Of a stretch of 35,002 nt of DNA, positions 1 to 35,002 are shown piece by piece. The DNA lies in assembly GCA_011390345.1 (NCBI GenBank), contig JAABSP010000054.1, positions 1 to 35,002 on the forward strand. Reading direction: 5' to 3'. Numbering within the stretch: position 1 is the stretch's first letter; each line of letters opens with the position of its first letter. This DNA is from Desulfobacteraceae bacterium. GTDB lineage: Bacteria > Desulfobacterota > Desulfobacteria > Desulfobacterales > JAABSP01. The position numbers were made by a program, and so were the translations under genes. The notes under the pieces were generated by a model that searched no databases, was not told the origin of the DNA, and was given only the letters and a program-made list of their open reading frames with translations.

Positions 1-1498
1 GGAGGGTCTGTTTCTCCCCGAGAAGAATGGGAATCGTCTCTTTTCCCACGATGCGATCCCCCTGCATGTCTAGGATGTCAAAGAATGCGGTTCGGACAAA
101 GACCATGCCGGTGGCCAGAAAAAAGACGGCAAAGGTTGTCAAGGCGATGGTTCCTTTGACGGACAGGGGAGGGAAAAGGGCCGTAACCACCCCCCATGCC
201 AGCGCGATGAGGATGGTCTTGGAGCCGGGAAGATCCCGGATTCTGCGATATTTTCCGCCGATGGCCGAAGGGATGACCCGCAGGTTGTAGGAGAGCCCTA
301 AAAGGCTCATGATCGTAAGGATCAAAAAGGGAAGGGTCCCCATCTCCATCGCCTTCAGCAGCCCTATCATGCCGGCAAACAGTGCAAGGGCGGCCAGGGG
401 ATACTTGTACTTTTCATAGAAGAGGGCTCGGTCCGGATCATTGTACCGGGCCTCCTCCCGGCCGGTGAGATGGTTGAAGATGTGCATGGAGAGTACATAG
501 AGCATCGCTATGAGAATAAAGGGGAGGGCGGGCTCGATCTTCTGCAGCCGGATGCAGGCGTAGCAGAGGGCCCCGGCGCCCAGCGAGACATAGAGATTCG
601 TCTGTAGCAGGAAATATTTGATCCGGTAGACGGCCCGCTGACGGATGTTCTGCTTCGGCCCCAGTGAAATCGTCTCCAGAGAGCGGTAGATCCGCCGGAT
701 GATCCAGTTGGGCGTGGACGCCCCTGCGGTGATCCCTATGCACTTAGCCCCTGAAAGGGCCGAAAGATCGAGTTCCGATTCGGTCTCCACCGGGTAGGCC
801 GGTATACCGACATTTTTCGCGATCTCGGCAAGCCGCTGGGTGTTGCCGCTGTTTTTGCCGCCCACCACCACCAGGGCATCCACCGATTCGGCCATTGCTT
901 TTACCTCGGCCTGACGCTTCTCCGTGGAGTCGCAGATGGTGTCGAAGATCCGGTAATGGGGAAAATTCTCCTGTGCCCATTCCCGGACTTCACCGAAGAA
1001 CCGTGTGTTCTGGGTGGTCTGGGCCACGATGATGGCATTGTCGAAGCGCGGCAGCGCCTCGAGTTCCGCCATTGTGCCGGCCACAATGCCTTTGCCGTCT
1101 GCGTAGCCGAGCAGTCCCACCACCTCGGGATGATCCCGGTCCCCTATGATGATCACTTCGGCCCCTTGCCCCGCATGTTTCGCGATGATCCGCTGCACCC
1201 GGATCACCCGGGGGCAGGTCGCGTCGATGACGGTAAAGCCGGCCCGCTCCAGAGCGATATTGGCTTCCGGAGGTACGCCGTGAGCCCGAATGAGGATCGT
1301 TCCGGACCCCTTTTCCGGAATCTCCTTCAGCACCGTGATCCCCTTCTCCTCCAGCAGTTGGAGCACCTGGGGGTTGTGGATCAGCGGGCCGTAGGTGAAG
1401 ATGGGGGTTCTGTGCTTTCCGGGCGCGTCGAGGACCATCTCCACGGCTCTGCGGACCCCCATGCAGAAGCCAGCGGTCTTTGCGATTGCGATTTTCAT
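1..1498 (-). CDS. ispH: IspH (HMBPP reductase) fused to a UbiA-like membrane domain, 3' end off the window
   Basis: The reading frame opens at ATG 1498 and is still open at base 1 (499 codons seen). Residues 1-280 are a complete IspH/LytB, the [4Fe-4S] enzyme that makes IPP and DMAPP in the last step of the MEP pathway. The three cluster cysteines are Cys12 (AGFCMGVRRA), Cys95 (DATCPRV) and Cys189 (DTICDST). Other active-site residues are His41, His73, His123/Glu125 (DRDHPEVVG), Thr161-162, Ser217/Asn219 and Ser261. A normal IspH would stop soon after this. Here residues 290-499 continue in frame as about six membrane segments with a UbiA-type second motif, FFDILDMQGDRIVGKETIP. The first UbiA Asp motif is degenerate (NHLTGREEA before YNDPDRA). 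The gene begins 10 bases after the CooT-like gene and has no clear Shine-Dalgarno, so it may be translationally coupled. The IspH call is firm; the UbiA-like call rests on motif resemblance. Confidence 0.9.
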   Translation of the reverse strand, partial: MKIAIAKTAGFCMGVRRAVEMVLDAPGKHRTPIFTYGPLIHNPQVLQLLEEKGITVLKEIPEKGSGTILIRAHGVPPEANIALERAGFTVIDATCPRVIRVQRIIAKHAGQGAEVIIIGDRDHPEVVGLLGYADGKGIVAGTMAELEALPRFDNAIIVAQTTQNTRFFGEVREWAQENFPHYRIFDTICDSTEKRQAEVKAMAESVDALVVVGGKNSGNTQRLAEIAKNVGIPAYPVETESELDLSALSGAKCIGITAGASTPNWIIRRIYRSLETISLGPKQNIRQRAVYRIKYFLLQTNLYVSLGAGALCYACIRLQKIEPALPFILIAMLYVLSMHIFNHLTGREEARYNDPDRALFYEKYKYPLAALALFAGMIGLLKAMEMGTLPFLILTIMSLLGLSYNLRVIPSAIGGKYRRIRDLPGSKTILIALAWGVVTALFPPLSVKGTIALTTFAVFFLATGMVFVRTAFFDILDMQGDRIVGKETIPILLGEKQTL

Positions 1499-1508
1499 GC
1501 GGATGGGA

Positions 1509-1703
1509 CTATGGGGAGATCGGCTTGAGAAAGACCTTGTGGTCCACCAGAGAGAGGGAATGGATTTCGGCCTTGATGAACTTCTGGTCCCCGAAGATGT
1601 TGATGATGGTCAGGCCCCCGTTGTCGGGCTCCACCCGGTCCACGGCCTCCATGATGAGTTTCGGGCCGTCGGATTCCATGAGATAGGCGTTGGCTTCACA
1701 CAT
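1509..1703 (-). CDS. CooT-like small (Ni-binding family) protein
   Basis: This 64-residue protein starts MCEANAYL, with the invariant Cys2 of the CooT family, and continues with a predicted small beta-barrel (GLTIINIFGDQKFIKAEIH, ending VDHKVFLK). CooT of Rhodospirillum rubrum is a small nickel-binding protein involved in nickel supply to CO dehydrogenase. Many anaerobes carry homologues away from coo genes, and no CO dehydrogenase gene is visible here. It lies 15 bases after the DUF3842 gene and 10 bases before ispH, so the three are probably co-transcribed. An AGGAG lies about 12 bases before the ATG. The family call is from the N-terminal signature and size; a role in metal handling is inference. 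Confidence 0.75.
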   Translation of the reverse strand: MCEANAYLMESDGPKLIMEAVDRVEPDNGGLTIINIFGDQKFIKAEIHSLSLVDHKVFLKPISP

Positions 1704-1718
1704 GGTTTTTCAAGTCTC

Positions 1719-2153
1719 CTATTGAAATTCCTCCCGCAGCAGCGGGATCAGGTGATCCTGGATCAGGGCGTCGATGAGATGGGGCAGGGGCGCAGGGGCC
1801 ACTCCGACGATCTCGACGTTCTCCTGGGTGAGGGGGATGAGCAGCTTTTTCGCCTCGCTTCCGGAGATGGCCTCGGCCATCTTGGGCGTCACCTCCCCCA
1901 TCATGGCATGGGCCATAAGGATGCTCACCGGGCCGATGATCACATCGGCCGTCCGCGCAGTTCGGACGATGGCGTTTTCCCCGGATGCCCCCCGATTGGC
2001 CTTGGCTTTGAGCATCTGCGCGGTCGCGATGGCATTGGTTCCGATGGCCACGATCTCCACGGTCTCCTCAAAGCGCTCCTTGAGCTTCTTGATGACCGCA
2101 CTGCCGATGCCGCCGCCCTGTCCGTCCACCACGCAGATTCGTTTGGTACTCAT
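1719..2153 (-). CDS. DUF3842 family protein
   Basis: This 144-residue soluble protein starts MSTKRICVVDGQGGGIGSA, a glycine-rich turn after a first beta strand as in nucleotide-binding Rossmann-like folds. It also has a conserved-looking centre (ANRGASGENAIVRTARTAD, then VIIGPVSILMAHAMMGEVTP). I recognise this as the DUF3842 type found in clostridia and Desulfobacterota; its function is not known to me. It sits directly upstream of the CooT-like gene with a 15-base gap, which suggests a shared transcript and possibly a shared role. The Shine-Dalgarno before ATG 2153 is weak. Confidence 0.75.
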   Translation of the reverse strand: MSTKRICVVDGQGGGIGSAVIKKLKERFEETVEIVAIGTNAIATAQMLKAKANRGASGENAIVRTARTADVIIGPVSILMAHAMMGEVTPKMAEAISGSEAKKLLIPLTQENVEIVGVAPAPLPHLIDALIQDHLIPLLREEFQ

Positions 2154-2202
2154 ATGATGATTCTGTTTCTAATGAATTTGGGCGTCAGAACAAGTTCTCT
2201 CA

Positions 2203-2433
2203 TCATCTATCTGTTTCGTCGTCCGATGTCATCTGCAACTCAGATATGATTTCCGGAACAGATTTCGGATGCAGTTTCCCTGCATGGAAATCCGCTATTG
2301 ATTTTTTTGCATCTCCGGCAATTTCTCTGCGGCGTTTTTCAAGATGCCGATGATAAAAAATATCAATAAGAATTTCCTGTTGTTCTTCCGGTAACTGCAT
2401 TACCATATCAATTGCCTGATCAAGAGTTATCAT
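2203..2433 (-). CDS. Orphan antitoxin-like small protein
   Basis: This 76-residue charged protein (MITLDQAIDMVMQLPEEQQEI at the start; then EIAGDAKKSIADFHAGKL; ending in an acidic tail) resembles antitoxin-type proteins usually encoded just upstream of a RelE/ParE-like toxin. No such toxin follows: the next gene, 50 bases on, encodes DUF3842. A GAGG lies 6 bases before the ATG, and a perfect inverted repeat (2454-2476) lies just upstream. It follows hicB on the same strand. It may be the remains of a second toxin-antitoxin locus, or a third partner of hicAB. The antitoxin role is inferred from resemblance and context. Confidence 0.6.
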   Translation of the reverse strand: MITLDQAIDMVMQLPEEQQEILIDIFYHRHLEKRRREIAGDAKKSIADFHAGKLHPKSVPEIISELQMTSDDETDR

Positions 2434-2453
2434 TTTTTACCTCAGCGGTTCTG

Positions 2454-2476
2454 CTATGATTAAACTTAAATCATAG
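2454..2476. repeat. Perfect inverted repeat between hicB and the orphan antitoxin
   Basis: CTATGATT at 2454-2461 and AATCATAG at 2469-2476 are exact reverse complements, separated by 7 bases. The element sits about 20 bases upstream of ATG 2433 on the minus strand, in the promoter/leader position of the orphan antitoxin-like gene. It could be an operator for an autoregulating antitoxin or a weak hairpin behind hicB. There is no T-run, so it is not a standard terminator. Confidence 0.5.
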
Positions 2477-2487
2477 TATTCCGATAT

Positions 2488-2700
2488 TCATGCATATTGA
2501 AGACGCCTGCCCTTCGGTTCAGGAATGCTGCGGCCGAACTCCTTGGCTGTATCCAGCCATAGTTCCATAGCATCTTTGCAGTTTGACAAGGCATCTTCAG
2601 GGCTCTTTCCATGAGCCATGCATCCCGGCAATTCCGGCACCTCCGCGATAAAGGCTTGATCGTCGTTGCTCCAGTAGATAATGATCTCGTACTTATGCAT
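2488..2700 (-). CDS. hicB: HicB-family antitoxin (short form)
   Basis: This 70-residue protein has the HicB N-terminal partial RNase-H fold signature: alternating strands YEIIIYWSNDDQAFIAEVPE, then LPGCMAHGKSPEDALSNCKDAMELWL. HicB binds and neutralises HicA, the mRNA-cleaving toxin. The protein ends soon after the core domain and has no room for a separate C-terminal DNA-binding domain, as in many short HicBs. Its ATG at 2700 overlaps the TAA of hicA by one base (TAATG), so the two are translationally coupled in the order toxin then antitoxin, which is usual for hicAB. Confidence 0.88.
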   Translation of the reverse strand: MHKYEIIIYWSNDDQAFIAEVPELPGCMAHGKSPEDALSNCKDAMELWLDTAKEFGRSIPEPKGRRLQYA

Positions 2701-2960
2701 TATTCCTCCGAATCCACCGATAGACCGTAGGTTGTGATCACTTCTCTGACCTGCCGGATTTGATATGGTTTCGCCAGCCGGCCCTCTTTCTGGAGATTAA
2801 TCAGATCGTGAACCCCCGACTTCGCGAACATATGATGGCTGCCCCTTACACGCTCTGCAAAACCAAGACTCTCCAGAAGCCGGCGCAGGTCATTGAAATC
2901 TATGTTTGAATCGGAGCGACCGCTTAACACTTTGGCGAGAAATTTGTCGTATTTCGTCAT
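2700..2960 (-). CDS. hicA: HicA-family toxin (mRNA interferase)
   Basis: This 86-residue protein has the HicA double-stranded-RNA-binding-like fold: a helix (FNDLRRLLESLGF), then the catalytic-histidine strand VRGSHHMFAK (His42/43), a basic strand and the closing helix IRQVREVITTYGL. HicA cleaves mRNAs and is blocked by HicB, encoded next with a one-base overlap. It lies 66 bases downstream of parB on the same strand, in a stretch visibly more AT-rich than the flanking parAB and ispH genes, which fits acquisition as a mobile toxin-antitoxin cassette. No strong Shine-Dalgarno is seen. Confidence 0.88.
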   Translation of the reverse strand: MTKYDKFLAKVLSGRSDSNIDFNDLRRLLESLGFAERVRGSHHMFAKSGVHDLINLQKEGRLAKPYQIRQVREVITTYGLSVDSEE

Positions 2961-3026
2961 AGATGCGGTTTATGGCAACAGTTCGGTTGAATGAGATGGC
3001 CGATTGAGCCGCTACCGGGATCATTG

Positions 3027-3920
3027 TTATTCTGTTCCGATCAGATCGAGCAGCCGCTTGAGATCATCATCGGTGTAGAATTCGATCTCCACCTTTCCCT
3101 TCTTGCCCCGGCGCTTGATCTGCACCTTTGTGCCGAACTGCCGGGAGAGGTTCTCCGCGATCCCGGTATAATAGTGCTGTTCGGGGCTGGGCCCATCCGG
3201 TTTCTTCTTTTTCCCCTCTTTGAGCCGCTTGATGAGCCCCTCGGTCTCCCGCACCGAGATCCCCTTCTCCATGATGGTCCGCCAGACCTTCATCTGTTGG
3301 CCCTGGGTCTCCGCGGCCAGCAGGGCTCGGGCATGTCCCATGGAGAGGCGGTTGTCGGAAAGGGACTGCCGGATCTCCTCGGGCAGTTGGCGCAGGCGGA
3401 TGAAGTTGGTGATGGTGGAGCGGTTCTTGCCGACACGCCGGGCCACCTCGTCGTGGGAGAGATCGAACTCCTTTGTCAGCAGGTAATAGGCTTCGGCCTC
3501 CTCCAGGGGGTTGAGATCCTCCCGCTGGATGTTCTCCACCAGGGAGACTTCGAGGACATTGGCATCGGAGATGTCCTTGACCACCACCGGAACCTGTTCA
3601 AGCCCAGCCTTTTTCGCGGCCCGAAGGCGGCGCTCCCCCGCGATCAGCTCATACCCGCCCTCGGTCTTCCGGATCAGCAGCGGCTGAAGCACCCCCTGCT
3701 CCCGGATGGAGGCCGAAAGCTCCGAAAGCTCCTCATCGGAGAAGCGGACCCGCGGCTGGAAGGGGTTGGGCCGGATGGCACTTATGGCGCACTGGAAGAA
3801 ATCGGCTTGGGCCTTTTCCGGGGCTTCATGGATCTCTTCGACGCTGGGAATCAGCGCATCCAGCCCCCGGCCTAATGCAAGTTTTTTCCGCTTCTTTCCG
3901 TCGGATGCGGGATTTGTCAT
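3027..3920 (-). CDS. parB: ParB/Spo0J chromosome partitioning protein
   Basis: This 297-residue protein is of usual ParB length. A basic N-terminal tail (KRKKLALGRGLDALIP), the typical ParA-contacting region, leads into the ParB/Noc CTPase-clamp domain, with IRPNPFQPR at about 50 and the GERR box at 95-98. The parS-binding helix-turn-helix covers about 153-174 (SHDEVARRVGKNRSTITNFI), followed by a long helical and dimerisation region. ParB loads on parS sites and works with ParA to segregate the chromosome origin. It lies 17 bases after parA. I saw no parS palindrome (core CACGTG) in this window. Confidence 0.95.
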   Translation of the reverse strand: MTNPASDGKKRKKLALGRGLDALIPSVEEIHEAPEKAQADFFQCAISAIRPNPFQPRVRFSDEELSELSASIREQGVLQPLLIRKTEGGYELIAGERRLRAAKKAGLEQVPVVVKDISDANVLEVSLVENIQREDLNPLEEAEAYYLLTKEFDLSHDEVARRVGKNRSTITNFIRLRQLPEEIRQSLSDNRLSMGHARALLAAETQGQQMKVWRTIMEKGISVRETEGLIKRLKEGKKKKPDGPSPEQHYYTGIAENLSRQFGTKVQIKRRGKKGKVEIEFYTDDDLKRLLDLIGTE

Positions 3921-3937
3921 GCTCTGTCCATTGTTTT

Positions 3938-4720
3938 TCAGTATGCGGTCGATTCTTTGGCGCGGGACTCGAGGATCTCCCCGGCAAGGGCCTTGTAGCT
4001 CTGTGCGCCGATGGAGCTGGGCTCATAGAGGATGATCGGCTTTCCGAAGCTCGGGGACTCCCCCAGCCGGACATTTCGGGGAATCACGGTCTCATAGATC
4101 AGTTCCTTGAAGAATTGTCTGGCATCATCTGCCACCTGGCGCGCGAGATTTGTCCGCTGATCATACATGGTCAGCAGAATGCCTGCGATCTTGAGCTTCG
4201 GATTGAGTTTGTTTCTGATCCGTTTCATGGTCCCCACCAGTTGCCCCAGACCCTCCAGGGCATAGAATTCACACTGGAGCGGAATCAGCAGGGCATCGGC
4301 CGCGGTCATGGCATTGACCGTCAAAAGGCTCAATGAGGGGGGGCAGTCGATAATGATATGGTCGAACCGATCCGAGATCTCCCTGATCAGGTTCTTCATC
4401 TCCTGCTCCCGGCCCTCTTCGGCCATCATCTCCACCTCGAAGCCGATAAGCTCCACCTGGGAGGGGATCACCTTCAGGGTTTCGATTTCGGTATCGTGGA
4501 TCAGCTCCGCGGCCGGTGTCTGGCCGATCAGTCCGTGATAGATGGTCTTTTCGACTTTCCGCTTGTTGATGCCGACGCCGGTGGTGGCATTGGCCTGGGG
4601 ATCGCAGTCCAGAAGAAGGGTCTTCTTTCCGAGGACCGCAAATGCAGCGGCAAGATTAACAGCGGTGGTGGTCTTTCCCACCCCGCCCTTCTGATTGGCA
4701 ATGCAGATGGTCTTTTCCAT
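3938..4720 (-). CDS. parA: ParA/Soj chromosome partitioning ATPase
   Basis: This 260-residue Walker-type ATPase starts MEKTICIANQKGGVGKTTTA, which contains the deviant Walker A box with its signature lysine. DCDPQA follows (Walker A' aspartate), then IIIDCPPSLSLLT (Walker B). It binds DNA nonspecifically as an ATP dimer and moves ParB-parS complexes. A TTG at 4732, in frame four codons earlier, is possible but has no better ribosome site, so ATG 4720 is preferred. parB follows closely. Upstream, the glgB terminator (4794-4825) separates parAB from the glycogen operon, so parAB probably has its own promoter in 4721-4795, though I saw no convincing one. Confidence 0.95.
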   Translation of the reverse strand: MEKTICIANQKGGVGKTTTAVNLAAAFAVLGKKTLLLDCDPQANATTGVGINKRKVEKTIYHGLIGQTPAAELIHDTEIETLKVIPSQVELIGFEVEMMAEEGREQEMKNLIREISDRFDHIIIDCPPSLSLLTVNAMTAADALLIPLQCEFYALEGLGQLVGTMKRIRNKLNPKLKIAGILLTMYDQRTNLARQVADDARQFFKELIYETVIPRNVRLGESPSFGKPIILYEPSSIGAQSYKALAGEILESRAKESTAY

Positions 4721-4793
4721 AACATTTAGCAACTACCACAAAAGAGAGAATTTGAAAAGGCGTTTGTCCCATCAGATCAAAAAAAGCCGATCA

Positions 4794-4825
4794 AAAAAGG
4801 CCGAATGGAAAAAGCGGGCCTCTTT
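4794..4825 (-). terminator. Intrinsic terminator of the glg operon
   Basis: Read on the minus strand, AAAGAGGCC pairs with GGCCTTTTT over nine base pairs (one G-U), with a 14-base loop, and the T-rich arm runs into six T. It starts 5 bases after the glgB stop codon, which fits the 3' end of glgP-glgA-glgB. Confidence 0.6.
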
Positions 4826-4829
4826 CCCC

Positions 4830-6848
4830 TTATATCGGTTCCAGAACCAGCGCGGTCCGGCTGGGTAGATAGAGGCGAAGCATGGCCCGCCGGGGATCTT
4901 CCGGATCGGGGCGGGCCGAATGGGAGATGCTCCGGTCGATCCGGTCATGGCCCCCGAACGCGGCATCATCGCTGTCCAGCAGAATCCGATACTCCCCCGG
5001 AGGGGCTTCGAAGCCGTAGTCGGTATAGGATTTGGTCGGATGGAAGTTGAAGACAAAGACAAGACCCCCCCGGAAAAATGCGATTACCTTGTCGTCCGAA
5101 TGCTCATGAAGAAGCCGCTCCAGAGGCCCCTTCAGGATCTGGTATTCCCGGGCCAGGTTGATCATGGCCCTGTCGAAATCCTTCAGAAAGCGGTACTTCA
5201 GCTCCGGATGATCTGCAAGGCTCCACTGGCGCCGGGCATAGTAGTGTGACCAGTTGTTTCCCTCCCGTGGGAAGTCGATCCATTCGGGGTGGCCGAACTC
5301 GTTGCCCATGAAGTTGAGATAGCCGTTTCCTGCAGTGGTCAGGGTGATCAGCCTTATCATCTTGTGCAGTGCAATTCCCCGATCCGCTATGAGATTGCCG
5401 TCGTCCACATGCATGTGATGGTACATCTCCTTGTCCATCAGGCGGAAGATCAGGGTCTTGTCTCCCACCAGGGCCTGGTCGTGGGATTCGACATAGCTGA
5501 TCGACTTCTCCTCGGCCCTCCGGTTGTTCAGCTCGAACCAGAGTTGACTCATGGGCCAGTATTCATCTTCGATCTTCTCCGTCAGCTTGATCCAGAGATC
5601 CGGAACCCCCATGGAAAACCGATAGTCGAATCCGATCCCGCCTTTGGATACCGGAAGCGCCAGCCCCGGCATTCCGCTGATGTCCTCTGCGATGGTGACC
5701 GCATCGGGCCGAACCGTATGAATGAGCCGGTTGGCCAGGGCCAGATAGACCAGGGCATCCTCGTCCACATTGCCGCCGAAGTAATCATCGTAGGAGGAGA
5801 AGGCCTTTCCCAGCCCGTGGTCGTGGTAGAGCATGCTGGTGACGCCGTCGAACCGGAACCCGTCGATCCGATACTCGTCCAGCCAGAACCGGCAGTTGGA
5901 GAGGAGGAAATGGAGCACCTGGGGCTTTGCATAGTCGAAGAGGCGGGAACTCCAGGCCGTGTGATAGCCCCGGGCCCCTTTGTGGAAATACTGGTATTCG
6001 GTCCCGTCAAAGCGGCTCAAGCCCTCCACCTCGTTGGCCACCGCGTGAGAGTGGACGATGTCCATCACCACCCGAAGGCCGAGTTCGTGGGCCCGGTCGA
6101 CCAGTTCCTTGAACTCATCAGGGGTTCCGTAGCGGGAGGAGGCCGCGAAGAAATTGGATACCTGGTATCCGAAGGAGCCGTAATAGGGGTGCTCCTGGAT
6201 GGCCATGAGCTGGATCGTGTTGTAGCCGGCATCCGCGATCCGGGGCAGGATGTTTTCGGTAAACTCGCGGTAGGTTCCCACCTTCTGATCTTCTGTGGCC
6301 ATTCCCACATGGCACTCGTAGACCAGCGCGGGCTCGTCCCGCTCGATGCCGGACCAAAAGCGCCATTCATAGGGATGCTCCGGAGCCCAGACCTGTGCGT
6401 TGAAGATTTTGGTGTGCGTGTCCTGCACCACCCGCCGGGCATATGCGGGAATCCGGTCTCCGCCGCCGCCGGGCCAATAGAGCCGGAGCCGGTAGAGGTC
6501 GTTGTGGGAGAGGGCATCGGCCGGAAGTCTTACCTCCCAGACCCCCTCCTGGTCGTCGATCCGTTCCAGGGCAAAAGGTTCCTTCTCCTGCCAGTCGGTC
6601 ATCTGGCCGATCAGGCAGATCCGTTCAGCGTTGGGGGCCCACTCCCGGAAGACCCATTCCCCGTCTCGGAAATGGAGTCCGAAATACTCGTGCCCCGATG
6701 CGAAATCGGCAAGGGAGCCTTTCTCTCCGACAAGCCTTTGCCGAACCCTTTCGATCCATTCGTGTCGGCGGATCAATGCATCCCGATAGGGGGCGATCCA
6801 GGGGTCTTTCTCGATCAGTTTTTCCGCGGTGGATACGGGATCAGTCAT
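4830..6848 (-). CDS. glgB: 1,4-alpha-glucan branching enzyme, GH13_8 (eukaryote-like) type
   Basis: This 672-residue enzyme creates alpha-1,6 branches in glycogen. An N-terminal carbohydrate-binding beta-sandwich (about 50-130) precedes the GH13 barrel. Counting from the upstream ATG at 6869, the catalytic residues are Asp341 in GFRFDGVTSM (nucleophile), Glu395 in TIAEDISGM (acid/base) and Asp464 in ESHDQALVGDKTL. The last motif and the following LMDKEMYHHM are typical of plant, fungal and animal branching enzymes (subfamily GH13_8) rather than the usual bacterial GH13_9 GlgB. ATG 6848 is chosen because GAGG lies 8 bases upstream. The alternative ATG at 6869 overlaps the glgA stop by 8 bases. 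It is the last gene of glgP-glgA-glgB. Confidence 0.93.
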   Translation of the reverse strand: MTDPVSTAEKLIEKDPWIAPYRDALIRRHEWIERVRQRLVGEKGSLADFASGHEYFGLHFRDGEWVFREWAPNAERICLIGQMTDWQEKEPFALERIDDQEGVWEVRLPADALSHNDLYRLRLYWPGGGGDRIPAYARRVVQDTHTKIFNAQVWAPEHPYEWRFWSGIERDEPALVYECHVGMATEDQKVGTYREFTENILPRIADAGYNTIQLMAIQEHPYYGSFGYQVSNFFAASSRYGTPDEFKELVDRAHELGLRVVMDIVHSHAVANEVEGLSRFDGTEYQYFHKGARGYHTAWSSRLFDYAKPQVLHFLLSNCRFWLDEYRIDGFRFDGVTSMLYHDHGLGKAFSSYDDYFGGNVDEDALVYLALANRLIHTVRPDAVTIAEDISGMPGLALPVSKGGIGFDYRFSMGVPDLWIKLTEKIEDEYWPMSQLWFELNNRRAEEKSISYVESHDQALVGDKTLIFRLMDKEMYHHMHVDDGNLIADRGIALHKMIRLITLTTAGNGYLNFMGNEFGHPEWIDFPREGNNWSHYYARRQWSLADHPELKYRFLKDFDRAMINLAREYQILKGPLERLLHEHSDDKVIAFFRGGLVFVFNFHPTKSYTDYGFEAPPGEYRILLDSDDAAFGGHDRIDRSISHSARPDPEDPRRAMLRLYLPSRTALVLEPI

Positions 6849-6861
6849 AAAAATGGCCTCA

Positions 6862-8379
6862 TCAGGCATAGGTGGTGATCAGGGGACGCTGGAGCATCTT
6901 CTCATACAGGTCGATGTACTGCCTGGCCGTCACCGCATAGGTGAAGGTCTCGAGGCTCTCCTTCATCACCGCTTCGATCCTGCGGGACTTTACCGCCTGC
7001 GGTAGATTGTAGAATCGCATGGCCTCGGTGACGGCCCAATAGAGCCCCTGTGCATCGAAGTGTTCAAAGAGAAAGCCGTTGCCCCAATCCTTTTCCACAT
7101 CCATATGGACCACGGTGTCGTGGATGCCGCCGGTGTCATGGGCAATGGGCAGTGCGCCGTAGATGGGGCCGATCATCTGCGGCAGGCCGCAGGGCTCGAA
7201 CCGTGAGGGCATCAGCACGAAATCGGCCGCGCCGTAGGAGAGATGCTCCAGCCGCTCGTCAAAGTCGCAGACCGCCATCCTGTCGTTAAGGGCATGGAAC
7301 CGGGCGATGTTCTTGAAGTGTTCCTGATACTCCCCGTTGGCCACGAATACGATTTGAAGCCCCTGGTCCCAGTACTCCGAGATGATGCCGTAGAGGATGT
7401 CGGCCAGCAGTTGACACCCCTTCTGGACGTTGTCGAGCCGGGAGGGCCAGAAGAAGAGGGGTACATTTTCGTCCACAGTCAGGCCGAGCCGGTTTTGCAG
7501 CTCCCGCTTGTTGGCCCGCTTTCCTTCCCGGTGGTTTTTCGGCCCATAGGGGACGGCCAGAGACTTGTCAGTCTCCGGATTGAAGGAGGGGTCCGGCGCG
7601 TTGAGGATTCCAACGGCGCAGTCGGCCCCGTACTTGTTCTTCAGCTCCCCCTGGATCTGCGGCTCCACAAAGGAGTGGACCCCATCCACGATCTCCTTTA
7701 AAAATGTGGGGCTGACCGTGTTGACGAAGTGTGCCGCGAAGATCGCGCTGGAGAGAAAATCGATCCCGTTCGTCTCCCAGCTCTCCTCATATGACCAGGG
7801 AACCCGCTCGAAGTAGAGGTGGCGCCAGAAAGCGGCCGCATCGATCCCCCGGTCTTCGATGTAGGAGAGGGTCCCCTTCATGGTATGGATATTGTGGATG
7901 GTGAAGAGGCAGGGGATCTCCATCTCTCTGGCCATGGCCGGGATCAGCGCGGTCATCCAGTCGTTGCAGTGGATCAGATCCGGCTGCACCCGGGGCACGA
8001 TGTAGTTAATCACATCCCGCTGAAAGGTGAGCGCGAGCTTCACATTCTCCGAGCCATCCCCGTAGATCCGGTTCAGATAGTAGAATGCCCGGTCCTCCAC
8101 CAGATGGATCCGGTCCTCGGGCATGGTATCCTGCAGCGAGACCAGCTCCTTTTTCAAAAACGGCGCGAGCCTGTCCCGAAAAATCCCCCGGTAGTCGGGC
8201 AGGGCCACATGGACATCCGCACCCTGTTCAAAGAGCGCGGTGATGAGCGCGGCCGAAACATCGGCCAGCCCCCCGGCCTTGGCCGTCAGATAGTGGGCGA
8301 TGCTCCCCATCCGGTCCGGGAGGTAGGTCACTTCCGGTGTTACGATAAGAATCCTCGGATTCTCCCTCTTGTTCAGCAT
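6862..8379 (-). CDS. glgA: Glycogen synthase (GT5)
   Basis: This 505-residue GT-B glycosyltransferase has the glycogen/starch synthase N-terminal loop TAKAGGLADVSAAL (about 32-45; usually KTGGLADV), which contacts the ADP-glucose donor. The C-terminal donor site is PSRFEPCGLPQMIG (about residue 393) followed by HDTGGIHDTV. It elongates alpha-1,4-glucan and acts with the branching enzyme encoded next. AAGGAG lies 7 bases before ATG 8379. It follows glgP by 38 bases. No ADP-glucose pyrophosphorylase (glgC) is visible in the window, so the sugar-nucleotide donor must come from elsewhere. Confidence 0.93.
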   Translation of the reverse strand: MLNKRENPRILIVTPEVTYLPDRMGSIAHYLTAKAGGLADVSAALITALFEQGADVHVALPDYRGIFRDRLAPFLKKELVSLQDTMPEDRIHLVEDRAFYYLNRIYGDGSENVKLALTFQRDVINYIVPRVQPDLIHCNDWMTALIPAMAREMEIPCLFTIHNIHTMKGTLSYIEDRGIDAAAFWRHLYFERVPWSYEESWETNGIDFLSSAIFAAHFVNTVSPTFLKEIVDGVHSFVEPQIQGELKNKYGADCAVGILNAPDPSFNPETDKSLAVPYGPKNHREGKRANKRELQNRLGLTVDENVPLFFWPSRLDNVQKGCQLLADILYGIISEYWDQGLQIVFVANGEYQEHFKNIARFHALNDRMAVCDFDERLEHLSYGAADFVLMPSRFEPCGLPQMIGPIYGALPIAHDTGGIHDTVVHMDVEKDWGNGFLFEHFDAQGLYWAVTEAMRFYNLPQAVKSRRIEAVMKESLETFTYAVTARQYIDLYEKMLQRPLITTYA

Positions 8380-8417
8380 CCATAGACTCCTTGAAGGTAT
8401 CGGGATATCATTGTCGG

Positions 8418-10967
8418 TTAAGCCCAGGTGATCAGCTTCGGTGTAAAGCGGGTCCAGTCGTCTCCTTTGGGCATCACGCGGACCGTGAAGCCGAACCGGC
8501 CGGAAAGACGACAGTTGATGGAAGATTCATACCGGAAATCGCCGTTGCCCAGTTCCTCCTTCACCTGCATGGGCTCGGCATTGCCCGAGTGGAGGGTCTC
8601 GATGGAGCGCATCTTCCCGTAATAGAGTTCCACATTCACCTCATCGGGTCTTAGAGCACCGAGATGGATCTCCGAGGTGACGTTGATGGCATCCCCCACC
8701 CGAAAAGGCCCGTTGCCGCTGCGGGTGTAGCCGCATACCCGGACATGTTTCCAGAGGCGCTGGAGCCGTTCCCGCTGCGCGGCAAGCGCTTTGGCCTCCT
8801 TCGCGCTCTCTCCGACCAGCCCCATATAGCGCTTTGCGGCCGGAAGATAAAAGGAGTTTTCATAGTCGGAAACCATCCGGTAAGCGCAGAAATCGCGCAT
8901 CCCCAGCTTCATCGACTCCTTCATCATTTTGATCCATCGGCTGGGAAGCCCCCCGTGATGACGATCGTAAAAAGCCGGGATCACGTCATTTTCCAGGATG
9001 TTGTAAAGCGCCTGACTTTCGATGGTATCCTGATACGCGTTGTCCTCATATGCCTCGCCGCTGCCGATGGCCCAGCCCCTGTCCGGGTTGTACCCCTCAT
9101 CCCACCAGCCGTCCAGGATGCTCAGATTGAGTACGCCGTTGATGGCAGCCTTCATTCCCGAGGTTCCGCAGGCCTCGAAGGGGCGGCGGGGGGTGTTGAG
9201 CCAGACATCAGCCCCATGAACCAGATGGCGGGCCAGGTGGATGTCGTAATCCTCGATGAATATGAAGCGGTGGCGGATATGGCTGTTCTGGGCAAAGGCC
9301 ACCACCTGCTGGATCAGCCCTTTCCCCTCGTTGTCCTTGGGGTGAGCCTTGCCTGCGAAGATGAACTGCACTGGCCGGGAGGGGTTGTTGATGATAGCCT
9401 CCAGCCGTTTGAGGTCCATGAAGAGCAGAAATGCCCGTTTATAGGTGGCAAAGCGCCGGGCAAAGCCGATGGTGAGGATATCCTGATCCAGCACGGCCTC
9501 TGCCTCCCGCATCACGGCCTTGGGCGCGTTGCGCCGGCCATACTGCTGCACCATGAGGCGGCGGCAGGTCCGGATCAGCCTGGAGCGGCTCATCTCATGG
9601 GCCCGCCAGAGTTCCTCGTCATACATTTCGTCGATCCTGGTGAGGACTTCCGGGGCCGATGGGGTCAGGCGCCAGTTCGGGCCGATGTACCGCTCGCAGA
9701 GGAGCGCATTCTCATAGGAGAGCCAGGAGGGGATATGCACTCCATTGGTGACGTGGGAGATGGGAATCTCCTCTTCGGGAAGCCCGGGCCAGACCCCGGC
9801 CCACATCTTTCGGGCCACGGAGCCGTGAAGCCGGCTCACTCCGTTGCAGTATCGGGCCAATCGCACCCCCAGAACGAACATGGAGAGCGGGCTGTGGCTG
9901 TCTGCGCCGTCCATCTGCCCCCAGGAGAGGATTTTGTCCACCGAAATGCCGTATCGGCCCTCGAATGGGAGAAGATAGGGCCGGACCTGATCCGCGGGAA
10001 ACTCATCATGGCCCGCGGCCACCGGCGTATGGGTGGTGAAGATCGTGGTCCGGGCCGCAATCTCCTGTGCGGTCTCCAGATCGATGGCATGAGCCTCCAT
10101 GAGCTGGGCCACCCGTTCCACATTGGCAAAAGAGCAGTGGCCTTCGTTCATGTGGCAGATCACCGGATTGAGATCCAGGGCTCGAAGGGCCCGGACCCCG
10201 CCGATCCCCAGAAGAACCTCCTGGGCCAGCCGGGTCCCGTATTCTCCGGAATAGAGCCTTGCAGTGATGTTCCGGATCTCCCGGGAGTTTTCCGGGATGT
10301 TGGTATCCAATAGATAGAGGGTGACATTGCCCACCTTGATCCGCCAGACATCGGCGAGAATATGGCCGTCGGGCCCGTCCACGCCGATGCGGACGAATTT
10401 GCCCGATTTGTTTTTTGCCCGCACCATCGGGATCTGGTAGAAGTCGGTCTCGGTATAATCCTCCTGCTGCCACCCTTCGGAATCGAGGTACTGCCGGAAA
10501 TACCCCTGCCGGTAGAGTAATCCCACGCCGGTCAGGGGAAGGCCGATATCCGATGCCGCCTTGAGATGGTCCCCGGCCAGTATCCCCAGTCCTCCGGCAA
10601 AGAGCGGGATGCTCTCATGGATGCCGAACTCCATGGAGAAGTAGGCGATGGTATTATTCCGCTCCAGGGGCCACCGCTCGTGGTCGCTCGGGGTGCAGAC
10701 CCGCTCCCGGAAGAGCTTCTTGACCCGGTCCATATGCGCTAGGAAGCTGGTGTCTTGGGCCAGCTCCTCCAGTCGGTGCTGGGGGATGAAGGTGGAGAAG
10801 ACGATGGGGTTTCGGCCCGCCTTGTCCCAGAGCCGCGGGTCGATCCGCCGGAAGAGTTCCACCGCATCGTGGTGCCAGCACCACCAGATGTTTCTTGACA
10901 GCACCTCCAGGAAGCTGAGGGGCTTTGGAATTCTTGGAAATACCTGAAACGTTTGAAGATGATCCAT
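8418..10967 (-). CDS. glgP: Alpha-glucan phosphorylase (GT35) with N-terminal DUF3417 domain
   Basis: This 849-residue phosphorylase releases glucose-1-phosphate from glycogen. The first ~115 residues (IPKPLSFLEVLSRNIWWCWH) match the DUF3417 domain that leads the bacterial alpha-glucan phosphorylases of this type. AYFSMEFGIHESIPLFAGGLG follows in the catalytic N-domain. The PLP lysine is about residue 606 in GTSGMKAAINGVLN. A C-terminal beta-sandwich ends the protein. The start is ATG 10967 because AAGGAT lies about 7 bases upstream; an earlier in-frame ATG at 11036 has no such site and lies inside the neighbouring terminator hairpin. It is the first gene of glgP-glgA-glgB, so synthesis and breakdown of glycogen are encoded together. 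Confidence 0.94.
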   Translation of the reverse strand: MDHLQTFQVFPRIPKPLSFLEVLSRNIWWCWHHDAVELFRRIDPRLWDKAGRNPIVFSTFIPQHRLEELAQDTSFLAHMDRVKKLFRERVCTPSDHERWPLERNNTIAYFSMEFGIHESIPLFAGGLGILAGDHLKAASDIGLPLTGVGLLYRQGYFRQYLDSEGWQQEDYTETDFYQIPMVRAKNKSGKFVRIGVDGPDGHILADVWRIKVGNVTLYLLDTNIPENSREIRNITARLYSGEYGTRLAQEVLLGIGGVRALRALDLNPVICHMNEGHCSFANVERVAQLMEAHAIDLETAQEIAARTTIFTTHTPVAAGHDEFPADQVRPYLLPFEGRYGISVDKILSWGQMDGADSHSPLSMFVLGVRLARYCNGVSRLHGSVARKMWAGVWPGLPEEEIPISHVTNGVHIPSWLSYENALLCERYIGPNWRLTPSAPEVLTRIDEMYDEELWRAHEMSRSRLIRTCRRLMVQQYGRRNAPKAVMREAEAVLDQDILTIGFARRFATYKRAFLLFMDLKRLEAIINNPSRPVQFIFAGKAHPKDNEGKGLIQQVVAFAQNSHIRHRFIFIEDYDIHLARHLVHGADVWLNTPRRPFEACGTSGMKAAINGVLNLSILDGWWDEGYNPDRGWAIGSGEAYEDNAYQDTIESQALYNILENDVIPAFYDRHHGGLPSRWIKMMKESMKLGMRDFCAYRMVSDYENSFYLPAAKRYMGLVGESAKEAKALAAQRERLQRLWKHVRVCGYTRSGNGPFRVGDAINVTSEIHLGALRPDEVNVELYYGKMRSIETLHSGNAEPMQVKEELGNGDFRYESSINCRLSGRFGFTVRVMPKGDDWTRFTPKLITWA

Positions 10968-11035
10968 TTTATCCTTTCTCGAAAACAACAAAAACGGATT
11001 TATATCACTATGGCATATAAACCCGTTCCTTGTCA

Positions 11036-11082
11036 AAACAAAGGGGGAAACCCCCGGGAATTTCAGGGATTCCCCCCTTGTG
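11036..11082 (-). terminator. Hairpin terminator behind the dockerin protein gene
   Basis: On the minus strand CAAGGGGGGAA pairs with TTTCCCCCTTTG, enclosing an inner GGGAAT/ATTCCC stem, and a TTTGTTTTG tract follows. It lies 19 bases after the stop codon of the giant secreted protein gene and just before glgP, so it separates the two transcripts. Confidence 0.65.
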
Positions 11083-11100
11083 ATGGTTAATTGTCAGAAG

Positions 11101-14100
11101 TTACTGGATCGTTCTTAAGCCCGAGACATGTTGCAGGAGCATCAGGGCGTCGACCATGTCGATTTTGTTGTTGCCGCTCGGTTCGGCCTCGACATAGGCA
11201 TCGACGACATCGAGTCCCGCCAGAACCTGGAGAACAGTGATCACATCACCGAGACCCAGTTGGCCGTCGCCGTCCAGATCCCCGGTGGCCAATTGACCCA
11301 CTGTTACCTCGATGGTGGCGGTATCCGTATTGGTGGCCGGGATGCCGCTGCCGTCATCTACCACTACGGTAATGAGGGCTTTCACCCCGCTTTCCCCGGC
11401 GGTGGGGCCGATGGTCAGTTTGTGGGTGTTGTCTCCGGTTTCGGTTGCCAGCACCGGCTGGGTCACCGGGATCGCTCCGGCATTGGAGGATACAGCCGTA
11501 ATCTCCAGCGCATCCAACGGGGTTTCCACATCTTCTACGGTAAAGTAGATGGTTTCGGACTGTTGCTTTGGAATCGTCCGGAACTGCGGGAGATTCAGGA
11601 GCTTCGGTGCATCATTGACCTGCTTTACCGTTACCGTAAAGCTGGTTTCATTGGTTCCCTGGGATTCATTGATGGCCCGCAGCGTTATGGTGGATTCCGC
11701 AGTCGAATCGGTCAGCGGCACGTTTGCAGCAGGCTCGATCACGACCTCAAATTGATCCTCACCCAGTTTGTTGATGGTGACTCCCTGTTCCGGAATGACA
11801 TCCGGGGCCGAAGAGCTGGACTGGATCTCAACATTCGAATACCGATCACTTGCTGTGAATGAGATCGTCAGCACACCGTCTTCGTTCATCACTTGCGCCG
11901 CAATATCCTGTATCGAGGGCCGGGAAACGTTCAAGGGAGTGACCACGAGTTTGAAAGATGCTGGTTGCTCTCCGGCATCCGTATCCTGCACTATAATCGT
12001 GACGGTCGCCTCGTTTGAACCATCCGAGGGGATCGCATTCGGCGACAGAATCACCTCGTGCGTGAGGTTTGCCTCCGGCGAGGTGAGACGGTTGACGGTA
12101 ACATACGGCTCGTATGGCGGCAGGAGATCCACATTGTCCGACTGCACATACACCGTCAACAGGTTCACCGAATCTTCAATATCCGCAACACCGAATTTGA
12201 CACTGGTGCTGTCCAACTCCGGAACATAGACGATATCCGGATCTCCGGGTATAGGCAGATTGATCGTTGGCAGATCGTTGACCGGCCTGATCCTCAATGT
12301 GAAGGGGGCGGTCTCTACAAAGGCCGCATCGACAGAATCCTTTACCTTGATCGTAATCTGCGCCTCCCCGAAATCATTGGTATCCGGAACCATCGTGAAG
12401 GTTACATTGCCCTCTGCGGTAATTTCATCGAAGACAATCGTCCCCTTGACGCCGCCAATATCCGAGGTGGTCTGGGGCACCCAGTCGTAGCCCATGATGA
12501 GGGTATCCCCATCCGGGTCATTCACATCTACGCTCAGGGTCAGTACATCCTGCAATGTAGCATCATCCGGGTCCTCGTCCGCCACAACCGGGGGTACGAT
12601 CGGCTGACCATCCTGCATAACCGCAGATATAGTGGGCAGATCATTGACCCCTATCACCCGAAGCGTGAACTGGATCGTGGATGATTTGGTTTCATCGTTC
12701 TTGTCATAAACGGTAACCTCTATGTTCGTCACGCCGTATGCGTTCAGCGGCGGATCGATGGTGAGCTTCCGCTGTTTTGCGGTCTGGCTGTCAAAATAGA
12801 GCTGCTCGTAGAGATCGGTGAAGATCCCCGGATCAGTGGTTTCAACCGCCCTGATCCCGATATTCTGCAGCTCCGAATCCACGTCACTGACCTCGAACGT
12901 CACTTCTATCGCAGGTCCGTCCTCCTCCATGGTGATCGGGTCGGTGGTCGGGTCTATCCTGGTGACGGTCGGGGGATCATCAAAGGATTCATAACTGAGC
13001 AGTATGGTTTTGGTTACACTGATCGGCTGCTGTTGAGCTGTGGGAGGATTATCGGCATTCGGCGGCACCTGATCCCTCACTGTCACTTCGATCTTTGCGG
13101 TTCCGGCCAGATCGGCCGGGGGGGTGAAGGTCACATTCCGGGTATCTCCGGTTCCAAGGGTCTGGAAGTAGTTCCCGGTCATCCGCTTGAAGTCCGAATC
13201 CGAACTACCTTTCGCCTTCCACCAGAGTACCATGCCCACATCAAGAAGATCTGTATCGGTCTCCTGATCACTGATGGTGTAGGAGAATTCAAAGGGATCG
13301 TCTTCGATCAGGCTTGTCCCCGTCTCATCATAGTCGAGGCTGAGGGTCGGCGCATCATTGATCTCTACAATCTTTACGAGGAAGGAGTCATAAAGGGTTT
13401 CCTCGCCGTCGGTAACGGAGACGGTGATCTTTGCCTCACCAGTCAGATTCGGCGGCGGAGTGATCTCCAGATATGTTCTGCTGTCCGTTCCCTTGACAAT
13501 CGTTCCCTTTTCCGTATGGGTGCTGGGATTGGTCCAGACCCATCCGGCTTCCACCGTGGCCGTATCCCCTTCATCCGGATCGTCGGCCCTGTAATAGACC
13601 ACCCGGGACTGGTCCTCTATGATCTCGATGGGGAAGGTATCCTCGTCGAGCAGTGTAAATGTCGGCACATCATTAACCGGTACGACCGTTATGTCGAACG
13701 TAAGTGTATCAGTGCCGTTCTCCAGTTGGAAATCATTGGATCTGACAGTGATGGATCCCACTCCCGATAGATTGTGGGCAGGCGTGACATTCATGTTGCA
13801 TCGTTTGAAATAGTTGCCCTCGATTGTGCAGGAGACCGTCGGATTCGGAAAGAGAGACTCGTTTGTGTTTTCGATCACCTTGACCTCGATGTTTTCGGCC
13901 AATGTGTCCGGATCGGATACCGTGAATTCAGGACTGATGAATATGTCTTCGTCAGATTCAATCGCCAGCGGACCGTCCGGCTCGATCTCCGGTCGATCAT
14001 TGACCCCGGTGACATAGAGGGTGAAACTGCCCTCATCCGAGAGAACCTGTTCCCCCGCCTCGGGAACATCCGTCACCGTGATGGTGACCGGCACAGACCC

Positions 14101-17100
14101 GTAAGCGTCCGGGGCTGGGGTGATGGTCATGGCGACCTTGCCTGTTGCCGCATCGGGCCCGGTAAATGACCAGGTTCCCTTGGCCATCTGCGTCTCCCCC
14201 CATGTTGCGGTAAGAATCAAGTTCTCAGGGGAGGTTTCCACATCCGTCGCATTGAATTCCACCGTTACTGGGGTATCCTCCAGTGTTTCAACGGTTTGAG
14301 GGAGGTTTGCGAGTACCGGCTGGTCATTGACCGAATTGACGGTCAGGCGGAAGATTTCCGTGACCGGAGGATTACCTTCTTGGATCATCTGGGGATCCAG
14401 TACGGTCACTGTGATATCCGCATAGCCATGCTGGTTGAGTGGCGGCGAAAGCAGCAGGGTTACCTTTCCGGCGGCATCCGGCCCTTGCATGATTCCGGCA
14501 CTCTCGATAGTGCCGGCAATCGTTGCATCCGGCTCTCCCCAGATGGCGCCGACGGTCAGTTTATCGGGGGAGGTCTCGATATCGCCCACCGTGAAATAGA
14601 CCTTCTTCTCCTGATCTTCCGGCGTCGACGTATCCTGTATCGGTGAGATGGTCGGGAAATCGTTGACCGGTGTGATGTTTACCGTCAGTGTTTTCTGCTC
14701 GGCCTTCAAACCTGCCGCGTCGGTAGCTGTAAAGGTGATGCTCGCTGTTCCGTTCTGATTCAGTTTCGGATCGATGACGAGTTGCGCTGTCAGACCTTGG
14801 CCCAATGGCGGTACCGCTGTGATCTGGTTGGTTCCGGTGCTTTGGAAAACGACGCTTTCGAACATGGCTGCGGAAGCGGAAGCGTCCGCGGTCAACGTAA
14901 CATTCTCTTGATCGGGGTCCGAAATGGTAATCGGTACGATGACTTGTGTGTCTTCCAGTGTGCTGACCGTAGCAGGGGATGGCAGGGTGATGACAGGTTC
15001 GTCGGGATCAGGGTCGACATAGACGGTGAAGGTATAGGTCTGGGCGATTCCGCTTTTATCATCGACGCTGAGAGTTATAGCAGCCTCCCCGTACAGACCG
15101 CTGTTGGCATTTTTATTCGGTGTTACCTGCAGTGCCAGATCCTCGGTGGGCTCGGCCGATGTGATATCGTAGACCCAATGGTCCAGCCCGTCTTTGGTGC
15201 CGTCGCTGATAATGTTGAGCCCTTGATAACCATATGTGATGAGGTCGGTGTTGGCAGTCGTGCCCGCATTCGGATCGCCTAGAATGACCTCGACATAGAG
15301 ATTGTCGCCGTCTACATCTTTGACTTGGAAATTTATCGTTTCCGAGGTATCCTCGAGAAAACTGATCGGCGTTGGTGCAGTGAAGATGATTTCCGGCAGA
15401 TCGTTGACCGGGGCTACCGAAAGCCGGAAGGAACTGTTCGTTGTGTTTCCATCTCCGTCGGTAACCGAGACGGTAATGGTCGCCTTTCCGAATGCATTAT
15501 CAAGCGGATCCAACTGGAAGCTGCAGGTGCCGTCTGAATTGCAGATGTATGAGATCGGTGAATTCACGACCAACGGCGCGCCGGCGGGATAAGGTTCTGC
15601 GGTCACGTTCACATTATTGATCAAAGTCGATAAGGGTGTTTCACCAACGCCGTCGCTGATGATAAAGTCGACAACCGCTGGCTGATCCGGATCTTCGTCC
15701 ATCTCCACATTCGGCAGCGGTGATGGCTCGATGTCCGGTGCTGTATTGTAGATGAAACTGAAATCCGTGTAGGCATCTGCGGTTGGTGAATGATAGTCTG
15801 TGGCTCTGATGTATATGGTAGTCTCGATATGCTGGGGGGGGGACGGATCGGTTATAGTCAGCGTGCAGTTGTGTGAACCGGTCAAACCTTTACCATCGCA
15901 CTGTATGGTGACCCTGCCGTCCATAGCCGAAATCAAAGGTCTATCTGGGTCCAAGCCTACCGACAGCATTCCATTTTCACCAGAAAAATCATCGTATGCT
16001 GAATCGGCATCGGATACGGTAAATTCGATCGGTACGAATTTATTTCCCTCATTCAAAGTTATGGTCTGCCCCTCTTGGGGAAATACAATGGAAGGTGCAT
16101 TGCTCAGTCCGACCTGAAAAAGCATCGTTTCGGAGGAGAAGACACCCTGTGTGTCAGTTGCGGTTACGGTGATGGCGAGTGGATCGACCGTTACTTTATT
16201 GGCTTTGACATTGACGTCGAGCCGCCATGTCGTGCTGGCGGTCTGGGTGATGGAGACGGTAACTGCATCCGCATCGGTTGCTGTCGTCCCTGTAATTGAC
16301 TTTCCGACCTCAACCATAGACAGAGAACCGCCATCCGGCGTATAGGGATCCCAGATATCAAGGAAATATGAATAGGGTGTGATACTGGAAACCTGCTCAA
16401 CGCTCTCGGATTCCGGCAGCCCGGTGATTTTCGGCACCCCATTGACCGTAAGTGTAAAACTTTCGGTGGAAACATTCAAATCCTCATCCTCCACATCGAT
16501 GGAGATGATGGATGTGCCGGATTTGTCCAGTGCAGGCTTGACTTCGAGGGTATATTTCGTCAGATCCGTTGCATTCTGCGTCAGCCGTAAGCCGATGGCG
16601 GGAACCAGTGATGTGTTCGAGGAATTGATGGTGATATCCAAATTCCCGGCTTCCGTCGTTTTATCGCTTGCCGTAAATGTAACTACGGTGCCCGGGTCGG
16701 AGGAATCAGTCCTTTCAGGCATCGATTGATCCTCAATGGGGGTGATGGTGGGAGGATCGTTTATATTCAGGGGAAAGGAGACGCTAGTCGTATTCTGGGG
16801 ATCATCCTGGTCCGTTACCTTTACGGTTACGATTCCCGTGTCGATTTTTGTCTTGGAGGTGATGGTCAGGATGCGCGTGGAATCGAGACCACCAACAGGG
16901 TCAGTTACAGCAACAGTTCCCAGTGTATCATCTGAAATGGTTGGGGTAACTGTCAAAGACCCCTCGGCCGTTTCCGCATCATAGACCTGGAAGGTAAATG
17001 TTTTTTCCGTGCCGCCAACCCGCACCTGAACCTCATCCGACGGAAGCCCCTGGATGGTGGGAGGAAGCGACAGGGCTCCGGAAGCGAGGTCGGCTACCTC

Positions 17101-18264
17101 TTCTATGACGGCCATTCCGGTGTTACTGCTATCCGTCGGCTCTCCGCTGATGGCAAAATAGCCTGAAATGCCGACATCTGCAGAATATCCGGTTCCTACG
17201 GTCGGGGACTGGGTCCAGCCATTCGTTCCTCGCTTGAACACATAAGAGCTGTTGTCGGAGCTGACAATGGCATAATCTCCGGAAATAGCCACCGCATGTC
17301 CGAAGCCCGTATCCAATCCCGAAACCATCTGCTGGAAGACCCATTCTCCATTATCATATTGGAAAATATAGGCTTCTCCGTTGGTTCCGGCTCCTGTGGC
17401 TCCGACGATCAGATCGTATCCGGAGATCGCGACGGCCTCTCCAAAGGAATCGCCGGATTCAGGGGTATCGGCATGCAGCTTATGCGCTTGACTCCAGACG
17501 TCTCCGGAGCGCTCAAAGATGTATACGGAGCCGCTATGGTCTTCCGTAGCAGAGATGTTGTCATCATCTCCGGGGGCGCCGACCGCCGCATAATTGCCGG
17601 AGATGCTAACCGCCGAACCAAAACGGTCATGATAAGCGCCATCTAATGCGCTCAAAGGATCCTCTGTGATTTGAGACGCAGCGCCGGTATCGGCCATCGG
17701 AAAGATGTAGACCGCACCGGTATCGGTCTTTCTACCGGGCGCTCCGGCGATCATGTACTGATCCGACATGTCTACGGAAGTGCCGAAAAAATTGATCGGC
17801 TCAGGATCATTGGCCCTCAGTCTGGAGACGAAGTTCCAATAAGTGCCATCCCATCGAAAAAAGTAGGCCGAGCCGACATCAGAGAGAGTCGTGGTGCTGC
17901 TCAGGATCTGATCGTCTCTGGGAGCGCCCACCAGGATATAGCTGCCGCTGATGGCTACGGCACTGCCGAAATTGTCGGTCGTGCTGTAATAATTGGAAGG
18001 GACTGCTCCTACGGCATCTCTGGGCAATTTGGCCTGTTGGATCCAGGATGTGCCGTATTGAAAAACGTAGGCCGATCCAGTGTCGTTGTTATTTCCGGGG
18101 GCGCCCACAACGGCAAAATTATCGAAAATCGCCACCGAACTGCCGAATCTGTCATCCAGTTCACCATCACTGGCAATGATCGGTGCCGCAGATGCCATGA
18201 CGGGGAAAATAGCCGCCAACAGCAATAGAACCAGGAAAAACCGGGTTGCACTTTTTACATTCAT
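11101..18264 (-). CDS. Giant secreted FG-GAP / cadherin-like repeat / dockerin protein
   Basis: The protein has 2,387 residues. A Sec signal peptide (residues 1-26, ending PVMASA) is followed by seven FG-GAP repeats (about 30-405). The blades carry DRFGSSVAIFDNFAVVGAPG-like cores, consistent with a seven-bladed propeller. Then come about 16 cadherin/Ig-like repeats of 100-135 residues, most joined by a VNDxPxI linker (for example VNDLPEI, VNDFPTI, VNDVPTF, INDAPTL). The C-terminus is a type-I-like dockerin with two calcium loops, GDLDGDGQLGLGDV and SGNNKIDMVDA. Such proteins are exported and may act in adhesion or in binding a cohesin scaffold; the partner is not in the window. ATG 18264 has AAGGAGG just upstream. 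ATG 18300, also with a ribosome site, would add 12 residues before the signal peptide. It is a single-gene unit with its own promoter and terminator. Confidence 0.88.
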   Translation of the reverse strand: MNVKSATRFFLVLLLLAAIFPVMASAAPIIASDGELDDRFGSSVAIFDNFAVVGAPGNNNDTGSAYVFQYGTSWIQQAKLPRDAVGAVPSNYYSTTDNFGSAVAISGSYILVGAPRDDQILSSTTTLSDVGSAYFFRWDGTYWNFVSRLRANDPEPINFFGTSVDMSDQYMIAGAPGRKTDTGAVYIFPMADTGAASQITEDPLSALDGAYHDRFGSAVSISGNYAAVGAPGDDDNISATEDHSGSVYIFERSGDVWSQAHKLHADTPESGDSFGEAVAISGYDLIVGATGAGTNGEAYIFQYDNGEWVFQQMVSGLDTGFGHAVAISGDYAIVSSDNSSYVFKRGTNGWTQSPTVGTGYSADVGISGYFAISGEPTDSSNTGMAVIEEVADLASGALSLPPTIQGLPSDEVQVRVGGTEKTFTFQVYDAETAEGSLTVTPTISDDTLGTVAVTDPVGGLDSTRILTITSKTKIDTGIVTVKVTDQDDPQNTTSVSFPLNINDPPTITPIEDQSMPERTDSSDPGTVVTFTASDKTTEAGNLDITINSSNTSLVPAIGLRLTQNATDLTKYTLEVKPALDKSGTSIISIDVEDEDLNVSTESFTLTVNGVPKITGLPESESVEQVSSITPYSYFLDIWDPYTPDGGSLSMVEVGKSITGTTATDADAVTVSITQTASTTWRLDVNVKANKVTVDPLAITVTATDTQGVFSSETMLFQVGLSNAPSIVFPQEGQTITLNEGNKFVPIEFTVSDADSAYDDFSGENGMLSVGLDPDRPLISAMDGRVTIQCDGKGLTGSHNCTLTITDPSPPQHIETTIYIRATDYHSPTADAYTDFSFIYNTAPDIEPSPLPNVEMDEDPDQPAVVDFIISDGVGETPLSTLINNVNVTAEPYPAGAPLVVNSPISYICNSDGTCSFQLDPLDNAFGKATITVSVTDGDGNTTNSSFRLSVAPVNDLPEIIFTAPTPISFLEDTSETINFQVKDVDGDNLYVEVILGDPNAGTTANTDLITYGYQGLNIISDGTKDGLDHWVYDITSAEPTEDLALQVTPNKNANSGLYGEAAITLSVDDKSGIAQTYTFTVYVDPDPDEPVITLPSPATVSTLEDTQVIVPITISDPDQENVTLTADASASAAMFESVVFQSTGTNQITAVPPLGQGLTAQLVIDPKLNQNGTASITFTATDAAGLKAEQKTLTVNITPVNDFPTISPIQDTSTPEDQEKKVYFTVGDIETSPDKLTVGAIWGEPDATIAGTIESAGIMQGPDAAGKVTLLLSPPLNQHGYADITVTVLDPQMIQEGNPPVTEIFRLTVNSVNDQPVLANLPQTVETLEDTPVTVEFNATDVETSPENLILTATWGETQMAKGTWSFTGPDAATGKVAMTITPAPDAYGSVPVTITVTDVPEAGEQVLSDEGSFTLYVTGVNDRPEIEPDGPLAIESDEDIFISPEFTVSDPDTLAENIEVKVIENTNESLFPNPTVSCTIEGNYFKRCNMNVTPAHNLSGVGSITVRSNDFQLENGTDTLTFDITVVPVNDVPTFTLLDEDTFPIEIIEDQSRVVYYRADDPDEGDTATVEAGWVWTNPSTHTEKGTIVKGTDSRTYLEITPPPNLTGEAKITVSVTDGEETLYDSFLVKIVEINDAPTLSLDYDETGTSLIEDDPFEFSYTISDQETDTDLLDVGMVLWWKAKGSSDSDFKRMTGNYFQTLGTGDTRNVTFTPPADLAGTAKIEVTVRDQVPPNADNPPTAQQQPISVTKTILLSYESFDDPPTVTRIDPTTDPITMEEDGPAIEVTFEVSDVDSELQNIGIRAVETTDPGIFTDLYEQLYFDSQTAKQRKLTIDPPLNAYGVTNIEVTVYDKNDETKSSTIQFTLRVIGVNDLPTISAVMQDGQPIVPPVVADEDPDDATLQDVLTLSVDVNDPDGDTLIMGYDWVPQTTSDIGGVKGTIVFDEITAEGNVTFTMVPDTNDFGEAQITIKVKDSVDAAFVETAPFTLRIRPVNDLPTINLPIPGDPDIVYVPELDSTSVKFGVADIEDSVNLLTVYVQSDNVDLLPPYEPYVTVNRLTSPEANLTHEVILSPNAIPSDGSNEATVTIIVQDTDAGEQPASFKLVVTPLNVSRPSIQDIAAQVMNEDGVLTISFTASDRYSNVEIQSSSSAPDVIPEQGVTINKLGEDQFEVVIEPAANVPLTDSTAESTITLRAINESQGTNETSFTVTVKQVNDAPKLLNLPQFRTIPKQQSETIYFTVEDVETPLDALEITAVSSNAGAIPVTQPVLATETGDNTHKLTIGPTAGESGVKALITVVVDDGSGIPATNTDTATIEVTVGQLATGDLDGDGQLGLGDVITVLQVLAGLDVVDAYVEAEPSGNNKIDMVDALMLLQHVSGLRTIQ

Positions 18265-18305
18265 CAGCTTCCTCCTTGGAGTTTTAACATCTTCTGTCAT
18301 TCCTT

Positions 18306-18342
18306 CTCCTGCAAAGGGCTGTTGCTGACGACCCTGCCGGAG
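18306..18342 (-). promoter_or_regulatory. Leader hairpin upstream of the giant protein gene
   Basis: On the minus strand, CTCC...GGG (18342 downward) can pair with CCC...GGAG (ending at 18306), with an internal loop and a 13-base apical loop. The closing GGAG is the Shine-Dalgarno for the upstream ATG at 18300, so folding would hide that start and leave the AAGGAGG before ATG 18264 free. The structure was judged by eye and not folded by program. Confidence 0.35.
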
Positions 18343-18379
18343 ACCCTGGGGGGAATTTTTACATCTTGTCGTTTTTTTT

Positions 18380-18408
18380 ACCATAAAATTATTAATCCAA
18401 CAACGCAA
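18380..18408 (-). promoter_or_regulatory. Putative sigma-70-type promoter of the giant protein gene
   Basis: On the minus strand TTGCGT (18408-18403) and TATGGT (18385-18380) are separated by 17 bases, and the spacer side is AT-rich. It would give a 5' leader of about 110 bases before ATG 18264. Confidence 0.45.
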
Positions 18409-18890
18409 AGGGTTTCTATTCTTCACAAAAAAACGGACCCTTGCTGCTCGATCCCTGCTCATTTGTGATCGGAATTTATCGGGATATATGCCGTCAGATT
18501 CACAGGGATCGAAAAAGCGGCTATCGAGCTTATAGCTCCTATAGCAATAACTGTGCCATCTGTTGCCGGTTTTCCAGTTATGTAGAATGAATTTAATAAA
18601 ATACCTACCTGCTTCTTATGCGGGAATCCCTGGAATGATGGAAATCTTCTCTATAAAAAAAATTTAAAGCCGGTAAAAAGTTTGTATGATCTCTCTTTTC
18701 ACTCTTCTGCGTATACAATACTACGCCGAAACTGATCCAAAAGGCAATGGGTTTTTCCACAATTCGGAGAGGAACCGGGGGATACTGGAAAGGATACCGA
18801 GCGGAAGCGGTTTTTTAAGAAAGATAGAGGAGAGGGCCAATGCGGTTTGGAGATGACACTGGCCCCTGGCTCTGGGAAAGACGGGAAAGG
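18409..18890. other. Gene-free stretch between the giant protein gene and the ACT-domain gene
   Basis: No convincing gene is seen in these roughly 480 AT-rich bases. The clearest structure is a hairpin at 18520-18545 (GCTAT/ATAGC and GAGCT/AGCTC arms, 3-base loop). On the minus strand it is followed by CGCTTTTTC and could be a weak terminator about 350 bases behind the ACT-domain gene. The rest is unassigned. Confidence 0.4.
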
Positions 18891-19373
18891 CTATTCGTTA
18901 AAGATCTTAGACGCCAGCTCGATATCTTCAGGGCAGAAGACGAAGAGGCACTCATCCTCGGGGCCCGAAACAGAGCCATAGACATAGTTGATGTTGACCC
19001 CCTCGTCCCCAAACCGTCCCGCGGTCTCGGCAAGGGCTCCGGGGCGGTTCTCCAGACGGATCGCGATCACCGGCAGGATATCGAAGAGATAGTCGTTTTT
19101 CGACAGCAGATCGACGGCCTTGTCGGTGTTGTCCACCAGCAGCCGGATCAGCGCGAACTGTGCCGAATCCTTGCGCATGGAATTGTAGCTCGCACTCGAC
19201 GCGATCCGCTTCAGGGATTTGCCCCGGGCCTCGAAAAGCTCCTTTACGTAGCTGGACGCATCCTGGATCATCAGGGCGTCGATGTTGATGCCTTCACCGG
19301 AGAGCATTGTGGACAGTTTTGCCAGCTCACCGGGCGCGTTCTTCAAAAAGAGGGATATCTCCGTTCTGACCAT
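18891..19373 (-). CDS. Tandem ACT-domain protein
   Basis: This 160-residue protein consists of two ACT domains. The first begins RTEISLFLKNAPGELAKLST with GINIDALMI; the second is AIRLENRPGALAETAGRFG with GVNINYVYGS. ACT pairs bind small ligands, usually amino acids, and regulate metabolic enzymes or act as stand-alone sensors. A charged insert of about 30 residues (around 43-73, including ELFEARGKSLKRIA) lengthens the first domain compared with the usual ~140-residue proteins of this class. AGGAG lies 7 bases before the ATG. The ligand and target cannot be read from the sequence. Confidence 0.85.
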   Translation of the reverse strand: MVRTEISLFLKNAPGELAKLSTMLSGEGINIDALMIQDASSYVKELFEARGKSLKRIASSASYNSMRKDSAQFALIRLLVDNTDKAVDLLSKNDYLFDILPVIAIRLENRPGALAETAGRFGDEGVNINYVYGSVSGPEDECLFVFCPEDIELASKIFNE

Positions 19374-19483
19374 GGTTCACTCCTGCTTCCTAATATAATG
19401 ATCGTCAACACCGGTCTTTTGAGCACCGGTTTAAAAAAATCGAGACATCTACCATAGAGAAAAAGGAGCGCCAAGTCAAACGC

Positions 19484-19537
19484 AAAAAAACCGGACCTCC
19501 CCTTTGGCAGATTCTGCCGGGGCATCCGGTTTTTTTT
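19484..19537 (-). terminator. Strong bidirectional intrinsic terminator behind the hsp20 pair
   Basis: CCGGA (19491-19495) pairs with TCCGG (19525-19529), with inner CCCC/GGGG and GGCAGA/TCTGCC arms. The structure is flanked by seven A on one side and eight T on the other. On the minus strand it ends the hsp20 transcript; the symmetry lets it act on both strands. Confidence 0.8.
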
Positions 19538-19582
19538 AGAGACTGGCTTCGGCATGGATGATCCGAAGGCCGTTTCTCGGTA

Positions 19583-19993
19583 CTATCCCGCGGAAACCGT
19601 GATCTTTCTCGGTGCGGCCTTCTCCACCTTGGGAAGGGTCAGCCGGAGCACGCCGTCTTTGAGGCCGGCTTCGATCCTGGACTGATCGATCACCTCTGAA
19701 AGGGTGAACTGCCGATAATATTTCCCCACGGGATACTCCCGAAAGATAAAGACCTCCTCTTTGCTCTCGGGCGGCTCTACCGCGCCCTCGATGGTGAGGA
19801 CGTTCTCCCGGAGGTCGATGTCGAGCTTGTCATTGCCTACGCCAGGCATATCCGCCAGAAGGGTCATAGCGGTCTCTGTCTCGAAGATATCCACAGCCGG
19901 GGTGAAGGTGACGCCGGGACGGGTTCCCTCAGCCGGGGTCGTCACCTCTTTTTTCTCCTGGGCCTGAAGCTCCTGGGTTCTGGTCTCTGCCAT
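19583..19993 (-). CDS. Small heat-shock protein (Hsp20 / alpha-crystallin)
   Basis: This 136-residue chaperone has an alpha-crystallin domain starting at TFTPAVDIFETETAMTLLAD. It contains the conserved AGLKDGVLRLTLPK strand turn near the end and a C-terminal ITV (I-x-V) anchor after APRK. Such proteins hold unfolded clients in large oligomers. ATG 19993 is chosen because AAGGAGG lies 8 bases upstream; an in-frame TTG two codons earlier is too close to that site. It is the second gene of a two-gene hsp20 unit, 59 bases after the first, and is closed by the terminator at 19484-19537. Confidence 0.93.
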   Translation of the reverse strand: MAETRTQELQAQEKKEVTTPAEGTRPGVTFTPAVDIFETETAMTLLADMPGVGNDKLDIDLRENVLTIEGAVEPPESKEEVFIFREYPVGKYYRQFTLSEVIDQSRIEAGLKDGVLRLTLPKVEKAAPRKITVSAG

Positions 19994-20052
19994 CTTCAAT
20001 CCCTCCTTATTTATTATCTGGATTTATTTTCAGAATCGATTGTCCCTTTAAA

Positions 20053-20505
20053 TTATTTTACGGTGATCTGTCTCGGTTTCGCCTTTTCGGCCTTGGGCAG
20101 TGTAATCGTCAGGATGCCCTCCTTGCAGTTGGCCTCCACCTTGTCCGGATCGATCTCTCCGGGAAGATTGATGATCCGGCGGAAGGTCCCGGCCTCCCGC
20201 TCCCTGCGGTGGTATTTTGCGTTTTTGTCCTCCTCCGCGATCTTCCGCTCTCCGGAGATGGCCAGGCTGTTGCCGGTGACGGTGATCTCCAGCTCTTCGG
20301 CCTGTATGCCCGGCAGCTCCGCCCGCACCCGGTATCCCTCCTTATCTTCGGTGACGTTGAGCAGCGGGAAGACGCCCGCCGTGGTCTGGCGGCCGGCGGA
20401 GACACCCTCGAAGAGCCGGCTCATCTGCTCACGCACCCGCTCCATGTCCGAAAAGGGATGGCTGTATCCGAAATTGGGCAAGTCAAACATTCTTCTTATC
20501 ATCAT
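20053..20505 (-). CDS. Small heat-shock protein (Hsp20 / alpha-crystallin)
   Basis: This 150-residue protein starts MMIRRMFDLPNFGYSHPF. Its alpha-crystallin domain includes YRVRAELPGIQAEELEITV and the signature EANCKEGILTITLPK, and it ends with the QITV anchor. AGGAGG lies 8 bases before ATG 20505; a longer frame from 20532 is not supported. It heads the hsp20 pair and is transcribed divergently from the RpoH-type sigma factor, which suggests a heat-shock cluster with two related but not identical chaperones. Confidence 0.93.
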   Translation of the reverse strand: MMIRRMFDLPNFGYSHPFSDMERVREQMSRLFEGVSAGRQTTAGVFPLLNVTEDKEGYRVRAELPGIQAEELEITVTGNSLAISGERKIAEEDKNAKYHRREREAGTFRRIINLPGEIDPDKVEANCKEGILTITLPKAEKAKPRQITVK

Positions 20506-20594
20506 GTTCGGTTCCTCCTGTCCTGGCGTCATTTTGTTTCATCGGTTCCGTTTCCGGGTATGGTTTCCCGTGGTGTTTCCTCTTTTCGACATGA

Positions 20595-20622
20595 ACTTTA
20601 ACCACGGAAAGGGGGGCGTCAA
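20595..20622 (-). promoter_or_regulatory. Putative promoter of the hsp20 pair
   Basis: On the minus strand TTGACG (20622-20617) and TAAAGT (20600-20595) are 16 bases apart. The -35 reads CTTGACG in context, close to both sigma-70 and sigma-32 -35 boxes. The -10 lacks the CCCCAT core of sigma-32 promoters. No CIRCE repeat was seen. Confidence 0.4.
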
Positions 20623-20736
20623 GGGCGGCTATCAAAATTTTACTTAATTATATCAATTTGTTGAATGGATATCTATTAACATTAACCATTGCTGCACCGC
20701 TGTCAAGATCCGCGCATCGGGCCCTGATGCAATTTC

Positions 20737-20765
20737 TTGACACCTCCCGACTTTTTCTCTATGCT
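20737..20765 (+). promoter_or_regulatory. Sigma-70 promoter of the rpoH-type gene
   Basis: TTGACA (20737-20742), a 17-base spacer and TATGCT (20760-20765) make a near-consensus promoter. The predicted start near 20772 leaves a leader of about 72 bases and rules out the upstream in-frame start at 20658. Confidence 0.7.
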
Positions 20766-20843
20766 CTTCCCAAGACGGTCTTCCATTTTTTTGAAGTTCA
20801 TCGACGGGGCATAATAGGCCCTTTTTGCCGCTTGAAAAACCAG

Positions 20844-21809
20844 ATGAAAGAAAACGACAAAGCCAGAAAAGAGACGCCCGAAAAGAGCGACATCCAAAAG
20901 ACCGATCCGCGGAAGTACGAGATGGTCAAGGCGCCGGGCAAAAGCCTTGCAAAATATGATACCGGGTTCGACCCGGTGCAGCAGTACTTCTCCGAAGTCG
21001 GGCGGTACCGGCTCCTCACCCGGGAAGAGGAGAAGGAGCTGGCGGCCCGGTTCCGGGAGCATGGGGACAAGGATGCCGCATATGTGCTCGTCACCTCCAA
21101 CCTGCGCCTGGTGGTCAAGATCGCGCTGGAGTTCCAGAAGATCTGGATGCAGAATCTTTCAGACCTTATCCAGGAGGGGAACATGGGGCTGATGATGGCG
21201 GTGAAGAACTTCGACCCGTACCGAAACGTCAAGTTCTCCTATTATGCGGCCTTCTGGATCAGAGCCTACATCATCAAGTTCATCATGGACAACTGGCGCC
21301 TGGTCAAGCTCGGCACGACCCAGGGACAGCGGAAGCTCTTCTTCAAGCTCAACAAGGAGAAGCAGAAGCTCATCGAACAGGGGTTCGAGCCCCAGCCGAA
21401 GATGATCTCCCAGCGCCTCGGGGTCTCCGAGAAGGAGGTGGTGGAGATGGAGCAGCGGCTCGGGAGCTGGGATCTCTCCCTGGATGCGCCGGTCAAGGAG
21501 GACTCGGGCGCGGAGACCATCGACTTCATCGACACCGGGGAGGTCTCGGCCGAAGAGGAGGTGGCAAAGAAACAGGTGGAGAACCTTCTCCATGACCAGT
21601 TGCCTGCCTTTCTGGAGAATTTGAACCCGCGAGAGCAGGAGATCTTCAACGAGCGGATCTATTCCGACGCGCCGCTGACCCTTCAGGAGATGGGGGACCG
21701 GTACGGGATCTCCCGGGAACGGGTTCGGCAGATCGAGAACAACATCATGAAGAAGATGAAGGTTTTTTTCAAAGAGAAGATTCCGGACTTTGAAACCTAT
21801 CTGACCTAA
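20844..21809 (+). CDS. rpoH: RpoH-family (sigma-32 type) RNA polymerase sigma factor
   Basis: This 321-residue sigma-70 family factor has region 1.2 FDPVQQYFSEVGRYRLLTRE and region 2 NLRLVVKIALEFQ...LIQEGNMGLMMAVKNFDP with FSYYAAFWIRAYIIKFI. An RpoH-box-like TTQGQRKLFFKLNKE follows. Region 4 is LNPREQEIFNERIYS with the helix-turn-helix LQEMGDRYGISRERVRQIE. RpoH directs heat-shock transcription. ATG 20844 is taken because the mapped promoter lies downstream of the longer frame's start. It has no visible Shine-Dalgarno, and an in-frame TTG at 20832 is no better. It lies divergent to two hsp20 genes and 25 bases before a metacaspase gene. Confidence 0.9.
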   Translation: MKENDKARKETPEKSDIQKTDPRKYEMVKAPGKSLAKYDTGFDPVQQYFSEVGRYRLLTREEEKELAARFREHGDKDAAYVLVTSNLRLVVKIALEFQKIWMQNLSDLIQEGNMGLMMAVKNFDPYRNVKFSYYAAFWIRAYIIKFIMDNWRLVKLGTTQGQRKLFFKLNKEKQKLIEQGFEPQPKMISQRLGVSEKEVVEMEQRLGSWDLSLDAPVKEDSGAETIDFIDTGEVSAEEEVAKKQVENLLHDQLPAFLENLNPREQEIFNERIYSDAPLTLQEMGDRYGISRERVRQIENNIMKKMKVFFKEKIPDFETYLT

Positions 21810-21834
21810 TCTGACCGAAGAAAGAGAGGGGATC

Positions 21835-22914
21835 ATGGCAAGAAGAGCGCTTCTTGTTGGCGTCAACCAGTATCGAAGTTCCGCTGTTCCGCCGCTGCGG
21901 GCCTGCGTCAGCGACGCTATCAATATCCGCAACATCCTGAAGACCTATCTCGGTTTTCGGAATGAGGATATCCGGATGCTGACCGATGAGAGGGCCACCA
22001 AAGCCAACATCCTTCAGCGGCTGGAGTGGATGGTGGATCTGGCCAGAACCGGAGACTTCATGGTCTTCTATTTTGCGGGTCACGGCTCTCAGGTCCTGGA
22101 CCGGGACGGGGATGAACTCTTTGACCAGATGGATGAGATCCTCTGCCCCTATGACATGAATTGGGACAACGGTTTTATCCTCGATGACGACCTGGGCCGG
22201 ATCTTTGGCCGTCTTAACGGCCGGGAGAATGTCCTTGCGGAGGTGATCATTGACTCCTGCCATTCCGGCACGGTTCTCAGGAGTCTGGATTGGAATGATC
22301 CCTGCATAGACCCCGGAATCAATCCCTGTGATGTCGAATATCGGGACCGGTTTCTGCAACCCCCCGCAGATATTGTGAGCCGGTTTGAAGGGGATGTGTA
22401 CCCGCTGCGGAGCCTTGCAACCCTTGTTTCCGACATGAAAAACCAGATTCTTTGGACCGCAAGCCGGGAGGATCAGAAATCGGCAGAGGATTTCTTCGAC
22501 GGCCGGCCCGCGGGCGTCTTTACCTATTTTTTCTGCAAGCACATTCGGGATACGGGGGGGGATATCACCCGCCAGGAGCTTCTGGAGAGAATCCAAAGTT
22601 CCATGAACTTCCACCATTATTCCCAGATTCCCCAGATCGAGACCGGAGAAAGCGGCCTCCTCACCGGCAATGTGCTCCAGGTTCGGCTGCAGGAAAGGGA
22701 AGAGCTGCGGATTCTTTATCTCAAAACCCCCTATATGCGGGGTGATGATGTGAAGAGCGTACAGGAGGCGCTGATTACAAATGGCCATTCCATTACAGCC
22801 GACGGGGTTTTCGGCCCCAATACCCATCGGGCTGTGGTCGCGTTTCAGCAGCAGAAGGGGCTGACACCGGACGGAGTGGTGGGCCCCATCACAAGGGGGA
22901 CTCTTTGGCAATGA
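21835..22914 (+). CDS. Metacaspase-like (C14) protease with C-terminal peptidoglycan-binding domain
   Basis: This 359-residue protein has a caspase-fold domain over residues 1-280. It starts ARRALLVGVNQY, with the catalytic His83 in FYFAGHGSQ and Cys142 in IIDSCHSGT. An acidic DRDGDELFDQMDE (89-101) may bind calcium, and WTASREDQKSAEDF is typical of bacterial metacaspases. Residues about 293-357 form a PG_binding_1 helical domain (MRGDDVKSVQEALI, ADGVFGPNTHRAVVAFQQ). No signal peptide is visible. Bacterial metacaspases usually cut after Arg/Lys. AGAGGGG lies a few bases before the ATG, and the gene is 25 bases behind rpoH, so they are probably one transcript. The substrate is unknown. Confidence 0.88.
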   Translation: MARRALLVGVNQYRSSAVPPLRACVSDAINIRNILKTYLGFRNEDIRMLTDERATKANILQRLEWMVDLARTGDFMVFYFAGHGSQVLDRDGDELFDQMDEILCPYDMNWDNGFILDDDLGRIFGRLNGRENVLAEVIIDSCHSGTVLRSLDWNDPCIDPGINPCDVEYRDRFLQPPADIVSRFEGDVYPLRSLATLVSDMKNQILWTASREDQKSAEDFFDGRPAGVFTYFFCKHIRDTGGDITRQELLERIQSSMNFHHYSQIPQIETGESGLLTGNVLQVRLQEREELRILYLKTPYMRGDDVKSVQEALITNGHSITADGVFGPNTHRAVVAFQQQKGLTPDGVVGPITRGTLWQ

Positions 22915-22993
22915 AAGGGAAAAGATCTACAGCAGATTGATCCCCGGGGTTGCGGATGCGTCAAAAACGGAATGCATTGAAGAGAGGAAACTT

Positions 22994-23353
22994 TTGGAGG
23001 CGAAACTGATCTGGATGGCGTTATTCGGTGTCGGCGTGGGCATCGGCGCCTCCTTTTCCGGGCTGGGGGGCGGTTTTCTGATGGTTCCCCTGCTCCTATT
23101 CATGGGTTATACTGCCCAAAAAGCGGTGGGAACCTCTTTTCTGGCGATCCTCGTGATCTCCGTCTCCGCACTGGTTGCGCACAACAAGTTTGCAAACATC
23201 GATTACCGGGCCGGGATTCTGCTGGGGATCGGCGGGATCATCGGCGCGCAGATCGGGGCACGTCTGGTGGAGCATGTCTCGACGGCAAACTTCAAAAAGA
23301 TCTTTGCGGTGATCCTGATGGGGCTTGCGATCTATATGTTCGTGAAGAAGTAG
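22994..23353 (+). CDS. Half-size TauE/SafE (TSUP) family membrane protein
   Basis: The start is uncertain. TTG 22994 gives 119 residues and has GAGAGG about 6 bases upstream; ATG 23015 (MALFGVGVG) and TTG 22937 are alternatives. The protein has about four membrane segments with the TSUP signature GIGASFSGLGGGFLMVPLLL, then QKAVGTSFLAILVISVSALVAH, and a second glycine-rich segment IGGIIGAQIGARLVEHV. Full TSUP permeases have two such halves (about 250 residues). Only one is encoded here, so it would need to dimerise or is a truncated copy. It ends 24 bases from the convergent YitT-type gene. Confidence 0.8.
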   Translation: MEAKLIWMALFGVGVGIGASFSGLGGGFLMVPLLLFMGYTAQKAVGTSFLAILVISVSALVAHNKFANIDYRAGILLGIGGIIGAQIGARLVEHVSTANFKKIFAVILMGLAIYMFVKK

Positions 23354-23377
23354 ATCCCTTGAAGTATCCGGAAAGGA

Positions 23378-24247
23378 TCACCAGTGGGGCTGATTGCCGA
23401 TGCGCTGGCCCATCACCTCCAGCGTATCGGTGATCACCACGAAGGCGTTGGGGTCGATCTGCCGGACCATGGATTTGAGCCGGGAGAGTTCCGGGAAGGT
23501 GATCACCGTATAGAGGACCTGCCCCTCCTTTCCGGAATAGCCGCCCTTGCCGGGGATCAGCGTCACCCCCCGGTTGAGTTCCTTTAAAATCGTATTCGAA
23601 ATGCTCTCCCACTGTCCCGAGATGATCATCACGGCCTTCCGCTGGCTGAACCCTGTCACCACGAGATCGATGATCTTCGAGCTGACGAACATATAGATCA
23701 GGGTGTAGAGAACTGCCTCGATGGAGAAGAGAAAGATCGAAAGCGAAAGCACGATCGCGTTGAAGAAGAGAACCGTGTTCCCGAGCCGGATCGAGTAGCG
23801 TTTCAAGAGGATGATCGAGAGGACATCGGTTCCCCCGGCCGATCCTACAGAACGCAGGGTCAGGCCCGCGCCGATCCCGTAGATGATCCCTGCCAGCAGC
23901 GCGGCCAGGAGCCGGTCATCCAGCGGAATCGATACTTTCACCCATGTAATCGCGGCCGAAAAGATGACCATTCCCGCGATGCTGTAATAGAAAAACCGTT
24001 TCCCCACATAGAGCCAGCCCAGAATAAAGATCGGAATGTTCAGGAGAAAATAGAGGATACCGACCGACAGTACCGGAAAGAGGTAGTAGATGATCAGGCT
24101 GATCCCGGTCACGCCGCCGCTGAGCAGTTGATGCGGGATGATCAGGGCATTGATGGCCAATGCGGAGATCAGACTTCCTGAGGTGATCAGAAGAATGTTC
24201 CACCAGATGCGGTGCCGGCCGATGGTCTCCGGATTCGTTTCATTCAT
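23378..24247 (-). CDS. YitT family membrane protein (DUF161 + DUF2179)
   Basis: This 289-residue protein has five or six membrane segments (for example SALAINALIIPHQLLSGGVTG and SAGGTDVLSIILLKRYSIRLG). It ends in a soluble C-terminal domain of the DUF2179 type (RGVTLIPGKGGYSGKEGQVLY, ending near ITDTLEVMGQRIG). YitT proteins are widespread in bacteria; their transport role is not established. ATG 24247 is taken; an in-frame TTG three codons earlier has better spacing to AGGAG. The gene is divergent from the UbiB-type gene, and a direct repeat (24275-24302) lies in the shared promoter region. Confidence 0.88.
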   Translation of the reverse strand: MNETNPETIGRHRIWWNILLITSGSLISALAINALIIPHQLLSGGVTGISLIIYYLFPVLSVGILYFLLNIPIFILGWLYVGKRFFYYSIAGMVIFSAAITWVKVSIPLDDRLLAALLAGIIYGIGAGLTLRSVGSAGGTDVLSIILLKRYSIRLGNTVLFFNAIVLSLSIFLFSIEAVLYTLIYMFVSSKIIDLVVTGFSQRKAVMIISGQWESISNTILKELNRGVTLIPGKGGYSGKEGQVLYTVITFPELSRLKSMVRQIDPNAFVVITDTLEVMGQRIGNQPHW

Positions 24248-24274
24248 TTTCAAAAATCTTCTCCTTTCGTTTTG

Positions 24275-24302
24275 TATCATCACCTTTCAGGCTATCATCA
24301 CC
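24275..24302. repeat. 10-base direct repeat in the yitT/ubiB divergent promoter region
   Basis: TATCATCACC occurs at 24275-24284 and again at 24293-24302, with an 18-base period. The spacing is close to two helical turns, which puts both copies on nearly the same face of the DNA. It could be an operator for a regulator of the YitT-type gene. Confidence 0.4.
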
Positions 24303-24311
24303 GCCATTTTT

Positions 24312-24340
24312 TTGCTACAGTTTCCGTAGAATGATTTATA
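24312..24340 (+). promoter_or_regulatory. Putative promoter of the UbiB-family gene
   Basis: TTGCTA (24312-24317) and TTTATA (24335-24340) are separated by 17 bases, about 40 bases upstream of ATG 24383. Confidence 0.4.
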
Positions 24341-24382
24341 GTCTCCATACCATTGCCGCCAATAAAATACCAGAAAAGAGAA

Positions 24383-26110
24383 ATGGCGCAGCCGAATCCG
24401 CGGGATAAGATCCCAATCGATCTCCGCCGCTACCGCCGGGTGCGCCGTTTCTTTACCAAAGCCATTCTTCACGGGATCTGGTGGGATGTAGTTTTGAACC
24501 GGCCCCTGCTGAGAGGTTTCCGGACCCCGGCAACACCACGGTGGCAGGCCATTGCAGGGGAGTATCGGGCACTGGCCGCGGAGATGGGCGGGGTGCTGAT
24601 CAAGCTGGGGCAGTTTCTGAGCATCCGGGTCGATATCCTGCCCCGGGAAGTGACCCGCGAACTGGCAGGTCTTCAGGACGAGGTTCCCGCGGTTTTGGCC
24701 CAATCGATCATCGATCAGGTCGAAGCCGATTTCGGCCGGCCCATCGGCTGGATCTTCAAGAGATTCGATCCGAAACCCCTGGGTTCGGCCTCACTTGCCC
24801 AGGTGCATCGGGTGCAACTGCTGTCGGGCGAGAATGCGGTGGTCAAGGTGTTGCGGCCCGGCATCGACGTGCTGGTTGAGACCGATCTGGCCGCCATCGG
24901 CAAGGCCCTGGACTGGCTCCGGCTCTACTCGAAGGTGCGGGAGCGGGTGGACATGGACTGGCTGGCTCGTGAGTTCACCGAGGTGACCCGGAAGGAACTC
25001 GATTTTCTCCAGGAGGGGAAGAGCATCGAGCGGTTTGCCGAGGATTTTAAGGATGATCTGCAGGTAGCCCTTCCGAAGGTCCATTGGAACTGCTGCGGCC
25101 GGCGAACCCTGACGCTGGCCGATATGAGTTTCATCAAGATTGCCGATCTTTCGGCCATCGATGCTGCCGGCATCGACAGGGCCGAGGTCGCGAAAACCCT
25201 TCACCGGATCTACATGCGCCAGGTCTTCGAGACCTACTTCGTCCATGTGGACCCCCATCCCGGAAACCTCTTCCTCCGGCCCCTGCCGACTTCGGAAGAA
25301 AAGGAGGCCGGGGTGACGGAATTCCTGCCGGGGGAGCCGGTTCCTTTTTTCCCGGGGAGAGGCTTTCAGCTCGTACTCATCGACTTCGGCATGGCCGTTG
25401 AAATCCCCGAACGGCTGCGGACCGCGCTGCGGGAATATGCCATCGGCGTCGGGACACGGGATGCCCATAGGATCGTCGGGTCCATGGTCAAGGCCGGCGC
25501 GCTTTTGAAAAGTGCGGATCTCAGACGGCTGGAGGAGGCGCACGAGGCGATCTTCGAGCGGCTATGGGGGATTCGGGTGGGCAGCTTCAAGGATATGGCG
25601 TTTGACGAGATGCGCCATTTTTCCAGCGAATACCGGGATGTGATCCTGGATGCGCCCTTTCAGTTTCAGGCCGACATGCTCTTTGTGGTCCGCGCGGTCG
25701 GAATTCTCTCCGGCATGGCAGCGCACCTGGACCCCGATTTCGACCCCTGGGAGATGACCATCCCCTTTGCCGAGCGGTTTGCAAAGGAGAACCTGCGGGA
25801 CGAATGGCCTGGGCTGGTTCAGGAGATCGCAACCCTTCTGGTGCTGTTCCGGAATCTGCCGGACCGGATGGACCGGCTCCTCAAACAGGTGGAGGGGGGC
25901 AGAACCGCAATTCAGACCGGCTTCACCCCGGATGCGAAAAGATCGATCGACCAACTGGAGGGCGCGGTCCGGAGGCTCTCCTGGATGGTGCTGACCGCAG
26001 GGCTTCTCATCGGCGGTGCCTATCTCCACGGGAACAAGGGCGGCGGTTTTTTCGGATGGCTGCTCATCTTCCTGGCGCTTTTGAGCTTTGTCCGGGCTAT
26101 TCTTACTTGA
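24383..26110 (+). CDS. ABC1/UbiB (AarF) family kinase-like protein
   Basis: This 575-residue protein belongs to the atypical kinase family that supports quinone and lipid metabolism. From ATG 24383, the KxGQ motif is at about 74 (LIKLGQFLS) and the alanine-rich-loop counterpart is PLGSASLAQVHR (about 132-143). Lys155 lies in VVKVLRPG and the ExD motif at 166-168 (VETDLA). The catalytic HVDPHPGNLF has Asp290 and Asn295, and metal-binding Asp334 lies in LIDFG. Two C-terminal membrane helices (LTAGLLIGGAY and GWLLIFLALLSF) anchor it. A TTG ten codons upstream is less likely because of the purine-rich AAAAGAGAA directly before the ATG. A strong terminator follows. Confidence 0.92.
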   Translation: MAQPNPRDKIPIDLRRYRRVRRFFTKAILHGIWWDVVLNRPLLRGFRTPATPRWQAIAGEYRALAAEMGGVLIKLGQFLSIRVDILPREVTRELAGLQDEVPAVLAQSIIDQVEADFGRPIGWIFKRFDPKPLGSASLAQVHRVQLLSGENAVVKVLRPGIDVLVETDLAAIGKALDWLRLYSKVRERVDMDWLAREFTEVTRKELDFLQEGKSIERFAEDFKDDLQVALPKVHWNCCGRRTLTLADMSFIKIADLSAIDAAGIDRAEVAKTLHRIYMRQVFETYFVHVDPHPGNLFLRPLPTSEEKEAGVTEFLPGEPVPFFPGRGFQLVLIDFGMAVEIPERLRTALREYAIGVGTRDAHRIVGSMVKAGALLKSADLRRLEEAHEAIFERLWGIRVGSFKDMAFDEMRHFSSEYRDVILDAPFQFQADMLFVVRAVGILSGMAAHLDPDFDPWEMTIPFAERFAKENLRDEWPGLVQEIATLLVLFRNLPDRMDRLLKQVEGGRTAIQTGFTPDAKRSIDQLEGAVRRLSWMVLTAGLLIGGAYLHGNKGGGFFGWLLIFLALLSFVRAILT

Positions 26111-26140
26111 CAGCGTCTCCTCTTCATTATACCTAATGAT

Positions 26141-26170
26141 AACCCTGCTTTGTTTGCAGGGGTTTTTTTG
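26141..26170 (+). terminator. Intrinsic terminator behind the UbiB-family gene
   Basis: AACCCTGC pairs with GCAGGGGTT (one bulged G) across a 7-base loop, followed by seven T. It lies about 30 bases after the stop codon. Confidence 0.85.
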
Positions 26171-26198
26171 GGAAATATACCAAAGAGCGTACTAATCC

Positions 26199-26276
26199 AT
26201 GAACATCGGCATCCTAAAAGAGATCAAGCACAATGAAGACCGGGTTCTGGTAGAAGGGGGTTGGAGGCGGCTTTAA
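26199..26276 (+). pseudogene. N-terminal stub of an alanine-dehydrogenase-like gene
   Basis: Twenty-five codons start MNIGILKEIKHNEDRV, which matches the start of alanine dehydrogenases (pattern M-I-G-x-x-K-E-I-K-x-N-E-x-R-V). The similarity then ends and the frame stops nine codons later with TAA, directly abutting the ATG of the MNT gene. The rest of the enzyme (about 350 residues) is absent. The GGAGG that serves the MNT gene lies inside this stub. The identification rests on a short but characteristic motif. Confidence 0.6.
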
Positions 26277-26606
26277 ATGTTATTTGAAAATAATGAAAAG
26301 GAAGACCTGCTTCTACAGGACTTCAAGAAAAGCCTTAAAAAACGGCTGGGGAGCCATTTAAAAGGATTTATTCTATTTGGTTCCAGAGCCAGAAAAGATC
26401 ATCAGCCCGACTCGGATTACGACTGTATGGTGCTTTTGGATCAGACCAACCCTACAATCAATAATATGATTGATGATGTCGTTGGGGATTTTCTTTTTGA
26501 AAATAACATCGTTTTTTCGGTGCTTCCGGTTGCAGAAGAGAGATATAAAAAAGAAACCTGCCATCCTCTTTTTATGAATATTCAAAGGGAAGGCATTCCC
26601 ATATGA
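26277..26606 (+). CDS. MNT-domain nucleotidyltransferase (antitoxin of a HEPN/MNT pair)
   Basis: This 109-residue minimal nucleotidyltransferase has the GS-x10-DxD motif intact: GSRARK (Gly35, Ser36) followed by DSDYDC (Asp47, Asp49). In HEPN/MNT toxin-antitoxin pairs the MNT protein inactivates the HEPN toxin, in known cases by adenylylating it. GGAGG lies 9 bases before the ATG. The stop overlaps the HEPN start (ATGA), so the two are coupled. The DNA is visibly AT-richer than both flanking regions, which fits recent arrival. Confidence 0.88.
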   Translation: MLFENNEKEDLLLQDFKKSLKKRLGSHLKGFILFGSRARKDHQPDSDYDCMVLLDQTNPTINNMIDDVVGDFLFENNIVFSVLPVAEERYKKETCHPLFMNIQREGIPI

Positions 26607-27007
26607 AAACGGCTGATAAAAAAAATCAGCACCGTTTGATCATCGATAAGGCTGAGCGTTCTATAAAAGCTGCTGTTCGGAATATTGAAGAGGGAGATTT
26701 CGATTTCGGCTCATCACGAGCATATTATGCTGCATTTTATGCTATGGAATCTGTTCTGCTTACCCAGAATTTGTCTTTTTCAAAGCATGCCGGCGTAATT
26801 AGCGCTTTTAATCAGCATTTTATCAAAAATGATATCTTTCCGAAAGAATTTAGTAAACTGATTTCCCGACTATTTCGAGAAAGACAGATTGGGGATTATG
26901 ATTTTAGTAATCTTATTTCCAAAGAAGATGCAGAATGCGATGTCGATGTTGCAAAAAAGATCGTCTCGGCAATTAAAGAATATCTGGTCAAAAACGGTTG
27001 TCTGTAA
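26603..27007 (+). CDS. HEPN-domain protein, UPF0332-like (toxin of a HEPN/MNT pair)
   Basis: This 134-residue helical protein has the typical HEPN helix SSRAYYAAFYAMESVLL (about 37-54), then LSFSKHAGVISAFNQHF, and later RERQIGDYDF. That order matches UPF0332-type HEPN proteins. The canonical RX4-6H ribonuclease motif of HepT is not evident; the RxxxGDY region occupies that place. The start overlaps the MNT stop by four bases. It probably acts as the toxin or RNase partner of the MNT protein. Like its partner it is AT-rich, and it ends right before the remnant oxidoreductase sequence. Confidence 0.85.
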   Translation: MKTADKKNQHRLIIDKAERSIKAAVRNIEEGDFDFGSSRAYYAAFYAMESVLLTQNLSFSKHAGVISAFNQHFIKNDIFPKEFSKLISRLFRERQIGDYDFSNLISKEDAECDVDVAKKIVSAIKEYLVKNGCL

Positions 27008-27008
27008 T

Positions 27009-27162
27009 CGCTGAAGGGGGGCAGGCCACCAAAGGCTTGACGCTGGCCCCGATCTTCGGAAAGATTCTGGCCGACATGATCGCGGGAAAGGGATCGGAGA
27101 TTTCGGACAACATCGATCCGAATCGTTTCGGACAAGCCAGGGAAAGGAGAAAAATAGAATGA
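27009..27162 (+). pseudogene. C-terminal stub of a DAO-type FAD-dependent oxidoreductase
   Basis: In a frame different from the HEPN gene, about 50 codons read GGQATKGLTLAPIFGKILAD, MIAGKG and IDPNRFGQAR, then stop at TGA 27160-27162. This matches the C-terminal end of FAD-dependent amino-acid oxidoreductases (pattern G-H-x-x-x-G-L-T-L-A-P-x-x-G-K-x-x-A-D, then a D-P-x-R-F ending). No start or FAD-binding N-terminus is present. The stop overlaps the next gene's ATG as ATGA, a relic of translational coupling. The family call is from memory of the C-terminal motif. Confidence 0.6.
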
Positions 27163-27800
27163 ATCTCATTCTTCAGATTGCAGGCATCATTTTTATCCTG
27201 TTGATCATCTTTGGATTGATCTTCATCTTTTATGCCCGTCGGATGGTGAAAAGTATTCAAAAGGAAGCCTTGGAATCGGGTCAGCCGACGCCCTCCACGA
27301 TTCATTTGCAGGAGGATGACGATCCGGCCTGGCTGGCAAAGCCGGCCGTGGAGGAGATGACCGAAGCCCTTCGGGTGCTGGGCTTTGCCCCGGACGGTTC
27401 CTATATGATCCCGGAAATGGACGGTGTAAAACTCTTCGGCCTTTTCCATTACCGGGAGCGGGTCTGCGCGGTATTGTATGACCATCCGACTGCAGGAAAC
27501 TGGGCCGATCTGATGGCCCGTTTGCAGGACGGAGAAGAGGTGACGGTTTCCAATGCCGCTTACGGCAAGGAGATAGAGCCGCCGCCGGGAGCCGTCAGGG
27601 AGTATCTGCCGAATGCCTCTATCGCAGAACTCTGGCAGAAGATGACGGATCTGGTGGCCCAAAGGCCGAAGATCGAAGTCTCCAATGTGAATTTCCGGAA
27701 GGCATTCGAAGAAGCCTACAATGATGAGATGGCCTGGCGGAAACAAAAGGACGGGGTCAGCCGGGATGAAATCCGCCGGGTTTCTCCGGATAAAACATAA
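27159..27800 (+). CDS. Single-span membrane protein of unknown function
   Basis: This 213-residue protein has one N-terminal membrane helix (about 4-27, LQIAGIIFILLIIFGLIFIF), a basic stop-transfer (ARRMVKS) and a soluble domain of about 180 residues. Recognisable stretches are MTEALRVLGFAPDGSYMIPE, LFGLFHYRERVCAVLYDHP and SIAELWQKMTDLV. I do not recognise the family. AAGGAG lies upstream inside the oxidoreductase stub, whose stop overlaps this ATG (ATGA). It was probably once the distal gene of an operon with that oxidoreductase. The livK promoter lies just downstream. Confidence 0.75.
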   Translation: MNLILQIAGIIFILLIIFGLIFIFYARRMVKSIQKEALESGQPTPSTIHLQEDDDPAWLAKPAVEEMTEALRVLGFAPDGSYMIPEMDGVKLFGLFHYRERVCAVLYDHPTAGNWADLMARLQDGEEVTVSNAAYGKEIEPPPGAVREYLPNASIAELWQKMTDLVAQRPKIEVSNVNFRKAFEEAYNDEMAWRKQKDGVSRDEIRRVSPDKT

Positions 27801-27806
27801 TTTGGC

Positions 27807-27835
27807 TTGACTACAGGCCCGCATCCCGATATATA
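27807..27835 (+). promoter_or_regulatory. Promoter of the liv transporter operon
   Basis: TTGACT (27807-27812), a 17-base spacer and TATATA (27830-27835) lie about 50 bases upstream of livK. The predicted start near 27843 leaves a short leader that contains an 11-codon ORF. Confidence 0.6.
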
Positions 27836-27858
27836 AAATAAATTTCTAAGGAACGAAC

Positions 27859-27894
27859 ATGGTTGCAACACGGACAAGGAGGCAGAGATGGTAA
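27859..27894 (+). CDS. Possible 11-residue leader peptide overlapping the livK start
   Basis: ATG 27859 opens MVATRTRRQRW, which stops at TAA 27892-27894, four bases past the start of the livK ATG (out of frame). AAGGA lies upstream. The peptide contains the livK Shine-Dalgarno GGAGG within its coding sequence, so its translation would cover or hand over to livK. It holds four arginines and no leucine or isoleucine (one valine), so it is not a classical branched-chain attenuator. It may be chance. Confidence 0.3.
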   Translation: MVATRTRRQRW

Positions 27895-29024
27895 GATCGA
27901 AAATGTTGAGAAGAGGCGTTGTTGTCGCGATTGCGGCGATGTTTGCACTGGTCGGATTCAGCGGTACGGCTATTGCACAGGATACGATAAAACTGGGCGT
28001 CGCGGGGGCTCACAGCGGGGATCTGGCCTCCTACGGCATCCCCTCCATCCGCGCGGCCGAGCTGGTGGTCAAGGAATACAACGAGAAGGGCGGCGTTCTC
28101 GGCAAACAGGTGGAGATCGTCACCGAAGATGATGTCTGCAAGCCCGAAGTCGCGGCCAATACCGCGGCCAAGCTGGCTTCCGAGGGAGTTCCGGTGGTGC
28201 TGGGCCACATCTGCTCCGGCGCGACCAAGGCGGCTCTTGGTATATATAAGGATGCCAACATGATCGCGATGTCCCCGTCTGCCACCAACCCGGCTTTGAC
28301 CCAGAGCGGCGACTATCCCAACTTCTTCAGAACCATCGCGTCAGACGATGCCCAGGCCCGCCTGGAGGTCGATTTCGCCACCAAAAAGCTGGGGCTGAAA
28401 AAGATTGCGGTGATCCATGACAAGGGCGACTACGGCAAGGGGCTGGCCGAGTTTGCCAAGAAGTTTCTGGAAGAATCGGACGATGCCGAGGTGGTCCTCT
28501 ACGAAGGCGTCACCCCGGGCGCGGTCGATTACTCCGCAATCGTTCAGAAGATCAAGCGCTCCGATGCGGACGGCATCATCTTCGGCGGATATCATCCCGA
28601 AGCCTCCAAGATCGTCATGCAGATGCGCAAGAAGAGAATGGGAACCGTCTTCATCTCCGATGACGGCGTCAAGGACGACACCTTCATCAAGGTCGCGGGC
28701 GATTATGCAGAGGGCGTATATGCCACAGGCCCCAGAGACACCTCCAAAAATCCCCTGACCCAGAAGGCCGAAAAGGAGCATCGGGAGACCTACGGCTCAG
28801 ATCCGGGCGCATTCTACCTGAACGCGTATGCCGCGGCCATCGCGCTGCTGAACGCGATCGAGAAGGCCGGCTCCACCGATTCCGACGCGGTCACCAAAGC
28901 CCTGACGACCGAGTGGGTGGAGACGCCTCTGGGAAGGATCAGCTTTGATGAGCGGGGCGATGCCATCGGCGTGGGATTCTCCATGTACCAGGTCCGAGAC
29001 GGCAAATACGTTGAAGTGAAGTAG
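27888..29024 (+). CDS. livK: Branched-chain amino acid ABC transporter, periplasmic binding protein
   Basis: This 378-residue type I periplasmic binding protein has a Sec signal peptide (MVRSKMLRRGVVVAIAAMFA, cleaved near GTAIA). The mature part starts DTIKLGVAGAHSGDLASYG, followed by VVLGHICSGATKAAL and MSPSATNPALTQ, typical of LivK/LivJ ligand pockets. The lobe-two segment is VLYEGVTPGAVDYSAIVQKI. It captures Leu/Ile/Val or a related amino acid for LivHMGF. AAGGAGG lies 5-7 bases before ATG 27888. A hairpin with a T-run after the stop (29052-29096) separates it from livHMGF. Confidence 0.92.
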   Translation: MVRSKMLRRGVVVAIAAMFALVGFSGTAIAQDTIKLGVAGAHSGDLASYGIPSIRAAELVVKEYNEKGGVLGKQVEIVTEDDVCKPEVAANTAAKLASEGVPVVLGHICSGATKAALGIYKDANMIAMSPSATNPALTQSGDYPNFFRTIASDDAQARLEVDFATKKLGLKKIAVIHDKGDYGKGLAEFAKKFLEESDDAEVVLYEGVTPGAVDYSAIVQKIKRSDADGIIFGGYHPEASKIVMQMRKKRMGTVFISDDGVKDDTFIKVAGDYAEGVYATGPRDTSKNPLTQKAEKEHRETYGSDPGAFYLNAYAAAIALLNAIEKAGSTDSDAVTKALTTEWVETPLGRISFDERGDAIGVGFSMYQVRDGKYVEVK

Positions 29025-29051
29025 GTATTTGGACGGCTACCGGCCGATTAT

Positions 29052-29096
29052 ACAGGGGACAGGCGGCTTTCAGATGTTGTCTGCCCCCTGTTTTTT
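29052..29096 (+). terminator. Hairpin and T-run between livK and livH
   Basis: ACAGGGGACAG pairs imperfectly with CTGCCCCCTGT across a loop of about 18 bases, followed by six T. It probably stops part of the transcription so that the binding protein is made in excess over the membrane components, as in many ABC transporter operons. Confidence 0.65.
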
Positions 29097-29188
29097 GGCC
29101 GTGAACCCAAAGACTTCATATCCCTCATCTCCGTCCGGTCCGTCCGGACTGACCCGAACTGATCGGAAGAACCGGATAGGCAACCTCT

Positions 29189-30091
29189 ATGGAATACTTT
29201 TTTGAACTCTTTTTCAGCGGCTTGACCCGGGGCAGCATCTATGCCCTGATCGCACTGGGCTATACCATGGTCTACGGCATCATCGAGCTGATCAACTTCG
29301 CGCACGGCGAGATATACATGATCGGCGCGTTCACGGCACTCATCGTGGCCGGGGTCCTCTCCCTGCTGGGATTCAACGAACTCTCGATTCTGGCACTGGC
29401 CGCGCTGGCCGCGGTGGTCTACTCATCGGCCTACGGCTACACAATCGAGAAGATGGCCTACAAGCCCCTGAGAAAAGCGCCCCGGCTGTCGGCCCTCATC
29501 AGCGCGATCGGGATGTCCATCTTTCTGCAGAACTATGTGCTGCTGGCCCAGACCTCCGACTTTCTCCCCTTCCCTAGCCTGATCCCCGATTTCCATTTTC
29601 TGGAGCCCATCGCGCATCTCATCACCTCGGCTGAGGTGGTGATCGTCGTCACAACTGCCGTGGTCATGGTGATCCTCTCTTTTCTCATCAAATTCACCCG
29701 GCTCGGCAAAGCCATGCGCGCAACCGCGCAGGACAAGGACATGGCCATGCTCATGGGGGTCAACGTCAACAGGGTGATCTCCTTCACCTTCATCATCGGG
29801 TCGGCCACGGCCGCGATCGGCGGGGTTCTGATCGCCTCCCACATCGGGATGATCAACTTCTATATCGGCTTCATCGCGGGCATCAAGGCATTTACCGCAG
29901 CCGTGCTCGGCGGCATCGGCAGTGTTCCGGGCGCGGTCCTCGGGGGGCTGGTGCTGGGCTGGACCGAAAGCTTTGCCACCGGGTATGTCTCCAGCGACTA
30001 TGAGGATGTCTTTGCCTTCACCCTGCTGGTGCTGATCCTGATCTTCAGGCCCGAGGGGATTCTGGGCCGTTCCACAACCCAGAAGGTGTAA
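29189..30091 (+). CDS. livH: Branched-chain amino acid ABC transporter permease LivH
   Basis: This 300-residue inner-membrane permease has about eight spans. It starts LFFSGLTRGSIYALIALGYT and continues INFAHGEIYMIGAF, the conserved LivH N-terminal signature. The cytoplasmic coupling loop is GKAMRATAQDKDMAMLMGVN, and GIKAFTAAVLGGIGSVPGAV follows. It pairs with LivM as the channel. The ribosome site before ATG 29189 is weak. It is the first gene after the livK hairpin and is followed by livM after a 31-base gap holding an exact 15-base tandem duplication. Confidence 0.94.
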   Translation: MEYFFELFFSGLTRGSIYALIALGYTMVYGIIELINFAHGEIYMIGAFTALIVAGVLSLLGFNELSILALAALAAVVYSSAYGYTIEKMAYKPLRKAPRLSALISAIGMSIFLQNYVLLAQTSDFLPFPSLIPDFHFLEPIAHLITSAEVVIVVTTAVVMVILSFLIKFTRLGKAMRATAQDKDMAMLMGVNVNRVISFTFIIGSATAAIGGVLIASHIGMINFYIGFIAGIKAFTAAVLGGIGSVPGAVLGGLVLGWTESFATGYVSSDYEDVFAFTLLVLILIFRPEGILGRSTTQKV

Positions 30092-30120
30092 CCGGAAAGT
30101 ATAGAACCGGAAAGTATAGA
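30091..30120 (+). repeat. Exact 15-base tandem duplication between livH and livM
   Basis: ACCGGAAAGTATAGA occurs twice in a row (30091-30105 and 30106-30120), directly before the livM ATG at 30123. Each copy holds the GGAAAG that may serve as ribosome site; the second copy is at working distance from the ATG. Confidence 0.85.
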
Positions 30121-30122
30121 AA

Positions 30123-31352
30123 ATGATGCGGATATTCAGTCTCGAAGAAATCAAGAAATCCTTTTTCACCTGCCTCTGGTTCGGGTTTTTGACCTTTCCC
30201 ATCATGGTGGTCCGGGTCAACACCATCGAGGATGTGGTGGAGTGGCGCTGGAACAACCTGATCATCGTGGTGTTCGGCAGCTTTTTCCTCTCCTTTTTAT
30301 GGCGCTACATGATCGAGCGGAAGGAGGCGGGCCGGAAAAAGGCAGAATCGGGCGAGGCCGAAAAAAAGCCCCTTGTCCGGCGGATTATGGATAATCCCAG
30401 GATATACCGTCCTCTTCTGGCAGCCGTCGCGATCTTCGTCCTCAGCTTCCCCTTTCTCTTCTCCAGCTACCAGACCAACATTATGACGACTGCGCTCATA
30501 TATGTCATGCTGGGGCTGGGGTTGAACATCGTCATCGGGCTGGCCGGCCTTCTCGATCTCGGATATGTGGCCTTCTACGCGGCCGGAGCCTACACCTATG
30601 CCCTGCTCAACTACCATTTCGGGCTCGGTTTCTGGACCGTGCTGCCCCTGGGGGCAGTCGTCGGGGCCATCATGGGCATCCTCCTCGGTTTTCCGGTGCT
30701 GCGGCTCCGGGGGGACTATCTGGCCATTGTCACACTGGGATTCGGGGAGATCATCCGGCTGGTGATGGAGAACTGGAACGAGTTCTCATTCGGCCCCAGC
30801 GGGATCGCCAATATTCCCCGCCCCGGATTCTTCGGCATGGATCTCTCCCTGACGGCCGCGACCAACTATATCTATTACATAATGATCGGGATGGTGCTGA
30901 TAACTATCTTCTTTGTCAACCGGCTCCAGAATTCCCGGATCGGCCGGGCATGGATCGCGCTGAGGGAGGATGAGATCGCGTGTCAGGCAATGGGGATCGA
31001 CAAGACCAAGACCAAGCTGACGGCCTTTTCACTGGGCGCGACCTGGGCCGGGATGGCCGGGGTCATCTTCGCGGCCAAGACCACCTTCATCAATCCCGCG
31101 AGCTTCACCTTTCTGGAGTCGGCCATCATCCTCTGCATCGTGGTTCTCGGCGGCATGGGTTCCATTGTCGGTGTGATCCTGGGCGCGCTGGTGCTTATCC
31201 TTCTGCCGGAGTATCTGCGGGCATTCTCCGACTACCGGATGGTCCTCTTCGGCGCGACCCTGGTACTCATGATGGTCTTCCGTCCCCAGGGGCTGGTGAG
31301 CGATGTTCGGCGGGTCTATCAGTTCAAAGGCGCAACGGAAAAGGGCGAATAG
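30123..31352 (+). CDS. livM: Branched-chain amino acid ABC transporter permease LivM
   Basis: This 409-residue permease has the core LivM domain from about residue 95. Its signatures are TTALIYVMLGLGLNIVIGLA, GLLDLGYVAFYAAGAYTYAL and LRLRGDYLAIVTLGFGEIIR. The coupling loop is GRAWIALREDEIACQAMGID, and ESAIILCIVVLGGMGSIVGV follows. An N-terminal extension of about 90 residues carries two extra predicted spans and a charged linker (RKEAGRKKAESGEAEKKP), as in the longer LivM type. It partners LivH. A second ATG directly follows the first. livG starts 9 bases after its stop. Confidence 0.94.
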   Translation: MMRIFSLEEIKKSFFTCLWFGFLTFPIMVVRVNTIEDVVEWRWNNLIIVVFGSFFLSFLWRYMIERKEAGRKKAESGEAEKKPLVRRIMDNPRIYRPLLAAVAIFVLSFPFLFSSYQTNIMTTALIYVMLGLGLNIVIGLAGLLDLGYVAFYAAGAYTYALLNYHFGLGFWTVLPLGAVVGAIMGILLGFPVLRLRGDYLAIVTLGFGEIIRLVMENWNEFSFGPSGIANIPRPGFFGMDLSLTAATNYIYYIMIGMVLITIFFVNRLQNSRIGRAWIALREDEIACQAMGIDKTKTKLTAFSLGATWAGMAGVIFAAKTTFINPASFTFLESAIILCIVVLGGMGSIVGVILGALVLILLPEYLRAFSDYRMVLFGATLVLMMVFRPQGLVSDVRRVYQFKGATEKGE

Positions 31353-31361
31353 AAGAGTTCA

Positions 31362-32162
31362 ATGGAACCGATACTGGAAGTGAATAAGTTGAGCATGGAT
31401 TTCGGGGGCCTTCGTGCGCTGGATGCAGTGGATCTCGATGTAAAAAACGGAGAGATCGCGGCCCTCATCGGCCCCAACGGCGCGGGCAAGACCACCTTCT
31501 TCAACTGCATCACCGGGATCTACAATCCCAGCGGGGGGGATATCTACATCGCTCCTCCCGGGAAAAAGAACGGAAACAGGCCGGAGCGGATCAACGGGAT
31601 CAAGCCGAACCATGTCACGAAAAAGGGGATGGCCAGAACCTTTCAGAATATCCGTCTTTTCGGTAGCATGACGGTGCTGGAGAATGTGATGATCGGCCGC
31701 CACTGCCGCACCCGTACCGGGGTGGCCGGGGCCATGCTCCGTCTGAAGTCAACGGTTCGGGAGGAGCAGGATCTGGTCGATTTCAGCTATGGGATTCTGG
31801 AGCGGATGGGCCTTGCCCGTTTCGTAAACGATCTGGCAAAGAATCTTCCCTATGGCGCGCAGCGGCGTCTGGAGATCGCCAGAGCCCTTGCCACAGAGCC
31901 TTTTCTGCTGCTGCTGGATGAGCCGGCCGCGGGCATGAATCCCCAGGAGACCCGGGATCTGGTGGATCTGATCGTCAGGATTCGGGATGATGAGAAGGTT
32001 TCGGTGATGCTGATCGAACATGACATGAAGCTCGTGATGACGCTGTCGGACCGGATTTTTGTCATGGATTACGGCAAGAAGATCGCTCAGGGGAAGCCTT
32101 CGGAGATCAAAAACGATCCGGTGGTGATCAAAGCCTATCTCGGAGAGGATGTCGATGCTTGA
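31362..32162 (+). CDS. livG: Branched-chain amino acid ABC transporter ATPase LivG
   Basis: This 266-residue ABC ATPase has Walker A GPNGAGKTT at about 37-45 and a signature motif replaced by YGAQRRLEIARAL, as usual in LivG. Walker B is FLLLLDEPAAGMNPQE and the switch histidine lies in LIEHDMKLVM. It couples ATP hydrolysis to transport through LivH/LivM together with LivF. Its last codons overlap the start of livF, which signals coupled translation. Confidence 0.95.
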   Translation: MEPILEVNKLSMDFGGLRALDAVDLDVKNGEIAALIGPNGAGKTTFFNCITGIYNPSGGDIYIAPPGKKNGNRPERINGIKPNHVTKKGMARTFQNIRLFGSMTVLENVMIGRHCRTRTGVAGAMLRLKSTVREEQDLVDFSYGILERMGLARFVNDLAKNLPYGAQRRLEIARALATEPFLLLLDEPAAGMNPQETRDLVDLIVRIRDDEKVSVMLIEHDMKLVMTLSDRIFVMDYGKKIAQGKPSEIKNDPVVIKAYLGEDVDA

Positions 32163-32862
32163 ATTGAAGGATATCAGAAGCTATTACGGCAATATTCAGG
32201 CCATCAAAGGGGTGAGCCTTACGATCAGCGAGGGGGAGATCATCACCCTTATCGGCGGAAACGGCGCGGGCAAGACCACCACGCTGATGTCCATCTCCGG
32301 CATCGTGCCGCCCCGAAGCGGGGAGATTCTCTTTATGGGGGAGCCGATCCATGAGAAGAGCCCTGATGAGATCGTTTCGATGGGGATCTGCCAGGTTCCC
32401 GAGGGGCGCCGGATCTTTCCCTTTCTCACGGTGATGGAAAATCTCGATATGGGCGCGTTTCTGCGGAAGGACAAGGATGGGATCAAAAAAGACCTGGAAT
32501 ACATCTACGATCTCTTTCCGATCCTTGCGGAGCGGCGTCATCAGGCCGGGGGGACCCTTTCGGGCGGGGAGCAGCAGATGCTGGCAATATCGAGAGCATT
32601 GATGGCAAGGCCCCGGCTTCTGCTGATGGACGAGCCCTCCCTGGGGCTGGCCCCGCTGGTGGTTAGGCGGATCTTTGAAATCATCGAGCAGATCAACCGG
32701 GAGAACAATACCACGATCTTTCTGGTGGAGCAGAATGCGAACCTGGCGTTGAAGGTGGCCAATCGGGGGTATGTCATGGAGAATGGTCTGATTACGATGG
32801 CCGATGATGCGGGGAAGCTTCTGGCCAATGAGGAGGTCAAGAGGGCGTATCTGGGGCTGTAG
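32155..32862 (+). CDS. livF: Branched-chain amino acid ABC transporter ATPase LivF
   Basis: This 235-residue ABC ATPase starts MLELKDIRSYYGNIQAIKGV. It has Walker A GGNGAGKTT, a canonical signature LSGGEQQMLAISRAL, Walker B LLLMDEPSLGLAP and the switch histidine position occupied as FLVEQNANLAL (Gln, as usual in LivF). ATG 32155 is chosen over ATG 32149 because GGAG lies 9 bases from it but only 3 from the earlier one. It overlaps the livG end by 8 bases and closes livKHMGF. No clear terminator follows. Confidence 0.94.
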   Translation: MLELKDIRSYYGNIQAIKGVSLTISEGEIITLIGGNGAGKTTTLMSISGIVPPRSGEILFMGEPIHEKSPDEIVSMGICQVPEGRRIFPFLTVMENLDMGAFLRKDKDGIKKDLEYIYDLFPILAERRHQAGGTLSGGEQQMLAISRALMARPRLLLMDEPSLGLAPLVVRRIFEIIEQINRENNTTIFLVEQNANLALKVANRGYVMENGLITMADDAGKLLANEEVKRAYLGL

Positions 32863-32939
32863 CGCTCTGTTTTCCCTCTGTTTTCGGCATCTGCTGTTTT
32901 TTCTCTCCTTCGAATCATCCTCTCCATTTGAAAAATGTT

Positions 32940-32967
32940 TTGACATCAACCTCAAAAACGGTATATG
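32940..32967 (+). promoter_or_regulatory. Putative promoter of the right-edge secreted protein gene
   Basis: TTGACA (32940-32945) and TATATG (32962-32967) are 16 bases apart, about 110 bases before ATG 33079. The leader between them shows no structure I recognise. Confidence 0.5.
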
Positions 32968-33078
32968 AGGGTAGGTGTGCCATAATGTCCGCGCTCTGCT
33001 CCCGTGACCGTTTTTTATTTTTGGGGGCGGTTTAGCAGGTTGGTAATTCTTTTGCTTTCAAAGGCAAGGAGGAATCCC

Positions 33079-35002
33079 ATGTGTCAGGCCATTCACCGTT
33101 TTAAATTCTTTTCCCTTATTCTGTTTATCTTTTTTATTTTACCTGTTCCAATACTTTTCTCCTTTCCTCAACTGAGTAATGCTGCAACTGTAACTACATT
33201 AGTGGATGAAAGCACGGCAAATGGCTTTACATCCCTGCGGGAGGCGATTACAGGAGCTGCTGCAGGAGAAACGATTGATTTTTCCGTTACGGGTACAATA
33301 TCTCTGATAGCGTCTCTTCCGGATATCACACAACCATTGACCATCGTCGGCCCAATAACCATCGACGGAGGTAATATAGCTGCAGCCACAGATGGCTTGG
33401 TGATCTATTCCTCCGGTGTTACGATTGACGGTTTAGTCATACAGAATTTTTCAGGAAGCGGCATTCTCTTCGATCTCGGTGCTTCAAGCAATACTGTTCA
33501 AAATTGCAGCTTGCTGAATAATGCTTATGGGTTGACAATCGCCAACAGCTCTAACACGAATACAATTTTGAAAAATGCGATATATGAGAATAATGGATAT
33601 GGTATATTTATCAGAGATTCTAACAGCAACAACAATACTCTTCAGGGAAATGACATCCATGATAATTTGGGAATTGGTGTAACTGTCAGCTATGGGATCG
33701 AAAATACCATCACAGAGAATCGGATCTATGACAATACGACAACCGCCGGTGGCATAGAACTGATCAATGGCGGCAACAGTTCGATAAATGCCCCTGTCCT
33801 TACGGCTGTCGTAGATGATATTTCTACCGGTGAAAAAATAGTTCATGGATTTCTTCCGGCTTCGTTCGGAAATGAAACGATTGAAATCTTCTATAACGAT
33901 ATAACTGATTCTCGATTTAAAGAAGGTGAGGAACTTCTCGCGAGTATATTGGTTAATCTGGATGGCAGTTTCAGCTATCCTTATGATCCAAGTACTGCTA
34001 TATCCTTCCAGGATTATTACCTTACTGCAACTGCAACGGATGTAAACGGAAATACCTCCGAATTTTCCCAAAGGAATCAGGCTCCGGAAAACTTTCCTCC
34101 TACCGGAACAACATACACAGCAAAACTAAACACAGATTTCACTTTCGGCACTGATCTCAATGCAGATGCAGGTGCTTTGCAAATCTCAGATTCCGATAAT
34201 TATGCCGGCAGTGATGTCAATGTAACGCTTACTGTGGATAAAGGAAAACTGACCCTTTCGGATACAAATATAACTGGCCTCACATCCACATCCGGTAATG
34301 GTACGTCTTCGATATCGTTGATCGGAACGATCACTGCAATCAATGCCGCCCTGGCAAACGGTCTTGTCTTCAACTACACCTTGGCAACACCGCCGACGGC
34401 CGCCATCACGCCCGCTCCTATCCTCACCATCACCACTGATGATCAGGCTCCTGCGGAACTCGGAGGGCCATCGACAGTTTCCAATAAGGTAAACATCAAC
34501 ATCGCAGCTATTATCGTTTCTCCGGTTTCAGTCGATGTAACAGAGGGCGGCACGGCAAAAACCTATGATGTATCTTTGAATACCTCCCAGACAGATACCG
34601 TCACCGTCACCGTTACCCCGGATGATCAGGTCAGTGTCGGATTCGGAGCATCGACGGCGGTTGATTTGGACTTTCCGGTCGGAACGACAACACAGCCCAT
34701 TACGGTCAGTGCGGTAAACGATGGCCTTGATGAGGTTGATCCGCATACCGGCACTATTACCCACAGTTCTATAAGCCCAGGGGATTCAAATTACGATTTT
34801 CTGTCAACAAGCATCCATGATTTTACTGCCAACATAACTGATATGGATGAAGCGCCGACGATCTCTGTCAGCGGTCCGCCGGCAGCGGTGTCGGAGGGAA
34901 ATACCGGCACTGCCACCGCGACATTCACGGTTTCGCTCTCATCGGCCAGCGGCAAGACCATCACTGTGGATTACGCCACTGTGGAAGATACAGCGACTGC
35001 AG
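33079..35002 (+). CDS. Large secreted beta-helix / cadherin-like / Calx-beta protein, 3' end off the window
   Basis: ATG 33079 (AGGAGG 7 bases upstream) opens a frame still open at the last base (641 codons seen). A Sec signal peptide covers residues 1-35 (ending QLSNA). The next part (SLREAITGAAAGETIDF) is the SLREAI start typical of secreted parallel beta-helix proteins, with helix rungs to about 240 (NTVQNCSLLNNAYGL, NTLQGNDIHDN, NTITENRIYDN). A bacterial Ig-like module (about 241-340) follows. After it comes a cadherin-like module (LQISDSDNYAGSDVNVTLTV, ending INAALANGLVFNYT), a further module, and from about 600 a Calx-beta-like repeat (SEGNTGTATATFTVSLSSAS). It is probably an adhesin or surface protein; the anchor or sorting domain lies beyond the window. 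Its codon use is more AT-rich at the start than in the liv genes. Confidence 0.82.
   Translation, partial: MCQAIHRFKFFSLILFIFFILPVPILFSFPQLSNAATVTTLVDESTANGFTSLREAITGAAAGETIDFSVTGTISLIASLPDITQPLTIVGPITIDGGNIAAATDGLVIYSSGVTIDGLVIQNFSGSGILFDLGASSNTVQNCSLLNNAYGLTIANSSNTNTILKNAIYENNGYGIFIRDSNSNNNTLQGNDIHDNLGIGVTVSYGIENTITENRIYDNTTTAGGIELINGGNSSINAPVLTAVVDDISTGEKIVHGFLPASFGNETIEIFYNDITDSRFKEGEELLASILVNLDGSFSYPYDPSTAISFQDYYLTATATDVNGNTSEFSQRNQAPENFPPTGTTYTAKLNTDFTFGTDLNADAGALQISDSDNYAGSDVNVTLTVDKGKLTLSDTNITGLTSTSGNGTSSISLIGTITAINAALANGLVFNYTLATPPTAAITPAPILTITTDDQAPAELGGPSTVSNKVNINIAAIIVSPVSVDVTEGGTAKTYDVSLNTSQTDTVTVTVTPDDQVSVGFGASTAVDLDFPVGTTTQPITVSAVNDGLDEVDPHTGTITHSSISPGDSNYDFLSTSIHDFTANITDMDEAPTISVSGPPAAVSEGNTGTATATFTVSLSSASGKTITVDYATVEDTATA

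Follow-up and report, generated by a model that had tools for sequence, protein, structure and literature searches.

The locus analysed here raises the question of why IspH should be carried on one polypeptide with a membrane domain of the UbiA superfamily whose first aspartate motif is degenerate, and what such a domain may do. IspH (LytB) catalyses the final step of the isoprenoid pathway in bacteria, as an HMBPP reductase making IPP and DMAPP; it is an essential iron-sulfur enzyme which has mostly been studied as a soluble protein. In the window, by which we mean the whole stretch of 35,002 nucleotides, the fused ispH-ubiA frame occupies positions 2-1498 of the minus strand with 499 open codons from its ATG to the contig edge, and the single open frame through IspH and membrane part that the earlier note had described was found to hold over all 499 codons without a stop. 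We consider it somewhat probable that a UbiA fold which no longer performs ordinary two-metal prenyl transfer keeps an active IspH at the membrane. IspH activity, membrane orientation, loss of the transferase and the anchoring role are the parts of this reading that we infer.

The genome is in 199 contigs, of which the window is C158, and the fused frame is truncated by the contig start, with its 3' end lying beyond the window. Contig C135 of the same genome opens with the same UbiA region (window 1-640 against L002 1-642, 96.5% nucleotide identity) and its frame stops about 77 codons past the window edge. The extension to the true C-terminus that the earlier note had proposed is supplied by this overlap, and the full-length fusion would be about 576 amino acids, as estimated from the overlap of two unjoined contigs. 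Over the 207 codons compared, the two contigs show 22 base differences, with 17 synonymous and 5 non-synonymous codon changes; pN/pS between the two copies is 0.10, and the UbiA region of the fusion is under purifying selection. The copies appear to be a single gene as carried by two strains. The motif NHLTGREEA is present on both contigs and is therefore not a base-calling slip. Such an overlap within one genome also points to an assembly of more than one strain.

A gene at a contig edge, read from two contigs which disagree at those 22 bases, may be suspected to be an artefact, in which a frameshift or a contig misjoin links two separate genes. This explanation has next to no probability, and an assembly artefact was ruled out by independent genomes with the same fused frame. 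Two samples were used, the first with 58 genomes, the window's own counted, and the second with 148 genomes sampled evenly across the phylum. A single frame spanning both parts was found in 48 of the 58, with a length of 575-659 amino acids except for the cut window (536), and the frameshift between residues 280 and 300 that might have undone the fusion was looked for and not seen. Among the other ten, contig edges interrupt the locus in G038 and G007, five have IspH alone (in G052, one such genome, the frame stops after the IspH part) and three are without a match. The phylum sample has 66 fused genomes by reading of the match table, 75 with unfused IspH and 7 without a match; 55 of the 66 align to the family profile through the C-terminus (G076 with a broken frame) and 11 have a long frame with a more divergent C-terminus. 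With four genomes shared, the two samples give 110 fused genomes. The fusion is also present in 80 named loci (L201 cut by the contig end), most of which are titled Desulfobacterales, Desulfobacteraceae or a Desulfo- genus and the rest under broader names. The survey for the same fusion proposed earlier has found the fused frame in relatives and across the phylum alike.

The IspH domain spans residues 1-277 (668..1498, minus strand). The LYTB profile (PF02401) matches residues 3-274 with 301.8 bits (cut-off 24.5), covering profile positions 1-266 of 267, and the cluster cysteines C12, C95 and C189 are all present and invariant in a 40-row alignment. These results agree with the complete IspH with three cluster cysteines which had been read from the sequence at the outset. 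In the predicted fold of the named relative L153, residues 1-278 superpose on IspH 3dnf with Z 32.0. The IspH part of the fusion is probably catalytically working. It is followed by a poorly conserved linker at about residues 278-292 (623..667, minus strand); mean pairwise identity in the window's order is 0.25 over residues 278-295, 0.63 over IspH and 0.52 over the UbiA part.

The UbiA-superfamily membrane domain (2..622, minus strand; about residues 293-499, cut by the contig edge) was matched by PF01040 over residues 311-498 with 39.9 bits, above the cut-off of 34.2, and the full-length relative L153 reaches 54.9 bits against the same cut-off. AlphaFold2 was run on L153, which is 72% identical, with the 40-row alignment in which the cut window protein is one row only, and the model has pLDDT 88.3 and pTM 0.81. 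Residues 299-569 of this model superpose on ApUbiA 4od5 with Z 19.6 (254 residues, rmsd 3.1) and residues 293-569 on AfUbiA 4tq3 with Z 18.6; the next structural matches of the C-terminal part are soluble prenyl synthases up to Z 16.4, and UBIAD1 of the HMGCR complex (8djk_B) gives Z 15.6. Foldseek with the same model ranked IspH first and then UbiA homologues, and when the UbiA part was compared with PDB sequences by profile, no match appeared up to E = 10. The UbiA fold of the C-terminal domain is thus shown as a prediction, and the assignment of the membrane part to the UbiA superfamily, made at first from its sequence, is upheld by the profile and by the predicted fold of L153.

The canonical first motif of UbiA proteins is NDxxDxxxD. 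In the window its place is taken by NHLTGREEA (residues 342-350; 449..475, minus strand), in which by alignment column Asn1 is kept and the three aspartates are replaced by H2, G5 and A9, so that the degeneracy noticed earlier was confirmed by the alignment columns. The second motif DILDMQGD is intact at residues 474-481 (56..79, minus strand), also as had been stated. Two further residues were placed by alignment column, i.e. Y404 (287..289, minus strand), the proposed equivalent of Tyr139 of AfUbiA, and K427 of R-D-x-P-G-S-K (218..220, minus strand), which may correspond to the diphosphate-binding Lys146 of AfUbiA.

These columns were tabulated for 108 of the 110 fused genomes, 50 in the window's order and 58 outside; G087 (pattern miss) and G076 (broken frame) were left out, the contig-edge cuts G007 and G038 were also unused, and the motif columns of the most eroded C-termini hang on a forced alignment. 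In the order, Asn1 is kept in 49, Asp9 in 39 and Asp5 in only 2 (Gly in 38), while Tyr and Lys are present in all 50 and the motif-2 residues D1, D4 and D8 in 44, 47 and 47, respectively. Asp5, the equivalent of the metal ligand D72 of AfUbiA, is hence gone in 48 of the 50 fusions of the order and kept in 40 of the 58 outside, where Asn1 is found in 46, Asp9 in 5, D4 in 34 and D8 in all 58. The full set of AfUbiA metal ligands (Asn1, Asp5 and motif-2 D4 and D8) is present in 25 of the 108 fusions, one in the order and 24 outside. The 80 named loci have Asp9 in 73 and Asp5 in 8 (all with Asp9 too), with Tyr and Lys in 80/80 each, and Ala at position 9, as in the window, in one. Motif-2 D4 is changed to A in 15 of them, including four Desulfobacula loci looked at (D. 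toluolica not among them), in which position 5 is T, M or S. A conserved residue near the place of AfUbiA R22 is Asn in 45 of the 50 order fusions and 79 of the 80 named loci, a placement taken from structural-alignment ends only; it rests on structural ranges because a MAFFT alignment with one canonical UbiA had helix 1 plainly in the wrong place. As judged from these alignments, the degenerate first motif is a trait of the whole order and not an accident of the window gene.

The weight of these losses can be taken from AfUbiA, in which one Mg2+ is coordinated by N68 (Asn1) and D72 (Asp5) and the second by the motif-2 residues D198 and D202, D76 (Asp9) is too distant for direct metal binding and the diphosphate is held by R22 and K146 (PMC4106721). 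GPP binding was abolished in four of six alanine mutants, and since D198A and D202A are named as mild in the passages of that source drawn on here, the four non-binders would be N68, D72, R22 and K146; in EcMenA, mutants of the equivalents of N68, D72, D198 and D202 lost function (PMC4106721). Active UBIAD1 has the first motif N102TYYDFSKG, with Asp5 kept and Asp2 and Asp9 absent (PMC9314443), and therefore Asn1 and Asp5 together appear to be the least that a working site needs. Of these two residues, expected at least in a canonical UbiA prenyltransferase, the window protein keeps Asn1 and lacks Asp5, with its second motif present.

The domain may nevertheless still transfer prenyl groups from DMAPP or from longer diphosphates that IspH supplies on the spot, with Asp9 or some other residue replacing Asp5; this is the Rosetta-stone reading of Rao et al. 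2015. The predicted UbiA fold, the 24 fusions outside the order with all four metal ligands and the 94-100% retention in the order of Asn1, Tyr, Lys and the two metal-binding aspartates of motif 2 are in agreement with such activity, and Asp9, an aspartate in 39 of the 50, might substitute for the lost ligand. However, Asp5 is lost in nearly the whole order and the window lacks Asp9 too, the AfUbiA Asp5 mutant is without GPP binding (PMC4106721), and nearly every fused relative has other UbiA proteins. Compensation of Asp5 loss by Asp9 was itself considered and rejected: the raw table (n=107) looks exclusive, with 37 fusions having Asp9 only, 36 Asp5 only, 6 both and 28 neither, but independent tree pairs give no support, and the Asp5/Asp9 swap may be a single event. 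We regard continued prenyl transfer as doubtful, and anchoring, possibly with prenyl-diphosphate binding, is modestly favoured over it because the metal site is incomplete in the order.

The other UbiA proteins deserve a closer account. One further UbiA, with the canonical motif NDVVDYQTD, is encoded in the window's genome beside a UbiE-type methyltransferase; the separate UbiA which had been suggested as a thing to look for was thus found, quinone prenylation need not fall to the fusion, and for this genome the possibility that the fusion is the cell's only UbiA is ruled out. Among fused relatives, no PF01040 protein beyond the fusion was found in G024 (92% complete) and G054 (84%), and in G050 a second PF01040 match was not among the matches listed. 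The methyltransferase beside the separate UbiA (L233:3800-4564, minus strand, contig C50) has MpqE as its best NCBIfam model at 280.5 bits, below the cut-off of 335, and scores above the cut-off of TIGR01934; MpqE belongs to methyl-plastoquinone biosynthesis. Contig C135 also carries a 1605-residue frame (L234:2454-7271, minus strand), a hybrid sensor kinase by eye, with a KEE repeat run.

Upstream of ispH-ubiA in the window are a CooT-like small protein (1509..1703, minus strand; PF10133, 84.3 bits), which ends 10 bases before the ispH-ubiA start, and a DUF3842 protein (1719..2153, minus strand; PF12953, 192.9 bits). CooT is a CO dehydrogenase accessory protein. In 63 loci of the order, with neighbours named by eye save for the window's CooT and DUF3842, the recurrent ones are ParB (49), ParA (46), CooT (27), DUF3842 (24) and PlsY-like proteins (19); CooT and DUF3842 lie directly upstream of ispH-ubiA in many of these loci, near ParA/ParB. 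No recurrent neighbour of prenyl metabolism and no prenyl acceptor was seen in the 63 loci, where polyprenyl-synthase-like and DXS-like neighbours occur once each, as compared to 4 and 3 times in 37 loci outside the order. A partner for the fusion was sought by this route, and no prenyl partner is indicated by the genes that recur. A CruF-type-like carotenoid membrane protein (by eye) lies one to two genes upstream in 7 of the 37 loci outside the order, including L095.

The history of the fusion was followed on a tree of IspH with 132 rows (FastTree only; G076 and G182 left out), which includes 25 (5 + 20) of the roughly 80 unfused IspH seen. The fusions cluster in a single block, within which unfused IspH sit at several points, and there are seven fused/unfused changes, four of them forced by starred branches; four unfused IspH (G015, G040, G051 and G057) are nested in the window's order. 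A single gain of the fusion with repeated loss of the UbiA part would be the simplest reading of this tree, though not a proof. No stand-alone copy of the fusion's UbiA subfamily was seen among the 148 genomes, where the best non-fused match to the UbiA part, among the matches listed, has 25.6 bits, barring the C135 piece and a second piece of the fused frame of G124; because of this, the sample offers no unfused ancestor. Asp5 occurs on many branches surrounding the order and its state changes eight times among the fusions, and it appears to have been lost near the base of the window's order.

Stronger erosion seems to have arisen separately in G086/G121/G170/G193, in G124/G149 and in a third group adjoining G190, G190 itself still having Asp5. 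The C-termini of the first two groups align to UbiA profiles with HHalign probabilities of 95.0-99.7%, against 0.2-0.5% for three unrelated membrane families used as controls. For the third group, with G082, G118, G144 and G167 (frames of 547-553 amino acids), which perhaps are Thermodesulfobacteria, HHalign gave 51% and 16%, and descent of these C-termini from UbiA is likely on the comparisons made. No Pfam UbiA match is listed for two eroded loci, L073 of the 547-553 amino acid group and L083, and L075 has 16.7 bits, below the cut-off.

In the mechanism that we propose, IspH would make IPP and DMAPP as usual and the UbiA fold would fix it to the cytoplasmic face of the membrane. The UbiA domain of the order, and more so that of the window's species, has lost the metal-ligand aspartate of the first motif, and would perhaps bind a prenyl diphosphate or lipid via the conserved Asn, Tyr, Lys and second motif. 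The average identity of 52% within the order, the conserved Tyr, Lys, Asn1, D4 and D8 and the low pN/pS together suggest retained binding or catalysis, and the domain is not simply decaying. That Asn1, Tyr, Lys and the second motif are so strongly conserved tells more than any other result against anchoring alone, and because of it we have kept a further reading in which the domain is a prenyl-diphosphate sensor adjusting the activity or stability of IspH. The analogy is with UBIAD1, which senses GGPP and controls HMG-CoA reductase (PMC9314443), and in both cases the same fold would be coupled to a reductase of an isoprenoid pathway, UBIAD1 being among the structural matches, where soluble prenyl synthases score higher. 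Conservation of the binding residues alongside loss of the catalytic ligand also fits a sensor, whereas the seemingly repeated loss of the UbiA domain with IspH retained and the neighbourhoods of the order, which show no recurrent prenyl-metabolism gene, speak against it, and we hold a sensor to be improbable. The bolder form, a retired UbiA that senses membrane prenyl diphosphate and feeds back on IspH as an independent, one-chain parallel to UBIAD1/HMG-CoA reductase, would be a slightly longer shot still.

The interpretation offered at first, that IspH is tethered to the membrane or that the domain handles a diphosphate without normal two-metal chemistry, remains compatible with our results, and its degenerate motif has turned out to be an order-wide trait. 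Novelty is not supported, as the fusion was described in 2015 and membrane localisation was proposed at that time (PMC4746011). Rao et al. 2015 listed 47 IspH-UbiA 'Rosetta stone' proteins, mainly of Desulfobacterales, classed their UbiA part as PT_UbiA_5 of unknown function, noted a separate UbiA/MenA and suggested a possible role of the UbiA domain in recruiting IspH to the membrane (PMC4746011). Two DXXXD repeats led them to think prenyltransferase activity likely; a Desulfobacula protein was modelled, the fusions were stated to occur only in sulfate reducers and, according to the parts of the paper drawn on here, an active full-length protein was not obtained (PMC4746011). No other paper on the fusion was found by title or abstract among the matches listed, mostly outside the subscription literature; PMC12605070 contains the words IspH, UbiA and Rosetta stone, and the matches listed for UbiA pseudoenzymes and Asp motifs hold nothing on the IspH-UbiA family. 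The erosion of the first motif is real, and no description of it was found in the literature searched, as far as the text of those sources goes. The motif counts weaken the case that Rao et al. 2015, the only fusion paper found, made for enzyme activity. If the proposed reading is true, a membrane fusion that persists order-wide after losing its prenyltransferase ligand would imply that a large, mostly sulfate-reducing bacterial group positions or regulates its isoprenoid supply at the membrane. The outcome is a useful correction and a testable question, ordinary as a discovery since the fusion has been known from 2015.

Compared with the published family, the window protein has the same make-up, i.e. 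an N-terminal IspH in frame with a C-terminal UbiA-like domain, mainly in Desulfobacterales, and falls within the family as Rao et al. defined it. Two DXXXD were reported there, whereas the first motif of the window is without all three canonical aspartates; our guess is that Rao et al. may have counted Asp9 to Asp13 (D-x-Y-N-D), not the canonical positions, as their first 'DXXXD'. In contrast to the stated restriction to sulfate reducers, in the text drawn on, 15 of the 66 fused phylum genomes lack dsrA over the curated cut-off; dsrA is found in 51 of the 66 and in 23 of the 75 unfused ones (raw counts, with kinship uncorrected), and the fusion thus favours dsrA genomes and is not confined to them. 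IspH-RPS1 fusions also join IspH to a C-terminal partner, which in that case is ribosomal protein S1, and the window protein scores 304.8 against the model cut-off of 624, by its IspH part only. AfUbiA and ApUbiA (4tq3, 4od5) have in common with the fusion the predicted fold, the second motif, the Asn of the first motif and a Tyr, whereas here the D72 equivalent is Gly, the R22 place appears to be Thr/Asn and the domain is fused to IspH. UBIAD1 (8djk) is likewise a UbiA fold coupled to a reductase of the isoprenoid pathway and is also without Asp2 and Asp9 of the first motif; unlike the window fusion, it keeps Asp5, is a separate protein and is described as an active enzyme.
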